NCBI GenBank assembly: GCA_020072565.1
Contig: JAIQGI010000036.1
Location: 1-64,000 of the forward strand
Length of the DNA stretch: 64,000 nt
From: Terriglobia bacterium
Lineage (GTDB): Bacteria > Acidobacteriota > UBA6911
Direction of reading: 5' to 3'
Shown here: positions 1-64,000 of the stretch, piece by piece
Layout of the letters: every line of letters starts with the position of its first letter
How positions within the stretch are numbered: position 1 is the first letter of the stretch
Notes under the pieces: generated by a model
Told to the model about the DNA's origin: nothing
Seen by the model: only the letters and a program-made list of their open reading frames with translations
The model's database searches: none
Program-made: the position numbers and the translations under genes

Positions 1-139
1 ATAGCACCCAGCTAGCAAAAAGGGCCGAATTGGGCCTGGTTTACATATTGCATCTTATCTGAAGCCGAGAGAACCGTGGCTATGCGGGAACGGCCGAAGG
101 AGGGCGAGAAGATCAGGCAGCTTATCCTTCCTATGTGCC
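1..139 (+). repeat. 139-bp direct repeat, copy 1 (left edge cut by window)
   Basis: These bases are identical, as far as I can read, to 10368-10506 in the same orientation. The two copies stop matching at the same base, after ...CTATGTGCC, so this is a defined element boundary. The left side probably extends beyond the window, because copy 2 is preceded by a further 47 bp of element-like sequence. A short open frame inside it (from GTG 76, MAMRERPKEGEKIRQLI...) looks like the start of a DNA-binding or transposase protein, but it is too short to name. It could be the end of an insertion sequence or a non-autonomous element. Confidence 0.85.
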
Positions 140-597
140 TGTATGTTCGGCTTGGGATTTTTCTTCTTCTTGACGCTGCAGATTGGTCATTGCCATCTCC
201 AGATACCCGCGCACTGCTCGGGTCTCGCACGCCACTCAACATCGTAAAACGTGCATCGCGAGATCTGGATGGCGGCCCGACCACCCGGTGAAGTCCTGCA
301 CCGACCCGTTGCAGATCGGCACACCCATGACGGATTTTAACTCCAAAGCGGCGCGGATGCTCGTGTAATTTCCGAAGGCCGCGTTTTTCAGGAAATCAGA
401 ATTGCCAATTCTTCCATGATCACAGAATTTCGATCTTCAGCTTCCGGCGGGCGCGGCGGGATTCCTCCCTTCCAGATAGGATCGGGCTTTTGATGAGACC
501 CTGATTGTCTACGGCCTTTTCCCGGGCGATCTCCCTTCTGTGCTGGATGTTCTTGACACTAGCATCCGGATAGGCTCCTTGAAGGGAGGAAACACCC
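140..597. other. Non-coding stretch upstream of the osmolyte genes
   Basis: I see no convincing gene here. Short open frames exist on both strands but none has a recognisable domain or ribosome-binding site. A TTGACA hexamer at 553-558 lies near the glycosyltransferase start, but no good -10 box follows at the right distance. The Shine-Dalgarno GGGAGGA at about 584-590 belongs to the gene starting at 598. Confidence 0.5.
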
Positions 598-1833
598 ATG
601 GCCGATTTCTATCAAACGGGTTGCGTGACCACGCTGCACCGGCTGAAGCCCGGAAGCGCCGCAAGGATGGAAGATGAATTGCGGGAAATTGCCAGGCATG
701 TGTCCATTGCGCTTGTTCTGCCCGCGCTCTACTCGGAGTTCGAAAGCCCAGCCATGCGCCGGATCGCCGATGAACTGGCAGATGTTCCCTACCTTCGACA
801 TATCGTTGTCGTCCTGGCTCGCGCCGGCATCGATGAATATAGAAAAGTGCAGCAGTTTTTTGCGGATTTTCCTCAGAAGATCACAATTCTGTGGATCGAC
901 AGCCCTGAGGTTCAGAATCTCCTGGAGATCCTGCAGGCACGCGGCCTGTCCGCAGGTCCCGATGGCAAAGGCAGATCGTGCTGGCTTGCCTACGGATATC
1001 TACTGGCGACGGGCGACTGTGACGTAATCGCCCTGCACGACTGTGACATCGTCAATTACCAGCGGGATCTTCTCAGCCGTCTCGTTTATCCTGTTGCCAA
1101 TCCTCAACTTGCTTTCGAATTCTGCAAGGGCTACTACGCTCGTGTCACCGATCGGATGCATGGGCGGGCAACGAGGCTTTTTCTGACGCCATTGGTTCGA
1201 GCTCTCAAGGACATGGCGCCGGTGGCTCCGTTCCTCCAGTTCCTCGACAGCTTCCGATACGCCTTGGCCGGGGAGTTTTCGATGCAGGCGAATCTTGCGC
1301 GGGCTAACCGCATCCCCTCCGACTGGGGATTGGAGGTGGGAGTGCTGGCTGAAGTATTCAGGAATTGCGCCGTGGCTCGCGTATGCCAGGTGGATCTCGC
1401 CGAAACCTACGAGCATAAACATCAGGCCATATCAAAAGATGATCCGTCCACGGGACTGAGGCGAATGACATGCGAGGTGGCGAAATCCCTGCTTCGAACA
1501 CTCGCCGGGGAAGGGCTTGTTTTCACCAAGGATCACTTCAGAAGCCTTCAGGTCCGCTACGTGCGGATGGCCGAAGACACCATTGGCAGGTATTACGCGG
1601 ACGCCATGTTGAATGGCCTGGAATTCGACCGTAATGAGGAGGAGGCAGCCGTAGCGGCATTTGCCGAGAGCCTGCGCCAGGCCACCCAGGAGTTTGTGGA
1701 GTCTCCGCTGGGGAATCAGCAGATTCCCAATTGGAATCGGGTTCTCGCGGCAATCCCCGATATCCTGGGACTCCTGCGTGACAGCGCGGTAGCAGTCATG
1801 CCGAAAGTTCAGAGCTATGCCTACCGAAACTAA
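598..1833 (+). CDS. gpgS: Glucosyl-3-phosphoglycerate synthase-like glycosyltransferase
   Basis: A 411-residue GT-A glycosyltransferase that most resembles the glucosyl-3-phosphoglycerate synthases. These join glucose from a nucleotide sugar to 3-phosphoglycerate, the first step to the compatible solute glucosylglycerate. Residues 121-134 (PDGKGRSCW...) fit the nucleotide-binding loop, 147-151 (HDCDI) is the metal-binding DxD-type motif, and 271-276 (YEHKHQ) is a plausible His metal ligand region. There is no signal peptide, so it should act in the cytoplasm. The start is set by a strong GGGAGGA ribosome site. It overlaps the next glycosyltransferase by 17 bp, and a matching phosphatase lies at 3836-4756, which supports the pathway. 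Mannosyl-3-phosphoglycerate synthase is the main alternative; substrate cannot be read from sequence. Confidence 0.72.
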   Translation: MADFYQTGCVTTLHRLKPGSAARMEDELREIARHVSIALVLPALYSEFESPAMRRIADELADVPYLRHIVVVLARAGIDEYRKVQQFFADFPQKITILWIDSPEVQNLLEILQARGLSAGPDGKGRSCWLAYGYLLATGDCDVIALHDCDIVNYQRDLLSRLVYPVANPQLAFEFCKGYYARVTDRMHGRATRLFLTPLVRALKDMAPVAPFLQFLDSFRYALAGEFSMQANLARANRIPSDWGLEVGVLAEVFRNCAVARVCQVDLAETYEHKHQAISKDDPSTGLRRMTCEVAKSLLRTLAGEGLVFTKDHFRSLQVRYVRMAEDTIGRYYADAMLNGLEFDRNEEEAAVAAFAESLRQATQEFVESPLGNQQIPNWNRVLAAIPDILGLLRDSAVAVMPKVQSYAYRN

Positions 1834-3193
1834 AGTGCCTGATCCGGACTTTCTTCCTCGGGAAGCATTCGATGCCGTTGAGAAAATCCGGCAGGCCGAT
1901 GTCGTGGTAGGAATCCCGAGCTATAACAACGCGCAAACCATCGGGCATGTCGTAAGAGCGGCTCAAGCCGGGCTGGAAAAGTACTTTCCGCAGCTCCGGG
2001 CCGTTATCATCAACTCCGATGGCGGTTCTTCGGACAGCACGCGCGATGCAGTGCTCGCCAGTCGCATGGATTCCTCACAACTCCTATTCCTGAATACTCC
2101 GCTGTTCCCCGTCCATCGGCTCTCTTTTCCATACCATGGAATCCCCGGCAAAGGGAGCGCGTTCCGTCTCATATTTCAGATGGCTGCCATGCTGGGCGCG
2201 AGAGGCTGCGTTGTCATCGATTCGGACCTGCGCTCAATCACACCGGAATGGATTGACCTGCTGCTGCGACCGGTGCTGCATGCCGAATTCGATTTTGCGG
2301 CTCCCTTCTATCACAGGCACAAATACGATGGAACCATCACAAACAGCATCGTCTATCCATTGACCCGCGCCCTCTATGGATTGCGGGTGCGGCAGCCCAT
2401 TGGGGGAGACTTTGGACTCTCTTCCCGGATGCTGAAACGATATTTGTCACGGGAGGATTGGCAGGGGGACGCAGCGCGTTATGGCATCGACATCTGGATG
2501 ACCACAATCGCAATCGCGGAGGGCTTTCGCGTCTGCCAGAGCTTTCTGGGGGCGAAACTGCATGATCCGAAAGATCCCGGCGCGGACCTGAGCGAGATGC
2601 TTCACCAGGTTGTAGGAAGTGTTTTTGCCCTCATGCAGGAATACGAATCCGTATGGAGACGAACCAGGTCGAGCAGGGATGTCGATCTCTTTGGATTCCG
2701 CTTCGGGGTCGGCCTGGATCCCGTCGAAGTCAATACCGGCAGGATGCTCGGAATGTTTCAGCGGGCCAGCCGCGAACTCAAAGAAGTCTGGGCCCTTGCC
2801 TTGAACCCGTCAACCTTGAGCGAACTCGTGGGGATGGGCGCAGCATTGGACAGCCAGTCCATGAATGGATTCCACCTTGACGACCAACTGTGGGTGCGAG
2901 TCGTGATGGACTTCGCGGTTGCCTGGCGGAAACGGCCAACAGAACGAAGCCACTTGCTGCGTTCCTTAACAGCTCTCTATCTGGCCAGGGTTGCGTCGTT
3001 CGTGCTGGAATCAAAGGAGCTTGTCTCGGATCAGGTCGAAGACAGGATCGAGCGTCTCTGTCTCTGCTTCGAGGAATTCAGACCATATCTGATGTCCAGC
3101 TGGGACTCCGCAGTGGATCGCGCTTCTCCCAAAGCGCAGGTGCCGGAGAGGGCAAAAAATAGCTGTGGAGCCCAAGCCGTGTTGGAGGGATAA
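1817..3193 (+). CDS. Second GT-A glycosyltransferase, possibly mannosylglucosyl-3-phosphoglycerate synthase
   Basis: A 458-residue family-2-like glycosyltransferase. Residues 28-75 form the nucleotide-sugar fold start (VVVGIPSYNN...SDGGSSDST), 111-113 is GKG, 135-137 is the DSD metal motif, and D225 in YGIDIWMT may be the acceptor-side acid. The C-terminal 150 residues look helical and have no motif I know. It overlaps the gpgS-like gene by 17 bp, so the two are almost certainly co-translated. In Petrotoga, a second transferase adds mannose to glucosyl-3-phosphoglycerate before dephosphorylation; the gene order here suggests the same step, but that is inference. A cytoplasmic enzyme acting on a related glycoside is equally possible. 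Confidence 0.7.
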   Translation: MPTETKVPDPDFLPREAFDAVEKIRQADVVVGIPSYNNAQTIGHVVRAAQAGLEKYFPQLRAVIINSDGGSSDSTRDAVLASRMDSSQLLFLNTPLFPVHRLSFPYHGIPGKGSAFRLIFQMAAMLGARGCVVIDSDLRSITPEWIDLLLRPVLHAEFDFAAPFYHRHKYDGTITNSIVYPLTRALYGLRVRQPIGGDFGLSSRMLKRYLSREDWQGDAARYGIDIWMTTIAIAEGFRVCQSFLGAKLHDPKDPGADLSEMLHQVVGSVFALMQEYESVWRRTRSSRDVDLFGFRFGVGLDPVEVNTGRMLGMFQRASRELKEVWALALNPSTLSELVGMGAALDSQSMNGFHLDDQLWVRVVMDFAVAWRKRPTERSHLLRSLTALYLARVASFVLESKELVSDQVEDRIERLCLCFEEFRPYLMSSWDSAVDRASPKAQVPERAKNSCGAQAVLEG

Positions 3194-3197
3194 GAGC

Positions 3198-3902
3198 ATG
3201 ATTCAACTAGCTGAAAAAATCGCGGGTGACACGATGGAAAGGCTGTCCCGCCTGATGACGAACCATTTGCCCGGCTTCCTGGCCGCGCTCTTCATCCTCT
3301 TGGTGGCATGGGGCATTGCGGCAGCCGTTCATATACTGCTCACACGGATCTTCCGTGGCGCCCGCATCGATCGGTTCTTGAGACGCAGCGGCCTCGCCTC
3401 GCTCCTCCCGGGAGAAGGCTCGCCTCGTGCGACTCTGATGGCGGCGAAGGGCGCATACTGGGCGATTCTGACTGCCGGTTCGCTTCTTGCACTAAGCGCG
3501 TTCGACACCCAGATCACGTCACGCATGATCGAATGGGTATTGCTGATGGGGCCGAAGTTTCTCGTCGGCGCTGCGATCCTGCTGGCGGGAGTGTGGATCA
3601 GCCGTTATCTTGGGCGCAGCGCGCTCGTCTGGGCATTCAATGAGGGTGTCCCGAACTCCCGGAGGATAGGCCAGGTTGTACGAGTCGTGGTGATCCTTGT
3701 TACGGTCGTCGTGGCCGCGGATTTTCTGAATTTTGCCAGAAACGTGTTCCTGGCTTCTTTTGTTCTGATAGTCGGTGGAGCCATTCTGGCCGGCGCACTG
3801 GCCTTGGGTTTAGGGGGGAGGAAGGCCGTGGAGCGCTACCTTGAGGGCAAGGAATCCGAGATTCCGGATAAGCCGGAAGAGGCCGTTTGGAAACACCTGT
3901 GA
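3198..3902 (+). CDS. Small membrane protein of the conserved-TM-helix / mechanosensitive-channel type
   Basis: A 234-residue inner-membrane protein with about five hydrophobic segments (near residues 25-47, 80-98, 112-133, 158-175, 180-200). It ends in the GALALGLGGRKAVERYL region typical of proteins with the conserved TM helix found beside or inside MscS-type channels. It lacks the cytoplasmic beta domain of true MscS, so it is a minimal relative. The ATG at 3198 is chosen because GGAGGG at 3184-3189 precedes it; an upstream in-frame start would overlap the previous gene. Its place after two osmolyte transferases suggests a role in volume or solute release, which is inference. Its 3' end overlaps the opposite phosphatase by 67 bp. 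Confidence 0.7.
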   Translation: MIQLAEKIAGDTMERLSRLMTNHLPGFLAALFILLVAWGIAAAVHILLTRIFRGARIDRFLRRSGLASLLPGEGSPRATLMAAKGAYWAILTAGSLLALSAFDTQITSRMIEWVLLMGPKFLVGAAILLAGVWISRYLGRSALVWAFNEGVPNSRRIGQVVRVVVILVTVVVAADFLNFARNVFLASFVLIVGGAILAGALALGLGGRKAVERYLEGKESEIPDKPEEAVWKHL

Positions 3903-4756
3903 AATGCAAATGGCCCCACCTTCCCGGTCATTTCATTGGAGGCCGTTTCAGTCGGTGCTGCGTGCTTGTCAAGAACATCCAGAACGGCCTGGCTCCAACC
4001 TTCCGGACCTGCCTGATCCGTCACGCGCGCTCGAGGAAGGGCGGATTTCAGCTTTCCAGCTGCCTTGGATTTGATGATAACCGGGATGTCCACGCAGCGA
4101 AGAAAACCCAGATCGTTCATTCCATCCCCCAGCCCCACGGTTATAATGGTTTCGAAGGTCGAGCGGTAATAGTAGGTGAGAAGGCAGACGCCATGGGCTT
4201 TGTTTCCATGCCCCATAATGTGATAAAGGCGTCCGCCGCGGGTCCAGTTTTTCCCGCGGCATTTGATGGCCTCCAGGAGTTCATCGCCGGGCGGATCAAG
4301 GATTTCGAACGGTTCGTCATATTCTCTGATCTTTGCCAATCGGGCTTGCTCAAGGGAAAGACCGTATTTCCGGCCTATTTCGTTGGCGCTCATATCGCGA
4401 AAGCACCGAACCCGGCAGCCGGTTTCTCGGGAGGCCTGCCGAAGTGTTTCGACGAGATCATCATAGGGGATGCCGAACTCGAAGATTCCATAGGTATCGC
4501 GTTGATCCGGCGCGCCGAAGCGGGGCGGGAAGTATCCGTCGGGAACATAGAGAGCGCCGCCATTCTCGACAATGAAAGGGTGCGGGTTGCGGAGAGTTGA
4601 GCGCCAGTATTCGACCTCAGCACGAGTCTTGCTGGTGCAGAACACGAGAGGGAGGCCCAGCTCGTCTACCCAGCGCAGGGCCTCCCGGGCAGCGTCCGCG
4701 GAATATGCGGACTCATCAAGGAGGGTGCCATCGAGGTCTGTGAACAGGATGATCAT
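3836..4756 (-). CDS. HAD-IIB phosphatase, mannosyl/glucosyl-3-phosphoglycerate phosphatase family
   Basis: A 306-residue cytoplasmic phosphatase expected to remove the phosphate from glycosyl-3-phosphoglycerate to release the finished solute. From the ATG at 4756, residues 7-11 are the catalytic DLDGT, VFCTSKTR is HAD motif II, GHGNKAHGV holds the motif III lysine region, and GLGDGMNDLGFL is motif IV. The C2 cap with the ENGG stretch is typical of the family. An earlier in-frame start would add 42 unlikely residues. The last 40 or so residues exceed the usual length and overlap the channel-like gene convergently. It faces the histidine-kinase gene across about 77 bp, so the two share a divergent promoter region. 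Confidence 0.85.
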   Translation of the reverse strand: MIILFTDLDGTLLDESAYSADAAREALRWVDELGLPLVFCTSKTRAEVEYWRSTLRNPHPFIVENGGALYVPDGYFPPRFGAPDQRDTYGIFEFGIPYDDLVETLRQASRETGCRVRCFRDMSANEIGRKYGLSLEQARLAKIREYDEPFEILDPPGDELLEAIKCRGKNWTRGGRLYHIMGHGNKAHGVCLLTYYYRSTFETIITVGLGDGMNDLGFLRCVDIPVIIKSKAAGKLKSALPRARVTDQAGPEGWSQAVLDVLDKHAAPTETASNEMTGKVGPFAFHRCFQTASSGLSGISDSLPSR

Positions 4757-4833
4757 GATCTCAAGATAGCGATGTGGCCGCCTGGTGTCGATCCCACGGA
4801 GGCCGTACTTTTGAACAGAAAGGACACGACCGA

Positions 4834-6189
4834 GTGAGGAATGCGATCTGGCAGAATACCAAGGTGATTCTCGTTCTTGCATTTGGGAGCCTCCTGCTGA
4901 TTATAACGATCCTTGGAATCGGCGCGTACCGCAGGAGCGACCGCATCTACCGCGATGTGACATTCATTCAGGATGCATACCAGCAGCGGACAGTCGTTCT
5001 CAACGACATCCAGTCGGACATTTATTTGTCCGCCATCCTGATCCGGGATTATCTGCTCGATCCAGCGGTGGTGACGGGAGCCGAGCACCGGCGTCAGTTG
5101 CTCGAGACTCGCCAATCACTCGAGAAACGCCTCAAATCCCTGGAACAGCTTGCCACATTGCAGGACCGGGAAGCGCTTCAACAGCTTGGCCGCAAATTGG
5201 AGGGTTATTGGGATGTCATGGATCCCGTGTTCGATTGGACTCCTGAACGCAAGGCCGCAGGCAGCTTCTCTTTTCTAAGGAAACAGGTGCTTCCGCGGCG
5301 CACCGCTGTCCTGGAAATGACACAGAGAATCAACGAAATAGATGCCGCCAGCCTGAAGCAAGAGCAGCAAAGGACAGCGGCGAGTTGGGAAGCCTATCGT
5401 AAGTACTTGAAATTGCTGTTCGCCTATGCGCTGAGCCTTGCCCTCTTCACAGCTGTAATGAGCATCTATCGCCTTTCGACGCTTGAGAAACGCGCCGATG
5501 AACATCGAATGCGTCTTGCGGAAGCAGAGCAGGGGCTCCGTTTGCTTTCCCAGCGGCTCGTTCATGCACAGGAGGAGGAGCGCAGGTCCCTTTCGAGGGA
5601 GCTTCATGACGAAATCGGCCAGATGCTGACAGGCATCCGAATGGTGTTCATCAACCTCGAACAGCTTGGCTCGGCACCGGAGCCTGGCTATGGGGGCCAG
5701 CTTGCCGAGGGGAAGGGGCTTACGGACAGGACAATGCAGATGGTTAGAAACCTGGCGCTCGGATTAAGGCCATCCATGCTTGATGATCTGGGTTTGGTGC
5801 CCGCGCTCGAGTGGCAGGCACGCGAGTTCTCGCGGAGAAGCGGCACTCCGGTCGAGTTGAAGACCGATGGCTCACTGGAGAGCATCCCGGACGAGGTAAG
5901 TACGTGCATATACAGAATCGTGCAGGAATCCCTTACCAACTGCGCCCGGCACTCCAGGGCAAACACGGTTCGCATCGACCTTCATGGCGGAGTCACGGAA
6001 CTCTCCTTGACCGTCCGTGATGATGGTGTGGGATTCGACGCTCAACAAATCAAAAGCCAGGGCTTTGGACTGATAGGCATCCGTGAACGCATTCGTGAAC
6101 TGGCGGGGACGGTGACAGTTGATTCGCAGCCGAGCAAGGGGACGGTCCTTAAGGCAGTGATCCCTCTAAAAATGGAGGTGTCCGCATGA
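4834..6189 (+). CDS. NarL-type sensor histidine kinase
   Basis: A 451-residue membrane sensor kinase. Hydrophobic helices near residues 11-31 and 193-212 bracket a mostly helical extracytoplasmic sensor domain. The HisKA_3 dimerisation box carries the phospho-acceptor His258 in RELHDEIGQ. The ATPase domain shows the N box (QESLTNCARHS), G1 (DDGVGFD) and G2 (GFGLIGIRERI). The GTG at 4834 is preferred because a GAAAGGA site lies just upstream; a GTG at 4774 is possible. It overlaps its response regulator in an ATGA junction at 6186-6189. The ligand is unknown; the osmolyte and chloride genes around it suggest a salt, osmotic or envelope signal. Confidence 0.9.
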   Translation: MRNAIWQNTKVILVLAFGSLLLIITILGIGAYRRSDRIYRDVTFIQDAYQQRTVVLNDIQSDIYLSAILIRDYLLDPAVVTGAEHRRQLLETRQSLEKRLKSLEQLATLQDREALQQLGRKLEGYWDVMDPVFDWTPERKAAGSFSFLRKQVLPRRTAVLEMTQRINEIDAASLKQEQQRTAASWEAYRKYLKLLFAYALSLALFTAVMSIYRLSTLEKRADEHRMRLAEAEQGLRLLSQRLVHAQEEERRSLSRELHDEIGQMLTGIRMVFINLEQLGSAPEPGYGGQLAEGKGLTDRTMQMVRNLALGLRPSMLDDLGLVPALEWQAREFSRRSGTPVELKTDGSLESIPDEVSTCIYRIVQESLTNCARHSRANTVRIDLHGGVTELSLTVRDDGVGFDAQQIKSQGFGLIGIRERIRELAGTVTVDSQPSKGTVLKAVIPLKMEVSA

Positions 6190-6836
6190 GCGCAATCCGT
6201 ATATTGGTGGCTGATGATCATGGTGTCGTTCGCAGGGGACTGCGCCTGATTCTGGAACGGCACCAGGGCTTCGAGGTCGTCGGCGAAGCGGCAGATGGCC
6301 GGGAGGTCGTGCGGCTTGCAGAAGAGCTATTACCATCGATTGTAATCATGGATGTGGGCATGCCGCATCTCAACGGCATTGATGCGAGCGCTCAGATCAT
6401 TCACAGGAACCCACGGGTTGGCATCATTATCCTCAGCATGCACTCGGATGAGGGCTACATTGTCCGGGCGCTCAGCGCAGGCGCAAAAGGATACCTGCTC
6501 AAAGAGTCTTTGGAAGAGGACCTCGTCCAGGCAGTCCGCATCGTCGCGCAGGGGCGCCCGTTTTTCAGCCCGAGGATCACACAGACGCTGCTGGATGATT
6601 ACGTCCGTCAGCTGCGTCAGAAAGGGCTCCAGGATTCATACGACCTTCTCACCGACCGGGAGAAGGAAGTCCTGCATCTCATCGCGGAAGGCAAGTCCAA
6701 CAAAGAGGTGGCGACGATGCTGGACTTAAGTGTGTACACGGTTGAAACTCATCGAACCAATCTCATGCAGAAGCTCAACTTGCACAATACGGCCGAGATT
6801 GTTTTATACGCAGTGCGTAAAAAAATAATTTCGTGA
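6186..6836 (+). CDS. NarL/FixJ-family response regulator
   Basis: A 216-residue response regulator. The receiver domain (1-125) has the acidic pair D10-D11 and the phospho-acceptor D56 in IVIMDVGMP. The LuxR-type helix-turn-helix covers about 154-205 (LTDREKEVLHLIAEGKSNKE...). It is translationally coupled to the kinase gene through a 4-bp ATGA overlap, so the two are partners. Likely targets are the nearby ClC-TPR gene or the osmolyte operon, but I see no clear repeated binding site upstream of either. Confidence 0.93.
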   Translation: MSAIRILVADDHGVVRRGLRLILERHQGFEVVGEAADGREVVRLAEELLPSIVIMDVGMPHLNGIDASAQIIHRNPRVGIIILSMHSDEGYIVRALSAGAKGYLLKESLEEDLVQAVRIVAQGRPFFSPRITQTLLDDYVRQLRQKGLQDSYDLLTDREKEVLHLIAEGKSNKEVATMLDLSVYTVETHRTNLMQKLNLHNTAEIVLYAVRKKIIS

Positions 6837-6849
6837 CACTCCCGAATTT

Positions 6850-6999
6850 ATGGAAGAGGGCCAAAGGGTCTCGCCAGCTGCAGGAATACCTGAGACCTGG
6901 CAACAGGCAAATCCGGATTTGATAATCGAATGGGACAATTCAATAGAGGAGCAGGCGGCTTGGATTGAAACTTCGTCAGGCTTCACTGAATCTCTATGA
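6850..6999 (+). CDS. Possible 49-residue leader or small ORF
   Basis: An open frame of 49 codons (begins MEEGQRVSPAAG, ends SGFTESL) lies between the response regulator and the ClC gene and overlaps the ClC start in an ATGA junction at 6996-6999. It is acidic and has no membrane segment. It has no clear ribosome-binding site, which is the main argument against it. If real, it could couple translation of the ClC fusion to upstream reading. I do not recognise a family. Confidence 0.25.
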   Translation: MEEGQRVSPAAGIPETWQQANPDLIIEWDNSIEEQAAWIETSSGFTESL

Positions 7000-9917
7000 T
7001 GCATCAGGATATGCACGTGAACGAAAACCGCAGTGGAGTGATCGTGAAAGCACCGCAGCCGAGCGCGCGGGGTTCCTGGCAATCGGTGAGAAGCTGGACC
7101 GATGCGCGGAGAATTCGCCAGCACGAGGACAAAGTCCTTTTCATTCTTACGCTCATGATCGGCGCTGTCGTCGGCCTGGTGGTTGTGGCTTTCATTCTGC
7201 TCACCGAGAACCTTGGTTCGCGCATGTATCCGGCCGGAGGCGCCGCCTGGCGTCGGCTCGTGGTGCCCCTCTTGGGAGCATTGATCACCGGCTATCTGTT
7301 GAAACGATATTTTCCCAATGCCCGCGGCAGCGGCATCCCTCAAACAAAGACCGCCATGTTTTTGCGGGGAGGAGTGATCAAGTTCCGTACCGTTCTGGGA
7401 AAGTTCGGCCTATCATCGGTTTCCCTGGCGAGTGGCATAGCCCTTGGGCGTGAGGGGCCATCGGTCCAGGTCGGCGCCGGAATCGCATCGACGCTCGGCA
7501 GGCAGCTCGGGCTCAGTCCTGAGACGATCAAAGCCCTTGTGCCGATCGGATCGGCCGCGGCGCTTTCCGCCGCCTTCAACACTCCTATCGCCGCCGTTCT
7601 CTTCACTCTGGAGGAAGTCATGGGCGATCTTCACGCCCGTGTGCTTGGCGCCATCGTCCTGAGTTCGGCAACGTCGTGGATGGTCCTCCACCTTCTACTT
7701 GGCGATGAGCCGTTATTTCACGTCCCGGCATATCAGCTGGTAAACCCACTCGAATTCGGGTTTTATGCCGTTCTGGGTCTCATCGGCGGCATAGTCTCGG
7801 TATGCTTCGTAAAGCTCCTGCTCTGGCTTCGCAAATACTTTCTCCGCATGCCGGCCTGGACGGAATACATCCAGCCGGCGGCCGGCGGGCTTCTGGTCGG
7901 CGTTATGGGCTGGTTCGTGCCGGATGTCCTCGGCGTCGGCTACAACCACGTGAGCGAAGCTCTCAACGGCCGGCTTGCGCTGGAGGCAATGGCACTGCTC
8001 GTGGGGCTGAAACTTGTTGCCACAGCCGGCTGCTATGCTTCCGGCAATGCCGGCGGAATCTTTGGTCCGAGCCTGTTCATCGGTGCGATGATGGGCGGCG
8101 CTTTCGGAGGCGGGGCGCATGTTCTCCTGCCTGATTATACGGGCAGCGTCGGCGCCTATGCGCTTGTTGGGATGGGGGCGACGTTTGCCGGCATCATACG
8201 CGTGCCGATGACGTCCGTGATCATGATTTTTGAGATCACACGCGATTACTCCATTATCGTGCCGCTGATGATCGCCAATCTCATCAGCTACTTCATTTCA
8301 AGTCGCCTTCAGAAGGAACCGATATACGAAGCTTTGCTGCACCAGGACGGTATCCACCTCCCGATCGCAGCCAGGGAACGCGAGGAGTCGCCGCGCGTGA
8401 GCCGGGGAGTCCGCCCTGCTGAAGAAATCCTTTCGTCAAATGAAACGGTCGAGCAAACTTTGAAGACAATCCACCGAGAAATATCCGCGTGGCCAGTTAT
8501 AGATGGAAATCTCCTCCTGGGGATGGTCACCCTCGCCCAACTCGACGAAGCCACGCGGCAAGGAATAGGCTCCAATAGGATAGGAGACCTGCTTCCGCTT
8601 CCGGATCCAAAGGTTGACCCGCCGGCAGAGGTATTCCCACACGTGCATGCGGATCATCCGCTGGAAACTGCAGTGCGGCGCATGGCACAGACCGGTTTAG
8701 CTGTTCTTCCCGTTGTAAGCCGCTCAAATCTTCGCGAATTGCTGGGCGTCATAACCATGAATGATGCCTTAGCTGTCTACAAACGTGAAACCAATGGAGC
8801 AATTGTCGGGCAGCCCGCGCAGGGGGCAACAGAGTCGTCAATCCCAATTCGAGGAGGCCTTTTGGCGGTTCTGTTAGTGATGGTGGCGCTTGCCGGTTTC
8901 CTGGGCTACTTCTACCATGGCCAGCGCACAGCCCGAGCCGAACAGAACTTTCAACAAGGCACCGAATTATTGGATGGAGGACAGTTTCCAGAAGCGATCG
9001 AACGATTCCGTAGTGCGCTCTCCATCTCTCACAGTAATTCGGACAGGCTGGCTCTCGGCCTCGCGCTCGTGAAGGCTGGACGTCTGAATGAAGCAGCGAT
9101 CTATCTTCGCGAATTGATCCGGATCGAACCCAGCAGCAGTCCGGCAAACCTGGGACTTGCCCGAATCGCAGTCCAGGAAGGCAATGCCCAGGAGGCTGTG
9201 GAATATTATCACCGTGCCATCTATGGTTCCTGGCCTGAACAAACCAGCACAAACAAAGTTCAGACTCGCATCGAGCTGATAGAGACTTTGGGCAAGCTTG
9301 GCCGCAGGACGCAAGCCCAAGCTGAATTGCTGTCGCTTATGGCAGAGATGCCTGAGGATATAACGATCCGGAAGCAGGTGGGTGGGCTTCTACTGGATTA
9401 CGGACTAGCGAAGGAGTCCACTCAAGTCTTCCAGGGGCTGCTGCAGAAACAGCCGAGAGATGCGGAGGCGTATGCGGCACTGGGCCGGGCCGAATTGAGT
9501 TTGAGCAATTACCCGGCTGCGGAGGCGGCGTTCAAGAATGCACTCCGCTGGAATCCAGGTGATCCGGCGTCCAAGAAACAGCTGGATACGGTCCAGCAGA
9601 TTCTCATTCTCGATCCAACCTCGCACGGATTGACTTCTTTGCAGCGATATGAGCGAAGCCGCAAGCTGATGGAAGCTGTTCTCGGCTCGCTGACCCAATG
9701 CGTTGCTACGGCTCCAACCGCAATTCCACCATCAGTAACCGACCTTTCCGATGAGGGCCGCAAAAATCTGCTTCATCGCGGCCGTCCGAGTTCCTACGGC
9801 GATGCCACGGAGACCAACATATCCCTGGCTGAACGGATGTGGAAAGCTCGTTCGGAGGTATGTGGTCTATCTTCGGATCAGGCACTCGCCAAGCTGATGA
9901 CCCAGCTCTCCAAATGA
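6996..9917 (+). CDS. ClC chloride channel/antiporter fused to CBS pair and TPR domain
   Basis: A 973-residue fusion protein. Residues 45-440 are a ClC transporter with GSGIP (111-115), GREGP (151-155, gating Glu153), a double Glu at 206-207 where antiporters have the proton glutamate, and GGIFGPSLF near 355. Two CBS domains follow (about 470-615), typical nucleotide-sensing units in ClC proteins. Then comes an extra transmembrane helix (about 626-650) and a TPR region (about 655-870) with a polar tail. The retained glutamates predict Cl-/H+ exchange rather than a channel. The extra helix should place the TPR part outside the inner membrane, perhaps in the periplasm. I know of no common ClC protein built this way. 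The start may be ATG 6996 or ATG 7011. Confidence 0.9.
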   Translation: MMHQDMHVNENRSGVIVKAPQPSARGSWQSVRSWTDARRIRQHEDKVLFILTLMIGAVVGLVVVAFILLTENLGSRMYPAGGAAWRRLVVPLLGALITGYLLKRYFPNARGSGIPQTKTAMFLRGGVIKFRTVLGKFGLSSVSLASGIALGREGPSVQVGAGIASTLGRQLGLSPETIKALVPIGSAAALSAAFNTPIAAVLFTLEEVMGDLHARVLGAIVLSSATSWMVLHLLLGDEPLFHVPAYQLVNPLEFGFYAVLGLIGGIVSVCFVKLLLWLRKYFLRMPAWTEYIQPAAGGLLVGVMGWFVPDVLGVGYNHVSEALNGRLALEAMALLVGLKLVATAGCYASGNAGGIFGPSLFIGAMMGGAFGGGAHVLLPDYTGSVGAYALVGMGATFAGIIRVPMTSVIMIFEITRDYSIIVPLMIANLISYFISSRLQKEPIYEALLHQDGIHLPIAAREREESPRVSRGVRPAEEILSSNETVEQTLKTIHREISAWPVIDGNLLLGMVTLAQLDEATRQGIGSNRIGDLLPLPDPKVDPPAEVFPHVHADHPLETAVRRMAQTGLAVLPVVSRSNLRELLGVITMNDALAVYKRETNGAIVGQPAQGATESSIPIRGGLLAVLLVMVALAGFLGYFYHGQRTARAEQNFQQGTELLDGGQFPEAIERFRSALSISHSNSDRLALGLALVKAGRLNEAAIYLRELIRIEPSSSPANLGLARIAVQEGNAQEAVEYYHRAIYGSWPEQTSTNKVQTRIELIETLGKLGRRTQAQAELLSLMAEMPEDITIRKQVGGLLLDYGLAKESTQVFQGLLQKQPRDAEAYAALGRAELSLSNYPAAEAAFKNALRWNPGDPASKKQLDTVQQILILDPTSHGLTSLQRYERSRKLMEAVLGSLTQCVATAPTAIPPSVTDLSDEGRKNLLHRGRPSSYGDATETNISLAERMWKARSEVCGLSSDQALAKLMTQLSK

Positions 9918-10025
9918 CGCAGTCGGTGAAGGCGCAAAACGCCTGAAGCCAGGTTAGCTGTGCATCCTCGAACCTCACGGCTTCGAGCCCTGTCCTCGCA
10001 CCGCGGCTCTTTGGCCAATCGTCTC

Positions 10026-10053
10026 TTGCAAATATATCGTATTACGATATAAT
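10026..10053 (+). promoter_or_regulatory. Promoter with palindromic operator for the MarR gene
   Basis: TTGCAA at 10026-10031 and a perfect TATAAT at 10048-10053 are 16 bp apart. A 19-bp palindrome, TATATCGTATTACGATATA (10033-10051, single central base), covers the spacer and most of the -10 box. This is the layout expected for an autorepressed MarR promoter. The regulator just downstream is now truncated, so the site may be an orphan operator. Confidence 0.75.
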
Positions 10054-10069
10054 TATCTCGGGAGTGAAT

Positions 10070-10236
10070 ATGACGATTACCGCCGACGATTATCGCGCTT
10101 TGGCAGATTTCCGTTATGAGATCAGGAAATTCCTGATCGTGAGTGAACGGATTGCCCGCGGCGCCGGACTGCAGCCTCAGCAATATACGATGCTGCTGGC
10201 GTTGCGCGGACTTCCCCCGGATTGGGAGCCATACCA
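10070..10236 (+). pseudogene. MarR-family regulator, 5' fragment
   Basis: About 55 residues (MTITADDYRALADFRYEIRKF...QQYTMLLALRGLPPDWEP) match the N-terminal helices and start of the winged-helix domain of a MarR regulator. The reading then runs into the repeat at 10237 and stops at 10264. The recognition helix and wing are missing, so it should not bind DNA normally. The ATG at 10070 is preferred over GTG 10064 because GGGAG at about 10060-10064 is then well spaced. The break point coincides with the first base of the tandem 84-bp unit, which points to insertion or recombination at the repeat as the cause. Confidence 0.8.
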
Positions 10237-10404
10237 GAGGTGTCCCAAAAATGTGCCGTCCTGAATCTCTGCTTTGAGTTATGATGGCACCCAGCTAGCA
10301 AAAAGGGCCGAATTGGGCCTGAGGTGTCCCAAAAATGCGCCGTCCTGAATCTCTGCTTTGAGTTATGATAGCACCCAGCTAGCAAAAAGGGCCGAATTGG
10401 GCCT
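10237..10404 (+). repeat. Two tandem 84-bp units
   Basis: 10237-10320 and 10321-10404 are direct tandem copies that differ at two bases. The second unit runs on into the 139-bp repeat copy (10368-10506). This suggests a local duplication of the left part of the element when it inserted, or slippage afterwards. Confidence 0.9.
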
Positions 10405-10506
10405 GGTTTACATATTGCATCTTATCTGAAGCCGAGAGAACCGTGGCTATGCGGGAACGGCCGAAGGAGGGCGAGAAGATCAGGCAGCTTATCCTTCCTA
10501 TGTGCC
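10368..10506 (+). repeat. 139-bp direct repeat, copy 2
   Basis: Identical to 1-139. With the preceding 47 bp (10321-10367) the element is at least 186 bp long. Its right boundary at 10506 is the exact point where an HEXXH-protein gene begins without its N-terminus. I find no clear terminal inverted repeats. Confidence 0.85.
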
Positions 10507-10771
10507 ATACCCGTCCTCCACTATAATTGATGCTCTTTCTGCTCCAGTGACCGCGCTTAATCCCAATGGCATGATTTATTTGAGACCATCCGCTATTAAG
10601 TGGGAGACGTTAGTGCACGAAGCAGCACACCAAGTTCACAATTATGAATCAGACAATTACATGCTACTTGGCTTGGCGATACTATATGGCTTAGATGTCT
10701 CCAAGGGAGGAGTCGATCCCAATGGACGATCTCAGCAGATCACTGACAAGATCAAGGAGAAATGCCTTTGA
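10507..10771 (+). pseudogene. C-terminal remnant of an HEXXH protein
   Basis: About 88 residues with the zinc-protease-type motif HEAAH in WETLVHEAAHQVHNY, then ILYGLDVSKGGVDPNGR. The upstream part of the gene is cut off at the repeat boundary, and any start would lie inside the repeat. Such HEXXH ends occur as the last domain of large secreted Rhs-like or other polymorphic proteins, but nothing upstream survives to prove it. It overlaps the next gene by 10 bp, so the two were once co-translated. Base composition looks more AT-rich than the neighbours, which fits acquired DNA. Confidence 0.55.
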
Positions 10772-11229
10772 TTCTATTCCGAATTTGTTTAGCAACAATA
10801 GTGGTGGGCTTCGGTGTTCAACAAAATGCTGGATCGGGAATGCCTGAGAAGATATCCTATCGCCTTTTGGATTCGAGCAGGCGTCAGTTTGGCGATCTGA
10901 GTGCGGTTGATTACGCCTTGTCTGTGGATCGATTTTTGGATCGCCCGCAGATCGAGGAACTCATCTGCCAGGTGCTTCGGGATCAAAAGCCCGCCCCTTC
11001 TTCGGCACTTGGAATTTCAATCTTCTACAATCTAGACAAAGCGTTTGTAACTGGAGGGCTTCCCAACATCGAACAGAGACGCCTGGATCACGCTATTGCC
11101 GATTATTTCTGGAACAAGTCCTTACCTGACAAACGGAACCGGCTGTTGATCTGGCGTGATGCTCGGGGGAATCTCGTCAAAAAGTTCTATGATTTCGATC
11201 ACACAGATGCTTGCAAGAAACAACAATAA
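10762..11229 (+). CDS. Small secreted protein coupled to the HEXXH remnant
   Basis: A 155-residue protein with an N-terminal hydrophobic stretch (MPLILFRICLATIVVGFGV) that looks like a signal peptide or anchor. The rest is mixed alpha/beta (for example LGISIFYNLDKAFVTGG) and belongs to no family I recognise. The start sits inside the end of the HEXXH frame, with AAGGAG at 10754-10759. Because it follows a possible toxin-like protease end so tightly, it could be an immunity or inhibitor protein for it. That is inference from position only. Confidence 0.5.
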   Translation: MPLILFRICLATIVVGFGVQQNAGSGMPEKISYRLLDSSRRQFGDLSAVDYALSVDRFLDRPQIEELICQVLRDQKPAPSSALGISIFYNLDKAFVTGGLPNIEQRRLDHAIADYFWNKSLPDKRNRLLIWRDARGNLVKKFYDFDHTDACKKQQ

Positions 11230-11740
11230 GGGTGTGGGAAGAGGGGGACGCAACCTATTTTGGCCATGTGCAGGAGGCAAAGCCAGCGGTTTCTCAAAGT
11301 TGACAGCCTCTGGCGCATGCTCCCCGGCATTTCTGGATGGATCGGCGACCCAGCCAGTGGAATTGTCCTTCGGTCGTGTCCGGTGTTTGTTCGGCATCTG
11401 TCCGGCACCTGTCCGATCGCGCTGATGGCGGTTTGGTGGCTCCCGACGAAGTCATGAGCGAGACACCATTCCTTAGCCTTCGGCTGAGGAGGATGGTGAC
11501 GGTCGCTGGCGGCATCGTGTTCCGCAGTTGTTGCGTGTTTGTTTCCTCTTTGTTCTGCGTTTGGTGCGTCTCTGGTGCGCGCGCTCCGAAAGGATGCGAG
11601 GGGCCGCGCGTTTCTCCGGTGATCCCCGTCGTCCTTGGTCCTCCAGCTCAATCTGCAGTGCCCTTCCTGCGAGGGCGCTTCGGACAGGGAATTGGGGAAT
11701 TGGGGACGTCACCCGTTTATGAGAATTAAAAGGATATAAG
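11230..11740. other. Gene-free stretch with decayed sequence
   Basis: No reading frame here shows a known domain. The only structure I see is a short tandem repeat at 11377-11420 (listed separately). The stretch lies between the acquired HEXXH pair and an IS3 transposase end, and is probably remnant DNA. Confidence 0.5.
11377..11420 (+). repeat. Four tandem 11-bp units
   Basis: TGTCCGGTGTT, TGTTCGGCATC, TGTCCGGCACC and TGTCCGATCGC follow one another without gaps, all keeping TGTYCG. The period is about one helical turn. They sit in a stretch without genes. Confidence 0.6.
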
Positions 11741-12044
11741 GCAGAGTCGTTCATGAAGACGCTGAAACAGGAAGAGATCAACGGCAGCAGTTATCGAGAT
11801 CTCGATCAGCTGTGCCAATCGATCGCCGAGTTTCTCGAAAACGCGTACAATCGCGGGCGTTTGCATTCGGCGCTCGGCTACCAATCACCTGTAGAATACG
11901 AGGAAGCCTTGATGAAATCAGAAGCGGGGAACTCTACACTGCTGGTGGGAAAGGGTGCTGGCTGCCCGCTTCCTCCACACCCCCTACCCCCGCTAAAATC
12001 TCATTTTCCTGTCCCTGATTCCCTTGTCTCGCTATAGGGGTGCA
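11741..12044 (+). mobile_element. IS3-family remnant: transposase C-terminus and right end
   Basis: The frame from 11741 (AESFMKTLKQEEI...) continues through ENAYNRGRLHSALGYQSP, the classic end of IS3/IS150 OrfB integrase-type transposases. The catalytic core is missing, so the element is dead. After the frame comes a C-rich stretch and a terminal sequence TGTCTCGCTATAGGGGTGCA (12025-12044). A closely similar end, inverted, is at 16300-16384. Confidence 0.8.
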
Positions 12045-12096
12045 GTCCAGTAGCCTGTCCCTTTTTTCGCGATGGAGCGGACAACAAAATGAAACC

Positions 12097-12270
12097 CCCG
12101 AAGCCTGCCACATTCAATACGGGCACGACCACAACGCGGCCGCGCAAGTTGTCCGGGCCAAGGTTGCGGCCGAGGTCCAACACCGCGGCGATGCTGGCGT
12201 ATTCGGCGGCATGGACGCCGGCCGTGACCACCAGGGTAGGACCTGCCTTCTCGCCGTTGATGAGCCACAT
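12097..12270 (-). pseudogene. Fragment of an aspartoacylase / succinylglutamate-desuccinylase-like gene
   Basis: Read on the minus strand, about 58 residues (MWLINGEKAGPTLVVTAGVH...LRGRVVVVPVLNVAGF) match the N-terminal zinc-binding part of M14-type AstE/AspA deacylases, where the family has GxHGxE. Here it reads GVHAAEY, keeping His and Glu. No start, no C-terminal half and no flanking frame remain. The fragment ends next to the IS3 right end. Confidence 0.6.
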
Positions 12271-12340
12271 GCCAGAATTGCGGCAAGCGGTTTCTTCTCT
12301 CGAGGGATTGCGCTCGGCAGTCGGCAGGCCCTTGGACATG

Positions 12341-12547
12341 AATCGCGAACAGAAAGCCATAGATGCGGCGCGGGTGCTGCGATATCTGGGCACGCGCGAC
12401 GCCGCTCTTGCGCTCGTCCACTTTTTCGAGCGCGGTCCGGAGGTCATTCAAAACTATATTGTCGCCGGCCTTTACGGCTCGCCGTACCGCGAGGAGGTGA
12501 TCGCAGCGCTCCGGGAAGGGTTGACTGCTCCGGATGTAGCAGTGACA
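12341..12547 (+). pseudogene. HEAT-repeat protein fragment
   Basis: About 69 residues (NREQKAIDAARVLRYLGTRD...YREEVIAALREGLTAPDVAV) look like two HEAT-type helical repeats of a secreted or regulatory protein. The frame is open upstream and downstream only by chance and no domain continues. It lies head to head with the deacylase fragment, another sign of a scrambled region. Confidence 0.5.
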
Positions 12548-12715
12548 TCCAACTGGATAGGAGCGTCCAGCCGGCAGGCAACTCCGACGCCCGTGTCAGC
12601 GCTTCCCACTCGGCACCGGAGTATCCACACCGCCCAAGCGACGTAATCAGCATTCCGTCCTGGAGGCATAGAGTTCGCGCCAGCAAGGACGGGAGATTCG
12701 GCATTAAGAGTCCGG

Positions 12716-12961
12716 GCGACTGCGAGGAAACATGCCAACGTCCTATTTCATATCCTCGGCTTCCTGAAAAACCAGATCGACGCGGAAGAGAAGGCTGAAC
12801 TCGTAGCGAGCATCGATGACTATCGCAAAGAACTCGTGCCCCTGGTAGTGCCCATGACTCTTCTCCTGCACCATCTGCGACGCTACGCGGTCCCTTGGGT
12901 CCTGGAGCAAACCTATCTGAATCCCTATCCCGCCGAGCTGATGCTGCGCAACCATGTGTAA
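12716..12961 (+). pseudogene. DUF1722 C-terminal fragment
   Basis: Eighty-one codons plus stop give ATARKHANVLFHILGFLKNQ...YLNPYPAELMLRNHV, the characteristic end of DUF1722 (YbgA-type) proteins. The upstream two thirds, including any start, are absent. Function of the family is unclear; it is often linked to DUF523 or photolyase genes, neither of which is present here. Confidence 0.7.
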
Positions 12962-13153
12962 AGGAGACCACCAGATGAAGGTGGGGAATGCCGGGGAAGG
13001 ACCGGGAGACCCGCTGGAGCGAAGGGGGGAACAAACGAACGTATTGGATGAGGGCAACATGGCGGCACACAGAAACCGAGTAAGCATGTCAACGAGACAC
13101 ATTCGCACAGGGTGAGAAAGGCCGGAGTTCTGCATGGAAGTTCAAATGCCGGG
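12962..13153. other. Intergenic stretch with G-rich, possibly structured sequence
   Basis: No gene seen. The plus strand is purine-rich between about 12962 and 13065 and has the look of a relic of a structured or mobile sequence, but I could not fold it into any known RNA. Confidence 0.35.
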
Positions 13154-14851
13154 CTATTTTTTGAGGAATGTCAGAGGCGCCTGGCCTCGGCCGCCACGTC
13201 CTGACGCATCCAGCATTATAAAAACCTCCATGGATGCCTGCAAATCGAGGGTGCCTGAAAACCGGCCGCGACCCTGCGCCTGAAGGCTGACCTGATAAAC
13301 GTCCTGTGCGAGGCCGTGGACCTCGAAATGGCCATCGGTGCTCGTAAAGGTGTAGTTCCTTTCGCTTTTACCGGTGGTGGACTGGAAGGTCAGAGTGAAT
13401 CTCTCAACCGCTGACCCGCGATTGTCGCTTATGGTCCCGCGCAGGGACAGGCCGGCCTCAAGCACCAGGGTCTGCAGCTGATTGGAAGGCCGCAGGCGAG
13501 TCACGAGAATCTGGTAATCCCGGTGAGTCACGGTGAGCTGATATTGTGCGTCGGAGGCATTCAGAATCTGGAACCGTCCGTCGGCATCCGTGGATGTGAC
13601 TGCCACGCTTGTCCTCCGTACGTTCCCTCGCTGTGTCATTGGTAAACTGCCTGTCGTGCTCATCCGCCCCGGACCGGGATTGACAGGCTGGAAAGGCATG
13701 CGATTTCCCTTCTGGTCCTGGATGACGTAGGTCACTTCTGCATCGGCTACGAGCTCCCCTTTTTGATTGACGACCGTACCTCGGATCTGGGGCCCTGGAT
13801 CCAGGCTGAAATCCAGAATGGTCTCTTTATTGGAGGAGATCGAGATCATCGCCCGGCTGTTCGTGGAATCGACGAAGCCTTCGGCCACGCACCTGACAAG
13901 GTAGGACCCTTCGCGCATTCTGGCAATTCTGTACTGTCCCTTTTTGTCGGATTGCACGAAGGAGAGAGGCCTGAAATCGTTGGTATCAAATAAATAAATT
14001 TTTGCCCCAGGCAACGGTAAATGAGAGGAGTCGGTCACAATGCCGGAAAGAGTCTCGGATGTTCGTGCCGGTCTCATTTGAACGACTACTGCGCTCTCTG
14101 CGGGAATGGTGACGGCGACCATCCCTGTCGAATCAAATCCAGGGTGGTGGGTCTCAATGAAATAACGCCCGGGTCTCGCCACGTCACTAAACGTAAACAC
14201 GCCTTGTTGATCGCTGATCACTGTGTCGATAACAGTGGGCCGGTCGTATCCTTGGTTCAGCTGCACGATGGCATCGGGTACCCCTGCAGCGAGATTGTCC
14301 ACCACGCGCCCGCGCAACGACAAGGACGGTGAGAGCAGGATCCGAATGTCGTAGTACGGCCGCGTAATCACAAACGAATCATCCCGATAGGATTCGAACC
14401 CCTCAGCCACGACCTGTATGCCATAACGATAGGAAGGAGGAGCCACCACTTCGAAGGACCCATCCGGCGCTGTCGTCTTTTCCATGACACCCGAAAGCGA
14501 TGAGTACGCGATCAAACGCACGGTCGCATGGTCCACGGGCTTGCGGTTGGCCTCATTCAGCACAATCCCCTTGAAAACAACCTCCGTATACCAACTTTCC
14601 GACGACGAGGTATCAGGCACACCCGGCAGCCCTGCGGCCGAAGCTTTATTGAGTTTTTCATTACTTGACTGCAAATCTCCGGAAGCTCGGGAAACTGTCT
14701 GCAGTGATTTAGCAGTCCCATTTTGCGTTGTGCGGCTTCGGTCCGGGAATAAACGGCTGCGGAGTGGAGAATACACCAACAGGATCAGGGCCAGAATGAC
14801 TAGCAGCCACATCCAGACAACAGACTTGCTCTTATGCTTGGTCGCCGGCAT
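13154..14851 (-). CDS. Membrane-anchored protein with carboxypeptidase-regulatory-like repeats
   Basis: A 565-residue protein with one N-terminal membrane helix (about residues 10-29) followed by a Ser/Thr-rich linker. Then come about five beta-sandwich units of the carboxypeptidase-regulatory type, each built around LRGxVxDxxGxxVxxAxV..., a DADGRF or DKKGQY turn, and a YxVxVxAEGF strand. Clear units start near residues 92, 180, 264, 358 and 485. It should sit on the inner membrane with the repeats in the periplasm and may bind carbohydrate or protein. No catalytic domain is visible. The gene is intact although its neighbours on both sides are remnants. Confidence 0.8.
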   Translation of the reverse strand: MPATKHKSKSVVWMWLLVILALILLVYSPLRSRLFPDRSRTTQNGTAKSLQTVSRASGDLQSSNEKLNKASAAGLPGVPDTSSSESWYTEVVFKGIVLNEANRKPVDHATVRLIAYSSLSGVMEKTTAPDGSFEVVAPPSYRYGIQVVAEGFESYRDDSFVITRPYYDIRILLSPSLSLRGRVVDNLAAGVPDAIVQLNQGYDRPTVIDTVISDQQGVFTFSDVARPGRYFIETHHPGFDSTGMVAVTIPAESAVVVQMRPARTSETLSGIVTDSSHLPLPGAKIYLFDTNDFRPLSFVQSDKKGQYRIARMREGSYLVRCVAEGFVDSTNSRAMISISSNKETILDFSLDPGPQIRGTVVNQKGELVADAEVTYVIQDQKGNRMPFQPVNPGPGRMSTTGSLPMTQRGNVRRTSVAVTSTDADGRFQILNASDAQYQLTVTHRDYQILVTRLRPSNQLQTLVLEAGLSLRGTISDNRGSAVERFTLTFQSTTGKSERNYTFTSTDGHFEVHGLAQDVYQVSLQAQGRGRFSGTLDLQASMEVFIMLDASGRGGRGQAPLTFLKK

Positions 14852-15028
14852 TCAGTAGGTCCCCCCCGCTCTAATTGCATACGTAATGTAACACGGTGCG
14901 ATAACTTTGCAGGGACGCAATCATGCCGGGCAGGAACCGGCGCTCCTGGGCGGCCTTCTGGAAGAGCTCCTTGACCGAGGCATAGAAGCACTGGCTCAAG
15001 AAGCCGAGTAGCTTGCGGACAGCGCCTT

Positions 15029-15565
15029 TGCGACCTCAGCTGGTTCATGGGCCGCCTGAACGAATTCATCGCTCGAGCAGCAAACAAGGAGGATTAGGTT
15101 AAGGGCCGGTTCTCGGAAGCACGGTACAAATGCCAGGCGCTACTCGACGAAGCGGCCATCGCCACCTGCACGGTGCATGTAGACCTCAATCCCATCCGGG
15201 CCGGCGGGGCAAGAACTCCGGAAGAAAGCAATTTCACCAGCATCCAGGAACGGATCCGTGCCTGGCGGAAAGAAACGATGACTACAAGCTCCGCGCCCAC
15301 CGCACAAGATATGCAGTCTTCCTCTGTCGGCAGGAGCACGACCGTGCCCGAGAATACTGCTGAAATTCCGGATCCCATTCCCGACCGCGTTTCCGTCTTG
15401 GCGCATCCCTTGGCTGGCTGTGTCCCGTTCAATCAGAATCCGGACGCCGCGGCATTCTATAGATGACTGGAGTCGAGTATTTCGATCTGGTGGACAACTC
15501 GGGGCGGATGACGCGGTCGGATAAACGGGGAGGCATCGCTGTTCCAGATGCTGATATGGGGCATT
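15029..15565 (+). pseudogene. RAYT (REP-associated tyrosine transposase) remnant
   Basis: The frame reads DLSWFMGRLNEFIARAANKED, then an in-frame TAG, then VKGRFSEARYKCQALLDEAA...VDLNPIRAG, which is the second half of Y1-type REP-associated transposases. After 15465 the homologous tail (VEYFDLVDNSGRMTRSDKRGG) is in another frame. The N-terminal half with the HUH motif is not found. Stop plus frameshift make it inactive. I did not find a clear array of REP hairpins next to it. Confidence 0.75.
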
Positions 15566-15609
15566 CTGTGGACTTGCGCAGTCCTCCGGCCTGGAAATGG
15601 AATAATAAC

Positions 15610-16131
15610 TTAATCCTTCCTGCCCAAGTATCGGGTTTTGTCTAGAGACCAATACAGATACTTTTCGGTTTGCGGGAATTTGCTATTGGGAGGAGGGGGC
15701 CCCTCGTGGAGTGCCTGAAAACCGAGTTTTTGCAGTACCCGCTTGGCTCCGTCATTCCACGTCAAGCAGCTTGCGCGCACTGACTTCAACCCCATTTCGA
15801 CAAAGCCGTCCATCAGCAAGAGACTGCTCCCGGCTGAAGCGTAGCCGTGCCGCCAATAATCGGAGCCGACAAAAAATCCCAGTTCAGCTGATCCAGAAGC
15901 CTTGTCGATTCCATAGAGCCCACATACACCCACCACCAGGTCATTGATCAAAATCACAAATATTTGTCCGGTTCCAAGTTCTTCCAGCCGCTTCATCCTG
16001 CCAATCCATGCACGTGTGTCGTCCGGTGAAGGTGAAGAAGGAATATCGCTTGTCCGTGTCAGCTGTGGATCCGAGATAATCCTGTGTATTGCCGTGCTGT
16101 GCTTCAGGTCAATGGGCTCAATTGTCAGCAT
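15610..16131 (-). CDS. GNAT acetyltransferase, RimJ/RimL type
   Basis: A 173-residue N-acetyltransferase of the type that acetylates ribosomal-protein N-termini or small amines. The fold is visible in order: TIEPIDLKHSTAI at the start, the central strand VGVCGLYGID, AELGFFVGSDYWRHGYA as acetyl-CoA loop region, and the end strand NDGAKRVLQKLGF. The ATG at 16131 is preferred because AGGAAGAG lies upstream; an earlier start would add 16 unlikely residues. The gene appears complete. Substrate cannot be inferred. Confidence 0.75.
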   Translation of the reverse strand: MLTIEPIDLKHSTAIHRIISDPQLTRTSDIPSSPSPDDTRAWIGRMKRLEELGTGQIFVILINDLVVGVCGLYGIDKASGSAELGFFVGSDYWRHGYASAGSSLLLMDGFVEMGLKSVRASCLTWNDGAKRVLQKLGFQALHEGPPPPNSKFPQTEKYLYWSLDKTRYLGRKD

Positions 16132-16299
16132 ATGAGGACGACTCTTCCTTGATGAAATCAGATGCCGAGTGCCCAACATATTACCCGCGTCCTGGATTGA
16201 ACAGCAACGAAGAAGCTACCGTGGCCACGGTTGAGGCACGAAAATGGAGCCACGACCGTATCACTTGCTGTCCAGAGATGAGTCCGGAAAACGGTGTAG

Positions 16300-16384
16300 T
16301 GCACCCCTAAAGTGAGACAGATAAAATGAGGACAGAATGATCCTATGTAGAAGGGGTAGGGGGTGTGGGGGAAGGGGGCGGCAG
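16300..16384 (-). mobile_element. IS3-type right end, inverted relative to 11961-12044
   Basis: On the minus strand the segment reads CTGCCGCC...CACACCCCCTACCCC and ends in TGTCTCACTTTAGGGGTGCA (16300-16319). The same pattern is at 11961-12044 on the plus strand, with two differences in the terminal 20 bases. No transposase frame adjoins it here. The rest of the gap (16132-16299 and 16385-16486) shows nothing recognisable. Confidence 0.65.
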
Positions 16385-16486
16385 TAACCGCGCGGCTTGA
16401 TGGCCCCGGAACCAGGAGTCTGTCAGACAACAAACTCTGAACTTGGGGAATGTCTGGTCCGTATTAAGGGAAACAGGGGGTGAAGT

Positions 16487-17227
16487 ATGGCCAAACGAAT
16501 GGCTTGGTTGCTGCCTGTGCTGGCATGCCTCTTCTGCGGCTGCGACGTGCTGGACGAGGCACTGACCTCCGAGCGTATCCAGGGGTCAGGGAAAGTGGTA
16601 CAGGAAAACAGGGACGTGAATGGTTTTAACGAAGTCAACTTTGCCGGATCTGGAGAACTGAACCTGCAGCAAGGAAACAAGGAGTCTCTGACAGTGGCAG
16701 CCGACGACAATCTACTTCCGTATATAAGGACGGAGGTTAGCGGCGGCAAACTCGTGATCGGAATCCAGCGCGGCGTATCGGTTTCACCATCAAAGCCCAT
16801 ACGATACACCCTTGTGGTCAGAACCCTTGATGCGCTCGAGTTGTCCGGTTCCGGGAAAACGCGCGCCGGCCCGCTGCACAGCGGAGATTTCAGCGTCCAT
16901 TTGTCCGGGTCAGGCGACATCGTGATGGAGGCGCTCGACGCGGCGACGCTGGAGGCCGACATCAGCGGCTCAGGAAACATGGAGATTCTCGGAAAAGTCG
17001 GCCGGCAACGGATTCAAATTTCCGGATCGGGCCGCTATGACGCACCGGACCTCGAATGTCAGACTGCCGATGTTTCGGTCAGCGGATCAGGGGAGTCTGT
17101 CCTCTGGGTGCGTGAGAGCCTGTCGGCCCACATCAGCGGATCGGGCTCCGTCAGGTACTATGGGAGTCCCTCAGTGACTAGGAAGGTCAGCGGTTCAGGA
17201 AGCATCCGAAATCTCGGGAATCGCTAA
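16487..17227 (+). CDS. GIN-domain (DUF2807) lipoprotein
   Basis: A 246-residue probable lipoprotein. The signal peptide ends in CLFCGCD, with Cys19 as a fair lipidation site. The mature part is a beta-helix of the head-GIN type with repeated SGSG turns (IQGSGKV, FAGSGEL, LSGSGKT, LSGSGDI, ISGSGNM, ISGSGRY, VSGSGES, ISGSGSV, VSGSGSI). These proteins are found in the envelope of Bacteroidetes and Acidobacteria, with no known biochemical role; adhesion or anti-sigma-related sensing have been suggested for relatives. No operon partner is present. Confidence 0.82.
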   Translation: MAKRMAWLLPVLACLFCGCDVLDEALTSERIQGSGKVVQENRDVNGFNEVNFAGSGELNLQQGNKESLTVAADDNLLPYIRTEVSGGKLVIGIQRGVSVSPSKPIRYTLVVRTLDALELSGSGKTRAGPLHSGDFSVHLSGSGDIVMEALDAATLEADISGSGNMEILGKVGRQRIQISGSGRYDAPDLECQTADVSVSGSGESVLWVRESLSAHISGSGSVRYYGSPSVTRKVSGSGSIRNLGNR

Positions 17228-17228
17228 G

Positions 17229-17243
17229 GGGACCTTCGGTCCC
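17229..17243 (+). terminator. UUCG-loop hairpin after the GIN gene
   Basis: GGGACC-TTC-GGTCCC begins two bases after the stop codon and would form a very stable C(UUCG)G tetraloop hairpin. There is no T-tract, so it may be an mRNA 3'-end stabiliser or a weak terminator. Confidence 0.45.
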
Positions 17244-17311
17244 GCCCAGCGCCTGCTCACTCATCGCACGACGCACTGACGTCGCGGAACTCTCTCGGAG
17301 TGCGGCGCCGC

Positions 17312-17431
17312 TTTTTCGTTGAACCAAAGCGGCGCCGGGACCTGCTCGTTACGCGGATCCTGGTGCCGGTGGACATTTGGATTGTCAGCTTCATCGAAAA
17401 TCCCGCCATCATCGAATACATCCTGGAATAG
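17312..17431 (+). pseudogene. IS91-like transposase tail (tentative)
   Basis: The frame ends VDIWIVSFIENPAIIEYILE followed by a stop, which resembles the last residues of IS91-family transposases. The zinc-finger part upstream is garbled by a frame change. It lies in a run of remnants. Confidence 0.35.
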
Positions 17432-17487
17432 ATCCTGCGCCACCTCACTTCGAGGTTTTCGCGCTGGTCCCCGAAATCCGCCGGGCT

Positions 17488-17718
17488 TCAGGTTCTGGGA
17501 TCGAAACGCTCAACGTCGCGAAACAAATCCAGGTCCCGGTCGAACGAAGCTATCGGAATGGAGGACTCGCTTGCCACAGCTGCGAGATGCGCGTCAACGA
17601 AGTGAATTCCCGTTGCCTGAACTCGGTCCAGAGCGTCATGTACTCGACCGGTTTCAGCCCTCCTGATCGCCGGCGTATTCAAGAACTCGATAAGCACCCG
17701 GGCGGCTTCCAGACCTCG
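17488..17718 (-). pseudogene. PIN-domain (VapC-type) toxin fragment
   Basis: On the minus strand, EAARVLIEFLNTPAIRR...GIHFVDAHLAAVASE...IASFDRDLDLF is the second half of a PIN-domain ribonuclease, keeping the acidic residues of the FVDAHL and SFDRDLD motifs. A stop codon precedes it in frame, so the first acidic residue and N-terminus are lost. No VapB-like antitoxin gene is next to it. Confidence 0.65.
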
Positions 17719-17746
17719 TTGGAATCACGCAGTGTCCCTGGTCTCC

Positions 17747-17968
17747 CTATCTTCCCCTGTATCTGAAAGTGACTTTGGTCTCTTTGTCGAGCACGAGCGG
17801 CCGGACGAACCGGAGCAAAGTGCCGGCGCGCGGCACATCCACCCGCACCGGGAGCACCCCGGCAACGCGCCGCTGCAGGTTGGTGACTGATGTCCGGGCG
17901 GTAGCGCAGGCGCTCGAGGGCGATCGGGGGATGGACCTTGTAGCCCGCCAGTCGCTGCCGGGCGTCAT
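17747..17968 (-). pseudogene. C-terminal fragment of an unknown envelope protein
   Basis: The minus-strand frame ends RRVAGVLPVRVDVPRAG...FVRPLVLDKETKVTFRYRGR and then stops. The ending looks like a beta-sandwich tail of a secreted protein, but I cannot name the family. Nothing upstream in the same frame is convincing. Confidence 0.35.
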
Positions 17969-18064
17969 GGTCGTCCGAATCGATGCGCTCCCCTTGATAG
18001 ACGGAGAAGCCCGGATGCCTCCAGAGCGATCAAGGTGAGAGCCGCCGTTACGCCAAGCGGCAAC

Positions 18065-18442
18065 TCACCTGGTTTCGGACCGATCCCGGGATTCTGGTTC
18101 CATCCCGATCCAGCACTTCGTGAAGCTATATCCCAAGATCGCGGAGAAGTCGACTTGAGACCAAGGCTGGGGGAGATCGCAGTCCCAACAGGGCTGCTTG
18201 CTTCGGGGCGCGACAAGGTCGTGCCGTCCGTCCCGCAAGCACATTCCATGGTACTGCCCCGGGCCAGTGCTCTTTCCTGACCCCTCGGCGATGTTCAGCG
18301 GAATGGAAAGGGATGCACGGCGAAGCGGGTCGGACCTAGCCGCATATCGTGGCGGCAGACTGTCGGCAATTCCGGCTGCAAGTGGCAAGAAGCGGACTGC
18401 GGCTTGATAAACATCGAGCTTGCGCAAGTTCGCGCCCCACAA
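18065..18442 (-). pseudogene. Four-helix-bundle protein, frameshifted
   Basis: The first 60 residues (LRKLDVYQAAVRFL...RRASLSIPLNIAEGSGK) match the small four-helix-bundle family related to 23S rRNA intervening-sequence proteins, with the conserved S-x-P-x-NIAEG. After GPGQ the expected helix is only found in another frame, so the gene is broken. The upstream DNA is the hexamer repeat at 18445-18489. Confidence 0.7.
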
Positions 18443-18444
18443 GA

Positions 18445-18489
18445 AAGTCGAAGTCCAGGTCCAAGTCGAGGTCCAAGTCCACGTCCACG
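18445..18489 (+). repeat. Hexamer array, about seven RRGTCS units
   Basis: AAGTCG-AAGTCC-AGGTCC-AAGTCG-AGGTCC-AAGTCC-ACGTCC follow without gaps. It lies just upstream of the start of the broken four-helix-bundle gene and could be part of its leader or a slippage-prone array. Confidence 0.7.
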
Positions 18490-18556
18490 CAGAGGCGGGT
18501 AGTTAAGTTAACGCTTATGGGGTGCGCCCCTGCGCATGATCGACTTCTTTGACCTC

Positions 18557-19297
18557 TTACTCGGTGCGGACCACGAGCGCAGGGTTGAGAAGCTTGATCA
18601 GCAAAGCTCTTGCGCGCTCGACCGCTTCGGCTTCGTTCGCCTCGACCGTGATCTTTACGCGGTAATCCTCGCTCTCGAAATTCGGGTAGGAACCGACGGC
18701 GACTCGGGGATTCATGGCTGCCACCTGATTCAAACGGGAGGCGATGTCGAACTCGTCCTCACGGGTAAAAACCACCGCCGTGTGGAAAGGAGTTGCGCGG
18801 AAGCGCTCGCGGATAGCGGCGAATTTGGCGCGGAAGATTTCCGGGACGCCGGGGAGGATATAGACATTCTCGATTGCCATTACCGGCCAGCGCGTGGTCG
18901 CCGAGTAGATCAGCTCTGAACCCTCCGGCGCGTCGGCCATGCGGAGGCGTGCCTCGTCCACGCGGCTCCCGAAGTAATCATGGATGACGGCCACGAGCCC
19001 GGGATGGCGCATGATCCCCCGTCCAAATGCTTTGGCTATGCCCACGATGGTTACATCGTCGTGTGTGGGCCCGACGCCGCCCGATGTGAACACATAGTCG
19101 AATTTCGCTGCGCAATCTCTGACGGTGGCCGCGATCTCTTCCTCATCATCAGGGATCGTGCTGATGCGGCGCAGAGCCACGCCCAGGCCGTGCAGCTCGT
19201 GGGTGAGATAGCTCGCGTTCTGGTCTTCAGTTTTGCCGGTGAGAATTTCGTTTCCAATGATCACAACAGCAGCCGTTTTCTCACGCATATAAGACAT
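18557..19297 (-). CDS. cinA: CinA-type molybdopterin-binding-fold protein
   Basis: A 246-residue protein of the competence/damage-inducible CinA N-terminal family. Visible motifs are GNEILTGKTEDQNASYL, FTSGGVGPTHDDVT and the YILPGVPEIFRAKF helix. The C-terminal nicotinamide-nucleotide amidase domain of long CinA proteins is missing, so it is the short form, expected to have pyrophosphatase-like activity on nucleotide substrates. It is the last gene in the minus-strand Bat block, 90 bp after batE, and may be read through from it. Start is ATG 19297 or ATG 19288; neither has a strong ribosome site. Confidence 0.85.
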   Translation of the reverse strand: MSYMREKTAAVVIIGNEILTGKTEDQNASYLTHELHGLGVALRRISTIPDDEEEIAATVRDCAAKFDYVFTSGGVGPTHDDVTIVGIAKAFGRGIMRHPGLVAVIHDYFGSRVDEARLRMADAPEGSELIYSATTRWPVMAIENVYILPGVPEIFRAKFAAIRERFRATPFHTAVVFTREDEFDIASRLNQVAAMNPRVAVGSYPNFESEDYRVKITVEANEAEAVERARALLIKLLNPALVVRTE

Positions 19298-19387
19298 ATT
19301 AGGACAAACCGCAAATTCACGAAATATACGAATGAGTTTTTGTGAATTTCCTGGCTTTGGAGTGCCGCTGCCGTGGCCGGCTGCAGG

Positions 19388-20164
19388 TTACAGGATTCGG
19401 ATGGAGCTGCCCGGGAGCCAGCCGTTCCAGCCATTGGGAAGGCTGATTTGATACCACCCGTTGCTCTCGCCGCGGACGCGCACCAGGACCCCCTCGTGCA
19501 CGGTGACAACCGTGATGTTCTCCGCGCCGGGGCCGCTGCGGATGTCGACCTTCTGTTCGACGATCACGCCTTCCCGTCGATGGGCGTCCTGATAGACTTT
19601 CCAGGTCAGGGAACCGGCAAAAAGGAGCGTGAGCAGGGCGGCGGTGAGGCTTCCCGTTAAGGTCCAGAATGCGAGGCGGGGCTTGCGAGTCAGGAGATAG
19701 ACACTGAAAAGTGCGTTAGCAGCGATGAAGAGGGCCAGCACGAGCCTGCTTTCCTGCGCGATCGTCAGCAAACGCACCACCCTGGATGCCAGGCGCACGG
19801 GAAGAGGATCCTCCGGAATGTCGATCCGGTCCACAATCAGAAGATTTGCGAGTTGGAGGTTTTCACGGATGTCGGAGTCTCCCGGGAGCCTGCGGCGCGC
19901 CTTTTCCCAGTAGTAGATTGCCTCGCCGAGCTTCTTCTGCTTGAAGCAAGCATCGGCAAGGTTGTAATAAACAGTGCCGCTGTCGACGCCCTGCTCGAGG
20001 AGCCGCCTGTAGGAGCGCTCCGCGGCCTCGAAATCGCCGCTCTGGTAATGAGCGTTGCCCTCGTCAAAAATGGCATGCACCGATTCCACGCCGGCCGCGC
20101 GGCAAACGCCGCCCATAAGCATCATAGATGCCAGAGCACACAAAATCGACGTTTGCCGGCTCAT
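19388..20164 (-). CDS. batE: BatE-type TPR and SH3-domain membrane protein
   Basis: A 258-residue protein with a signal peptide (MSRQTSILCALASMMLM), TPR units at about 28-100 (FDEGNAHYQSGDFEAAERSYRRLL; VYYNLADACFKQKKLGEAI), two membrane helices (about 130-185) and a C-terminal bacterial SH3 domain (VIVEQKVDIRSGPG...GWLPGSSIRIL). This domain order is that of BatE, a periplasm-facing member of the aerotolerance complex. It overlaps batD in an ATGA junction at 20161-20164. Confidence 0.85.
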   Translation of the reverse strand: MSRQTSILCALASMMLMGGVCRAAGVESVHAIFDEGNAHYQSGDFEAAERSYRRLLEQGVDSGTVYYNLADACFKQKKLGEAIYYWEKARRRLPGDSDIRENLQLANLLIVDRIDIPEDPLPVRLASRVVRLLTIAQESRLVLALFIAANALFSVYLLTRKPRLAFWTLTGSLTAALLTLLFAGSLTWKVYQDAHRREGVIVEQKVDIRSGPGAENITVVTVHEGVLVRVRGESNGWYQISLPNGWNGWLPGSSIRIL

Positions 20165-22017
20165 CTCTGCGAATGCTCCAAGGTGTCAATGACGGAGCGG
20201 ATGCGATTGGACAGCTCCTTCCGCCGCTCCGGCGCAGGTGAGGCGGAGACGAACCGGCCGAAATCGCACTCCTGAAGAGCCGCCACGGCTTCCTGCACTG
20301 TCTCAGAAGCGATGGCCTTCTCCTCCATGGTGTGTTCGAGGTTGTCGGCAGTGACTTCGATTTCCGGGAGGTTGAACCTGTCCCCGAGGTAGCCGGCGAG
20401 AGCCAGGGCCGCTTCATCGTAGAAGCGCCGCGGCTCCAACCGGCCTGCCTTCTCGGCCTTGTGCAGTCGCTGCAGGGCCAGACGCTTGGCCTTGCGGCTG
20501 CGTGCCAGAACGAGGTCCCCTGACTGCCGGGCTCGCTCTCGCTGGTAAAGAAAGGCCCCAATGTTGAATAGCAATGGCAGCGCACCCAACAGGTAGAACC
20601 AGGGTGAGTAGTAGATCGGCGTGCGCCGGGGCTCCAGATCCGCGCCCGAGAGCTTGATGAAGTTGATGTCCGTGCCCTGACGCGTCAGGTTCTGCTTGTT
20701 GATTCCAGACAGACCGGCGATCGCATTTCCCGCGTCCGATCCGCGCGCGACCTTCAAGAGGAGGGGCGATGTGGACACGGTTTCATAACGCTCGTGCTCG
20801 GGATCGAAATAGGAAAAAGAGAGAGCGGGAATGGTGTGGTCGCCGGGAACTTTGGGGATGATCACGTACTCCCAGACCTTTTCGCCACCGATCTGATCTC
20901 CTGCGACCGGACGTACGTCGTCCTCTCGCTTTGAGGAATAGATGGTCAGATCCGGCGTCGCAGGCAGAGGAATGTCTGGGATTTCTTTAAGATTGCCTCT
21001 GCCTGCCAGCTTCACTCTCAGCGACACGGCATCTCCGGTAGCGACATCGGACTTGTTCAGTTCGCCGGCAAGGGTGAACGATCCGACCGCATTGTTGAAG
21101 CCGGTGGGGCGATCCTGCGACGGAAGGGACTTTACCTCCAGACCCACTTCCTTTGTCTTGCGGTAGACGGTGTCGGTTTGTCCAAAGAAGCCGAAAAAGT
21201 CGCCGGTCGACTTGACAGAGATCGCGAAGGTGGAGGATGGAATCTTCTGCCTGCCGGCGGTGTTGGGGAACAGGGCCTGTTTCTTGACCACGTAATCCAG
21301 ATACTCTTTGCCGTTGATAACCTTGCGCGTGCCGGTCGGCTTGGATGCGACCTCGAGATTCTCGACCCAAAATCCGGTGAGTGGCGGGTTTTCCTGCAAT
21401 TGTAACCCGCTGACGTTGACTTGAGTGTACAAATGGTACGTCAAAGTTACCTGCTGGCCGGGATAGGCGGAGGCGCGATCAAGTTCTGCTGAGACGAAGA
21501 CGTCGTCTCCGGCGGGCTGGGTGCGGCGCCCGGGCTCTTCCGTTCCGAAGGGATCCGTGATCAGGCTTCGTGTTGATGGGGCAGGCGCACGAGAAGCTGA
21601 AGTGATGCGTACTGCCAGCGACTGGGTCTTATAAATCCTGGCACCAACTGCAACTTCAATCGGATCAATGGTGAATTGTCCCTCTTTTTCCGGCAGCAAG
21701 ATGTAGATAAAGCTCTTCGAACTGGTCGACCGCCCGTTGATCCACTGAAACTGAGTGCTCAGACTGGGGCCCGCTACGACCCGAAGGCCTTGAAAACGCG
21801 GCAATCGGGGAGTCTGCGCCTGCGCGCTGTCGTTGCCCGTGATCGTGACGGTGAGCTGAAACTGGTCCTGGACTCCGACGGTGTCGGTGCTCAGGACGGC
21901 GGAAACCTGCACATCCTGAGCCTGGACTGCGGGCAGGAGTAATCCAAGTAATATCAATAGAATGGCAGAGGGGAACCTTCGCTTCGGGGAGGCCAGATTC
22001 AATTCCGGTGTTGCCAT
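20161..22017 (-). CDS. batD: BatD oxygen-tolerance-type protein
   Basis: A 618-residue envelope protein. After a signal peptide it carries several beta-sandwich domains (VQVSAVLSTDTVGVQDQFQLTV...; DVFVSAELDRASAYPGQQV...; SFTLAGELNKSDVATGDAV...), then one membrane helix near residue 480 and a basic helical cytoplasmic tail. This is the BatD layout. Genetic work in Bacteroides and Leptospira links Bat proteins to envelope stress and oxygen tolerance, without a defined reaction. The ATG at 22017 is preferred; an upstream start adds nine residues. It sits between batC and batE in the expected order. Confidence 0.88.
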   Translation of the reverse strand: MATPELNLASPKRRFPSAILLILLGLLLPAVQAQDVQVSAVLSTDTVGVQDQFQLTVTITGNDSAQAQTPRLPRFQGLRVVAGPSLSTQFQWINGRSTSSKSFIYILLPEKEGQFTIDPIEVAVGARIYKTQSLAVRITSASRAPAPSTRSLITDPFGTEEPGRRTQPAGDDVFVSAELDRASAYPGQQVTLTYHLYTQVNVSGLQLQENPPLTGFWVENLEVASKPTGTRKVINGKEYLDYVVKKQALFPNTAGRQKIPSSTFAISVKSTGDFFGFFGQTDTVYRKTKEVGLEVKSLPSQDRPTGFNNAVGSFTLAGELNKSDVATGDAVSLRVKLAGRGNLKEIPDIPLPATPDLTIYSSKREDDVRPVAGDQIGGEKVWEYVIIPKVPGDHTIPALSFSYFDPEHERYETVSTSPLLLKVARGSDAGNAIAGLSGINKQNLTRQGTDINFIKLSGADLEPRRTPIYYSPWFYLLGALPLLFNIGAFLYQRERARQSGDLVLARSRKAKRLALQRLHKAEKAGRLEPRRFYDEAALALAGYLGDRFNLPEIEVTADNLEHTMEEKAIASETVQEAVAALQECDFGRFVSASPAPERRKELSNRIRSVIDTLEHSQR

Positions 22018-22191
22018 CGTTTGTCGAAGTCCTGACTTACCCAATGCTCGCTAGGACGTATCCTGCGGCTGCCGGAAGCGACCGGCAGTCTTCTGTGGTG
22101 CCGGGCACGGTCTGCAAAGGGTCCACTTTCAAGGATTCAGACCTTCTGAGCCCCGCCGGCCTGCCGGTGCTAACCATCTCCCGATCTGTTG

Positions 22192-22941
22192 CTACCAATC
22201 CCTGCCCGTAGCTTTCTTTCGCGCCCGGCGCTCCAGGAGTTTGCGCTGCTCGGCCAGTTCCTGGTTTTGCAGCGCGTCCAGGATCTGCAATGCCCGTTCC
22301 TTGCTGAAGGCTCCCTCCGGACGCACTGACTGGCTGGACTGCGGATTGGCAGGCTTCTGTCCCGGCGGTTCTTGAGACTGGGGTTGCTGCCCCTGCTTGT
22401 CCGGCGGTTTGGGCTCGTTCCTTCCTTTTTCTTCGTTCTGACCACCCTCGGGCTTCTGCCGGCTCGATTCCTGGGTCTGACCCTGCCCCTTCTGTTGCTG
22501 TTCCTGCTCCTGTTTCTTTCTCAGTGCAAGCTCCAGATTATGTTTCGCATCCCGGTCCGAAGGATTTATTCGCAGTGCCTGTATGTAGGCTTGGGCGGAG
22601 TCGCCGAAGCCGCCCATATCGAAAAGCGCGTTGCCGACGTTATACCAACCGTTGGCCTGCAACCCTTTGTCTCCTTTGCTCACGGCCTGTCGCAACGCCT
22701 GCAGCGCCTGATCGTATTTCTTCTGTTTGATCAACGAGTTGCCCAGGTTGTAGGACAGCTCAGGTCGGCCCGGCATGTTCGTCTGAGCTTCGAGGTAGGC
22801 CTTTTCGGCATCCTGATACTTCCCCTGTTCGAAAAGCTGGTTCCCCTGCTTATTTTTCGAGGCGACCGATTCGGCCCGTGTGACTGCTCCGAATGAGACC
22901 CACAGTGCTGCAGTCACCGACATTATTACCATTCGAGACAT
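22192..22941 (-). CDS. batC: BatC-type TPR protein
   Basis: A 249-residue secreted TPR protein. It has a signal peptide, then TPR units NKQGNQLFEQGKYQDAEKAY, SYNLGNSLIKQKKYDQALQAL and YNVGNALFDMGGFGDSAQAY. A Gln/Lys/Pro-rich linker follows, and then the conserved end AFSKERALQILDALQNQE of BatC. The ATG at 22941 with an AGGA site is chosen over an upstream start that would add 43 unlikely residues. Its place between batB and batD confirms the assignment. Confidence 0.88.
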   Translation of the reverse strand: MSRMVIMSVTAALWVSFGAVTRAESVASKNKQGNQLFEQGKYQDAEKAYLEAQTNMPGRPELSYNLGNSLIKQKKYDQALQALRQAVSKGDKGLQANGWYNVGNALFDMGGFGDSAQAYIQALRINPSDRDAKHNLELALRKKQEQEQQQKGQGQTQESSRQKPEGGQNEEKGRNEPKPPDKQGQQPQSQEPPGQKPANPQSSQSVRPEGAFSKERALQILDALQNQELAEQRKLLERRARKKATGRDW

Positions 22942-23085
22942 GTTCCTGGGATTGGGCCGGATTCGGCGCAAAAGCACCGCTGCCAAGGCACCAGGACACA
23001 GGAATGCTTGAGCCTTGGTGTTTTGGCGTCTCGCCGATCTGGCAGTCGAAACACACTCTTGAGATTTCATAACAGTGCCTGCTGG

Positions 23086-24144
23086 TTATACGTCACCGTG
23101 CGCGGCACGGGTTCGGGAATAAATGCGCGCAAGCCAGCCTTCTCCAAGCCGACGGCGCTCGCTGATGCATGCTTCCGCAGCGAGACAAAGAATTGCCAGG
23201 GCGAGCGGGTACTGGAACTGGTCCTCGAAGTTCTGGAAGAGCCTCGACTCCAACTGTTTCTTTTCCATGCGAGACACATCGTCATAGATCTGGTCCAGCT
23301 CGTTCTCAGAGGTGCTCGCCCGGAAATATCTCCCGCCGGTTTCCGATGCGATTTCGGCCAGCGACCGCTCGTCGAGTCTGCTGACAACTACCTGGCCATC
23401 CGGATCTTTACGATAGTCTATTATATCGCCTTTGGGATTTCGAACTGGTATGGGCCTTCCTTCGGTTGACCCGATTCCCACGGCGTAAATTATGACGCCC
23501 GCACCGGTGGCTTTCCTGATTGCGGCTCCGACCTGTCCCTCGAGATCCTCGCCGTCGGTGAAAATGACGAGAACCTTGTATTTTTTTTCCTTGGCGATGA
23601 ATGCGGATGTGGCGGTCTGAATTGCTGCAGCCAGCGAGGTTCCAGGCTCGGGAATGATCTCGGTGTTCGCGATGTCAAGGAAAAGAGAAGCGGCCCCATA
23701 GTCCAGCGTGAGCGGGCACTGCACGATGGCAGTCCCCGCAAAAGCGACCAGCCCAATGCGGTCTCCCTTGAGCCGTCCGATCAGCCCGCGGATTTCGCTC
23801 TTGGCCTTTTCCAGCCTGTTCGGGGCAACATCCTCTGCGCTCATACTATAGGAGGTGTCGAGCGCGGCAATGATATCGACTCCTTGCCGCCGCACCGTGT
23901 CCAGGCGCATCCCCCACTGCGGCCGGGCCAGTGCCAGAACACCGAAAGTGAAAAACCCCGCCAGCAGCAGTGCACGCGCGACCGCCTTGCGGCGGCTGAA
24001 CTCGCCGGTCAAGCGCCCCATGAGCGCCGGCGAAACGAATGACTCCAGCCTGCGGCGCCGGCGCCGAAACGACCATACGAAGAAAGCTGCCAGAGCCGGC
24101 AGCGCCCATAAAAGTTCGAGATACTCCGATCGGACGAAATGCAT
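23086..24144 (-). CDS. batB: BatB-type VWA membrane protein
   Basis: A 352-residue protein with two N-terminal membrane helices (about 8-27 and 55-75), a VWA domain with the metal site DTSYS (DIIAALDTSYSMSAEDV), threonine- and aspartate-containing loops (TLDYGAASLFLD; FTDGEDLEG), and a C-terminal helix near 305-330. BatA and BatB are paired VWA proteins of the inner membrane that face the periplasm. It starts eight bases after batA ends. Confidence 0.9.
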   Translation of the reverse strand: MHFVRSEYLELLWALPALAAFFVWSFRRRRRRLESFVSPALMGRLTGEFSRRKAVARALLLAGFFTFGVLALARPQWGMRLDTVRRQGVDIIAALDTSYSMSAEDVAPNRLEKAKSEIRGLIGRLKGDRIGLVAFAGTAIVQCPLTLDYGAASLFLDIANTEIIPEPGTSLAAAIQTATSAFIAKEKKYKVLVIFTDGEDLEGQVGAAIRKATGAGVIIYAVGIGSTEGRPIPVRNPKGDIIDYRKDPDGQVVVSRLDERSLAEIASETGGRYFRASTSENELDQIYDDVSRMEKKQLESRLFQNFEDQFQYPLALAILCLAAEACISERRRLGEGWLARIYSRTRAAHGDV

Positions 24145-24152
24145 GGAGTTTC

Positions 24153-25145
24153 CTAGGGCAACTTGCCGAAACGGGTGAAACCTGCCATCGTCGTAAACAG
24201 GACCATGGCTAACGCGGGGACCAGGAAATCCGGGTAGCGCTCGTCGTAGTGGGTGTAAGACTTCACCAGGATCCGGGTCTTCTCGAGACGCCCGATATCC
24301 TGGAAAATCCGCTCCAGCGAGGGCTTGTCGGTGGCACGATAATAGAGGCCTCCGGTCATCTCGGCAATTCTGGTAAGGGACCCTTCGTCGATCTCGACCG
24401 GCATGTCTACATACACCTTGCCGTAGTTGGGATCCGTGACGGGGATCCGCGCCGTGCCTCGGCTGCCGATGCCGACGGTATAGATCTTCACCCCCAGGGT
24501 TCGTGCGATGCCGGCGGCATCCAGGGGCTGAATCTCGCCGCGGTTGTTGACGCCGTCTGTCACCAGGATGATCACCTTGCTCTTGGCCTTGTTCTCACGC
24601 AGCCGGTTCAGGCAGGTCGCGAGCGCATTTCCGATCGCGGTTCCATCCTCGATCGTGTCGAGTTCGATGTCGTCAACCACATTGAGCAGAACACCATAGT
24701 CCAGCGTGAGCGGGCAGCGCGTAAACGCTTTTCCGGCAAAGACCACGAGACCGGCACGATCATGCTTTAATCCTTCAACGAACTGGCGGACGACCAGCTT
24801 GGCGACGTAAAGCCGGTTCCGGGGAGCAAAATCCTCAGCGGCCATACTGCCGGAAGCGTCCAGCGCCACGATGATATCCACACCCTCGGTTGTAACCTCT
24901 TCCTCCTCCGTCCCTTTTCGGGGCCGTGCCATCGCCGCAACGCACACGACCAAGGCAAGCATATTCAATCCGAAAAGGACGTGGCGGAATCGGACGGTCC
25001 AGGGTGGTCGCACGCCCTCCAGCGCCACGGTGGAAGCGAAACGCAGGCTTCCTTCCCCCCTGTGTATGCGGCGGATGTAGCGCCACACCAGAACCGGGAT
25101 GAGCGTGAACAGAAGAAGAAACCACGGGTTTGCGAAGGTGAACAT
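24153..25145 (-). CDS. batA: BatA-type VWA membrane protein
   Basis: A 330-residue inner-membrane protein. Two N-terminal helices are followed by a VWA domain with an intact metal site (DIIVALDASGSMAAEDF), TLDYGVLLNVVDD and VTDGVNNRGEI, then a membrane helix at the end. It is the first of the two VWA proteins of the Bat set. The ATG at 25145 overlaps the preceding stop codon in a TGATG junction, so the gene is co-translated with the upstream BatD-like gene. An earlier start is unlikely. Confidence 0.9.
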   Translation of the reverse strand: MFTFANPWFLLLFTLIPVLVWRYIRRIHRGEGSLRFASTVALEGVRPPWTVRFRHVLFGLNMLALVVCVAAMARPRKGTEEEEVTTEGVDIIVALDASGSMAAEDFAPRNRLYVAKLVVRQFVEGLKHDRAGLVVFAGKAFTRCPLTLDYGVLLNVVDDIELDTIEDGTAIGNALATCLNRLRENKAKSKVIILVTDGVNNRGEIQPLDAAGIARTLGVKIYTVGIGSRGTARIPVTDPNYGKVYVDMPVEIDEGSLTRIAEMTGGLYYRATDKPSLERIFQDIGRLEKTRILVKSYTHYDERYPDFLVPALAMVLFTTMAGFTRFGKLP

Positions 25146-26266
25146 CAAGCCCCCCCGCCCACTGGAGCGGCTCCCGGGACCGCCGACTGTCGTCTCGTCC
25201 TGCAATCAGCCAGAATCCCGAACGCCCTGGTTACGGCCTCATCATTTTCAGCCCGGGACGGGACGTAGCGCGCGAACTTGACAATGTCGCAGGAGAGCAG
25301 GAGGGTCTCAATCGGTTCCAAGCTTGCCGGCTCGATGCGTGCCGCGTCGGCTCCGGGCGCGATGGAAAGCGCGGAGACGATTTCCAAGGTCGTCTTCTCG
25401 ACGGTCTGAATCCCGTAACCGGCTTCCAGCGCCTTCTTTGTGATGTCGGACAGATGGACATAGAACTGCTTGACCAAGCCCTTTTCCAGTAGGCCGCGTC
25501 CGATGAGATCCCGCAAATTGGCTTCTGCCAGATCCAGGGGGTCCACGTCGTATTGGACGGAAGGGATGAAAGCCGGACGACGGCGGCGTTTCACCCACCA
25601 CCAGGCCCCAAGCGTCAAGGCCAGCGCCGCCCCGCCGAGTGCAAACCAGAACAGCGAGCGAACCGGCTCCTCGATTTCGGCCTGCTTCTTGAGGTCTTTG
25701 AGACTCAGATCCTTCTCGTCCAGGATGCTCTCGATCCGGATCTTGACCGGGGGGCTGGAGACTTCAACGGATTTTCCGACGGGATCCCGCAGCACGAAGG
25801 GAAGCGTGGGAAAATCGAATTCCCCCGTCTTGTAAACCGCAACCACAATTCGAGCGCGCTGATGCAGCATTCCGGAGTCCCGGGTCCCTGTTGCCGGCGG
25901 CGGCGATGACGGCGCCTTCCCGCTCGCCTGTTGGGGGGGTACTGCAGGGCCATCCAGAACACTGAACTCGCCTACCTGCGTTGGTAACTGAGGGAATTGG
26001 AGCTGATAGCCTCGGGGTAATGTGAAGTCCAGGTTGATTTGAATCGGGTCGCCGACCGTTGCTTTAAGGGGTTGGGCCTGGATCTTGACCTCGACCCCGG
26101 GAGGCAACTGCGCGGGCGAGGTGCCCTGTGGGGCATGATACGCTGTGGCTAAGGTGTGGGAAATACATCCGTAGAGAATGAAAATAGTAAGCCGGATGGC
26201 CTGCCGACTGGAGCTTGTTCTCCTGCTATTCCCAATCATCATCATCCCTGGGGATCGGATCTGCAA
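25145..26266 (-). CDS. BatD-like protein of the moxR-Bat operon
   Basis: A 373-residue envelope protein with an N-terminal hydrophobic signal. A beta-rich periplasmic domain (about 55-185, VEVKIQAQPLKATVGDPIQINLDF...) contains a Pro/Ser-rich loop. A membrane helix (about 205-225) and a helical cytoplasmic tail follow. It looks like a reduced BatD with a single sandwich domain. In many Bat operons a gene of unclear name sits here between the DUF58 gene and batA; it is joined to batA by TGATG. The tail (FYVHLSDITKKALEAGYG) probably contacts the MoxR/DUF58 side. Start position among the first Met codons is unsure. Confidence 0.7.
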   Translation of the reverse strand: MQIRSPGMMMIGNSRRTSSSRQAIRLTIFILYGCISHTLATAYHAPQGTSPAQLPPGVEVKIQAQPLKATVGDPIQINLDFTLPRGYQLQFPQLPTQVGEFSVLDGPAVPPQQASGKAPSSPPPATGTRDSGMLHQRARIVVAVYKTGEFDFPTLPFVLRDPVGKSVEVSSPPVKIRIESILDEKDLSLKDLKKQAEIEEPVRSLFWFALGGAALALTLGAWWWVKRRRRPAFIPSVQYDVDPLDLAEANLRDLIGRGLLEKGLVKQFYVHLSDITKKALEAGYGIQTVEKTTLEIVSALSIAPGADAARIEPASLEPIETLLLSCDIVKFARYVPSRAENDEAVTRAFGILADCRTRRQSAVPGAAPVGGGA

Positions 26267-26309
26267 AAATCAGTTTCCCTCCAAATTCGATCTTTGCAGA
26301 TGCGACTCC

Positions 26310-27188
26310 CTAATGGTATTTGCGCTGGCGTTCCTCGAAAAAGCGCACCAGCGGCACGTCGTAAGGCTCGGCGGCGTTTATCAAGATGTGGTCCATGTGG
26401 TGCGATTGGAACAACTTCCTCTGATTCTGGTGGTTTCGCTCCCAATTCCTGCGATAGGCGGCGCGGATTTTGGGCAGCGATGTGTCGATGCGGACGACCT
26501 CGCCGGTCTCTGCATCGAGGACCTCCAGAATGCCCACATTCGGAAGATCTCTCTCACGAGGATCGACGATCTGAATGATCACCACGTCGTGCCTGCGGTT
26601 TGCCACTTTCAGGGGTTGTTCGAAGCCCTGATCGAGCAGATCGGAGATCAGGAACACCACGGCGCGCTTGTGCACAACCAGGTTCAGATGCTCGAGTGCT
26701 TGCTGGATGCGTGTGCCCTGGCGCTCCGGCCGGTAATAAAGGAGCTCGCGGATAACGCGCAGGACGTGCGTGCTTCCTCGGCGCGGCGGTATGAATTTTT
26801 CCACGCGGTCCGTGAAGAGGATGGCTCCGACGCGATCGTTGTTTTTGATGGCCGAGAAGGCCACCAGAGCGGAGATTTCGGCGGCCACTTCGGCTTTGGT
26901 CTTCTCGAAGGATCCGAACGCACCCGAGGCGCTGGCATCGACCAGGAGCATCACGGTGAGTTCCCGTTCCTCGACGTAGCGCTTCACGAATGGATGGCCC
27001 GTGCGTGAGGTTACGTTCCAGTCGATCGTGCGGATGTCGTCGCCATGCTGGTACTCACGGACTTCGTCGAATTCCATTCCTCGCCCCTTGAACACGGAGT
27101 GATATTCGCCCGCGAGGGACTCGTTCACCAGCCGGTTGGTGGTGATCTGAATGCGTCGTATCTTGCGAACCAGCTCTTTAGGCAACAT
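26310..27188 (-). CDS. DUF58 protein
   Basis: A 292-residue soluble protein of the DUF58 family, a VWA-like fold. The conserved start AGEYHSVFKGRGMEFDEVREYQHGDD, the metal-site-like stretch LLVDASASG, and LISDLLDQGFEQPL are all visible. It usually works with a MoxR ATPase to assemble or activate VWA proteins, here BatA and BatB. The gene lies 123 bp after moxR and 43 bp before the BatD-like gene in the same direction. Confidence 0.92.
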   Translation of the reverse strand: MLPKELVRKIRRIQITTNRLVNESLAGEYHSVFKGRGMEFDEVREYQHGDDIRTIDWNVTSRTGHPFVKRYVEERELTVMLLVDASASGAFGSFEKTKAEVAAEISALVAFSAIKNNDRVGAILFTDRVEKFIPPRRGSTHVLRVIRELLYYRPERQGTRIQQALEHLNLVVHKRAVVFLISDLLDQGFEQPLKVANRRHDVVIIQIVDPRERDLPNVGILEVLDAETGEVVRIDTSLPKIRAAYRRNWERNHQNQRKLFQSHHMDHILINAAEPYDVPLVRFFEERQRKYH

Positions 27189-27311
27189 ATTTCAGTTTTG
27201 GATTTGGGATCGAGGACTCTGGGTTTCAGAGCACCGGTTGACCTTCCACAGTGCAGAAATCGCAAATTGTCGCTGCAATCCCAAATCCCGATTCCAACCC
27301 GAAATCCAAAT

Positions 27312-28304
27312 TCAAGGAACCTGCACTGCGTCGAAGATCCGGCTGACGATCGATTCGGTTGTGACTTCCTCTGCCTCTGCTTCATAGGTGAGGATGATGC
27401 GATGGCGAAGCACGTCCATGCCTATTGCTTTGATATCCTCCGGCGTGACGTAGCCTCGCCCCTTGATGAACGCATGGGCGCGAGCGGCCTGGGCCAGGAA
27501 AATCGTCGCCCGGGGAGAGGCCCCAAACTGGATGAGACCCTTGAGGTCAACCTTGAAATCCTGCGGTCTGCGCGAGGCGAATACGAGCTGGACGATGTAA
27601 TCCTTGATCCTATCGTCGATGTAGACTTCTTTGACCACCTGGCGCACACGCAGGATGTCGGCGGGCCTCACAACCGTGCCGACTTTGATTGCCTCGTCCC
27701 CGGCCATGAGGTCAAGGATCTGGCGCTCTTCCTTGATGTCCGGATAATCGATCTTCAGCTTGAGCATGAAACGGTCGATCTGTGCTTCGGGCAGCGGGTA
27801 GGTGCCTTCATGCTCGATGGGATTCTGAGTTGCCAGTACCAGGAACGGTTCCTCAAGGGGGTAGGTCGTGTCGCCGATTGTGACCTGGCGCTCCTGCATG
27901 GCTTCAAGGAGCGCGCTCTGGACCTTGGCCGGAGCGCGGTTGATCTCATCTGCCAGCAGTATGTTCGAGAAGATCGGCCCCTTCTTGGGATAAAACGTGC
28001 CGTCTTTGGGATTGAAGATCATGGTCCCGATCAGGTCGGCGGGCAGGAGATCGGGCGTGAACTGGATGCGCTGAAACCGGGTGTCGATTGCCGAAGACAA
28101 CGTTTTGACAGCCAGGGTCTTGGCGAGACCCGGCACGCCTTCGAGCAGGATATGGCCGCGCGTCAACAGGCCGACCAGCAGGCGTTCGACCATGTACTTC
28201 TGTCCCACGATGACACGGTGCACCTCACCGACCAGGTGCTGAACGAAGCTGCTTTCGCCCTTGACTCTCTGATTGATCGTTTCGATGTGCGCGGCCAGTT
28301 CCAT
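27312..28304 (-). CDS. moxR: MoxR-family AAA+ ATPase
   Basis: A 330-residue AAA+ ATPase expected to act as a chaperone-like activator of the VWA proteins encoded downstream. Walker A is GVPGLAKT, Walker B LLADEINRAPAKVQ, sensor 1 ATQNP, and the arginine-finger region EAQIDRFMLKLKI. The ATG at 28304 has the strong site GGAAGGGG; an upstream start would add 63 residues from the repeat region. It is the promoter-proximal gene of the Bat block. Confidence 0.93.
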   Translation of the reverse strand: MELAAHIETINQRVKGESSFVQHLVGEVHRVIVGQKYMVERLLVGLLTRGHILLEGVPGLAKTLAVKTLSSAIDTRFQRIQFTPDLLPADLIGTMIFNPKDGTFYPKKGPIFSNILLADEINRAPAKVQSALLEAMQERQVTIGDTTYPLEEPFLVLATQNPIEHEGTYPLPEAQIDRFMLKLKIDYPDIKEERQILDLMAGDEAIKVGTVVRPADILRVRQVVKEVYIDDRIKDYIVQLVFASRRPQDFKVDLKGLIQFGASPRATIFLAQAARAHAFIKGRGYVTPEDIKAIGMDVLRHRIILTYEAEAEEVTTESIVSRIFDAVQVP

Positions 28305-28334
28305 GCGCCCCTTCCCGCTATGCCCGATGATCCT

Positions 28335-28641
28335 GGTGGCAGGCTGGAATGGCACTGAGTAGAGGCCAAATCCATCTACCGCCCTTCCTGGGCTTAAGAT
28401 TGAATTACGATGAACCCCAGGCTGCGCTTCGCCTGCCCGAGGCGACCATCTTCCGCGCCTCCCGCGCAAGTTTTTATCGACAGCGCGTGGCATGCAACTG
28501 AATTTTCACCCCGAAGGGGAGGTCAGGGAATAGCCTGGGGCCTGCGCACCGCAGCCCCCGGTTACCCGATGATCCACGAAGAGTCCTGGCGGGGTGACGG
28601 AAGATCATACGCTTAAGTTCGTGCCATTCCAGCCTGCCACC
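28335..28641. repeat. Segment bounded by 21-bp perfect inverted repeats, between rho and moxR
   Basis: 28335-28355 (starts GGTGGCAGGCTGG) is the exact reverse complement of 28621-28641 (starts GTGCCATTCC). The 265 bp between them hold no convincing gene but several short G/C-rich stems. The 11-mer CCCGATGATCC is also repeated directly at about 28323 and 28566, on each side of the left arm. It fills the whole rho-moxR gap. It may be a small non-autonomous mobile element, or a structured leader for the Bat operon. Confidence 0.7.
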
Positions 28642-28656
28642 GGATTTCTTTGCGCA

Positions 28657-29994
28657 TCAGCCCTTGTTCAGGGAGTTGAGGAATTCGGAATTGCTCTCGG
28701 ATTTGCGCAACTTGTCCAGGAGCAAGTCCATGGCCTCATCAATCGAGAGCGGGTTAAGCACCTTGCGCAAGATCCAAATCTTGTTCAGGTCGGCGCCTTC
28801 GACCAGCAGCTCTTCCTTGCGGGTCCCGGACCGGTTGATGTCAATGGCGGGGAAAATGCGCTTGTCGACGAGCTTGCGGTCGAGAATGATCTCCATATTG
28901 CCGGTGCCTTTGAATTCCTCGAAGATAACATCGTCCATGCGGCTGCCGGTGTCGATCAGAGCCGTCGCCATGATTGTGAGGCTGCCGCCCTCCTCGATCT
29001 TGCGCGCGGCACCGAAGAAGCGCTTGGGCTTTTCCAGCGCATTGGCGTCGACGCCGCCTGAAAGAACCTTCCCGCTGGAAGGAACGATGGTGTTGTAGGC
29101 GCGTGCCAGGCGGGTGATGCTGTCCAGCAGAATCACGACGTCCTTCTTGTGCTCAACCAGGCGTTTGGCTTTTTCCATGACGATTTCGGCTACCTGCACG
29201 TGCCGCGACGCAGGCTCATCGAAAGTGGAACTGATTACCTCACCCTTGACAGACCGCTCCATGTCGGTGACTTCCTCGGGGCGCTCGTCGATCAGCAGAA
29301 CAATGAGATAGATCTCCGGATGATTCGTGCTGATGGAATTTGCCAGGTTCTGGAGGATCATCGTTTTCCCTGCGCGTGGCGGCGACACGATCAGGCCGCG
29401 CTGACCCTTGCCGATGGGGGTGAAGATATCCATAACCCGTGCGGAGAGGTTCTCCCGTATGGTTTCGAGCCGGATCCGATCGTGGGGATAAAGCGGCGTG
29501 AGGTTGTCGTAGAAGATTCGGTGGCGCGCTTCCTCCGGAGGCTCGAAATTGACGGCATCCACCTTCACGAGGGCGAGGTAGCGCTCGCCTTCGTTGGGCA
29601 TCCGGATCTGTCCCGAAACGATATCTCCCGTCCGCAGGTCGAACTTCCGGATCTGGGACGGCGAAATGTAGATGTCATCCGGGCCGGGCAGATAGCTGTA
29701 ATCGGGTGATCGCAGGAAGCCATATCCTTCCGGGAGCACTTCAAGAACGCCTTCCGAAAAAATCAGCCCGTGTTTTTCGGCCTGAGCCTGCAGGATTGCG
29801 AATATGAGATCCTGCTTGGTCATCTTGCCGATGTCGGCGATCTTGTACTTGCGGGCGATCTTGGTGAGGTCCTTGATGTTCAGGGCCTGGAGCTCGCTGA
29901 TATGGAGCTGCTCCCCCTCCTTATCCAAAGCCTCCTGAATGGAGATCTTCCTTTCGTCTGCGGGGTTCGTCGGCTTGGATTCTTTCTCAGCCAT
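28657..29994 (-). CDS. rho: Transcription termination factor Rho
   Basis: A 445-residue hexameric RNA-dependent ATPase that ends transcription at unstructured RNAs. The N-terminal helix bundle is at about 30-75, the cold-shock-like RNA-binding domain at about 80-150 ([23 protein letters not shown]), Walker A is PPRAGKT, Walker [17 protein letters not shown], and the Q/R-loop region is [22 protein letters not shown]. The length is ordinary. The first 30 residues are a short polar extension. It starts on its own about 200 bp after the TPR gene. Confidence 0.97.
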
Positions 29995-30136
29995 AGGGGC
30001 TCCTGTTGGGAATGATTGCCGATGCGTAATAGATGCAGTATGAGAAGCGGAAGTAGCAGGATTACGCCGGCGCGGTAGAATGCAAATATACCGTAAGATT
30101 CCGTGAAAGTCCAGATCCTGCGCGGTTTAACACCAC

Positions 30137-30178
30137 CAGGAGGAGATTCGCCGCGCCGACCTCAGGCGATTCCCCTCC
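30137..30178 (-). terminator. Imperfect hairpin downstream of the TPR gene
   Basis: AGGAGGAGATTCGCC (30137-30151) pairs imperfectly with GGCGATTCCCCTCCT (30164-30178). It lies 26 bp after the stop of the minus-strand TPR gene and before rho. There is no clear T-run, so it may be a weak terminator or part of the rho leader. Confidence 0.35.
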
Positions 30179-30203
30179 TCATTCATTTGCCTGTTATCTC
30201 GCG

Positions 30204-31265
30204 TTAACGGATGCCCAGATCACTCTTGGCTTTGCTAATGACCGCATCGAGACCATCCAAACTGCCGTTGTGCTCCGCTTTATAGAGATTATCCAGATTC
30301 TCCTTGGCTCTGGGAGAGAGGGTCTTGCCCAGAACGTAGGCTTTGGCGAAGGGTTCGATCGCCCCTTTCTGGTCCTTGCCCTGCCATTTTGCCATGCCAA
30401 TGTAATACCAAGCCTGACAGGCTTCCTCCCCGTTGGATGCGAACCTGGTGACCTTTTCATAAAGCTCGATGGCTTTGGGCAAGTCCTTTTTCAAATAGCT
30501 GTCCGCCGCTATCATCGAGAAAGCGCTGGCTCGCGTGGTATTCCAGGCTGCCTCCTGAACGCCCGGGGGCACCTTGTCGCCGTATACCCCCATCACCTGC
30601 GAGAAAAGATTCAGCGCTTTTTCATTGTTCTTTCTCTGGGCGTAGATGCCTGCCAGCTGCAAGGCGACGCCGAAGGACTTATCGATAGGCACCTCGGCCA
30701 CCAGTTTTTCACCGTAAACCAGCATTTTGTCCGGATTGTTCGCCTGTGCATAGAGGGTGTACAGGGTGTTCGCCATTTCCAGGCTTGGCTTCTCCGCGTA
30801 CATCCTTTCGCCAATTTCTGCGGCCTTGGCATAGTTCTTGGTCTGATAATAAGCGGACATTTCAAGCGAGTTCAGGGTCTTATCTGCCGGTGCGGCAGCC
30901 TGAAATGCCTGAATCATGGCCAGGGCCTTCTGGGAATCTCCAGCCTTGATGAGACCCGACACCACCTCACCGTAATACGAACCGGCATAGGCGATTGCCC
31001 TTGTCGCCCTGGGATTATTCTTAACCCAGGCCAGCAAGGCATCCGCACGTCTCTGCGGATCCGTCTCCTTGGCCTTGATTTCATCGATCACAGCCGAATA
31101 TTTGCGAAACATGTAATCGGAGTCCGGAGGGATTTCTTCTTTCTGAGGCGGAGGCGCCGCCGCTTTCTGTGCCTGCGCGCTTGCGCCCTGGACGCGCCAG
31201 CAAAGCAGGCTCAGGCAAGCCGCGAAAAGAGTCATGATTGCCTTGGATCTAAAAGAACTGGTCAT
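30204..31265 (-). CDS. Secreted TPR-repeat protein
   Basis: A 353-residue protein with a signal peptide (MTSSFRSKAIMTLFAACLSLLCW...GASAQ) and then almost entirely helical TPR-like repeats, for example ALLAWVKNNPRATRAIAYAGSYYG, AAEIGERMYAEKPSLEMANTLY and AIELYEKVTRFASNGEEACQAWYY. No catalytic domain is seen. Such proteins act as scaffolds in the periplasm. The ATG at 31265 is chosen because AGGAG lies eight bases upstream. It stands alone between rho and the LigD-like gene. Confidence 0.8.
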   Translation of the reverse strand: MTSSFRSKAIMTLFAACLSLLCWRVQGASAQAQKAAAPPPQKEEIPPDSDYMFRKYSAVIDEIKAKETDPQRRADALLAWVKNNPRATRAIAYAGSYYGEVVSGLIKAGDSQKALAMIQAFQAAAPADKTLNSLEMSAYYQTKNYAKAAEIGERMYAEKPSLEMANTLYTLYAQANNPDKMLVYGEKLVAEVPIDKSFGVALQLAGIYAQRKNNEKALNLFSQVMGVYGDKVPPGVQEAAWNTTRASAFSMIAADSYLKKDLPKAIELYEKVTRFASNGEEACQAWYYIGMAKWQGKDQKGAIEPFAKAYVLGKTLSPRAKENLDNLYKAEHNGSLDGLDAVISKAKSDLGIR

Positions 31266-31407
31266 AAGCATCACTCCTGCAAAAAATGGACCGCGTGACA
31301 GTAAGTGGCTTGACTTCGAGTCAGCAGCCACACTGCACGGACCTGGGGCGCAAATCCCCCCCATGTTGCGATTTACAAATTAGGTTCTAATGAACCGGGA
31401 GGGTCTG

Positions 31408-31794
31408 TCAAGTCAAATTGGCGCCGGAGGACCCACATTTTTCGAGCAGCCAACGGTTTCCCGGGTACCAGCGCATCCGTCTCAGCTCATAGCGGCCTGT
31501 CAGCCTGGATCCGGCGAAGATCAATACCAGGCGCTCGGGCGAGGCGGCGGCGACAGTCACCGCTCCTCCGTCCCAGACCTGCGCTCTACCGGAGCCGAAA
31601 GCCTCCTCCTCTATTCGAGTGCGGCTGATCTCCCCCACAGACAACTCCTCTCTTTCGATTGCCAGCCGCCTTTCCCCTTTACGCTCAGGGGGCTCCTTAA
31701 GCATCGACCAGGAGCGCACGACATTCTCCTGGATCAGGCGGAGATCAAAATGCCGTCTCCCCGCAGTGTGGCGATGCACCAAAAATCGCGCCAT
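31408..31794 (-). CDS. Stand-alone LigD-type 3'-phosphoesterase domain protein
   Basis: A 128-residue protein matching the phosphoesterase domain that trims 3' ends in bacterial non-homologous end joining. From ATG 31794 the motif H9-x5-H15-x-D17-x-R19 (RHTAGRRHFDLRL) holds the first two histidines and the Asp/Arg pair. VWDGG fits the family EIWDRG. The third histidine, expected in a stretch like EDHPLxY, is replaced (IEREELSV), so activity may be altered or lost. No Ku or ligase gene is near. The gene stands alone. Confidence 0.75.
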   Translation of the reverse strand: MARFLVHRHTAGRRHFDLRLIQENVVRSWSMLKEPPERKGERRLAIEREELSVGEISRTRIEEEAFGSGRAQVWDGGAVTVAAASPERLVLIFAGSRLTGRYELRRMRWYPGNRWLLEKCGSSGANLT

Positions 31795-32031
31795 GGTTGG
31801 GCCTCCGCAAGGCAACGAAGTGCGGTCATGCTCTTTTTTAGACTATTTTGCAGCCTGCGACGTCCTTAATTCGAGAGCGCAGTTGTGCAACTCTCTTGAG
31901 AGTTGCGGGTGTCTGCTCTGTCATCTTGTGCATTTCTCTGCGCCCTCGGCGATGATATTTTGCGAAGGTCGCAAATTCCCGGCATGCTTGCCCCTGCGCG
32001 AAAAATGTGCAAGTATTCTGGCTGAACAGCG

Positions 32032-32358
32032 ATGGATATCCAAGTTGAATCACGTGGCGACCGACGCATCGTTCGGATAAAGGACAAAATAACCTTCGAG
32101 CACTGCCCGTTGCTGCAGCACCGTCTCGATGCCGTGCTTGAGGAAGGGGTGCGTGAGGTCGTGATCGATTTCCGGGATGTCCCATTTATGGACAGCTCCG
32201 GTGTGGGCGAAATCCTGCGCTTGTTCAAGCTCGTGCGCGATCGGAACGGGGAAGTGGTCCTCATCAATCCGAATCAGAAGCTGCACAATCTGTTCACCAT
32301 GTATCGCTTCGAAAAGTTCATGAAAATCCGCGATTCGGTCGAGGCGGGGGAAGAATGA
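32032..32358 (+). CDS. STAS-domain anti-anti-sigma factor
   Basis: A 108-residue single STAS domain. The phosphorylation-site region is VPFMDSSGVGEIL, with the Ser pair of the SpoIIAA/RsbV type. It would bind a partner-switching kinase or anti-sigma factor. No kinase or phosphatase of that kind is in the window. The stop overlaps the next gene start in an ATGA junction (32355-32358), so the STN/HEAT protein is its direct partner in translation. Confidence 0.9.
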   Translation: MDIQVESRGDRRIVRIKDKITFEHCPLLQHRLDAVLEEGVREVVIDFRDVPFMDSSGVGEILRLFKLVRDRNGEVVLINPNQKLHNLFTMYRFEKFMKIRDSVEAGEE

Positions 32359-33236
32359 TCTCGAGAGGCGTGTGCGGGCGCCGACGGTGCCTGGGACATT
32401 TACTGTGGATCGGAATGGTGGCAGTCACTGTGCCTTCCTTCGGGCAAGCCGGGAGGCAACCGCCACGTCTGCCTTCCATGATGCAACCCAACCGCAATGC
32501 GGATCCGGCATCCATGAAGCTGCGTTTGGAGGGCCAGGATCTGGTCGGGGAGATCCGCAATACTCCACTCCAGCAAGTCCTGGAGGAACTGGCAGCATGG
32601 AGTGGCATCGTGTTTGAAATCGAATCCCAGGAAAACCCGCCGATCTCGATTAACTTCTATCGCACTTCTCTGCAGGAGGCGGTCGAGCGGCTGACAGGGA
32701 ACACAAACTCGATCATCTACTTCGAGCGCGACGAGACAGGGCAGAACCGTGTACGCTTCGTCCGCGTCCTGTCGCGCAACCCGCGTCCGTCGCCGCCGGT
32801 CCTGCATTACATTGGCACGGGTGCGATTACCAAACGGGGCGATGAGATCGTCGACAGCCCGGAGCAGGCGGTTGTTGTGTTGGCAGGAAGCACAAATCTC
32901 GTTGCACGGCAGAAAGCCATCGAAGTTCTCGTTACTTCCAAGGGAGCGCCGGCGATTCAAGCTCTCAAGATGGCGCTGGCAGATCCGGCAGTAGAGGTAA
33001 GGGTGGCCGCGATTGATGGCCTTGTAACCCTGGGAGCTCGGGAGGCCCTGCCGCAAATCCTCCCGGCTCTTAAGGATAGTCACCCCGGTGTGCGCCAGAG
33101 CGCAGTTATGGCGGTGGGGCATCTAGGAGATGCCGGGAACGTGAAGGACCTCAAGCCGCTTCTGCGCGACCCGGATTCCAGCGTCGCTGCTTCGGCCGAG
33201 ATGGCGATCCAAAAACTCTCCGGCCGTCGCCCTTGA
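32355..33236 (+). CDS. Secreted STN-like plus HEAT-repeat protein
   Basis: A 293-residue protein with an N-terminal membrane or signal helix (about 13-30). A secretin/TonB short N-terminal-like fold follows (about 55-135: LVGEIRNTPLQQVLEELAAWSGIVFEI...ISINFYRTSLQEAVERL). The C-terminal part has three or four HEAT-type repeats (AIQALKMALADPAVEVRVAAIDGLVTLG and so on). The first domain usually binds peptides or secretin partners, the second acts as a scaffold. Co-translation with a cytoplasmic STAS protein is unexpected for a secreted protein. Confidence 0.75.
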   Translation: MISRGVCGRRRCLGHLLWIGMVAVTVPSFGQAGRQPPRLPSMMQPNRNADPASMKLRLEGQDLVGEIRNTPLQQVLEELAAWSGIVFEIESQENPPISINFYRTSLQEAVERLTGNTNSIIYFERDETGQNRVRFVRVLSRNPRPSPPVLHYIGTGAITKRGDEIVDSPEQAVVVLAGSTNLVARQKAIEVLVTSKGAPAIQALKMALADPAVEVRVAAIDGLVTLGAREALPQILPALKDSHPGVRQSAVMAVGHLGDAGNVKDLKPLLRDPDSSVAASAEMAIQKLSGRRP

Positions 33237-33271
33237 GGTGGATCCTCTCAATCAACGACTGAGGAGATTCC

Positions 33272-33964
33272 ATGATCCCAGTACGGAGAGTCTGCGTTAG
33301 CCTGTTCCTTTTGTGCGGTATGATCCCGGCGGCACCAGCCGGTCAGCTGTCCAGGGAGATTACTGAAAAGATAGATGCGGCTATCGCTTCGGCCTATCTG
33401 GCTGCGTCCGCGAAACTGCCCTGCAAGATCGCGGTCAATTTCAGGTACCGCATGCTGCGCTGGCAGGATGTCGACAAATGCATGGACCAGGCGCAGAATC
33501 GCGTGAACTGGGAGGAACTCCTTGTTCACCTCAAGAGCCTTCGTCCGCCCGGTATCTCCGAGGGCGATTTCGCCGCAGCTGTGGAAAGCTCTCTTTCCAG
33601 GCAGGCTTTGTCCTACGATAAGATCTTCCAGGTCAAGGGCAAGAATGTGCTGCTCCCGCTCACGGTTCCCATACTCAAATATCTCCCGCCGGACTCCCTG
33701 ATGGACCAGCCGATATTCGATCAAAAGGGCAAACAGCAGCTCGGCACTTTCGCGGGCGTGTTCTTTTATGAACACTCCGGCGGACTGGCCGGCGCGAACC
33801 CATACCGGCTGGCTCAGTTCCAATACAAGGATCTTCAAGGCAAGATCCAGGTGCCCTCGGACAGGCTTCTGTTCGACTCATATGGTGTTCCATGGGATAA
33901 GGTCAAGGCGCAGCCGGGGTTTCGTCTCACAAACAAAGCGCTGGAAGAGATCCGCGTAAGATAG
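33272..33964 (+). CDS. Secreted protein of unknown family
   Basis: A 230-residue protein with a good signal peptide (MIPVRRVCVSLFLLCGMIPAAPAG). The mature part is mixed, with two Cys residues (LPCKIA; DKCMDQ) and aromatic-rich stretches (TFAGVFFYEHSGG). I do not recognise a domain. It starts 35 bp after the STN/HEAT gene and may belong to the same operon. Confidence 0.6.
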   Translation: MIPVRRVCVSLFLLCGMIPAAPAGQLSREITEKIDAAIASAYLAASAKLPCKIAVNFRYRMLRWQDVDKCMDQAQNRVNWEELLVHLKSLRPPGISEGDFAAAVESSLSRQALSYDKIFQVKGKNVLLPLTVPILKYLPPDSLMDQPIFDQKGKQQLGTFAGVFFYEHSGGLAGANPYRLAQFQYKDLQGKIQVPSDRLLFDSYGVPWDKVKAQPGFRLTNKALEEIRVR

Positions 33965-33979
33965 GACAAGAACTCCTCA

Positions 33980-34903
33980 CTATCCAATCTTCTGTCTGTT
34001 CAGCCCGATTGTGCGCAGACGTGCGGCTGCGAGAGAGAACGAGGGTTTTTTCGATCTCACGATAAATACGCCACCGAGGATCAGCGCGACTCCGGCGAAC
34101 TGTGCGATCGCAGGCTGTTCCCCCAAGAGCAGCCATCCCCCAATCAGGGCGACCATCGGGGTCAGATTTGAGTAGACGGCGGTGCGTGAAATTCCGATGT
34201 GCTGCAGGGCAAAAGACCAGATCAGGTATGAATAAACGATGGAAAGAAGGGTGGAGTAAGCAAAGCCAAACCACCCCACCAGGGGGACCGAAAGCCAGTC
34301 CTGATGTATCAGCGAGGGCAGGAACGGCGGGATCATCATCAATGTTCCCGTCAGCATCACCCAGACGGTCAGGCGCAGGGCGCCGTATTTGATGACCAGG
34401 CCCGCGGCGGCTCCCGTGTACCATCCCCAGCATAGAGCCGAGGCAAGGATCATGAGGTTACCCTGCCAGTTCGCCCCCAGGGCAATCTCCTTCGCCCCGA
34501 ACAGCACAATCATGCCTACGCCGGCAAAGGAAAGCAGAATGCCGGCGAGCACTCGATGGCTGTACCACTCTCTTTTCAACAGCACGCCGGTCAAATAGGC
34601 AAAGATGGGTGCTGCCGCCCCGAGCAGCGCGGCGTTCCCAGCCTTGGTGTGGGCAAGTCCGGCCGTGAAGAGCATCTGATACGCTGTGTTTGCCAGCATG
34701 CCCAAACCGGTGATCGCCGGAACGTCGGCAACTTCCACAGCGAGTGGAAGGCCGCGCAGCTTCAGGAACAAGAGCAAAACCGATACGGCAATAATGAAGC
34801 GCAAAGCCGTAAATGCGTAGGGATCGAAATACGCATACATGCTCTTCATGATGGCGAAGTTCATTCCCCAGATCAGTGTGACACTGAGCAGGAGGATTTC
34901 CAT
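33980..34903 (-). CDS. DMT-superfamily (EamA) transporter
   Basis: A 307-residue protein with ten hydrophobic helices in two EamA halves, including the usual first-helix pattern LIWGMNFAIMK and the second-half LTPMVALIGGWLLLGE. It should export or import a small metabolite across the inner membrane; substrate unknown. The start could also be ATG 35035, which overlaps the stop of the DedA gene (ATGA) and would add 44 polar residues. I chose the shorter form because it begins right at the first membrane helix, but the overlap argues for coupling with dedA. Confidence 0.83.
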   Translation of the reverse strand: MEILLLSVTLIWGMNFAIMKSMYAYFDPYAFTALRFIIAVSVLLLFLKLRGLPLAVEVADVPAITGLGMLANTAYQMLFTAGLAHTKAGNAALLGAAAPIFAYLTGVLLKREWYSHRVLAGILLSFAGVGMIVLFGAKEIALGANWQGNLMILASALCWGWYTGAAAGLVIKYGALRLTVWVMLTGTLMMIPPFLPSLIHQDWLSVPLVGWFGFAYSTLLSIVYSYLIWSFALQHIGISRTAVYSNLTPMVALIGGWLLLGEQPAIAQFAGVALILGGVFIVRSKKPSFSLAAARLRTIGLNRQKIG

Positions 34904-35031
34904 CCGAGATCGCGGAGGTTGCTGCCGGAAACGGAGAGCATATGACGACAGAAGTCGGAACCCGGGGGTACCCCGAAGATCGCCCTGGGGTGGCCGTTTA
35001 TGGAGCATGCCTTCAGACATGAATCGACATC

Positions 35032-35664
35032 TCAACTGCCAAAATCCTGGTTGGGTGACTTTTTGCGTCCTCTAAAGATCCTCCTGCGCAAAAGCCAGAA
35101 TGCCCCCAAAAGGGCCGCCATGATGATAAGGACCCTGTTATATTGGGCCAGGATGGGGATTATCAAACTCCAGTTTTCTCCCAGTAGATAGCCGGCCCAG
35201 ATCAGCAGGCCATTCCAAACGGCACAGCCGATGGCCGAAAGGATGAATACCCGGAGCCAGGGGAGCCTGGACATGCCCGTTACGATTGAAATGACCGAGC
35301 GCACCCCTGAGAAGAATCGGTTCAGGAGAACGATCCAGTATCCGTAACGTCGGAACCAGTTCCCGGCGCGCTCGATGCTCGAGGCGGGAAGAAACCGGAA
35401 GTTCTTGCGTGAGAAATATTCCGGGTGAATCAAGCGGCCCAACGCATAGTATGTCATGAAACCGGCCGAACTTCCGGCCGTGGTGGCGATGAGGACGCCT
35501 GCGGCGCTGTGATTGGATCGGCCGAGCAGATAGGCAGCAAAAACCGTAACAGTATCGCCCGGGATAGGGGGGAAAATGTTTTCGACGTAAGCGCAGAGGA
35601 ACAATGCGAGACAGAGATAGCCGGGGTCGAGTCCGACAAAATAACTTGTAATGGAATCAAGCAT
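35032..35664 (-). CDS. DedA-family (SNARE-associated) membrane protein
   Basis: A 210-residue inner-membrane protein of the DedA family, thought to be involved in lipid scrambling and envelope integrity. Family signs are NIFPPIPGDTVTVFAAYL, an acidic Gly-rich first loop, and the arginine motif RFFSGVRSVISIVTGMSRLPW. It ends in a Lys/Arg-rich tail. It lies upstream of the EamA transporter in the same direction. Confidence 0.9.
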   Translation of the reverse strand: MLDSITSYFVGLDPGYLCLALFLCAYVENIFPPIPGDTVTVFAAYLLGRSNHSAAGVLIATTAGSSAGFMTYYALGRLIHPEYFSRKNFRFLPASSIERAGNWFRRYGYWIVLLNRFFSGVRSVISIVTGMSRLPWLRVFILSAIGCAVWNGLLIWAGYLLGENWSLIIPILAQYNRVLIIMAALLGAFWLLRRRIFRGRKKSPNQDFGS

Positions 35665-35859
35665 TTATGGAAAACTTCCGCCGGCGCCCCCAAGCGGAGG
35701 GGGAAAACACCTCGACGCCGTCGGCCCTGACCGCGTGCGCCTACCTGGCTATCGCCCAAAGAGAATGGTCATTCTAGCACAACTCGCTTTACGAATGTCA
35801 GATGCGAAAATCCCGTCAGGAAATCCGGATTCTGCGGCGGCGTCTCGGGCTCTTGGTCA

Positions 35860-36591
35860 TTATTCCGTCGGCTTGGATTTCGAGCCGAACCACGCGATCT
35901 GTCGCGCGATTCCGCGCATAATGCCCACATCCGAGTGTTGGAGAGCAGTCCGGCCCAGCAGGCGGCGCATTCGGAACATCATATGGCGCGCGTTCTCATC
36001 CTGCAGGAAGCCGATGGTGCGGAGAGCCGATTCCAACTGCTGGTACATGGCTTCGACTTGTTCCAAGGTCGCCAGGACCGGCACGCGCACGGGTTCACAC
36101 TCCAGGTGTCCCATGAAGAGCTCATAGCTCACAATCATAACGGCTTGGGCGAGATTGATGCTATGGGCTTGGGGCTGCGTCGGGATACGCAGGAGCATCT
36201 GGCAGCGCAGAAGGTCGTCATCGATCAGGCCGGTATCCTCCGGTCCGAAGACAATGCCGACCTTTCTACGGATTGCATGCGACAGGATCAGGGGCGCCAG
36301 GGAGCGGGCGTTGACGGTTTGCTCCCGGTTGCCGCCGCTCTTGCCGGTGGTGCCCACAACCAGGCGGACACCACGCAGGGCAGAGCCCAGGGAGTGGAAG
36401 GTCCGCACCGAGGCCAGCACCGGATTGCCGATGCGTGCCATCCGCTGGGCCTCCTCATCGATCCTGCACTCTGGGGCGGCGAGCCGCAGCTGGCTGAGTC
36501 CCATATTGTGCATGGCTCTGGCCGCGGCGCCTATGTTGCCGGCGTATTTCGTGCCGACGAGTATGATCACGACGTTGTTCAGCATGGACAT
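35860..36591 (-). CDS. trmJ: TrmJ/SpoU-type RNA methyltransferase
   Basis: A 243-residue SPOUT methyltransferase expected to 2'-O-methylate the tRNA anticodon-loop nucleotide 32. The start NVVIILVGTKYAGNIGAAARAMHNMG, the knot residues VFGPEDTGLIDDDL, and HSINLAQAVMIVSYEL are all typical. A C-terminal helical extension (about 165-243) is present as in E. coli TrmJ. ATG 36591 or 36585 are both possible; the longer frame adds 42 unlikely residues. Confidence 0.88.
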   Translation of the reverse strand: MSMLNNVVIILVGTKYAGNIGAAARAMHNMGLSQLRLAAPECRIDEEAQRMARIGNPVLASVRTFHSLGSALRGVRLVVGTTGKSGGNREQTVNARSLAPLILSHAIRRKVGIVFGPEDTGLIDDDLLRCQMLLRIPTQPQAHSINLAQAVMIVSYELFMGHLECEPVRVPVLATLEQVEAMYQQLESALRTIGFLQDENARHMMFRMRRLLGRTALQHSDVGIMRGIARQIAWFGSKSKPTE

Positions 36592-36704
36592 CCCCGGGGT
36601 CTGGCCGTTAATATTAGTCTGGAACAAGCAGGAACTCCCCACATGAAATGCGGGATTGCGACATCCCAATATTAGCGGGCTAACCCCCGTTCTTGGGAGG
36701 GAAA

Positions 36705-37469
36705 ATGGTGAGGTCACGCTTTGCGGCAGTTGTCGTCGCTATGATGTTCGCCGTGCTGTCCGCGGCGCAGAAGCAGGATCAGAAACCGGCAAAGAAAGAT
36801 CTTCCGCCCGAGGAGATTATCAGAGCGTTCACGGCCAAGGAGACACAGTTTCTCGAAGCCTGGAACCAGTATTACTATAAGCAGGTGGCCACGGTAAAGG
36901 TGCTTACTGACGATGGCGTCCCTTCCGACGAAGCCATGACGATGGTTTTCGAGGTCGTCTTCCTCGATAACGGCACTCGGGATATCAAGCTGATCGAAAG
37001 AACGGGGCACCTGCGCAGTGTGCTGTGGACCTCCGACGACCAGGATGTCATCACCAACTATCAGCCCTTCGCCCTGACCACCAAGGATCTCCCATTCTAC
37101 AACTTAAACTACGAGGGCAAGGAGCGAATCGACGAACTGGACACCCACGTCTTTTCAGTGAAGCCGAAAACGATAGCGGACGGAAAGCTCTATTTTCAGG
37201 GGAGAATCTGGATCGACGACACGGATCTCCAGATCGTCCGCACCGTGGGGAAGGTTGTTCCTCAAAAAGACAGTCCCCAATTCCCGGAATTTGAGACGAT
37301 CCGGCAGCTCGTGGACAAGAAGTATTGGTTTCCTGTCTGGAGCCATGCCGACAGTGTGATTGAGTACACCAAGCCCACCCCAAGACGCGTGCGCGTGGAA
37401 GAGACAGTCACCTACGGAGGCTTCAAGCGCTTTGTCTCCAGCGTCACGGTCAAACCGGTCAAAAAATAA
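36705..37469 (+). CDS. Secreted LolA-like outer-membrane lipoprotein-sorting domain protein
   Basis: A 254-residue protein with a signal peptide (MVRSRFAAVVVAMMFAVLSAA) and a beta-rich LolA/LppX-like fold. The part DDTDLQIVRTVGKVVPQ and ETIRQLVDKKYWFPVWSHADS is a typical pattern of this domain in Acidobacteria-type proteins. A role in binding lipids or lipoproteins in the periplasm is likely by family. The ATG at 36705 has GGGAGG five bases upstream. A hairpin repeat follows the gene at 37511-37557. Confidence 0.75.
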   Translation: MVRSRFAAVVVAMMFAVLSAAQKQDQKPAKKDLPPEEIIRAFTAKETQFLEAWNQYYYKQVATVKVLTDDGVPSDEAMTMVFEVVFLDNGTRDIKLIERTGHLRSVLWTSDDQDVITNYQPFALTTKDLPFYNLNYEGKERIDELDTHVFSVKPKTIADGKLYFQGRIWIDDTDLQIVRTVGKVVPQKDSPQFPEFETIRQLVDKKYWFPVWSHADSVIEYTKPTPRRVRVEETVTYGGFKRFVSSVTVKPVKK

Positions 37470-37510
37470 TCCAGCTGAGATCGTCTTTCAAGTCGCCTTG
37501 CGGGACCGCT

Positions 37511-37557
37511 AAATACACGAAACACACGGGAGAGATTTTCGTGTGCCTCGTGTATTT
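37511..37557. repeat. 47-bp palindromic repeat between convergent genes
   Basis: AAATACACGA-aa-CACACG pairs with CGTGTG-cc-TCGTGTATTT across an 11-bp loop. It could end transcription of both convergent genes. Related, more degenerate palindromes with CACGAAA and ACACACGAAA words are at about 19313-19349 and 55022-55070. Confidence 0.75.
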
Positions 37558-37606
37558 CGAGTTTGCAGATTTGCCAGCGGCTACCAGGCTGACGATCCAC
37601 GCGCCT

Positions 37607-38287
37607 TCAGTCGCGGATTGCGCAGAAATGCTGCGTGATCTCGGCGAAGTGGTCAATGAGCACATCACAGCCGGCGGCTTGAAGCTCTTCGCGGCTTCGG
37701 AAGCCGCCTGATACGCCGCAGGTGATCACGCCGGCCGCTTTTCCGGCAAAAATGTCAGTAGGGCTGTCTCCCACCATAACCGTCTCCGCGGGCAAGGCAC
37801 GGCAGCGTGACATGGCATCCAGGATGGGGCCCGGATCCGGCTTGCGCTGCGGCAAACTGTCACCGCCCAACACTACGCAGAAGCGGTCCAGCAGATCAAA
37901 GGCGGAAAGTATACGTCGAGACAGCATCTCTGGTTTGTTCGAGATCAATCCCAGCCTGGCCGGGTGCAGAGCCGCCAGCGTTTCGCGAACGCCCGGATAC
38001 AGGCAGGTCGAATCGACGAGATGGTTTCCGTATTCCTCAATCATCAGGGTCATGCCGATGTCGACCTGAACGCCGTCGGGCTCAGTGCCCGTGACCTCGT
38101 GCAATGCGCGCCGGATCAGGGTTTCAACGCCGTCGCCGACGAAACGCATCACATCGGTGATCGAGAGTGCGGTTTTTCCCATCCTGGCGAGGGCGGAATT
38201 CAGAGCACGCGCGATATCTTTCCGGGAATCGATCAGGGTGCCGTCGAGGTCGAAGAGAAAAAGCCGGCAGGAACGAAGCACGGGCAT
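37607..38287 (-). CDS. gph: HAD phosphatase, phosphoglycolate-phosphatase type
   Basis: A 226-residue HAD phosphatase. FLFDLDGTLIDS is motif I, GLISNKPEM motif II, QRKPDPGPILDAM motif III with its lysine, and VMVGDSPTDIFAGKAAG motif IV. The helical cap is of the Gph type. The ATG at 38287 overlaps the stop of moaB (TGATG) and has a GGGGAG site, so the two are co-translated. Exact substrate may differ from phosphoglycolate. Confidence 0.85.
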   Translation of the reverse strand: MPVLRSCRLFLFDLDGTLIDSRKDIARALNSALARMGKTALSITDVMRFVGDGVETLIRRALHEVTGTEPDGVQVDIGMTLMIEEYGNHLVDSTCLYPGVRETLAALHPARLGLISNKPEMLSRRILSAFDLLDRFCVVLGGDSLPQRKPDPGPILDAMSRCRALPAETVMVGDSPTDIFAGKAAGVITCGVSGGFRSREELQAAGCDVLIDHFAEITQHFCAIRD

Positions 38288-38814
38288 CAACTCCCCAACA
38301 GCATGATCATATGTCTAAGCTCGGGGAGGATGAGTGCCTCCGTCGCCAGCTTGCATGCGCGGGGGCTGCCGGGGAGGCAAAAGACTGCTTTTCCTTTCAG
38401 GGTGCCGGCCAAAGCCCGTGAGAGCATGGACGCGCTCTTCGCCTGCGGAAAGCTCAGCAGCATGAACAACGAGTTGAATCCCGGGAGTTCCTTCTCGAGC
38501 ATACCCTTGACGGTTTCGATCGTGATGTCCGTGGAAGATATTCCGGTGCCGCCGGTAGTAATGATGACATTCACATCCTTCTGCCTCGACAGCTCACGCA
38601 GGGTTGCGCGCAACACTGTGCGGTTGTCCGCGATCAGCTTCCGGATCCCGACGCTGTGGCCGCTTTCCTCCAACAACTTCTGGATCATGTCGCCCGACTC
38701 ATCATCTTTTGCCGAGCGGGAGTTCGAAAGAGTTATGACGGCAACGTTGGTGCGCAGGCGGTCCGCCTTTTTCCTGTGATCTAAGGCCGTGTCTTTCAGT
38801 CTTGGCTCTGGCAT
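38287..38814 (-). CDS. moaB: MoaB/MogA-family molybdenum-cofactor protein
   Basis: A 175-residue molybdopterin-binding-fold protein. VAVITLSNSRSAKDDESGDMI, IITTGGTGISSTDIT and FCLPGSPRACKLATE are family motifs for adenylyl transfer to molybdopterin. It starts at ATG 38814 (MPEPRLKD); an upstream start adds 29 unlikely residues. It precedes gph with overlapping stop/start. No other molybdenum-cofactor genes are in the window apart from the related fold in cinA. Confidence 0.88.
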   Translation of the reverse strand: MPEPRLKDTALDHRKKADRLRTNVAVITLSNSRSAKDDESGDMIQKLLEESGHSVGIRKLIADNRTVLRATLRELSRQKDVNVIITTGGTGISSTDITIETVKGMLEKELPGFNSLFMLLSFPQAKSASMLSRALAGTLKGKAVFCLPGSPRACKLATEALILPELRHMIMLLGS

Positions 38815-39043
38815 GTACGCCCTCCACTGGCAAACACACGGAGACGAGGGGATATGCGTGGGTTGGCCGCAATGATGCCATGGCGGCCCCGGCCGAATCA
38901 AGAGCCGATTTTATGCGGGGCAGCCCTGGATCTCTCCGACTTCTGCGAGAAAGACCGCCGTTGCCTTGAGACCATGATATCATCGGGATCGCTCCAGCTT
39001 GAATGCGACGAATCTGCCGCCAGGCATCTCTTCGAGGCTGAAC

Positions 39044-39526
39044 ATGGAAGACAACGAGCAGGACAGATCAAGTCCTATGCCAACGGAAACCGAAGAGCCG
39101 GTCCGGCTCAAGTCCATCATGCAGCAAAACGTCATACGGGCGGAGATGGACAGTACGTTGGGGGAGGCCATGACCATTCTCTTCCAGCATCGTATCCGGC
39201 ACCTTCCGGTCTTGAACAGCCAGGAGAGGCTGGCGGGGCTGGTAACGGATCGTGATCTGCGCTTTTATATCAGCCATCGTCTGGGTACGATCATGGAAAA
39301 CAATTCCGATCGCGAGACCCTGCACCACCACCTGAATGTGATTATGGTGCGCCGCGTCATTACCGGCAGACCGGAAATGACCGTGCCGGAGGCCGCGCGG
39401 CTGATGTTGGATAATCATGTCGGATGTCTGCCGGTCGTCGATGCCGAACACCATGTTCTCGGAATCGTGACCGCAAGTGATTTTCTCCGTCTGATCGCAG
39501 AGGGAAAGCTGCCAGCCTCTCGGTGA
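39044..39526 (+). CDS. CBS-pair protein
   Basis: A 160-residue protein made of two CBS domains (about 22-70 with QHRIRHLPVLNSQERLAGLVTDRDL, and 95-155 with LDNHVGCLPVVDAEHHVLGIVTASDFL). It probably binds adenine nucleotides and acts as an energy sensor for an unknown partner. ATG 39044 is preferred as the N-terminus before it is poorly conserved in character. It stands alone between moaB (opposite) and the LOG-like gene (opposite). Confidence 0.85.
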   Translation: MEDNEQDRSSPMPTETEEPVRLKSIMQQNVIRAEMDSTLGEAMTILFQHRIRHLPVLNSQERLAGLVTDRDLRFYISHRLGTIMENNSDRETLHHHLNVIMVRRVITGRPEMTVPEAARLMLDNHVGCLPVVDAEHHVLGIVTASDFLRLIAEGKLPASR

Positions 39527-39594
39527 AGTTGCCGCACCGCAGGGGTGGCAAGAGTCCGATCCTGTAAGTCTCAAGCGCCCGGCATCTTCGAGCC

Positions 39595-40098
39595 TCAGCG
39601 TCTCGGCGATATGATTTTCGCGGATGCAAACGCTGCCGAGACGGCTTCCTCAGGAGTGGGAGCCTGAATGATCACTGGTGGCGCCTCTCCTGCCGGCGGA
39701 ATCACCGTCCACGTCTCCAAGGCCACAACGGGTGTGCCGCACTTCAACGCCAGCGCGATTTCCGAAAGGGTTCCATAAGCCCCGTGTACGACGATGATCG
39801 CGTGGCTCGTTAAAACATTTATGACATTCCGGGCATTGCCCAATCCGGTCACGATCGGGATGTCGATATAGGGATTTGCCTCAGACGCGCTTGATCCCGG
39901 CAGGATCCCCAGGGTGATTCCGCCGGCCTCTTTGGCGCCGGCTGCGGCCGCCTCCATGACGCCCCGGCCGCCCCCGCAGACCAGGATGCCTCCCCGGCGG
40001 GCGATGAGAACTCCGACTTCGCGGGCCAGTTCGCGGGCACGAAGTGAGCACTCCGAAGGCCCCATTACGCCGATACGAGGTCGCATGCGCAAGTTCAA
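39595..40098 (-). CDS. LOG/SLOG-fold protein, TIGR00725 type
   Basis: A 167-residue Rossmann-like nucleotide-binding protein. RIGVMGPSECS, VCGGGRGVMEAAAAGAKEAGG and VHGAYGTLSEIALAL place it with the short LOG-like proteins related to lysine decarboxylase-type phosphoribohydrolases. The usual PGGxGT is changed to VHGAYGT. Role likely a nucleotide-binding or hydrolase function. The 290 bp between it and the HDOD gene hold no gene. Confidence 0.8.
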   Translation of the reverse strand: MNLRMRPRIGVMGPSECSLRARELAREVGVLIARRGGILVCGGGRGVMEAAAAGAKEAGGITLGILPGSSASEANPYIDIPIVTGLGNARNVINVLTSHAIIVVHGAYGTLSEIALALKCGTPVVALETWTVIPPAGEAPPVIIQAPTPEEAVSAAFASAKIISPRR

Positions 40099-40433
40099 TG
40101 GTCACCTCTCGAGTTGGAAGGAGGGAGGTGTGGGGTGAGGGTCGTCTCCCCCCGGCCGCCCATCCACATGTTCCTAAAACCTGCCACGGATAACTGGTAT
40201 TTTACATGAGATCTTTCTGCTTTCCCTGCGATGGTCTGCCCTTGGTGAAAACTCGCCCGGCACGCGGCTGGTTCCGGCGGTTATGGGCCGAGATCACTGA
40301 GAGGGGCAAGTATATGAAAGACTAAAGCTTTCTCCGAAGTTTATCGAAGAGTAGAGAGCAGGAGCGGTGCAGTCCTGCTCCCGGCACGGTGTACGTGCGC
40401 CGGATCTCCCCCATTGCGAGCGAGATAAAATAT

Positions 40434-41297
40434 ATGCAAGCAATCAAAGAATCCGCACCTATCCGGATAGACCGAAACTTCGAGATGCCCAGCGTCCCGA
40501 TCGTACTATCCAGGATCCTGCAGCTGGTGGATGATAATTGTGCTTCGGCACAGCGTTTAGAGGAATTAATCCTGCACGATCCCTCGCTCTCGGTCCGCAT
40601 TCTCAAGCTGTCAAACTCGGCCTTCTACTCATTTCGCAGCGAGGTCAAGACCATAGCGCACGCCATTACATTGCTTGGGCTCAACCTGGTGAAAAGCCTG
40701 GCCATAGGTGTGAGCATCTTCGAGTCTTTCACCAAGGGGCTTCGAGACGAGGCCGGGCACATCTACCAGCTCTGGATGCACTCGTTTGGAGTCGGATTGA
40801 TGACCCAGGAGATCTGGACCAAGCGCAGCTCGCGCACCCAGGGAGAGTTTGCGCTGCTTTGCGGTCTTCTGCATGATCTGGGAAAGGTCGTCTATTTCAA
40901 AAAAGACTCCGTCGGCTACAGCCGGCTGTTTGCCATGAATAAGGGCCCTGAGGATCCGGACATCTGTGGCTGCGAGATCCAATCTTATGGAGTGGACCAT
41001 GCGACACTGGGGGCAATGCTCACCAAGCAATGGAACCTCCCCCCTGAGCTCGCTACTGCCGTGCGCCACCACCACGACCCAGGCGTCGCGGGACTTCCTC
41101 TGGTGGCTGCTGTCTCCATGGCAGACATGCTGATCAAGCAGACGGGCATCGGCTACGACGGTGACTACAAGATCACTGCAGACCTGCCGTGCCTCCGGGC
41201 CCTCCTCAACATGGGTGAGGAGGAATTCGATTCGCTGTCGGTTCTTGCAGGCGCCAAGCGCGCGGACGTGGAAGAGTTCTTTCAGCTCAGTTCATGA
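40434..41297 (+). CDS. HDOD-domain signalling protein
   Basis: A 287-residue protein with an HDOD domain (about 15-215): PSVPIVLSRILQLVDD, DPSLSVRILKLSNSAFYS, TIAHAITLLGLNLVKSLAIG, and LCGLLHDLGKVVYF with the HD pair. HDOD proteins usually lack phosphodiesterase activity and act as signalling scaffolds in motility, biofilm or stress. ATG 40434 (MQAIKESAPI) is preferred. The GAF protein starts 23 bp downstream, so the two should form one signalling unit. Confidence 0.88.
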   Translation: MQAIKESAPIRIDRNFEMPSVPIVLSRILQLVDDNCASAQRLEELILHDPSLSVRILKLSNSAFYSFRSEVKTIAHAITLLGLNLVKSLAIGVSIFESFTKGLRDEAGHIYQLWMHSFGVGLMTQEIWTKRSSRTQGEFALLCGLLHDLGKVVYFKKDSVGYSRLFAMNKGPEDPDICGCEIQSYGVDHATLGAMLTKQWNLPPELATAVRHHHDPGVAGLPLVAAVSMADMLIKQTGIGYDGDYKITADLPCLRALLNMGEEEFDSLSVLAGAKRADVEEFFQLSS

Positions 41298-41319
41298 GCC
41301 AGTCTGGAAGAAGGCGATC

Positions 41320-42498
41320 ATGGATATGGATATAGAGGGGAAGATCCGCTCCAGAATTGAGGCCATACTCATCAACGACGCCAAAAATTACGCCGAGATG
41401 AAGATGATGGCCAGCCAAGAAGAGCCGCTGGAGGACGATCCCTTTGCCGAAGAGAGGAATCTCTACCAGAGGATCATCAACAACTATCGAAACGCCGTCA
41501 GCGAAGTCAACGGTCTGCTCGAAGAAAATGTAGGTTTTCTCTCGGGGTTGTGCCGGATCGTTGAATCCATCCGGGAGAAGGAAGACTTCCAGGAGATCTG
41601 CTCGCAGATCGTCGACTGCGTCCTGCAGGACCTGGGAGCTGAGTTTTGCAGTCTGGTTTTCCGCTCGAGAGATGAGTGGGAAGGTGGACCTCTCTATTTT
41701 GAGGGGATCCGCGAGCAGCAGAAGTTCCTCTTCAGCCACTCCCATGCCACCCTCCTTGGCAGTCCCGAATTCGCCCGGGTTGTCGCAGGCCTGGCAGACG
41801 AGGGAGCTGACTACCTGAATATCGGGGACGTCTATCGGGAAGCCCGCTTCAACACGGTCGATTTCCCAAGTGTCGTGCGCTCCCTGGTCTGCCTCCCGAT
41901 CGTTGTGCACGACAGGCCCCTGGGCGCGCTGATTCTGAGCCACTCGCTGCCGCACTTTTTCAATCACAATCACACGCGCGTGCTGAAGATTCTGGCCTCC
42001 ACGGTTGCCCACCTGTGGTTGCTGACCGCCCGGCGCAACAGGCATGTTGAAGCTCTGCATGAGCCCCGGCCCCAGCCCTCTGCTGAGGAAAACGAGGGGG
42101 TTCTCTCCGTCGTCCTGCTCAACTTCGAGAGTGACGGTTCCGCCCGAAGGATGTTGGCGGACAGGGAAATGATCAAGAGCATCCGGAGTTCGCTTTCCTC
42201 CAGTCTGGAAGGCAAGGAATCCATAATGTCCTACGACGACACCGGGCTTCTCGTGCTGCTCTCGGGAACACCCGAGGGGAGGGTGTCTGAACGCGCGGCA
42301 GGATTGCGCGCTGCCTTCGAGAGATGGAAAGTTGTACAAGGGGAAAAAGCGCGCAGCCTTCAGATGAACTTCGGCTACGCGACTTGCGAAAGCGGCGAAG
42401 CGCTGACGCGCACGCTTGAAGTCGCTTCGCAGATGATGCACTCCGATCCCGACGAGAACGGCCTCAGTCCAGCTGTGCCGGATTCAAAGCTACACTAG
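41320..42498 (+). CDS. GAF-domain protein with degenerate GGDEF-like end
   Basis: A 392-residue soluble protein. After an N-terminal helical part (with DDPFAEERNLYQRIINNYR) comes a GAF domain (about 90-245: EEICSQIVDCVLQDLGAEFCSLVF...SVVRSLVCLPIVVHDRPLGALIL). The C-terminus (about 265-380) folds like GGDEF cyclases by pattern: VVLLNFESDG, then SYDDTGLLVLLSG where R-x-GGDEF should be, then LQMNFGYATC. The active site is missing, so it should not make c-di-GMP but may bind a nucleotide or partner. Its end overlaps the glucokinase gene convergently by 35 bp. Confidence 0.72.
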   Translation: MDMDIEGKIRSRIEAILINDAKNYAEMKMMASQEEPLEDDPFAEERNLYQRIINNYRNAVSEVNGLLEENVGFLSGLCRIVESIREKEDFQEICSQIVDCVLQDLGAEFCSLVFRSRDEWEGGPLYFEGIREQQKFLFSHSHATLLGSPEFARVVAGLADEGADYLNIGDVYREARFNTVDFPSVVRSLVCLPIVVHDRPLGALILSHSLPHFFNHNHTRVLKILASTVAHLWLLTARRNRHVEALHEPRPQPSAEENEGVLSVVLLNFESDGSARRMLADREMIKSIRSSLSSSLEGKESIMSYDDTGLLVLLSGTPEGRVSERAAGLRAAFERWKVVQGEKARSLQMNFGYATCESGEALTRTLEVASQMMHSDPDENGLSPAVPDSKLH

Positions 42499-43543
42499 CG
42501 CAACCATAGAGCCCGATCCCGTAGTCCGTGATCACGAAAACCGGCGTATGCTCCAGGAGTGCTCGGATGCCGGGAACGTCGCATCGCGTGAACTCTTCCA
42601 TGAACCGTCCGGTCTGCAGTTCGGACAGAACCTTGGCGGCAACGCCACCTGCAAGGAAAACACCTCCCGGGGCCAGCGGGAAGACGGCACTGTTTTTGGC
42701 CGCGCGGGCATAGCATCGCACCCATATGTCCAGAGTGCGCCTGCAGAGATCCTCCGCGTGTGCATTCCGGGCGATGATGGCGGGGCGGTCGTAAGCGTCC
42801 GCCATCGAGACCTCGTCAAACACCGCCCGGCTCCCCTTTCCAGGTTCCAGTTCCCACAATGCCTGGTAGATGTTCGCGATGCCGGGCCCGCTGACCACTT
42901 TCTCGCAATCAATCGGATTGAGCGGCGAGTGGTTCCGGTTGCGGCGGATCCACTGGGCGATCCTGAACTCAATCTCCTCAACGGCAGCGAAGTCCGCATG
43001 CCCCCCCTCACCGGGGATGGGGCGAAATCGTCCGATCTTAGAGTCAAGGATCATGATGCTGGTCCCCAAACCCGTACCCGCGCCAATGATCACAGCCGTT
43101 TTCCTGCTGCCCCGATTCCGCGGCAGCTCTCCTGCCTCCGACAAGCGCACGAACGCTTCCGGTTTGTTCGCCATTAGAATCTCGAAGCCGTAACCAACTG
43201 CCTCGAAGTCATTCATCAATGTGATTTCGGACAGCCCAGTGCGCGTGCGAATCTCCTCGACCGTAAATCCCCAAGCCAGATTGGTCGCGAACGCTTTCAG
43301 CCTGCCGGGTTCCACGGGACCTGCGAAGTCGATACATGCCTTGCTGACGGCCGGCTCGAGATGGGATCCTTCCTTTTCGAGATACTCCTGCAGCAATGCA
43401 GGGAAATCAGTGATCCCGCGGCTCGAATATGTCCGTTGGCTCACAGGATCAAAAAGGTCACCGCCGCGGTAAGCGAATATCGCGACGGTTGCGTGCGTCC
43501 CTCCCAGATCGGCCACCAGGATATGTGTCAACACGTCAGGCAT
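42464..43543 (-). CDS. glk: Glucokinase
   Basis: A 359-residue hexokinase-fold sugar kinase of the E. coli Glk type, making glucose 6-phosphate from glucose and ATP. Phosphate-1 loop VADLGGTHATVAIF, sugar-binding LMNDFEAVGYG, GAGTGLGTS, and IPGEGGHADFA with the histidine typical of Glk are visible. The end GVFLAGGVAAKVLSEL is the adenosine motif. ATG 43543 with a G-rich ribosome site is chosen over a far upstream frame start. The length is somewhat more than the 320 residues usual for Glk. Confidence 0.9.
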   Translation of the reverse strand: MPDVLTHILVADLGGTHATVAIFAYRGGDLFDPVSQRTYSSRGITDFPALLQEYLEKEGSHLEPAVSKACIDFAGPVEPGRLKAFATNLAWGFTVEEIRTRTGLSEITLMNDFEAVGYGFEILMANKPEAFVRLSEAGELPRNRGSRKTAVIIGAGTGLGTSIMILDSKIGRFRPIPGEGGHADFAAVEEIEFRIAQWIRRNRNHSPLNPIDCEKVVSGPGIANIYQALWELEPGKGSRAVFDEVSMADAYDRPAIIARNAHAEDLCRRTLDIWVRCYARAAKNSAVFPLAPGGVFLAGGVAAKVLSELQTGRFMEEFTRCDVPGIRALLEHTPVFVITDYGIGLYGCASVALNPAQLD

Positions 43544-43622
43544 AAGCCCGCCCCCTTGTTGTATCAAGATTGTGGCACAGCTCACCCGCTCTTCCCAATT
43601 GGTATTGATCGAATCGAGGACA

Positions 43623-44147
43623 TCAAGACCGCACGAAATCGCAGTAGGGACTTGCCAGTGAGTCGGTGATGCAGAATCTTGAGAGGATTGGGCGCAACCG
43701 GTGGTCAGCAGCGTTCGAAAGGATGCGATAGGCCACCCTCTGGACACGACTCTCTTCCGCTTCAGGAGACAGTTGCCCCCCGTCAGGCAGAATGGTGCTC
43801 AATCTCACGAGGTGGACCATTTCGTGCGTCAGGATGTAGACAAGAAACGGGTACAGGTCCGGATCCAGGTTTTCCCGGACTGCCACGGTCAAAATGCTGG
43901 GATCGTTGAGCTGGATGCGATAAAAATCGTATGGGGTGTTTCGCGACGAGCGGATCTGGTGCAGCCGCTGAACCCGTGCGAGAGCTGAATCCGGCAAAGG
44001 TTCCCACTCGGAATCCTGGCGCGTTACCAGATCGTATTTCAGCTGCTGCCATCGATAGGGTGGAATGCGGTAATAGTGAAGTGTGTGTTCCTCTGCCTCA
44101 TCCATGGCTCGAATCGCCAGATTTCTTTGGCCCGATGAAAATTGCAC
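43623..44147 (-). CDS. HEXXH-type metallopeptidase-like protein, unknown family
   Basis: A 174-residue soluble protein with the zinc motif HEMVH in LVYILTHEMVHLVRL. The rest is helical, with Arg/Tyr-rich segments (LHYYRIPPYRWQQLKYD). I do not recognise the family. The start is GTG 44147, supported by GGAGG seven bases upstream. It is followed (upstream in transcription) by the FmdB-like gene 33 bp away in the same direction, so a two-gene operon is likely. A glutamate third ligand may be in SPEAEESRVQR. Confidence 0.6.
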   Translation of the reverse strand: MQFSSGQRNLAIRAMDEAEEHTLHYYRIPPYRWQQLKYDLVTRQDSEWEPLPDSALARVQRLHQIRSSRNTPYDFYRIQLNDPSILTVAVRENLDPDLYPFLVYILTHEMVHLVRLSTILPDGGQLSPEAEESRVQRVAYRILSNAADHRLRPILSRFCITDSLASPYCDFVRS

Positions 44148-44180
44148 GGCCGTGCCTCCAGGCTTGCCCCGGCGCCTCCC

Positions 44181-44480
44181 CTAAGCGGAGCCCTTGCCTG
44201 CCTCGGATTTTGTTGTGCTCCCCTTGTTACCGCCGGTATCCGACTTATCAGCCGCCTTTGGGCTATCAGAAGTAGAAGCAGGACTTTGCGAAGGCTGAGA
44301 TTTCTTTGCGTAATCGGTGAGGTACCATCCAGAGCCCTTCAGCTGAAAGCTACTGTGGCTGATCAGTTGATCGACCTTGCCGCCGCAGAATCTGCATTCG
44401 GTCAATGGAAGATCAGTAATCTTCTGAAAGGCTTCGAAAATCTCGCCGCACTTTGTGCATTTATATTCGTAGATCGGCAC
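44181..44480 (-). CDS. FmdB-family zinc-ribbon protein
   Basis: A 99-residue small regulator-like protein. The N-terminal ribbon has two CxxC pairs ([10 protein letters not shown]...[13 protein letters not shown]) and the usual [13 protein letters not shown]. The C-terminal 35 residues are Ser/Lys-rich and disordered. The GTG at 44480 is chosen because of GAGGAGG eight bases upstream. FmdB-like proteins have no settled function. The HEXXH gene follows in the same direction. Confidence 0.9.
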
Positions 44481-44655
44481 CGCACTTACCTCCTCAAACC
44501 CCTGAAAATTCATTCGTTCTATCTATATAACGCTGCTTCCCGGGTGTGTCAAATCGAACCGGTGGCAGGTCGGAGAGGTTTCGTCTACATAAATTCAGCG
44601 GGAACGAAGGAAAGATGTCTGCCAAAACCAAACTCTCGAGGCCTGACACCTTCCT

Positions 44656-45483
44656 TTACCCGGCAAAATCGACAGTGACAGGGTGTGGAATCAAGCCCTG
44701 GGAATGCGCTTTTTTCAGAAGCAGCCGGACCGCCCTCCGTCCGTCTTCGCCGTAATCCAGAGTCCTGCGGTTGACATACATGGACACGAACTGATCTGCC
44801 TCCCCGTGGCTGAGGCCACGCGCATACTGCAAAGCATGCTGAAGCGCGTCACGCCGGTGGTCGAGAGCATATTGGATGCTCTCCTTGATCAGGCGCGAAA
44901 TTTCCAGGATGCGTTCCGGTCCGAGATCCCTGCGGATGCCGTTCCCACCCAGGGGAAGAGGCAGTCCGGTCCGTTCATGCCACCATTGTCCCAGATCGAG
45001 TACCTTATGTAATCCCTCCTGTGCGTAGGTGAGTTGACCCTCGTGAATCAAGAGCCCCGCATCGACCTCACGGCGCGCCACGGCGCCCATGATCTGATCG
45101 AACGGCATGACCACAGGGCGGAAATCAGGTTGAAACAGCCTGAGCGCGAGGAAGGCCGTTGTTAGGGTTCCCGGCACTGCGATTTTGCGGCCGCGCACGT
45201 CCTGGGCCTCCCACGCCTCGATCGATACCACTATGGGGCCGTATCGATCCCCCATGCTGGCTCCGGAAGGAAGCAGCGCGTAACGGTCGGATACATAAGC
45301 ATATGCGTGGAATGAAAGGGCCGTGACCTCATATTCGCCTTTGAGCGCCTTGCGGTTCAAAGTCTCGATGTCCTCCAGCCGGTGAGTGAAGGTGAGCTCG
45401 CCCGTTGGGAGCTTGTTCGTTGCCAGCGCATAGAACATAAAGGCATCATCGGAATCGGGACTGTGTGCGATCCGTATTTCCAT
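44656..45483 (-). CDS. mqnD: MqnD-type menaquinone (futalosine pathway) enzyme
   Basis: A 275-residue protein of the MqnA/MqnD fold, periplasmic-binding-protein-like. IRIAHSPDSDDAFMFYAL is the typical MqnD start, and LLIHEGQLTYAQEGL lies in the active-site cleft. It should convert cyclic de-hypoxanthine futalosine to 1,4-dihydroxy-6-naphthoate. The ATG at 45483 is preferred. The other futalosine genes are not in this window. Confidence 0.88.
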   Translation of the reverse strand: MEIRIAHSPDSDDAFMFYALATNKLPTGELTFTHRLEDIETLNRKALKGEYEVTALSFHAYAYVSDRYALLPSGASMGDRYGPIVVSIEAWEAQDVRGRKIAVPGTLTTAFLALRLFQPDFRPVVMPFDQIMGAVARREVDAGLLIHEGQLTYAQEGLHKVLDLGQWWHERTGLPLPLGGNGIRRDLGPERILEISRLIKESIQYALDHRRDALQHALQYARGLSHGEADQFVSMYVNRRTLDYGEDGRRAVRLLLKKAHSQGLIPHPVTVDFAG

Positions 45484-45892
45484 TCCTACCTCTTTCAGGG
45501 GGCATCCAACCACCTGGCAGAGATTAGCCGGGTGGCGCTGTTACGTCAACTGCACATTCAATCCGCGGGTGATTCAAAGGCGAAAGCACTGCTCAAAAAC
45601 AATAGACTAACGTAGTGGACGCCGAGGGGTAGCGGAGAGCGCTGAGTTTGGAATCCCTGCAGTCAAAGCACCGGGTGCGCTGCTGTCCTCCGCGTCCGCT
45701 GCGACGAGCAGTTGAGGATCGAGGTGGTTTTTATGCTTATCGTAACGAATTGTCCAAAGCTGCGTATATCTTGTTGCTATCTCGCCTGATGCAAGTGGGG
45801 AATCCGGCCCCACTTGCTGCCGTAGCCGGCTTTTTAGTCAAAGTTCCCGGGAGGGTACCCGTCCAGGGAACATGGGAAATGAGAGAACCACT
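45484..45892. other. Intergenic leader of the TonB-receptor-like gene
   Basis: No gene seen. It must hold promoters for mqnD (minus) and for the receptor-like gene (plus). A strong hairpin with an adjoining small stem and T5 lies at 45791-45835 (listed separately). Confidence 0.5.
45791..45835 (+). promoter_or_regulatory. Leader hairpin, possible attenuator
   Basis: GCAAGTGGGG-aatccgg-CCCCACTTGC is a perfect 10-bp stem (45791-45817). GCCG-tagc-CGGC-TTTTT follows at 45819-45835 as a minimal terminator-like stem. They lie 58 bp before the receptor gene start. Could be an attenuator or a protein-binding site. Confidence 0.5.
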
Positions 45893-48800
45893 ATGAATGC
45901 TTCCACCTTTTGGCGCGGTCTTTTGCTCTCAAGCCTTCTCCTGGCGGTTTTTGCGTACGCCCAGGAACCGATATTGATCGCGGGTAAAGTGATCGATGCC
46001 AAAGGCGTGCCGATACCGGCAGCGACGGTCCGCCTCCTTGTGGGAGATCAGGTTCAGACGGAAACTCTCACTGACATCGATGGGTCATTTGCGTTCCAGG
46101 GGCTTGCGGCAGGTATCTATAAGCTTGGCATAGAAATGTCGGGTTTCCTGAAGGTGGACAAAGATGCGGTGGACACCACCATGGAGGCAAGCCGGAATCT
46201 GACAATCTCCCTGCAATCCACCCCACCGCCTCCCAGACCTCTGCGACCGGCCGCGGCGCGAACCGCTGCGGTGCAGAATCCCACAGGACAGCCCGCGGAG
46301 AACACCGCAGCGTTTCAGACCGTCCAGACCACAGATTTGCCTGGAATGCAATTATTTCAGCAGGATACCGCTCAAACTGCAGCTGAAGCGGCCACCATCC
46401 CACGCCAGGACAGCCTCCTTTTGATCAACGGCAACTCCGCGAGTCTGGATGCAGGCAATCTGGCTGATCCCGGCTTCCGCCAGCAGATGATGGACTCGGC
46501 CAGAATGATGGGTTTCCAATTGGATATGTTTGCGGGGGATGGCAGACAAGGGGGACCGGGTGGCCGTGGCGGCGATGCAGCGGGCTTCGGAGGAGCCGGT
46601 GGCGGTGGGGCGGGCGGTCGAGGCGGCGGTAGAGGTGGTGGTCCCGGCGGAGGCGGTGGCGGCTTTCGTATGGCTGGACCAGGAGGGCGCGGGGCCATTT
46701 TCCAGCAGCCGAAGATTCAGGGTAACGTTTCCGAAACCTTTAGTAATTCGGCATTGAATGCACGCGCGTATTCGCTGACCGGTCAGACGCTCACTAAGCC
46801 GGTTCAGATAGGAAATAACTACAATATTACCCTCGGTGGAGTGTTTCCTTTTATCAAGCCTCGGACGACTGCCGCCACGGGTGGGCGCGGCGGTGGTGGC
46901 GGCGGTGGCCGCGGAGGCGGTGGCCGCGGAGGATTAGGCGGCCAACCCGGGTGGACTTTTACCTACAGCGGCAGTCGAAACCGCAGTGCTCAGAATGTTC
47001 TTACAACGGTTCCAACGGATCTGGAGCGCTCGGGAGATTTCTCACAGAGCCTGGTCCAGGTGGTAGTGATCGACCCGATTACGGGACTGCGAACCACCGC
47101 GGTACAGCCTGTTCAGCTCTACCATAATCCAAATGATCCCTCATCGCTTTTCACGAAAGTCGATTCCATCGATCCGGTTGCGCGCGGATTGCTCTCATTC
47201 ATCCCAAGGCAAAACCTGCCGTGTCCGGTGAACCTCCCGTGTGTGAACAATTATGCCATTCAACGCAGCCTTCCTGGCACCTCTGACCAGATTCAGGGAA
47301 GCGTGAGCGGCTTGCGGCTCACTTCCAAGGACAGTCTTGCGGTCAACTATGCCATGCGCCGGGGCAGTTCTTTGAATAGCGCGATCTTTCCCGGCCTGGA
47401 TTCCACCCGAAGCAATTCTGCTCAGAATATAGGCATTTCCGGCACGCACATGTGGAAAGCACGCCTCATGTCGAACTGGCGGATCACGCTGAACCGTACC
47501 CGCACGGAAGGCACCAATGCTTTTGCCTACACTCAGGACGTGGAAGGTGCGCTCGGAATCACCGGTGTTTCCCGGGAGCCCATCAACTATGGGCCTCCTG
47601 CGATCAACCTCACCAACTATGGTGATCTGTCACTGGCCGCGCCTTCTCTCAACCGCAATCAGACGTTTACGGTTTCCAGCGGTCTCAACAGGATGGGATC
47701 CAAGCACAGCATTCAGATAGGCGGAGATATCAGCTGGCTCCAGCGCAATACGCACAGCGACAGCAATGCCCGCGGTACATTCACGTTCAACGGCTATGCC
47801 ACTGCGGGCCTTGACTCCCATGGGCGCCAGATTGCCGGGACCGGTAACGACTTCGCTGATTTTCTGCTCGGGTTGCCGTATTCCACATCGCGGCGTTATG
47901 CCGATCCCATCACGAATCCCTGGGGTAACGCCACCTATCTCAGAAACCGCACCTTCAGTCTTTATATCCAGGACAACTGGAGGGCGCGCTCCAATCTGAC
48001 GCTGAATCTGGGCTTGCGCTACGAGTACAACGGGCCTTCGTTTGAGAAATACAATCGTCTTGTCAGCCTGGATGCGGCTCCGGGTTTCACCTCCGTAGCG
48101 CAAGTATTTCCCGACCAGACCGGACCTCTGAGCGGCCAGTTTTTCTCCAGGTCACTTGTGAATCCGGACAGGCTCAACTTCGGCCCCCGCATCGGTATTG
48201 CCTGGAGGCCGACCGCGAGGTCCAGATTCGTGATCCGGACCGGCTACGGGCTGTTCAATGACAGTTCCGCTTATTCGTCTGTCGTCGGCCAGCTTGTGAA
48301 TCAGCCGCCGTTTGCCGTCACTCAAAACCTGCCCACCAGCCCATCGAATCCATTAACACTGCAAAACGGGTTCCCGACCAATCCCAGCATAACCATTCTC
48401 AACACATACGCGATCGACCCGAACTACAGGCCGGCCTATGTGCAGCAATGGAACTTCGATGTCCAGACCCAGATCTCGCGGCTCTATGTGTTAACCGTAA
48501 CCTATATGGGCTCCAAGGGGACGGGCCTCGGTATCATGCGGGCTCCCAATCGCACCGGCAACGCCGGCAACTTCACCTTCCAGACCAACGGCGGCAGTTC
48601 GATTCTGCATGCGGTCAACTTCCAACTGGTTCGCCGCTTTTCCCATGGCTTTAATGTTCAGAACCAATACACGCTGTCCAAGAGTGTCGATGATGTCCCC
48701 TCCGGGGTGGCGCAGAATGACGCCGACCTGGCTGCGGAGCGTGCTCTGAGCAGTCAGGATCAGCGGCACAACTTCCAAACCACCTTCAGCTATGAGCTCC

Positions 48801-49312
48801 CTATGGGCCAGAACCGGAGGTTTTTTGCGAGCGCCTCGCCCAAAGTGCTCAATTTCATCGCCGGCTGGAACATCAACGGCACCTTTACGCTTGGCAGCGG
48901 ATCGCCTATGACTGCGCGTTATACCGGCAGTGGCGGCAGTTCCAGCTCGGCGCTCTACAATTCATTGCGTGCAGACGCCACGGAAATTTCGCCTCTCATT
49001 CCCTGGGGTGACCGCACGCTCCTGGCTTTTTTTAATACCGCGGCCTTCGCCATTCCCTCGGGTTCCTATGGAAATGCCGGACGCAATACCATCACGGGTC
49101 CAGGAACCAACATGCTGAACCTTTCGATCCACAAAAACTTCCGCCTCGACGAGAACAACCGCAGGATTGATTTCAGCTGGCAGGTTCAGAATCTCCTCAA
49201 TCATCCCAATTGGGCAGGCGTGAGCACAACCATCAATGCGCTTAACTTCGGGCAAGTGACCGGTATCCGCCCGATGAGGTCGATGACTATGAATCTAAGG
49301 ATCAACTTCTAG
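45893..49312 (+). CDS. TonB-receptor-like outer-membrane protein with carboxypeptidase-regulatory domain
   Basis: An 1139-residue outer-membrane barrel protein. Signal peptide ends near AYAQ, then one carboxypeptidase-regulatory-type domain (IAGKVIDAKGVPIPAATVRLL...). Two Gly/Arg-rich stretches are at about 216-266 and 328-351. The rest is a long beta-barrel with many aromatic strand ends and ends in MRSMTMNLRINF, a proper C-terminal barrel signal. Acidobacteria carry many such receptor-like proteins for large substrates; I see no clear plug. The Gly-rich segments are unusual. The VWFA gene begins 11 bp after it. ATG 45872 is an alternative start. Confidence 0.85.
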   Translation: MNASTFWRGLLLSSLLLAVFAYAQEPILIAGKVIDAKGVPIPAATVRLLVGDQVQTETLTDIDGSFAFQGLAAGIYKLGIEMSGFLKVDKDAVDTTMEASRNLTISLQSTPPPPRPLRPAAARTAAVQNPTGQPAENTAAFQTVQTTDLPGMQLFQQDTAQTAAEAATIPRQDSLLLINGNSASLDAGNLADPGFRQQMMDSARMMGFQLDMFAGDGRQGGPGGRGGDAAGFGGAGGGGAGGRGGGRGGGPGGGGGGFRMAGPGGRGAIFQQPKIQGNVSETFSNSALNARAYSLTGQTLTKPVQIGNNYNITLGGVFPFIKPRTTAATGGRGGGGGGGRGGGGRGGLGGQPGWTFTYSGSRNRSAQNVLTTVPTDLERSGDFSQSLVQVVVIDPITGLRTTAVQPVQLYHNPNDPSSLFTKVDSIDPVARGLLSFIPRQNLPCPVNLPCVNNYAIQRSLPGTSDQIQGSVSGLRLTSKDSLAVNYAMRRGSSLNSAIFPGLDSTRSNSAQNIGISGTHMWKARLMSNWRITLNRTRTEGTNAFAYTQDVEGALGITGVSREPINYGPPAINLTNYGDLSLAAPSLNRNQTFTVSSGLNRMGSKHSIQIGGDISWLQRNTHSDSNARGTFTFNGYATAGLDSHGRQIAGTGNDFADFLLGLPYSTSRRYADPITNPWGNATYLRNRTFSLYIQDNWRARSNLTLNLGLRYEYNGPSFEKYNRLVSLDAAPGFTSVAQVFPDQTGPLSGQFFSRSLVNPDRLNFGPRIGIAWRPTARSRFVIRTGYGLFNDSSAYSSVVGQLVNQPPFAVTQNLPTSPSNPLTLQNGFPTNPSITILNTYAIDPNYRPAYVQQWNFDVQTQISRLYVLTVTYMGSKGTGLGIMRAPNRTGNAGNFTFQTNGGSSILHAVNFQLVRRFSHGFNVQNQYTLSKSVDDVPSGVAQNDADLAAERALSSQDQRHNFQTTFSYELPMGQNRRFFASASPKVLNFIAGWNINGTFTLGSGSPMTARYTGSGGSSSSALYNSLRADATEISPLIPWGDRTLLAFFNTAAFAIPSGSYGNAGRNTITGPGTNMLNLSIHKNFRLDENNRRIDFSWQVQNLLNHPNWAGVSTTINALNFGQVTGIRPMRSMTMNLRINF

Positions 49313-49323
49313 AGGCGCGAACC

Positions 49324-51651
49324 ATGTCCAATATCCGCCGGATGAGTGAACATAGAGTTAAATTAGGCCGACTGCCGCTTCTTTGTCTGGGATGCCTGCT
49401 TGGTACTATGGTGGTTCTGGCGTTTTCCCAAGCGCCGCAGCAACCCGTACAACCCGTCCGCACCCAGAGGCCGACTTTTCAAGTTGAATCCGACCTGGTG
49501 GTGGTCGACGTGACCGTCCGCGATCGGAAAGGGAACTTGCTTGGCGACCTCACGAAGAGCGATTTCAAGGTCTACGAAGACAATGTGCCCCAGGAGATCG
49601 TCACCTTTTCCGCAGAGAATGTGCCGGTCGGCCCCCAGCCGGCGGTGGTCGCGGCTCCCGGATCCCCAGAGACGACGAAACCGCCTGCTCCGGTCGTCAA
49701 CCTTGCGCTCAACCCTGACCAACCGCCGAAAAAGGAGGATCTGGAAGGCAAGAGGCTGGTCATATTATTCTTCGACCTGAGCTCGTTGGGAACGGAGGAT
49801 CTAATCCGCTCGGTGGATACGGCGCATGAGTTCATTGCCAAACAATCCGGCCCTCAGGATCTCATGGCGATCGCCACTTACAGCAGCGCATTGCAGCTTG
49901 TCCAGGATTTCACGAACGACCGCGATGTCTTGCTTAAAACTCTCGATGCGATCTCATCGCCCGATTCGGGAGATGCGGCGGTGGAAGATCTGAGTGACCC
50001 TGATACTTCCGACGATGTTTTTGTGCCCGACACCATGCAATTCAATATTTTCAATACCGACCGGCGGCTGTCCGCCCTGGAAACGCTGGCGAAAATGTAC
50101 CGTGAGTTTCCCGAGCGCAAATCGCTGCTCTATTTCTCGAGCGGCGTAACGACCACCGGTGTCGAGAACAATGCTCAGATCCGATCCACCGTGGACAATG
50201 CCAATCGTTCGAACATGTCCATCTACACTGTGGATAGCCGGGGGCTGGTTGCTCTGCCGCCCGGCGGAGGAGCGTCCGCGAGAAGCGCGGGCGGCAGGGG
50301 TATGTTCAGCGGCGCCGCCATGATGCGCCAGAGATCGAATCTCTCCAGTTCTCAGGAGACGCTGACGACACTGGCGCACGACACGGGCGGCCAGGCTTTT
50401 ACCGACTCGAACGACCTGAGCCTGGCCATCAAGCAGGTGCAAAACGACACGCATATTTACTACGTGGTGGGCTACTTCAGCACGAACGCGAAGGAGGATG
50501 GCAAATACCGCAAGATTCGAGTCGAAGTGACCCGACCCGACCTGAGGGTAGAGCACAGGCCGGGATATTTTGCATCGAAGGCCTTCGGCCAGCTCACCCA
50601 GCAGGAACGCGATCTGCAGCTTCAGCAGGCGATGAATGTGGACCGCCCCTTTGCGGATGTGCCGGTGATTCTGCAGGCCGATTATTTCCGGAAGGACAAC
50701 AGTACCACCCTCGTGCCGATCTCGATCGAGCTCGACGGCGATGGCCTGAAATTTGAAGACAAGGGCGCCAACAAGGAGGGCAAATTCGAATTTGTAGCGC
50801 AGGTTGCAGATCTCAAGGGAAGAGTCACCGGAGTGGCGCGGGATGCAGTTCAGGTGCGGCTCCCCGCGGAGAAGGCCGAAAGGATCAAGTCCGGAGGGAT
50901 TTTCTATTCGACCGGGTTTCAGCTCCGTCCCGGCGACTATAGGCTCAAGTTCCTGGTGCGCGACAATGGTACCGGGAAACTGGGAGGCTTCGAACAGCCG
51001 ATCAGCGTGCCGACGCTGGATCTCAAGAAGCTTGATACCAGCTCTATTGTGTTGGGCAGCCAGCTCATGAGTGCCAGGGGAGACGCCGGTTCGGGTGTTG
51101 CGCATCAGGGCATGATGCGGAGATTCCAGGAGCTTGGCATCGCGTACGATCCCCTTGTGATTGGCAACCGGAAGGTCGTGCCGAGCATCGGCAACGTCTT
51201 CCTTAATCGGCAAACCGTATACATCTTCTTCCAGGTGTATGGCGCGGCGGCGGACCCACAGTCCCAGAAGCCTTCCATCGAGACCTACTTGATGCTCCTC
51301 AAGGACAACACCAAAATCCTGGAGTCGCAGCCCGAACTGGTGCAGGACTGGACGAAGGAAACGGCGTTTACGGGATTTGGCGGCAGGGGAGGCGCGGGAT
51401 TCGGGGGACCCGGAGGCATGAGGGGCATGGGCCGCGGTGACAGGGGAGGCCAGGCAGCCGGGGCCAGGGGAGGCCAGGCAGCCGGGGCCAGGGGAGCACT
51501 GCCAACCGAGGACAGAAAAGGAGAGGCAACCGTCGCGATATCCCTGCCGTTGAAGAGTCTCAAGAAAGGCACCTACACTCTTCAGATCCACGTGCGGGAT
51601 ACGATCGCCGACGTAAACCTCTTCCGGCGTGTTCCTATCGTGATCCAGTAG
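49324..51651 (+). CDS. Secreted VWFA-domain protein, acidobacterial type
   Basis: A 775-residue secreted protein. Signal segment at about 18-36, then the typical domain start FQVESDLVVVDVTVRDRKGNLLGDLTKSDFKVYED, a VWA fold with RLVILFFDLSS as metal-site region, and a C-terminal beta-rich part. A Gly/Arg-rich linker (about 690-725) includes two exact 24-bp repeats (51441-51488). It follows the receptor gene by 11 bp, so they are expected to form one envelope unit. No enzyme motif is seen. Confidence 0.85.
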   Translation: MSNIRRMSEHRVKLGRLPLLCLGCLLGTMVVLAFSQAPQQPVQPVRTQRPTFQVESDLVVVDVTVRDRKGNLLGDLTKSDFKVYEDNVPQEIVTFSAENVPVGPQPAVVAAPGSPETTKPPAPVVNLALNPDQPPKKEDLEGKRLVILFFDLSSLGTEDLIRSVDTAHEFIAKQSGPQDLMAIATYSSALQLVQDFTNDRDVLLKTLDAISSPDSGDAAVEDLSDPDTSDDVFVPDTMQFNIFNTDRRLSALETLAKMYREFPERKSLLYFSSGVTTTGVENNAQIRSTVDNANRSNMSIYTVDSRGLVALPPGGGASARSAGGRGMFSGAAMMRQRSNLSSSQETLTTLAHDTGGQAFTDSNDLSLAIKQVQNDTHIYYVVGYFSTNAKEDGKYRKIRVEVTRPDLRVEHRPGYFASKAFGQLTQQERDLQLQQAMNVDRPFADVPVILQADYFRKDNSTTLVPISIELDGDGLKFEDKGANKEGKFEFVAQVADLKGRVTGVARDAVQVRLPAEKAERIKSGGIFYSTGFQLRPGDYRLKFLVRDNGTGKLGGFEQPISVPTLDLKKLDTSSIVLGSQLMSARGDAGSGVAHQGMMRRFQELGIAYDPLVIGNRKVVPSIGNVFLNRQTVYIFFQVYGAAADPQSQKPSIETYLMLLKDNTKILESQPELVQDWTKETAFTGFGGRGGAGFGGPGGMRGMGRGDRGGQAAGARGGQAAGARGALPTEDRKGEATVAISLPLKSLKKGTYTLQIHVRDTIADVNLFRRVPIVIQ
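51441..51488 (+). repeat. Two 24-bp tandem repeats within the VWFA gene
   Basis: CAGGGGAGGCCAGGCAGCCG-type units at 51441-51464 and 51465-51488 are identical and in frame (they encode RGGQAAGA twice); half of a third unit follows. Copy number could vary between strains. Confidence 0.85.
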
Positions 51652-51704
51652 TGGATTGGACCGGCTTCCTGTCTTGTGCTGTATCTGGCCAGCTTGTACG
51701 GCAA

Positions 51705-51745
51705 CCGGCAGGCTTCAGGAAACCCGCCTGCCGGATTTCTTTTTT
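51705..51745 (+). terminator. Rho-independent terminator of the VWFA gene
   Basis: CCGGCAGGC (51705-51713) and GCCTGCCGG (51726-51734) form a perfect 9-bp stem with a 12-base loop, followed by ATTTCTTTTTT. It lies about 55 bp after the stop codon and before a convergent gene end. Confidence 0.85.
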
Positions 51746-51759
51746 GCACGGGGCATCGA

Positions 51760-53460
51760 TCACTGATGCGGGGCGTGATACCAACCGAGCACCGCGAGGT
51801 GCGTCCGATCGTCAGCGTAGCCTAGGACAACCTCAACCGGCAGAGCTTGGGCATTTCCACTGCTGCCGGCCTGGATGACCAGGCGTGCAACCGGAATCCG
51901 ACCGTAACGATCGGGCTTGACACCGGGCCCTCCGTCCTTCAGCGTTACGCCCGGCACGTCCACGTATTGTTGTCCCTGCGGGTTAAGGAGATCGGCTGCC
52001 AGTCTCCTGCCGTCAGCATTCTCCAGCCGGATTCGGTATATGCGGTTGTCCAGGAGAGCGTATCCGCGCTCAACTGCCAGATCCCGGAACGATAGCCGGT
52101 AATTCGAGCCGTCTTGCGCCAGAGCAAATCCCTCGAGAGGCGTAATCCTGTCAAACCAGTATCGGCCGATCGCGTCGCGACGTTTCTTGAGCACGTCGGC
52201 GATGTACCGGGTGACTTCAGGGCGCGTGTATTCCCCGGCCTCAGCCAGGCGTCGAATCGTATCATCGGTGAACGCGGTAACGATCTTGGCCCCCCAGTAG
52301 GCGTCGGAGTCGTCCATCCGCTCAAAGGAAAGATTCGGATAGTTGGGCTTCCATGCGGCCGGATCGAAGAGTTCTGCCTGGAAATAGCCGACCTCCGGAT
52401 AAGGAATCTCGCCGCGCACGTCCCAGGGCCTCCGCCAGGTGCCGAGTGTGACAAAAGATTTGCCGATTGCAGACCCGTCAAAGATGTACTCGTGCCCCAC
52501 CCGGTAGGGGCCGTTGATGAAGTCGCCGCTGCCCATGGTCGAGCCGAAATCGAGCAGGTAGTGACGGACGTACCCGCGCCCATCCTGGCCGGCGATGAAC
52601 ACATCGAGAGCGTTCTTGTCGCCTACGTCGACATGATTGATCCAGGAGGCAATTACCCGCAGCCCGCGCAACTCACGCCGCAGCTCATGAGGTATCAAAT
52701 CGTTCGGATCATCTTTTCTCCGCCCCGTATAGACGAAGCGACCGACAGCCGGGCCGGAAAGATAGAGACTGGCCAGGCCGCGGTACCTGCCATCGGGCAT
52801 TGGCTTGAGTTTTTGAATGAGTGACTCAAATACCTGGGGTGTCAGAGGCTGCTTTTTGCCGAGCGCATCGGTATATTTCGCCTTCTCGCCCAACCGCAGA
52901 TCCTCGCGACGGAAATAAACGATGCTGTTGTGCGGGACGTTGTAACCGGCCGCGTGCATGATTAGAGTGCAGATGCGCTCGGCAGCCGAGTTGCGTTCGA
53001 GTGCGGCCGGCAGGTCGAATTTCAGGACGTACGTGCGACCTGCACCGTCGGCCACGTCGATCTTTGGCGTGTAGCCCTCATCGCCGATTTTTGTGACCGT
53101 CCAGGTTCCGGGCTTTGGGGTCTCACCCTCGAGCCCGGCTTCTATTTCCGTGAATGACAGTGATCTCAGTCCCATCCGATTGGCGAACCAGCTGGAACCG
53201 GGGACTTCGTCCCAGGCATTTACATTCAGAGCCCCGGGATCGGCGGCACGAGAAGCCTGGTATTCCGGGCTTAAATGACGCAGCCAGGTGTTGTATAGGA
53301 TGGCATGGATCTCCGAAACCTGGCGTTCCCTGGGCTTGCTGATGGCGGATTGATCATGGTCGGTCTGTAGCGGCGGGCGCAGTCTCAGTTTCGAACCGGC
53401 CGAAACGGCCGCAGGCAACAAAGCCGCCAGAGCCCAGACCAACACCCTGCGCACCTTCAT
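51760..53460 (-). CDS. Secreted protein with protein-kinase-like motifs
   Basis: A 566-residue protein with a signal peptide (MKVRRVLVWALAALLPAAVSA). Its middle part shows the landmarks of a protein-kinase or HipA/FAM20-like fold: YVLKFD with Lys147, a helix with Glu161 (AAERICTLIMHAAGY), HVDVGDKN (H276, D278, N283, spacing as in HRDxxxxN), and DFG at 304-306 in HYLLDFGSTMG. I do not know a named family with this layout, so the role is open; phosphorylation of an envelope target is a real possibility. Start ATG 53460 overlaps the stop of the upstream Omp85-like gene (ATGA), so they are co-translated. Confidence 0.65.
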   Translation of the reverse strand: MKVRRVLVWALAALLPAAVSAGSKLRLRPPLQTDHDQSAISKPRERQVSEIHAILYNTWLRHLSPEYQASRAADPGALNVNAWDEVPGSSWFANRMGLRSLSFTEIEAGLEGETPKPGTWTVTKIGDEGYTPKIDVADGAGRTYVLKFDLPAALERNSAAERICTLIMHAAGYNVPHNSIVYFRREDLRLGEKAKYTDALGKKQPLTPQVFESLIQKLKPMPDGRYRGLASLYLSGPAVGRFVYTGRRKDDPNDLIPHELRRELRGLRVIASWINHVDVGDKNALDVFIAGQDGRGYVRHYLLDFGSTMGSGDFINGPYRVGHEYIFDGSAIGKSFVTLGTWRRPWDVRGEIPYPEVGYFQAELFDPAAWKPNYPNLSFERMDDSDAYWGAKIVTAFTDDTIRRLAEAGEYTRPEVTRYIADVLKKRRDAIGRYWFDRITPLEGFALAQDGSNYRLSFRDLAVERGYALLDNRIYRIRLENADGRRLAADLLNPQGQQYVDVPGVTLKDGGPGVKPDRYGRIPVARLVIQAGSSGNAQALPVEVVLGYADDRTHLAVLGWYHAPHQ

Positions 53461-54764
53461 CGCTTGTAGGCTCCGTAGCGAATCGGGCCCCACAGCGGTG
53501 GTCGCACCCGATCGCCGAAAGAAACGTGGAACTGAAAGCCTTCGCTGCTGTGGCCAAACTCGACGCGCACTACCGTGCCTTTATCAACCCCTGCACGGTA
53601 GCGAAATGCGAGGCCGTAATTCCGGTGCCAGTTCAGCCAGGTCAGATCGGAGGTTTGGTCGAAAATCTGGCCTTCATCGAAGAAAGGAATTGCCTGGAGA
53701 TTAGGATGCAGACGGTAGCGGTACTCCAGGGAAAGCAGGAAGAGGTTGGTGCCGTAAAAGCGATCCAGTCGAAAGCCGCGCAAGGTCGATGAGCCGCCGA
53801 TATGCGGCAAGAGATAAAATGGGATCGGATCGCTGTTGGCGCTTCTGCGAGTGAACTCGAGGTTGGCCTGACCGACAAGTGCGCTGCGCTCCGAAGCCAG
53901 GGGCAGCCGCCCCTCCATCTGGATTTCATAGCTGTAATATTTGAGGAGGTTGCTCCTTCCAAGCCCCTTCTGGTAGGAGGCGCCCAGATGAAGAGAGCCT
54001 CCGAGCTGATACTCTCTGCGGAGGGCATTCAAGGCTAGATACGTGCCCACGCTTTGCAGCCTGGTCTGGGTACCGAAGCCGGGAAGATTCGGGAAGTACA
54101 CGTCGGGTGATGAAAATGCCGGATTTGTTCCCGGGAGTGCCGTCAGCCAGGCCCACTTGTATTCGGTGCCGGCCTGCACCCATCGAACCGGAACAACTTC
54201 GTATCGCACACCGGTCCAGGTCTGGCGCAGGGCAAAGTTGGTGCGCTGGCCCTCCAGCGAGCTGTGCCCCAGCCCGTAGAAATTCTCTTGTGGCCGCCAT
54301 TGGTATGAACCCTCGAGATACAGCTTGCTCGGCCCCAGAACCTCCGCCACGGACAGATCGAACTCTTCGTAGTTCGTGGTCGTGATGTTCAGATCCATGC
54401 GGAACTGGCTCTTCTTCTCTGCCCCAGCCAAGTATGTGAGCCCGCCTCCGAAGCCGGTTCCTTCTCCCGTTCCTCCGAACACAGGCAGGATCCCGCGCCT
54501 GCGCAACGCGTCGAGATATATTTGCCAGCGCTCCCGCAGGCGGTGCTTTTCCACACTGATGAGGCCGCGTTCCATTCCGGAGGAAATAAGGTGATGAGGA
54601 TAGGAGATTATGTGGAGGGGCAACAGCCAACCGGGCTGCGCAGCTTTCTTGACCTCTTCCTGTGTGACGATTCTCTCGTCCTGTCCCGGCAGACTCTGAG
54701 CGCATGCCAGCGCCAGAAGCCAGGTCACGAAGATCGGAAGAATTTTGCGTCGGCCCTTCATCAT
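53457..54764 (-). CDS. Omp85/BamA-type surface-antigen barrel protein
   Basis: A 435-residue outer-membrane protein. Signal segment (RKILPIFVTWLLALACAQSLPG), then a barrel with regular aromatic strand ends and the Omp85-type motif IGGSSTLRGFRLDRFYG, followed by FDEGQIFDQ and the last strand VRVEFGHSSEGFQFHVSFGDRVR. No POTRA domains are visible before the barrel, so it is a short patatin-like-type or stand-alone barrel. ATG 54764 (or 54761) is set at the start of the signal segment. The kinase-like gene follows in an ATGA overlap. Confidence 0.8.
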   Translation of the reverse strand: MMKGRRKILPIFVTWLLALACAQSLPGQDERIVTQEEVKKAAQPGWLLPLHIISYPHHLISSGMERGLISVEKHRLRERWQIYLDALRRRGILPVFGGTGEGTGFGGGLTYLAGAEKKSQFRMDLNITTTNYEEFDLSVAEVLGPSKLYLEGSYQWRPQENFYGLGHSSLEGQRTNFALRQTWTGVRYEVVPVRWVQAGTEYKWAWLTALPGTNPAFSSPDVYFPNLPGFGTQTRLQSVGTYLALNALRREYQLGGSLHLGASYQKGLGRSNLLKYYSYEIQMEGRLPLASERSALVGQANLEFTRRSANSDPIPFYLLPHIGGSSTLRGFRLDRFYGTNLFLLSLEYRYRLHPNLQAIPFFDEGQIFDQTSDLTWLNWHRNYGLAFRYRAGVDKGTVVRVEFGHSSEGFQFHVSFGDRVRPPLWGPIRYGAYKR

Positions 54765-55021
54765 GCAACCACCGAGGACCAGCCTGGGTGCAACCGTATT
54801 TGGCCAGACGTACGACAGTGCGAACATGAAAACCAGGGTGCAATTCCTTTCTTGCTGCACATACATTTCACGCCCCCGGAAAAAATCCGGCGGACGTGCT
54901 CTCAAACGCAGGCGTAAAGCCCATGGGAGAAAGATGTCGTTTGCGGCAATATACCTCAAAACACGACCCACTTCATCAGAAATGAGATCGCAATCCAGGG
55001 GGCGCTTCAGGAAACGGTGAA

Positions 55022-55070
55022 ACACACGAAACACAGGAATGATGGTCTCGTGTGCTCCGGCTATTTCGTG
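55022..55070. repeat. Degenerate palindromic repeat of the CACACGAAA type
   Basis: CACACGA (55023-55029) pairs with TCGTGTG (55048-55054), and the outer words (AAACGGTGAAACACACG and CTATTTCGTGG) recall the palindrome at 37511-37557. It lies between divergent genes. Copy number is too small to call a family with certainty. Confidence 0.4.
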
Positions 55071-55179
55071 GTCGAAACCCTGATTGAATTTCGGGCGGGA
55101 GAAGGCTTATCATCATGACGAGCACCAGCGGAAAAGCCGACAGAGGCACTGTGCGTCGGTCTGGTTGCACGGAGGTGCC

Positions 55180-56004
55180 ATGAAAAAAGCATGCGCTATT
55201 CTTGTGAGCCTCCTCCTTGCCAGCACGGCTTTTGCTGGTTTCAGAGTCAAGTTGGTAAAGCCGAAAAAGCCCGAACAATTTCAGACTCGCCTGACGGTCG
55301 GCGAAGTCACTTATGCCGCTGACCTGGTCATCGACGGGAAGGAACAGAAGAGCTACTTCTATAAGGAGTTGATACCGGCTCACGTCGTCGCCCTTCGTCT
55401 TGCCATCTTCAACCGGGAACACCGTGAGGTGATGCTGCCGCTGGAACGATTGCAGCTGGTGGATCCTTCGGGTCGAGAGGTTGCATTGGTGGCGCCGGAC
55501 GCGGTAGCGCAAGCGGTTCTCAAAGGTCTGGTGGTCACGGCGGAAGCCCGGGATCAGAGTCCGGTGGGAGTTGCCCCGAGGCTTGATCCCCGGATCGATC
55601 CGAATGATCCACGTAACGATCCGAACGATCCCAGATATCGGCGCTATCCTCCTGTCGACCCCCGTACGGACCCTCGGAACACCGACCCTCGCTACGATCC
55701 GAACGACCCCCGATACCGGCGTTATCCCAATGGGACCTATGGGCCGTATATCCGCTCGGGAGTTGACATCGTCCTGGTCCCGGGTGCCGGTGGTGGTGCA
55801 GGTGATCTTTCTCAACATGAGAAGGCGCTGGTCGAAAAGGATTTTGCCGACAAGGCCCATTCACTGGAGCCTGTGCCTCCTCTATCCGGGCGTGACAAGT
55901 TCCTCTATTTTGCTGTTACCGAGAAGCCTGCGGGTGCGAAAGGTTTTACTCTGATCCTGCCGCAGGCGAAGGGTATGCCCACAGTGGTTGTCCTCAAGTT
56001 CTAG
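55180..56004 (+). CDS. Secreted protein with DPNDPR repeats
   Basis: A 274-residue protein with a signal peptide (MKKACAILVSLLLASTAFAG). The first domain (about 25-125) is beta-rich. A low-complexity segment (about 137-188) repeats DPNDPR, DPRTDPR and RYRRYP. A C-terminal beta-rich part follows. Asp-rich repeats of this type can bind calcium, though no strict calcium motif is present. The start is fixed by GGAGG five bases before ATG 55180. No family recognised. Confidence 0.65.
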   Translation: MKKACAILVSLLLASTAFAGFRVKLVKPKKPEQFQTRLTVGEVTYAADLVIDGKEQKSYFYKELIPAHVVALRLAIFNREHREVMLPLERLQLVDPSGREVALVAPDAVAQAVLKGLVVTAEARDQSPVGVAPRLDPRIDPNDPRNDPNDPRYRRYPPVDPRTDPRNTDPRYDPNDPRYRRYPNGTYGPYIRSGVDIVLVPGAGGGAGDLSQHEKALVEKDFADKAHSLEPVPPLSGRDKFLYFAVTEKPAGAKGFTLILPQAKGMPTVVVLKF

Positions 56005-56072
56005 CCGGAAACGGCAGGACCTGCGACACGCCCGAAAAAGCTATTCGCGCATTTCGAAGTTTCCCGATCTTC

Positions 56073-58589
56073 CTAGTTGATTCCCTTGAATTTTGACTGC
56101 AGGATGGCGATCTTCTCCTGCAGTGTAGGCTCGGGCCCTTTGGGTTCCGGGTCTGGTTCGGGGACAGGCGGGGGAGGCACAGGTCCTCCGGGCGCGACAT
56201 CGTTCCGCCTGGGCGGAGCATCCCTCCTCCTGCCAGGAGGGTCGTTTCTCCTGCGCGCGCGCTGGTACGCAGGCGCGCGGTTCACGGGAAGGGATGGGAT
56301 CGTTTCCGCCGATGGATTTTCGACCGGCGCACCTTCCGCCGCCTCAGCCGATCCGCTTGCGGCCGCACTGGCTGCAGGCGCAGCCTGTGAGTGCTGGGGC
56401 CGCCGCCGGGGCTTCTTGCGCCTCCTTGGGATAGCGGGGAGCAGTGCCTTCATCGACAACCCGATCCGCTTGGTCTCCACTTCAATGGAAATGACCTTCA
56501 CCTGGACGAGGTCGCCGACCTTGACGGCCTCGCGTGGATCGCGGATGAAGCGGTTTGACATCTGGCTGAGGTGAACCAGGCCGTCCTGGTGGATGCCGAT
56601 GTCGACGAATGCACCGAAATTGGTCACGTTGGTGACGCTTCCTTCCAGCGTCATGCCTTCCTTCAGGTCGGCGATGTCTCTGACCTCAGCCCGGAATCTA
56701 GGCGGCGCAAAAATGCCGCGCGGATCCTTTCCCGGCGCAAGCAGCTCTTCGCGAATAAACTCGAGTGTCGGCATGCCTGCCTTCTCGTCGACGAGTTCCT
56801 CGAACTTCAGCGAAGCGATCAAATCCCTGTTGCCGATCAGATCCGCAACGCCTACATTCAGGCTAGCCGCCATTCTTTCCACGATCGGGTAGGACTCGGG
56901 ATGAATCCAGGAGCGGTCCAGGGGAACCTCGCTGTTCGGAATGCGTAGAAATCCTGATGCCTGCTGGTATGTGGCCTCATCAAGGCCCGGCACCGACAAG
57001 AGGGTCGTTCGCGTGCCGAACGGCCCGTTGGAGCCGCGACAGGTGACGATTCTCCGCGCCATGCGGTCGCTGATTCCCGAAATGTAACGCAGCAGCGAGA
57101 AGCTTGCGGCATTCAGGTCGGCTCCGACCCTGTTGACACAAAACTGAACGGTCTGAACCAGGCGCCGGTGAAGCTCCTTTTGATCAACATCGTGCTGATA
57201 TTGCCCCACCCCGATCAATTTGGGATCGATCTTCACGAGTTCGGCCAGCGGATCCTGAAGCCGGCGCGCGATGCTCACAGCGGAACGCGCTGCGATGGGC
57301 AGTTCGGGGAATTCCTCTCTCCCGATGCGGGACGAGGAGTAGACGACCACCCCGGCATCATTCACGGTGGCCACCACGATGTTATCCATCTTCTCGTCCG
57401 CCAGGATCTGCCGCAGAATCTTTTCCGTTTCGCGCGCGCTTGGCCCGCTTCCGATCGCCACCGCACTGATATTGTGCTTGCGTATCAGGTCGAGGATTGC
57501 GGTCTTGGTGCCCTCGATGTCGCTCTTTGGAGGCCTCGGATATACGACGGCTTCTTCCAGAAATTTGCCCTGCTGGTCCACCGCGGCGAGCCGGCACTCA
57601 TCGGTCTTACCGGCATCCACACCAATGACGGGGATGGCGCCGCCGGGCGGCGACTGGAGCAGGTTTTCGAGGTTTTCCTGGAAAACCCGGATGGCTTCCC
57701 CGTCCGCGCGCTCCTTCAGTTGGGCGCGGACTTCGGTCTCGATCAGAGGCCGCAGGATACGGCTGTAGCTGTCGCGGGCAGCCACTTCCAGAACGGGCGC
57801 GAATGCGGATTCGCGATCCCGCGTGATGAGATCCGTGATCAACTGGAGCGCCTTGGCGGAGTCACACTGGATCGATGAAGTCAGAATCCCTTCCTTCGTT
57901 CCTCTTCGAATCGCCAGGACACGATGCGAAGGGATCGAGGCCACGGGCTCGCGGCGATCGTAGTACATGTTGTACTTGGTCTTCTGTTCCGCCTTGGCGG
58001 GGACTACCGTGGAAACCACGAACCCCTCCTGCCACAGCAGTTCCCGCAGTGCTTTGCGCAATTCGAGGTTCTCCGAAATCCAATCCGCGATGATTTCGGA
58101 AGCGCCCTGCAAGGCCTGCTGCCGGTCGGCGACTCCTTTCTCCGGATCTATGAAAACGTCAACGTGTTCCTCCAGACTCCACGCGTCCGGATCCTGGCTC
58201 CATATGTACTCCGCCAGGGGTTCCAGCCCCTTGTCGATTGCCTCGCTCGATCGGGTTCTGCGCTTCGGCCGGAAGCGATGATGAAGATCTTCAATGGCGG
58301 TCTTGTCCCAGCAACCGTCGATCTGCTGGCGCAGATCTTCGGTCAATTTGCCCTGTTCGGCCAGTGACTTTAACAGCTGGACGCGTCTTTCCTCGAGTTC
58401 CCTGTAATAAACCATCCGTTCCTGGATGGTGCGGAGGTCGGCTGCACCCATGCCACCGGTTGCCTCTTTGCGGTAACGGACGATGAAAGGAGCCGTGGCT
58501 CCCGCCTCGAACAGCGCGAGAGAAGCTGCGACAGACGATTCCGGCAGAGATACTTCCTGAACAATACGTTTGATGATTGCAGGATCCAT
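56073..58589 (-). CDS. tex: Tex transcription accessory protein
   Basis: An 838-residue RNA-binding protein. Domains in order are Tex N-terminal helical region, YqgF-like RNase H fold (IPVIGVDAGKTDECRLAAVDQQG), helix-hairpin-helix (ISGISDRMARRIV; LLSVPGLDEATYQQASGFLRI), and S1 domain (EGMTLEGSVTNVTNFGAFVDIG). The C-terminal ~115 residues are an Arg/Pro/Ala-rich tail ending LQEKIAILQSKFKG. The tail is longer than in E. coli Tex. ATG 58589 (MDPAIIKRI) is preferred. Confidence 0.93.
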   Translation of the reverse strand: MDPAIIKRIVQEVSLPESSVAASLALFEAGATAPFIVRYRKEATGGMGAADLRTIQERMVYYRELEERRVQLLKSLAEQGKLTEDLRQQIDGCWDKTAIEDLHHRFRPKRRTRSSEAIDKGLEPLAEYIWSQDPDAWSLEEHVDVFIDPEKGVADRQQALQGASEIIADWISENLELRKALRELLWQEGFVVSTVVPAKAEQKTKYNMYYDRREPVASIPSHRVLAIRRGTKEGILTSSIQCDSAKALQLITDLITRDRESAFAPVLEVAARDSYSRILRPLIETEVRAQLKERADGEAIRVFQENLENLLQSPPGGAIPVIGVDAGKTDECRLAAVDQQGKFLEEAVVYPRPPKSDIEGTKTAILDLIRKHNISAVAIGSGPSARETEKILRQILADEKMDNIVVATVNDAGVVVYSSSRIGREEFPELPIAARSAVSIARRLQDPLAELVKIDPKLIGVGQYQHDVDQKELHRRLVQTVQFCVNRVGADLNAASFSLLRYISGISDRMARRIVTCRGSNGPFGTRTTLLSVPGLDEATYQQASGFLRIPNSEVPLDRSWIHPESYPIVERMAASLNVGVADLIGNRDLIASLKFEELVDEKAGMPTLEFIREELLAPGKDPRGIFAPPRFRAEVRDIADLKEGMTLEGSVTNVTNFGAFVDIGIHQDGLVHLSQMSNRFIRDPREAVKVGDLVQVKVISIEVETKRIGLSMKALLPAIPRRRKKPRRRPQHSQAAPAASAAASGSAEAAEGAPVENPSAETIPSLPVNRAPAYQRARRRNDPPGRRRDAPPRRNDVAPGGPVPPPPVPEPDPEPKGPEPTLQEKIAILQSKFKGIN

Positions 58590-58707
58590 GCGCGATATTC
58601 TTACCGAGCCTTGAGCCATAATCAAGGCATTATCATGGAGTGAGCCCCAAAGTGTTTCATTTCGCTCCCAATGCCTCTCTTTCAGCTTCCCTCAGACTTG
58701 GGCTTGT

Positions 58708-60027
58708 CTAGAAGGCCTCCGTTTTCTCGCGGCACGCGATGTGGAAGGCCGACAGTCCTTCGAGCACCGGGTCGTAGATGTCCGGCGTAATCGGCCGCAG
58801 CACACCCGTTCTCCGGATCCGTCCGGTCAAAATCAAATCCACGGCGATCGCGGCGGGCAGCGAAACAGTTCGAGACATCGAGGTGTCGCCGCCAGGGACG
58901 CCAAAATCGATCAACTGCGAAATGGTGCGCTCCCGTCTGCCGTCAGGAAACTCGACACGGAAGTCGTGATGGAGCACGATCATGTCCCGCTCGCCCGGCC
59001 GGAAGGCCAATTTTTCGAACATGAGCTCACCAAGAGCGTCGAGGGGAGTGGTTCGGCTCACCTGGAACTGCCGATCCGAGAACATACCGAGCCACTCCAG
59101 ATTCAGGATGGGGAAAGCTTCCCTGGGGATCCCGAGTTTGGCTGCCGTGGCAGCCTTGAGATTCTCGGTGTTGCCGCAGCCAATCAAGTTGCGCATGAAA
59201 CCGGCGTAGGTCTGCCCTCGAACTTCGACCTCTTCCAGGGACAACAGTCCCAGCGCGCCGATGCTGTACAGGCAATCGCACCAGCCCAGGTTGCGCAGCG
59301 TGGCCCGATACATGGTCTGAATTCCGCCCAGGCCGTAGGTGTCGATGTAACTGATGGCATCGCGATTCGGATAGGCTTCATAGTCCCCCAGTCCCTCGAC
59401 GGCGAGGATATGCATGTCCCGGAACAGGCGATGCGACGGCACGTCGATCCTGCGGCCGTCGAGGAGGTAGCGTGCGCTGTTACGTCCGGCCAACAGCACT
59501 CCCCGGGGCGCCCACGAGAACTTGTAGCCAAAGGGATTGTCGTTTGCCTCCGGCGCGGGCAAACCGCCGCAGTACGAACGGAAGGCGATGATGCGGCCAC
59601 CGGCCCTGCGCGTGCCGTCGATGATGCGCATCGCAGACATGTGGTCGATGCCGGGATCCACGCCAATCTCGTTCATGACCGTCACACCCGCCGCGCGGGC
59701 GGTCTCGTCGAGCTCCTGCATTGCCGGGGAAATGTAGGACGTCGTTACCATGTGCTTCCGATGGGCGATGCACAGCCGCGCAACCATCGGGTGATAGGCG
59801 AATGGGAGAAGGCTTACCGCAAGATCACAAGATTCGATGAATGACGCCAGCCGCGCCTCGTCCTGAACGTCGAAAAAAAAGGCCTTCCCATTCGGGCTCC
59901 CGCCGATCATTTCCTCCGCCCTGTCGAGCAGGAGCGTGGCAATTACCACCCGATACCCCTTGCCGAGCAAATAGCGGACAAGCGGCCGGGCTACGAGTCC
60001 GGATCCCAATACCAGGATTTGTTTCAT
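58708..60027 (-). CDS. Saccharopine dehydrogenase, glutamate-forming type
   Basis: A 439-residue Rossmann-fold enzyme. ILVLGSGLVARPLVRYL is the nucleotide-binding start, and NEIGVDPGIDHMSAMRIID is the family signature. It resembles the SDH half of the animal AASS protein and yeast LYS9, which turns saccharopine into glutamate and aminoadipate semialdehyde. ATG 60027 follows the GGAAAAC-type site. The lysine-ketoglutarate reductase gene is 111 bp upstream in transcription in the same direction, so both steps are encoded together. Confidence 0.88.
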   Translation of the reverse strand: MKQILVLGSGLVARPLVRYLLGKGYRVVIATLLLDRAEEMIGGSPNGKAFFFDVQDEARLASFIESCDLAVSLLPFAYHPMVARLCIAHRKHMVTTSYISPAMQELDETARAAGVTVMNEIGVDPGIDHMSAMRIIDGTRRAGGRIIAFRSYCGGLPAPEANDNPFGYKFSWAPRGVLLAGRNSARYLLDGRRIDVPSHRLFRDMHILAVEGLGDYEAYPNRDAISYIDTYGLGGIQTMYRATLRNLGWCDCLYSIGALGLLSLEEVEVRGQTYAGFMRNLIGCGNTENLKAATAAKLGIPREAFPILNLEWLGMFSDRQFQVSRTTPLDALGELMFEKLAFRPGERDMIVLHHDFRVEFPDGRRERTISQLIDFGVPGGDTSMSRTVSLPAAIAVDLILTGRIRRTGVLRPITPDIYDPVLEGLSAFHIACREKTEAF

Positions 60028-60137
60028 GGTGTTTTCCTCGTCCTGAGAAGGAGGCAAGTAGAGGCGACAACAAGGTACGGGCTAAAGGCCGTTGCCACTG
60101 AAGACACTCATAAAGGTCGGAATATTGGCGACGGGCT

Positions 60138-61493
60138 CTACCCCTTCGCCGTGATCGGGAACCCGCCCGCATGTCGCGCGCCGGGCACGAGATGCTGTTG
60201 AAGGTACCGGTACGAGGGCGTCAGCTCCCCCTTGTGAACGATGACGGCCTTCTTGAGATGCAATGGCAGATCAAGCTGATCGAAATCGGCCTGCCAATCG
60301 GCGGCGGCAAGGCTGTACACCATGTCGCAGAGCACGGCGCTGAAATATTGAGAGGATTCCCGGGGAAACTCACAAGGCAGGTTATCGACTGCCATGATGG
60401 CCGGCCCGTTGCCGGAGACGCCGTCGTGGACTGTATCCGTGACGGGATCATAGACGTAACAGGGGCAGTCCGGCTTGGTGGCTTTGAGGGTGAGCTCGAT
60501 GCTTCCCTCGATGTCGCAGCTGATGTCCCCGATCACCTTCAGACGCGGCTGTGCACCTGCGAGACAATTTGTGCGCGCCCACTCACGCGTGACCAGGCGC
60601 GGATAGCGCTCTTCCCAATAGATCGCATTGACGAGAACATCCAGGTAGCGCAGATGCTCTTCGAAACAACCCCGATAACGCTCCGGGTTTCTGTAGTAAT
60701 CCTGCAGGTCAAACGCGCCCGCGCTGTCTGCAGGCCGGACGATGTGTTCTTCCTTGAAAACCACTTTGAATATCTCGCCCCACTCGGATCTTGTGCCGGC
60801 TTCGGCAGGAAGTTCGGACACGGAAATCTCCCGAACGTTCAGGCAGTCGAGCACCTCCTGTGCGCCGCGGGAAACATTTCCATAGCCCGAAATCCCGATC
60901 ACTAACGGGCGCAATCCATGCGGGAGCCCGACGCGCAATATCTGCTTGCCGATCTCGGACAGGTGGCCCTTGGCGGAGTCGAGGTCGGGATACTCGTAGG
61001 CATGCCTCACCTGAGCAAGCGGTGTCTGCAAACCCGAGCCGGCCAGGCGCTGGCCCAGGCACCAGAGCGTCTCGACCATCCCGGCATAGCCGGCGTGACG
61101 CCCGAAAAAAATGAGCCGGCGGTTCTGCTCGTCCGCAACCTTTTCATAATCGACGAGTGAGCAGCCGAGCTCAAGCAGCCGGCACAGCATCGGCATATTA
61201 TGGGGCTGCCCTTTGACGACGTGAGCAAAATAGCCGTAGACCGTACCGGTCGAAAGCAGGCCCTCGGGAACCTCTTTAACCGCGAGGACCAGCGGCGCAT
61301 GACCGAGGTCTTCCTTTACCGCGATGCCGGCCGCTCGATACTCCTCATCCCGATAAACGCGGATGGGAGAGGGCTGAACCACGAAACGCAGGCCGCGACT
61401 GGCCTGCAGCTTGGCCAGGTCCGTCGGGACAAGTGGAACCCGTCGTTCCCACTCATTCTTGTCCTCTCTGCGAATGCCGATGGTGACAGGCAT
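60138..61493 (-). CDS. Lysine-ketoglutarate reductase (AASS N-terminal type)
   Basis: A 451-residue AlaDH/PNT-fold enzyme. GIRREDKNEWERRVPLVP at the start, ISGYGNVSRGAQEVLD as nucleotide-binding loop, and GDISCDIEGSIE near the end are the family marks. It joins lysine and 2-oxoglutarate to give saccharopine. ATG 61493 (MPVTIGIRRED) is preferred; the longer frame is unlikely. Together with the dehydrogenase this gives the first two steps of the saccharopine route of lysine degradation. Confidence 0.88.
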   Translation of the reverse strand: MPVTIGIRREDKNEWERRVPLVPTDLAKLQASRGLRFVVQPSPIRVYRDEEYRAAGIAVKEDLGHAPLVLAVKEVPEGLLSTGTVYGYFAHVVKGQPHNMPMLCRLLELGCSLVDYEKVADEQNRRLIFFGRHAGYAGMVETLWCLGQRLAGSGLQTPLAQVRHAYEYPDLDSAKGHLSEIGKQILRVGLPHGLRPLVIGISGYGNVSRGAQEVLDCLNVREISVSELPAEAGTRSEWGEIFKVVFKEEHIVRPADSAGAFDLQDYYRNPERYRGCFEEHLRYLDVLVNAIYWEERYPRLVTREWARTNCLAGAQPRLKVIGDISCDIEGSIELTLKATKPDCPCYVYDPVTDTVHDGVSGNGPAIMAVDNLPCEFPRESSQYFSAVLCDMVYSLAAADWQADFDQLDLPLHLKKAVIVHKGELTPSYRYLQQHLVPGARHAGGFPITAKG

Positions 61494-61873
61494 GATTCCA
61501 GGCCTCGATTTGCGCTCACGCGCTCTCGCCGATGGCGTTACCGTGATTCGCGATCCCAGGGGACAATACTTGAAGTGGCGGCGGCCGGTGTTGAAGCCCC
61601 AGGACGAAACCGTTTGCGCTACGCGCCGCGAAACTGCAGCCAAGACATATAATTATACACTAAAGTGGACGCTCTTGACGCTGTAGTGATTCATGCAGCT
61701 ATGAACAGCAGGAGCGTAGTGCCACGAGGCGGCATAGCCGCGTCGAGGCTATTTGCGAGGTATTGAAAATCGGGGATTGAACTCTGAAAGGAGTATCCCA
61801 CGAGGCGAGCTATAGCTTTGATAAACTTCGCACAAACGCGGAGGAGGCAGTCTTCTCCTGACTCCTGCATTTC
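61494..61873. other. Gene-free stretch between the LKR gene and the LeuA gene
   Basis: No gene seen. A TATAATTAT-rich stretch at about 61640-61655 could hold the promoter of the lysine operon (minus strand). A short palindrome CGGCATAGCCG lies near 61725. Confidence 0.45.
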
Positions 61874-63046
61874 CTATTCGTCGACCGCCCGGGAATAGCG
61901 CGACACCACCGCGCGGACCAAAGTAATGATTTCCTCGTCCAACACTCCTTTCTTGGTGTCTGCGAAGGCGATGAAACGATGGTAGAGCAGCTCGAGCTCG
62001 TCCTTAGTGAGAGGGTAGCCCAGATGTTGGCACCGGTCGCCCAGCGCGTGGCGGCCGCTGTGCTTGCCCAGCACGAGTCGGCTTGCCGGGACCCCGACCG
62101 TTCTGGGATCCATAATCTCGTAAGTCGTCCGCTCCTTGAGAAACCCGTCCTGGTGAATCCCGGCCTCGTGCGCGAAGGCGTTTCGTCCCACGATCGGCTT
62201 GTTAGGCTGGGGGCCAAACGTGATCATCCGAGCCAACATCTGGCTGGTGGGGAAAATATGCTCGCTGACAATGCCGGTCTCGAACGGGAAGCGATCCCTC
62301 CTCGTGCGCATCGTCATGACAACTTCCTCGAGCGGACAGTTTCCGGCTCGTTCGCCGATGCCGTTGATCGTGCATTCAACCTGCCGCGCTCCCGCCTGTA
62401 CTGCGGCGAGTGAATTCGCAGTGGCCAGGCCCAGATCATTGTGGCAATGGACGCTCACGATGGCGTCTGCCCCGAGTGCTCCGACCATTCTCGCAATCAG
62501 GGCTCCAAACTCATCCGGGGTCGAATATCCCACCGTGTCAGGCAGGTTGACGGTTCCGGCGCCCGCCGCGGCCACCGCCTTGCAGACCTGTTCGAGATAA
62601 TCTATGTCGGTGCGCGTAGCGTCCTCTGCCGAGAATTCGACATCATCCACATGCTTGCGCGCCAGTTCAACTGCGGCGACGGCCTCTTCCAGGACCTGCT
62701 CCCGCGTCTTCCTCAGCTTGAATTTCAGATGGATGTCGCTGGTGGCAATAAATGTGTGCAAACGGGGATGCCTGGCCTTCGCCAGGGCGCGGGCGGCGTG
62801 CTCGATGTCGAGCCTGCATGCCCGTGCCAGGGCGGCCACTTTGATCCTGCTGAAATCCCGACCGATGATCTGCACTGCCTTGAAGTCGCTCTCGGAGGCG
62901 ATCGGGAAGCCCGCCTCGACTATGTCTGCTCCCAGTTCCTGCAGCTTGGCCGCCATCTGGACCTTTTCTTCCACAAGCATGCTGCATCCGGGCGACTGCT
63001 CGCCATCCCGGAGTGTGGTGTCGAAAATATAAACACGGTGGTTCAT
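61874..63046 (-). CDS. leuA: Short LeuA-type synthase without regulatory domain
   Basis: A 390-residue acyltransferase of the DRE-TIM family. VYIFDTTLRDGEQSPG is the signature, SVHCHNDLG has the metal histidines, and NGIGERAGNCPLEEVVM is the second conserved loop. The usual C-terminal 100-odd-residue LeuA dimer (leucine feedback) domain is missing, so it should be feedback-resistant or use another substrate. Isopropylmalate synthase is most likely; homocitrate or citramalate synthase are alternatives. ATG 63046 or 63055. It faces a LysR gene on the opposite strand. Confidence 0.8.
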   Translation of the reverse strand: MNHRVYIFDTTLRDGEQSPGCSMLVEEKVQMAAKLQELGADIVEAGFPIASESDFKAVQIIGRDFSRIKVAALARACRLDIEHAARALAKARHPRLHTFIATSDIHLKFKLRKTREQVLEEAVAAVELARKHVDDVEFSAEDATRTDIDYLEQVCKAVAAAGAGTVNLPDTVGYSTPDEFGALIARMVGALGADAIVSVHCHNDLGLATANSLAAVQAGARQVECTINGIGERAGNCPLEEVVMTMRTRRDRFPFETGIVSEHIFPTSQMLARMITFGPQPNKPIVGRNAFAHEAGIHQDGFLKERTTYEIMDPRTVGVPASRLVLGKHSGRHALGDRCQHLGYPLTKDELELLYHRFIAFADTKKGVLDEEIITLVRAVVSRYSRAVDE

Positions 63047-63055
63047 TGTCTCCAT

Positions 63056-63281
63056 TCTCCCACAATAACGGATTTGCGGCGACGCCCTTGGAGTGCGCGA
63101 GCGGGCCCGCGCCTTGCTCTGTCCTTGTCTCATTTTTGGCAAAGGCGGCAGCAAGCTGCCGCACTCCAAGGCTGTTTTGTTGGGGGCATTATCCGGCTCT
63201 GAAAATCATTTGACAAATTTATAATATTATAGATATATATAAATATCGCTTATAACATAAACTTAATTGATGGAGCGCTAA
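63056..63281. promoter_or_regulatory. Divergent promoter region of leuA and the LysR gene
   Basis: The 226 bp between the two genes contain a strongly AT-rich stretch (63210-63265: ATTTATAATATTATAGATATAT...) in an otherwise GC-rich window, a natural place for the promoters of both genes and for LysR binding. I cannot mark one clear T-N11-A site because several overlap. Confidence 0.5.
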
Positions 63282-64000
63282 GTGAATATCAGTGACATGG
63301 ATTATTACCCGATCAAAGTCTTCTCTATGGTCGCCAGTGAGAGGAGTTTCTCGCGCGCTGCGGAGAAACTGCTGCGCACTCAGCCGGCGGTCTCGATGAT
63401 GGTACGGCGGCTCGAGAGCGATTTGGGGGAGAAGCTGATCGACCGTTCCGGCCGGGACCTGATGCTCACGGATGCGGGTCAGATCGTTCTCGAGCATGCC
63501 CGCAGGTTCGAGAACCTCCAGAGGGAACTCGAGAATGCATTGGCCGAGCTTCGGGACAATACTGCTGGGAGACTCGTTGTCGGGGCCAATGAGTCGACGA
63601 CTCTCTACCTTCTGCGCCATCTCCAGCGTTACCGGCGCACCTTCCCACGTGTGAGGGTCCAGGTGCGCCGGAGCCTCTCCAGCCGGATTCCGGAACAGCT
63701 GATCAAAGGGGATCTGGAATTGGGAGTTATCAGTTATGATCCCGGCGACAAGCGTCTGGAGGCGCGGGTTATTTACAACGATCGCCTGGCGTTCGTAGTC
63801 TCTCCGCAGCACCGGCTCGCACATCGCGACGTGGTTGCGCTCAACGAGTTGGGAATGGAGATCTTCATTGCTCACAACGTCAACTCGCCCTATCGCGAGA
63901 TCGTGCTGCGGGAATTCCAGCGGCAGAAAGTGCAGCTCAACATGGATGTCGAGATGCCGACGGTGGAGTCAATTCGTAAACTGGTCCAACGGAACGAAGG
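63282..64000 (+). CDS. LysR-family regulator (3' end beyond window)
   Basis: About 239 residues of a LysR-type activator; the gene continues past the window. The N-terminal helix-turn-helix is clear (IKVFSMVASERSFSRAAEKLL...QPAVSMMVRRLES), followed by the linker helix and the first part of the effector domain (RLVVGANESTTLYLLRHLQ). The GTG at 63282 is chosen because of GGAG six bases upstream; ATG 63297 is also in frame. It is divergent to leuA and is the obvious candidate to control it. Confidence 0.9.
   Translation, partial: MNISDMDYYPIKVFSMVASERSFSRAAEKLLRTQPAVSMMVRRLESDLGEKLIDRSGRDLMLTDAGQIVLEHARRFENLQRELENALAELRDNTAGRLVVGANESTTLYLLRHLQRYRRTFPRVRVQVRRSLSSRIPEQLIKGDLELGVISYDPGDKRLEARVIYNDRLAFVVSPQHRLAHRDVVALNELGMEIFIAHNVNSPYREIVLREFQRQKVQLNMDVEMPTVESIRKLVQRNE

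Follow-up and report, generated by a model that had tools for sequence, protein, structure and literature searches.

The window analysed here (64,000 nucleotides, positions 1 to 64,000 of contig JAIQGI010000036.1, Terriglobia bacterium assembly GCA_020072565.1) includes a gene that seems to join a ClC transporter to a TPR domain in a single protein, raising the questions of whether these are genuinely parts of one gene and what a TPR domain does on the end of an ion transporter. The gene is the sole ClC gene in the 7.46-Mb assembly of this soil acidobacterium, which, judged from its kin, belongs near Bryobacterales.

The fusion gene and its counterparts in relatives

The reading frame runs from ATG to stop on the + strand without any internal stop codon, and the following parts were recognized.

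6996..9917, +, ClC-CBS-TM-TPR-Cys fusion gene, 973 aa (ORF reading, Pfam and relatives)
7125..8363, +, ClC transporter core, residues 44–456, with S112, E153, E206/E207 and Y444 (Pfam and ClcA alignment)
8388..8786, +, CBS pair, residues 465–597, the first weak and the second clear
8847..8915, +, extra membrane helix, residues 618–640 (hydropathy; also in stand-alone homologues)
8937..9593, +, TPR repeats, probably periplasmic, residues 648–866, about 220 aa (Pfam and profile matches)
9594..9914, +, C-terminal two-cysteine domain, residues 867–973, about 107 aa
9699..9701, +, Cys902 codon, invariant across aligned rows
9861..9863, +, Cys956 codon, invariant across aligned rows

A Voltage_CLC match (PF00654) at residues 94–435 (E 1.2e-96) places the core in the ClC family. 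The ClcB-like model NF002505 aligns over residues 40–598, and the scores fall short of the curated equivalog cut-offs of the ClcA/ClcB models (265 vs 350 bits for NF003640 and 286 vs 482 bits for NF002505). In an alignment with Escherichia coli ClcA, S107, E148, E202/E203 and Y445 correspond to S112, E153, E206/E207 and Y444, respectively, and all are retained. The coupling glutamates, and likewise the serine and tyrosine equivalent to S112 and Y444, are intact in all 11 fused ClCs found in this study. The presence of the exchanger-type residues (gating Glu148, proton Glu203, Ser107 and Tyr445) predicts a transporter of the H+/Cl− exchanger type.

A sequence-only reading of this DNA had described a continuous fusion without a frameshift, in which the key glutamates of the ClC core are kept and a normal CBS pair is followed by a further membrane helix and about 220 residues of TPR-like repeats. 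The single frame and the aligned glutamates bear out the first two points, as does a hydropathy of 2.41 at residues 621–639 for the helix; no 19-residue stretch in the rest of the protein beyond this helix exceeds 1.1. Though a CBS pair is indeed present after the core, Pfam detected one CBS domain (residues 548–594) when the whole protein was used, and the weaker CBS1 was seen only when the CBS region was scanned alone. The extent given for the repeats was also right, with TPR_19, TPR_16, TPR_2 and other TPR models exceeding their cut-offs at about residues 650–860 and both TPR_19 and TPR_16 present in 48 of 48 homologues, but the TPR repeats stop before the end of the protein and the two-cysteine domain that follows them had been missed. 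This domain (residues 867–973) has no Pfam match in the domain scan. It includes Cys902 and Cys956 (no other cysteine is found outside the ClC core), and in an alignment of fused and stand-alone proteins these positions are Cys in 76/76 and 75/75 rows, respectively, counting only rows that reach each position.

When the whole protein was used to search a sample of 60 related genomes, four full-length fusions (59–63 % identity) were found in the same family (G006, G008, G009 and G013). Six further fused loci (L103, L104, L105, L127, L131 and L135) are in named MAGs and were found by scanning a single genome of each species; the L104 fusion ends at a contig edge and L105 holds a run of N. Throughout, the genome samples include one genome per species, many of them MAGs, and the contig scan used a ClC-led alignment, the profile of the diverse TPR set being too variable. 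Among the nine complete fusions, mean pairwise identity is 75 % for the ClC core, 45 % for the TPR region and 40 % for the cysteine domain, and 20 % for the linker. Hence, the linker is far more variable than the parts that it joins, indicating that both ends of the fusion are maintained.

These ten additional fused loci, which come from different assemblies, rule out a frameshift or assembly artefact. Merging of two overlapping genes by a sequencing or assembly error, as might be imagined from six close relatives in which the two parts are encoded by two genes that overlap, is thus vanishingly improbable, the more so as the fused TPRs form one clade and the in-frame start codons near the junction in the window fall only inside the membrane helix. 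The same domain order, for which a search in other genomes had been proposed, therefore recurs in acidobacteria. The sequence-only reading had allowed that this might prove to be a common known family, and the combination does recur, though within one phylum, and no paper or curated family describing it was found: models in Pfam and NCBIfam match separate parts and none covers either the composite or the TPR-cysteine protein.

The TPR gene paired with ClC

When residues 601–973 were compared to 396 Acidobacteriota genomes, matches were found in 44. Five of these are fusions (the genome of the window and the four same-family genomes listed above), and 36 genomes encode a stand-alone protein of roughly 370–410 aa made up of an N-terminal helix and TPR repeats. 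In 36 of 36 cases, the stand-alone gene lies directly upstream of a ClC gene on the same strand. In the first 25 pairs, the TPR stop codon overlaps the ClC start codon by 4 nt (ATGA or GTGA) in 11, and in most of the others the ClC start is within about 30 nt of the TPR stop. The remaining three genomes include longer TPR proteins at four places without a ClC gene nearby (G204 twice, G376 and G224); these matches are weaker, the frames are 665–1021 aa, and the match starts at about query residue 42–58, mostly past the helix. That the TPR part is a generic TPR gene that became a neighbour of ClC by chance was ruled out by the stand-alone relative adjoining ClC in 36 genomes.

Starting instead from the ClC, a TPR gene was found directly upstream in 32 of the 32 genomes that have a close relative (at least 56 % identity) of the Edaphobacter ClC, adding three TPR genes that the TPR-first search had missed. 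Two of the 32 (G253 and G288; loci L214 and L215) encode a shortened TPR protein without the cysteine domain. In these two loci a second ClC-like gene is located upstream of the shortened TPR gene. In another of the 32 (G226, L079), both the TPR and the ClC genes are split by stops or frameshifts, suggesting either shared decay of the two genes or assembly errors.

The TPR protein is, then, encoded and inherited with ClC, in the 36 of 36 and 32 of 32 pairings and in the ten further fusions. As judged from gene arrangement, the stop/start overlaps and the pairing show co-translation and a shared history, rather than contact. Some close ClC relatives are without any TPR neighbour, and hence the TPR protein is not indispensable for a ClC of this lineage. 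The three non-acidobacterial ClC matches of the contig scan (two from Opitutaceae and one from Calditrichaceae) have no TPR.

Three architectures were found. In most lineages the TPR gene precedes the ClC gene, in Bryobacterales (L107–L110, L119 and L123) the ClC gene precedes the TPR gene, which is the order in the fusion, and in the third the two are a single gene in the ClC-TPR order. The ClC/TPR junction in Bryobacterales is ATGA or TAATG in six of six loci (that of L123 was read by eye from the sequence). A ClC tree puts all three architectures, and also ClCs without a TPR neighbour, into a single acidobacterial clade of 107 rows. The fused proteins group as a single clade in the TPR tree (SH-aLRT 97), which is most simply explained by one fusion event; the ClC tree requires two changes. 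A ClC-first order of the Bryobacterales type would lead naturally to the fusion.

The ClCs with a TPR gene upstream (e.g. L067, L074 and L162) also differ around the gating glutamate. In 61 of 64, the canonical G-R-E-G-P surrounding E148 is replaced by G-P-E-D-P, and Tyr445 is Phe or Leu in most; E148 and E203 are kept. To judge from these positions, selectivity or coupling could be changed in this class.

Genes that surround the fusion in the window include the following.

598..1833, +, glucosyl-3-phosphoglycerate synthase-like protein (E 2.3e-104, below curated cut-off; compatible solute)
3165..3902, +, mechanosensitive-channel-like (Msc-like) protein, kept near the fusion in G013
3836..4882, −, mannosyl-3-phosphoglycerate phosphatase (MPGP) family protein (compatible solute)
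4774..6189, +, sensor histidine kinase, directly upstream of the fusion, possible regulator
6186..6836, +, LuxR-type response regulator, directly upstream of the fusion, possible regulator

Relatives of the two-component genes are near ClC in six other loci, some of them unfused (L068, L103, L107, L123, L161 and L168). The cluster at 598–4882, made up of the synthase-like gene, a second glycosyltransferase gene and the genes for the Msc-like protein and the MPGP-family phosphatase, is likely a compatible-solute locus. In G013, the second glycosyltransferase and Msc-like genes are retained, separated from the fusion by trehalose OtsAB genes; L064, L065, L068 and L075 also have OtsA or OtsAB near ClC. 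No constant third partner gene was found across the phylum, the two-component pair occurring near ClC at seven loci and OtsA/OtsAB at five. The neighbouring genes suggest a role in osmotic or acid stress, the association with osmotic genes being seen in some loci only, several of which are closely related. Further along the window, a 565-aa protein with five carboxypeptidase-regulatory-like repeats (13154–14851, − strand) is unconnected with the fusion.

Membrane topology

In solved structures of ClC proteins that have CBS domains, these are held in the cytosol. With the CBS pair in the cytosol and one extra helix after it, the TPR repeats and the cysteine domain should be outside, and we infer that they lie on the side of the membrane opposite the CBS pair, as the sequence-only reading had also placed the TPR. 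Besides the single helix, this placement draws on the cysteine pair, on zinc ribbons and on a moderate charge bias in the stand-alone proteins. Invariance of Cys902 and Cys956 is as expected for a disulfide in an oxidising compartment, and a Cys902-Cys956 disulfide is probable. A search of this genome for VKOR as the disulfide enzyme gave no match. Zinc ribbons typically occur in cytosolic segments, and one (CxxC...CxxC) is present at the N-terminus, just before the helix, in six of 72 unfused TPR proteins (L074, L080, L139, L141, L146 and L156). In 61 proteins encoded upstream of ClC, the K/R count around the helix is 3.8 before and 2.8 after, a moderate positive-inside bias. In the fused proteins the bias is reversed (2.2 before vs 3.5 after), which would favour a cytosolic TPR part and an extra hydrophobic stretch that fails to cross the membrane. 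However, the helix is strongly hydrophobic and found in all stand-alone homologues, the cysteine pair is invariant and the zinc ribbons flank the helix on the side away from the TPR part, making a cytosolic location highly improbable.

Role of the TPR protein and its place among ClC accessory subunits

The explanation that we favour, and consider fairly probable on the gene and protein features set out above, is that a ClC H+/Cl− exchanger has been covalently joined to its own dedicated accessory (beta-like) subunit, a periplasmic TPR protein that would stabilise and/or regulate it. The ClC core would be in the inner membrane with the CBS pair in the cytosol, the extra helix would bring the chain back across the membrane, and the TPR superhelix, with a two-cysteine cap probably closed by the Cys902-Cys956 disulfide, would be periplasmic, sitting above the transporter or next to it. 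In relatives, the subunit would be a separate single-pass protein encoded beside ClC, often with the translation of the two coupled; the fusion would lock the ratio of subunit to ClC at 1:1. If the N-terminus of the subunit is in the cytosol, the C-terminus of ClC, likewise cytosolic, is the only end to which it could be attached, matching the observed order. A TPR-ClC order would link a periplasmic end to a cytosolic end, and the ClC-TPR order would need no further helix. Most likely, the subunit would stabilise the ClC dimer and/or set the working times of the exchanger from the periplasmic side, and it would act during osmotic or acid stress.

The TPR domain might bind ClC itself, a periplasmic ligand or another envelope protein, and two other roles for it in the periplasm were considered. 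The first is that of a scaffold that ties ClC to other envelope proteins or to the cell wall and does not act on ClC, in line with the possible tie between ion exchange and envelope proteins proposed in the sequence-only reading. Binding to proteins or peptides is common among TPR domains, and there is weak similarity, far below the cut-offs, to the envelope TPR proteins PilW and Tgl. However, no third gene constantly accompanies the pair across the phylum and ClC is the only constant partner. Because every stand-alone copy found neighbours a ClC gene, ClC itself is favoured as the first partner, and we regard a scaffold of this kind as unlikely. Still less likely is a role confined to assembly or stability, with the TPR protein as a built-in chaperone in the membrane that neither senses nor gates. 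The two genes are tightly coupled in translation, as are those of subunits that assemble together, which would agree with this, as would the case of OSTM1, described as making few contacts with ClC-7 in the lumen and as chiefly stabilising the complex (PMC12403049), but related ClCs manage without the TPR protein and the present data fit a regulatory role equally well.

The proposed accessory subunit can be set against several known systems. The ClC core and coupling residues are common to the fusion and to E. coli ClC-ec1 (ClcA) and the ClcB-like proteins of NF002505, but ClcA is without the CBS pair, the extra helix and the TPR domain, all three of which are found in the fusion protein. E. 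coli ClC-ec1, the model for ClC transport, works alone. The envelope proteins PilW, Tgl, CcmH/CycH and LapB share TPR repeats and many are membrane-anchored in the envelope, but the weak NCBIfam/Pfam matches to them are far below the curated cut-offs; to our knowledge, none has a two-cysteine cap or an association with ClC. Structural analogues would be OSTM1 (ClC-7) and TMEM9/TMEM9B (ClC-3/4/5), described as single-pass ClC beta-subunits with disulfide-stabilised luminal domains (PMC12403049). For the TPR subunit, too, the prediction is one membrane pass and a non-cytosolic domain held by a disulfide, in a protein dedicated to a ClC. However, OSTM1 and TMEM9 are animal proteins of another fold, and the TPR subunit has the TPR fold, is operon-paired and is also found fused to the transporter. 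No homology to them was seen, as the best 60 PDB matches of the profile were TPR-type or designed repeat proteins, and the best reading is that the TPR subunit is analogous to OSTM1/TMEM9 and not homologous with them. Barttin (ClC-K) and GlialCAM (ClC-2) are likewise accessory subunits of ClCs, but are animal proteins with different folds and no resemblance to the TPR subunit was seen.

The accessory subunits named in the published account all belong to animal ClCs, and regulation by some of them is incompletely understood (PMC12403049). No paper on a ClC-TPR protein or gene pair was found in the open-access literature. What looks new is a ClC with an apparent accessory subunit in a bacterium, the subunit being of a new type. 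Whether this is the first bacterial ClC accessory subunit, a periplasmic TPR protein with one membrane pass that is confined to this phylum, gates or stabilises the exchanger from the periplasmic side, arose independently of OSTM1/TMEM9 and was fused once, we judge to be evenly balanced. If so, the co-translated pair, together with its natural single-chain fusion, would provide a simple bacterial system for non-cytosolic control of a ClC, and the gene order would be an example of a fusion whose order is set by membrane topology.

Follow-up and report, generated by a model that had tools for sequence, protein, structure and literature searches.

An exported protein with a predicted protein-kinase-like fold is encoded in tandem with an Omp85-type β-barrel in the window (the whole 64,000-nucleotide stretch analysed here, from the genome of a soil-type Acidobacteriota bacterium). 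At least three bacterial phyla retain the two genes side by side, a sign of a kinase module of the outer membrane that appears undescribed. We lean, at slightly better than an even chance, towards a two-subunit complex of the outer membrane, with a kinase-fold enzyme that the barrel keeps on the periplasmic side and that would act on a lipid or glycan of the envelope. The pair and its parts are as follows.

53457..54764, minus strand: barrel open reading frame, upstream gene of the pair (435 amino acids, then TGA at 53457-53459)
53514..54482, minus strand: predicted β-barrel domain, residues ~95-417 (extent of conservation in homologues, Omp85 matches)
53772..53783, minus strand: LRGF motif, residues 328-331, the Omp85 loop-6 signature (conservation in 25 barrels)
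53457..53460, minus strand: ATGA, overlap of the barrel stop and kinase start (read from the sequence)
51760..53460, minus strand: kinase-like open reading frame, exported protein (566 amino acids and stop; AlphaFold and Foldseek)
53398..53460, minus strand: predicted type I signal peptide, residues 1-21, cleavage past VSA (sequence and model)
53176..53226, minus strand: non-catalytic conserved motif NVNAWDEVPGSSWFANR, residues 79-95 (conservation in 83 members)
52138..53178, minus strand: predicted kinase-fold core, residues 95-441 (separate model and Foldseek)
53020..53022, minus strand: K147, ATP-lysine position in β3 (K in 66 of 79 non-pseudokinase members)
52978..52980, minus strand: E161, C-helix acid (E in 41, D in 31 of 79)
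52666..52713, minus strand: DDPNDLIPHELRRELR, residues 250-265, the family's most conserved motif (conservation in 83 members)
52612..52629, minus strand: catalytic loop D278-x4-N283 (D in 75, N in 76 of 79; absent from the pseudokinase subgroup)
52543..52551, minus strand: DFG, residues 304-306, metal-binding motif (D304 in 78, G306 in 73 of 79)
51763..52137, minus strand: predicted C-terminal β-sandwich, FN3/Ig-like, residues 442-566 (strand-rich in the model)

A sequence-only reading had singled out this pair for its kinase motifs and for the start codon of the kinase-like gene, which overlaps the stop of a short Omp85-type barrel gene. The motifs lie exactly where it placed them (K147 in YVLKFD, E161, HVDVGDKN with D278 and N283, and the DFG at 304-306), and the ATGA is indeed shared by both frames, an arrangement likely to couple translation of the two genes. 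Clusters of antisense open reading frames around the pair were discarded as artefacts. Divergent from the pair (55174-56001, plus strand) lies a gene for a small secreted protein that contains a stretch of DPNDPRYRRYP-type repeats and has no match in Pfam; convergent with it (45872-51651, plus strand) is one for a large protein of outer-membrane type whose start is carboxypeptidase-regulatory-like, after which comes a VWA-type secreted protein with a weak VWA_2 match.

The upstream protein has an Omp85 barrel domain with the RGF/Y loop-6 motif. It matches Pfam PF01103 above the curated cut-off (E 5.2e-7) and NCBIfam Omp85_fam over residues 321-417 (E 2.3e-18), here under that model's own cut-off; PF01103 is also matched by 24 of 25 barrel homologues, and in the LRGF motif of the 25 barrels R329 is invariant and G330 nearly so. 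POTRA domains are a usual, not a universal, criterion of the superfamily. Since POTRA models gave no match in the 25 barrels at E up to 0.5, and only ~70 residues lie between the signal peptide and the barrel domain, we regard the protein as a POTRA-less Omp85 barrel. The window pair gave no patatin match and is not fused as in PlpD. The window's phylum also holds a second subfamily of short Omp85-like barrels (L133-L139, for example L133:4006-5142) in kinase-free neighbourhoods.

The downstream protein was modelled by AlphaFold with high confidence, both whole (pLDDT 91.2, pTM 0.92) and as the core of residues 95-441 alone (pLDDT 91.5, pTM 0.92). Its signal peptide reads MKVRRVLVWALAALLPAAVSA, cut before G, and appears in the model as a helix over residues 2-14 followed by low confidence at 19-22. 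With the whole protein as query, Foldseek returned Fam20C/Fam20A, Rio2 and PI3K, plus monobody/FN3 matches that are owed to the C-terminal domain and were gone once residues 442-566 were removed. Because the extra domains depressed the full-length TM values (~0.3), the core-only model was made, and nearly all of the 50 matches listed for it are kinase-fold proteins: CtkA (E 1.6e-5), Hydra Fam20 (3.2e-5), Golgi casein kinase (3.6e-5), Rio2 (2e-4), PI4KII-alpha (5e-4) and HipA (7.6e-4). A confident model and these matches support the two-lobed kinase-like fold that the motifs had suggested; CtkA, Fam20 and HipA are among the most similar structures solved. TM-scores against solved kinases are modest, reaching at most 0.53 (target-normalised, core), and the protein therefore looks like a new branch of the kinase fold, outside the families matched.

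Profile comparisons also point towards HipA-like kinases. Pfam HipA_C touches the window protein at residues 129-185 below threshold (E 0.0066, 16.6 bits against a cut-off of 30.5); among 57 homologues, HipA_2 is matched by 13 (best E 8e-4) and HipA_C by two (best E 8e-5), and neither model scored over its curated cut-off. In hhalign, the family aligns with HipA_2, a profile built from two sequences (93.6%, P 2e-7), and with HipA_C (59%, P 9e-5); K147, D278 and D304 line up with the former's catalytic residues, K147 and D-x4-N with the latter's, and a reversed-profile control gave 0.1%. We take this as remote homology in which the catalytic positions correspond. The family could not be aligned with a second HipA-like type, L125 (hhalign 0.3%). 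The Fam20 model PF06702 matched none of 57 members at E up to 0.05 and nothing across the window's phylum, where the controls were equally silent, so that the phylum-wide negative is no proof of absence. Sequence searches of the PDB, single-query and profile, gave no meaningful match for the pair, a plasmid collection gave none, and neither NCBIfam nor PHROGs matched the kinase-like protein; the family has no name in Pfam or NCBIfam.

The family set comprises 83 sequences, 79 in a main family plus a distant pseudokinase subgroup. Conservation of the four catalytic positions, on which the kinase assignment had been made to depend, holds in the main family (K147 in 66, or 84%; D278 in 75, N283 in 76 and D304 in 78 of the 79, with an acid at position 161 in 72) and fails in a few pseudokinase members: the catalytic residues are lost in the distant subgroup (L101, L102, L103, L107) and in the scattered members L052 and L053, and are partly degraded in L075. 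Thirteen of the 79 have E, Q, S, T, R or A instead of K147. The seven members with E at this position (L022, L029, L032, L036, L042, L049, L073) all have K126, a residue widespread in the family, and one may speculate about a WNK-like shift of the ATP lysine. Invariant in 83 of 83, pseudokinases included, are the non-catalytic residues N81, D251, N253, D254, H258, R262, R265, D386, W389 and R427. Within motif 79-95, E85, P87 and W91 are nearly invariant and mostly retained in the distant pseudokinases, as R95 is not. The catalytically degraded proteins (L101, L102, L103, L107, L052, L053) still have the barrel beside them, so the barrel partnership needs no catalysis; this retention and the non-catalytic invariants suggest a structural role alongside the enzymatic one.

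Among 396 genomes of the window's phylum (Acidobacteriota), 60 carry a kinase-family gene, as do 20 of 189 in a Myxococcota-type set (the phylum of a Sandaracinaceae record) and two of 100 in a Nitrospirota-type set (the phylum of a Thermodesulfovibrionia record). Residues and pairing alike persist in ~80 homologues across these three phyla and are thus not due to chance. A survey of whether the barrel always accompanies the kinase found that it almost always does: in shared genomes a barrel stands beside 43 of 45 kinase places, and a kinase beside 43 of 48 strong barrel places. In the window's phylum it lies directly upstream in every locus whose upstream DNA extends for ~370 bp or more; Myxococcota-type loci have it on either side, upstream or downstream, and at L082, L085 and L097 of that set none was detected within 1.5 kb. 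Among the exceptions to the counts are some contig fragments, L131, which has a divergent kinase-like lipoprotein, and the apparently lone barrels L130 and L132. The barrel tree closely follows the kinase tree (r 0.925 at n 68, against a permutation maximum of 0.265), a correlation to which shared species history contributes. Apart from the two genes themselves, none is conserved at all of the loci. Export signals vary by lineage, a signal peptide in the window's phylum and a lipobox in most Myxococcota-type homologues, two predicted routes into one compartment. Long GC-rich frames that seemed to fuse a barrel with a kinase (L004, L027 and others) were dismissed as open by chance. L100:181-2928 is a true in-frame joining of the first half of a barrel and a kinase (916 amino acids), which may be a local deletion.

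At eight loci in three phyla (L003, L040, L044, L048, L055, L056, L091, L100), about a tenth of the total, a gene for a PAP2-superfamily phosphatase lies directly downstream of the kinase gene, on its strand:

L003:6557-7120, same strand as the pair: PAP2 gene
L040:7035-7847, same strand: PAP2 gene
L044:7054-7962, same strand: PAP2 gene
L055:3950-4819, same strand: PAP2 gene
L056:6725-7747, same strand: PAP2 gene
L091:410-1279, same strand: PAP2 gene
L100:2990-4090, same strand: PAP2 gene

None was seen beside the window pair. The 11 genomes tested carry one to six PAP2 genes each, and the single one found in G037 is the kinase neighbour. PAP2 enzymes are typically lipid phosphatases. One member of the superfamily, LpxT, transfers phosphate in the periplasm without ATP, with undecaprenyl pyrophosphate as donor (PMC2229476).

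A compact exported kinase-like relative of ~330 residues (P0003) is present in 37 of 297 genomes of the window's phylum, including the window's own (G000:C22:61309-62202; L160:4304-5404). It aligns with the window family by profile (99.6%, P 6e-25), had no match in Pfam for the member tested and mostly has no barrel neighbour. All 24 of 24 sequences retain the lysine, two acids of the C-helix region, the D of the catalytic loop and D-x-G. An exported kinase clan larger than the window gene follows from this relative and its retained catalytic residues. L131:5583-6551 encodes another member of the compact exported kinase-like family.

How the two proteins might work together can be proposed in outline. 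The POTRA-less barrel would sit in the outer membrane, and the exported protein would attach to its periplasmic face by a conserved surface that is not catalytic, for which NVNxxxEVPxSSW and DDPNDxxxHxxRRxLR are candidate motifs, so standing in for POTRA domains. Most members would be working phosphotransferases with a protein-kinase-like fold and a HipA/CtkA/Fam20-type catalytic site, phosphorylating an envelope lipid or glycan at the outer membrane or en route into it, a step that the PAP2 phosphatase of some lineages might reverse or feed. Since ATP is scarce outside the cytoplasm, the phosphate may come from an unusual donor or from extracellular ATP; we know of no ATP source in the periplasm, which counts against such a complex. 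A lipid or glycan substrate would agree with fold neighbours such as the lipid kinase PI4KII-alpha and the family of Fam20B, a glycan kinase that phosphorylates xylose (PMC7948968), and in PlpD, which has been studied, an Omp85 barrel is combined with an enzyme domain that is periplasmic and acts on lipids (PMC11116518). The near-constant adjacency, the mirrored trees and the presence of the catalytic D, N and D in ~95% or more of the 79 members argue for the complex; the pseudokinases that retain the barrel, the TM-scores of at most 0.53 and the partial PAP2 link argue against it.

Three other explanations have to be weighed. The barrel could be a dedicated exporter that carries the kinase-like protein to the cell surface or medium in the style of two-partner secretion, so that the kinase acts outside. 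Omp85/TpsB barrels such as FhaC do export partners encoded next door, the pair here is equally tight, three barrels show a weak resemblance to ShlB/FhaC (best E 0.042), and extracellular ATP can occur in soil. Yet TpsB transporters bind their substrate through POTRA domains (PMC9355242), and none was found in these barrels; the partner is predicted to be a compact globular kinase fold instead of a β-helical TpsA as in type Vb systems; Myxococcota-type members are mostly lipoproteins; and the patatin domain of PlpD, once believed to be exported, is periplasmic (PMC11116518). We consider export unlikely. Of the suggested tie to an outer-membrane transporter, the tie itself recurs in three phyla and has no description in the open-licence literature; a transport function of this POTRA-less barrel would be putative.

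It is about equally improbable that the kinase fold is mainly non-catalytic, serving as the barrel's plug, gate, chaperone or ligand sensor and binding a nucleotide or a phosphorylated ligand, and that it transfers phosphate only as a side activity or not at all. Periplasmic ATP is scarce, the most conserved residues are non-catalytic and are kept with the barrel by pseudokinases, and K147 is replaced in the 13 main-family members noted above. However, D278, N283 and D304 persist in 75 to 78 of 79 proteins across three phyla, and the compact relative keeps its catalytic set throughout, the pattern expected of selection on catalysis. That barrel and kinase are independent and merely co-expressed, for example as an assembly factor and a free periplasmic enzyme, seems very improbable: compact relatives usually live without an adjoining barrel and the strong barrels L130 and L132 without a nearby kinase, but adjacency is near-obligate in three phyla, multi-copy genomes included, gene order is mostly fixed, and no further gene shares this conservation.

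Each part has a known fold, and the combination of barrel and exported kinase appears undescribed: open-licence papers yielded no account of an Omp85-kinase pair, and novelty is provisional because the literature search was limited to them. The fuller proposal of an undescribed, widespread two-subunit outer-membrane kinase, in which a separate kinase has been swapped in for POTRA, possibly ATP-free and sometimes PAP2-partnered, we put forward tentatively, as somewhat short of an even chance. Few cases of phosphorylation beyond the cytoplasm of bacteria are documented, and where the phosphate comes from has yet to be settled; a conserved unit of barrel and kinase, shared by genomes of Acidobacteriota, Myxococcota and Nitrospirota type, would provide a concrete enzyme for testing. 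If the proposal is true, the roles of Omp85 barrels widen past protein insertion and export, and a gene family unnamed in Pfam and NCBIfam gains a role.

Several known systems share features with the pair. CotH kinases are likewise kinase-fold enzymes that work outside the cytoplasm in bacteria (PMC7821199), but they belong to the Gram-positive spore coat, have no barrel and are missing among the fold matches listed. Fam20A/B/C are secretory-compartment kinases, matched in Foldseek by Hydra Fam20 and Golgi casein kinase, and both families include pseudokinases, Fam20A being one (PMC7948968); the window family differs in being bacterial and barrel-linked and in having no detectable sequence relation to Fam20. 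The Omp85 "noNterm" subfamily (Heinz and Lithgow 2014), compared by description only, resembles the barrel in having no N-terminal domains, and the survey that covers such barrels makes no mention of kinases (PMC4104836). PlpD (type Vd) also ties an Omp85 barrel to an enzyme, with an enzyme domain that is periplasmic and affects membrane lipids (PMC11116518), but as one polypeptide with POTRA and lipase, whereas the window pair has two genes, no POTRA and a kinase fold. HipA-like kinases (HipA_C PF07804, HipA_2 PF20613 and H. pylori CtkA) are alike in motif order and spacing (a G-rich strand, K in hKF, D-x4-N and D-hydrophobic-G), in profile match, and in fold, CtkA and HipA standing near the top of the Foldseek list. 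Unlike them, the window family falls below the Pfam cut-offs, is exported, and has a conserved N-terminal region of ~100 residues, a DDPND-H-RR-LR motif, a C-terminal FN3-like domain and a barrel partner.
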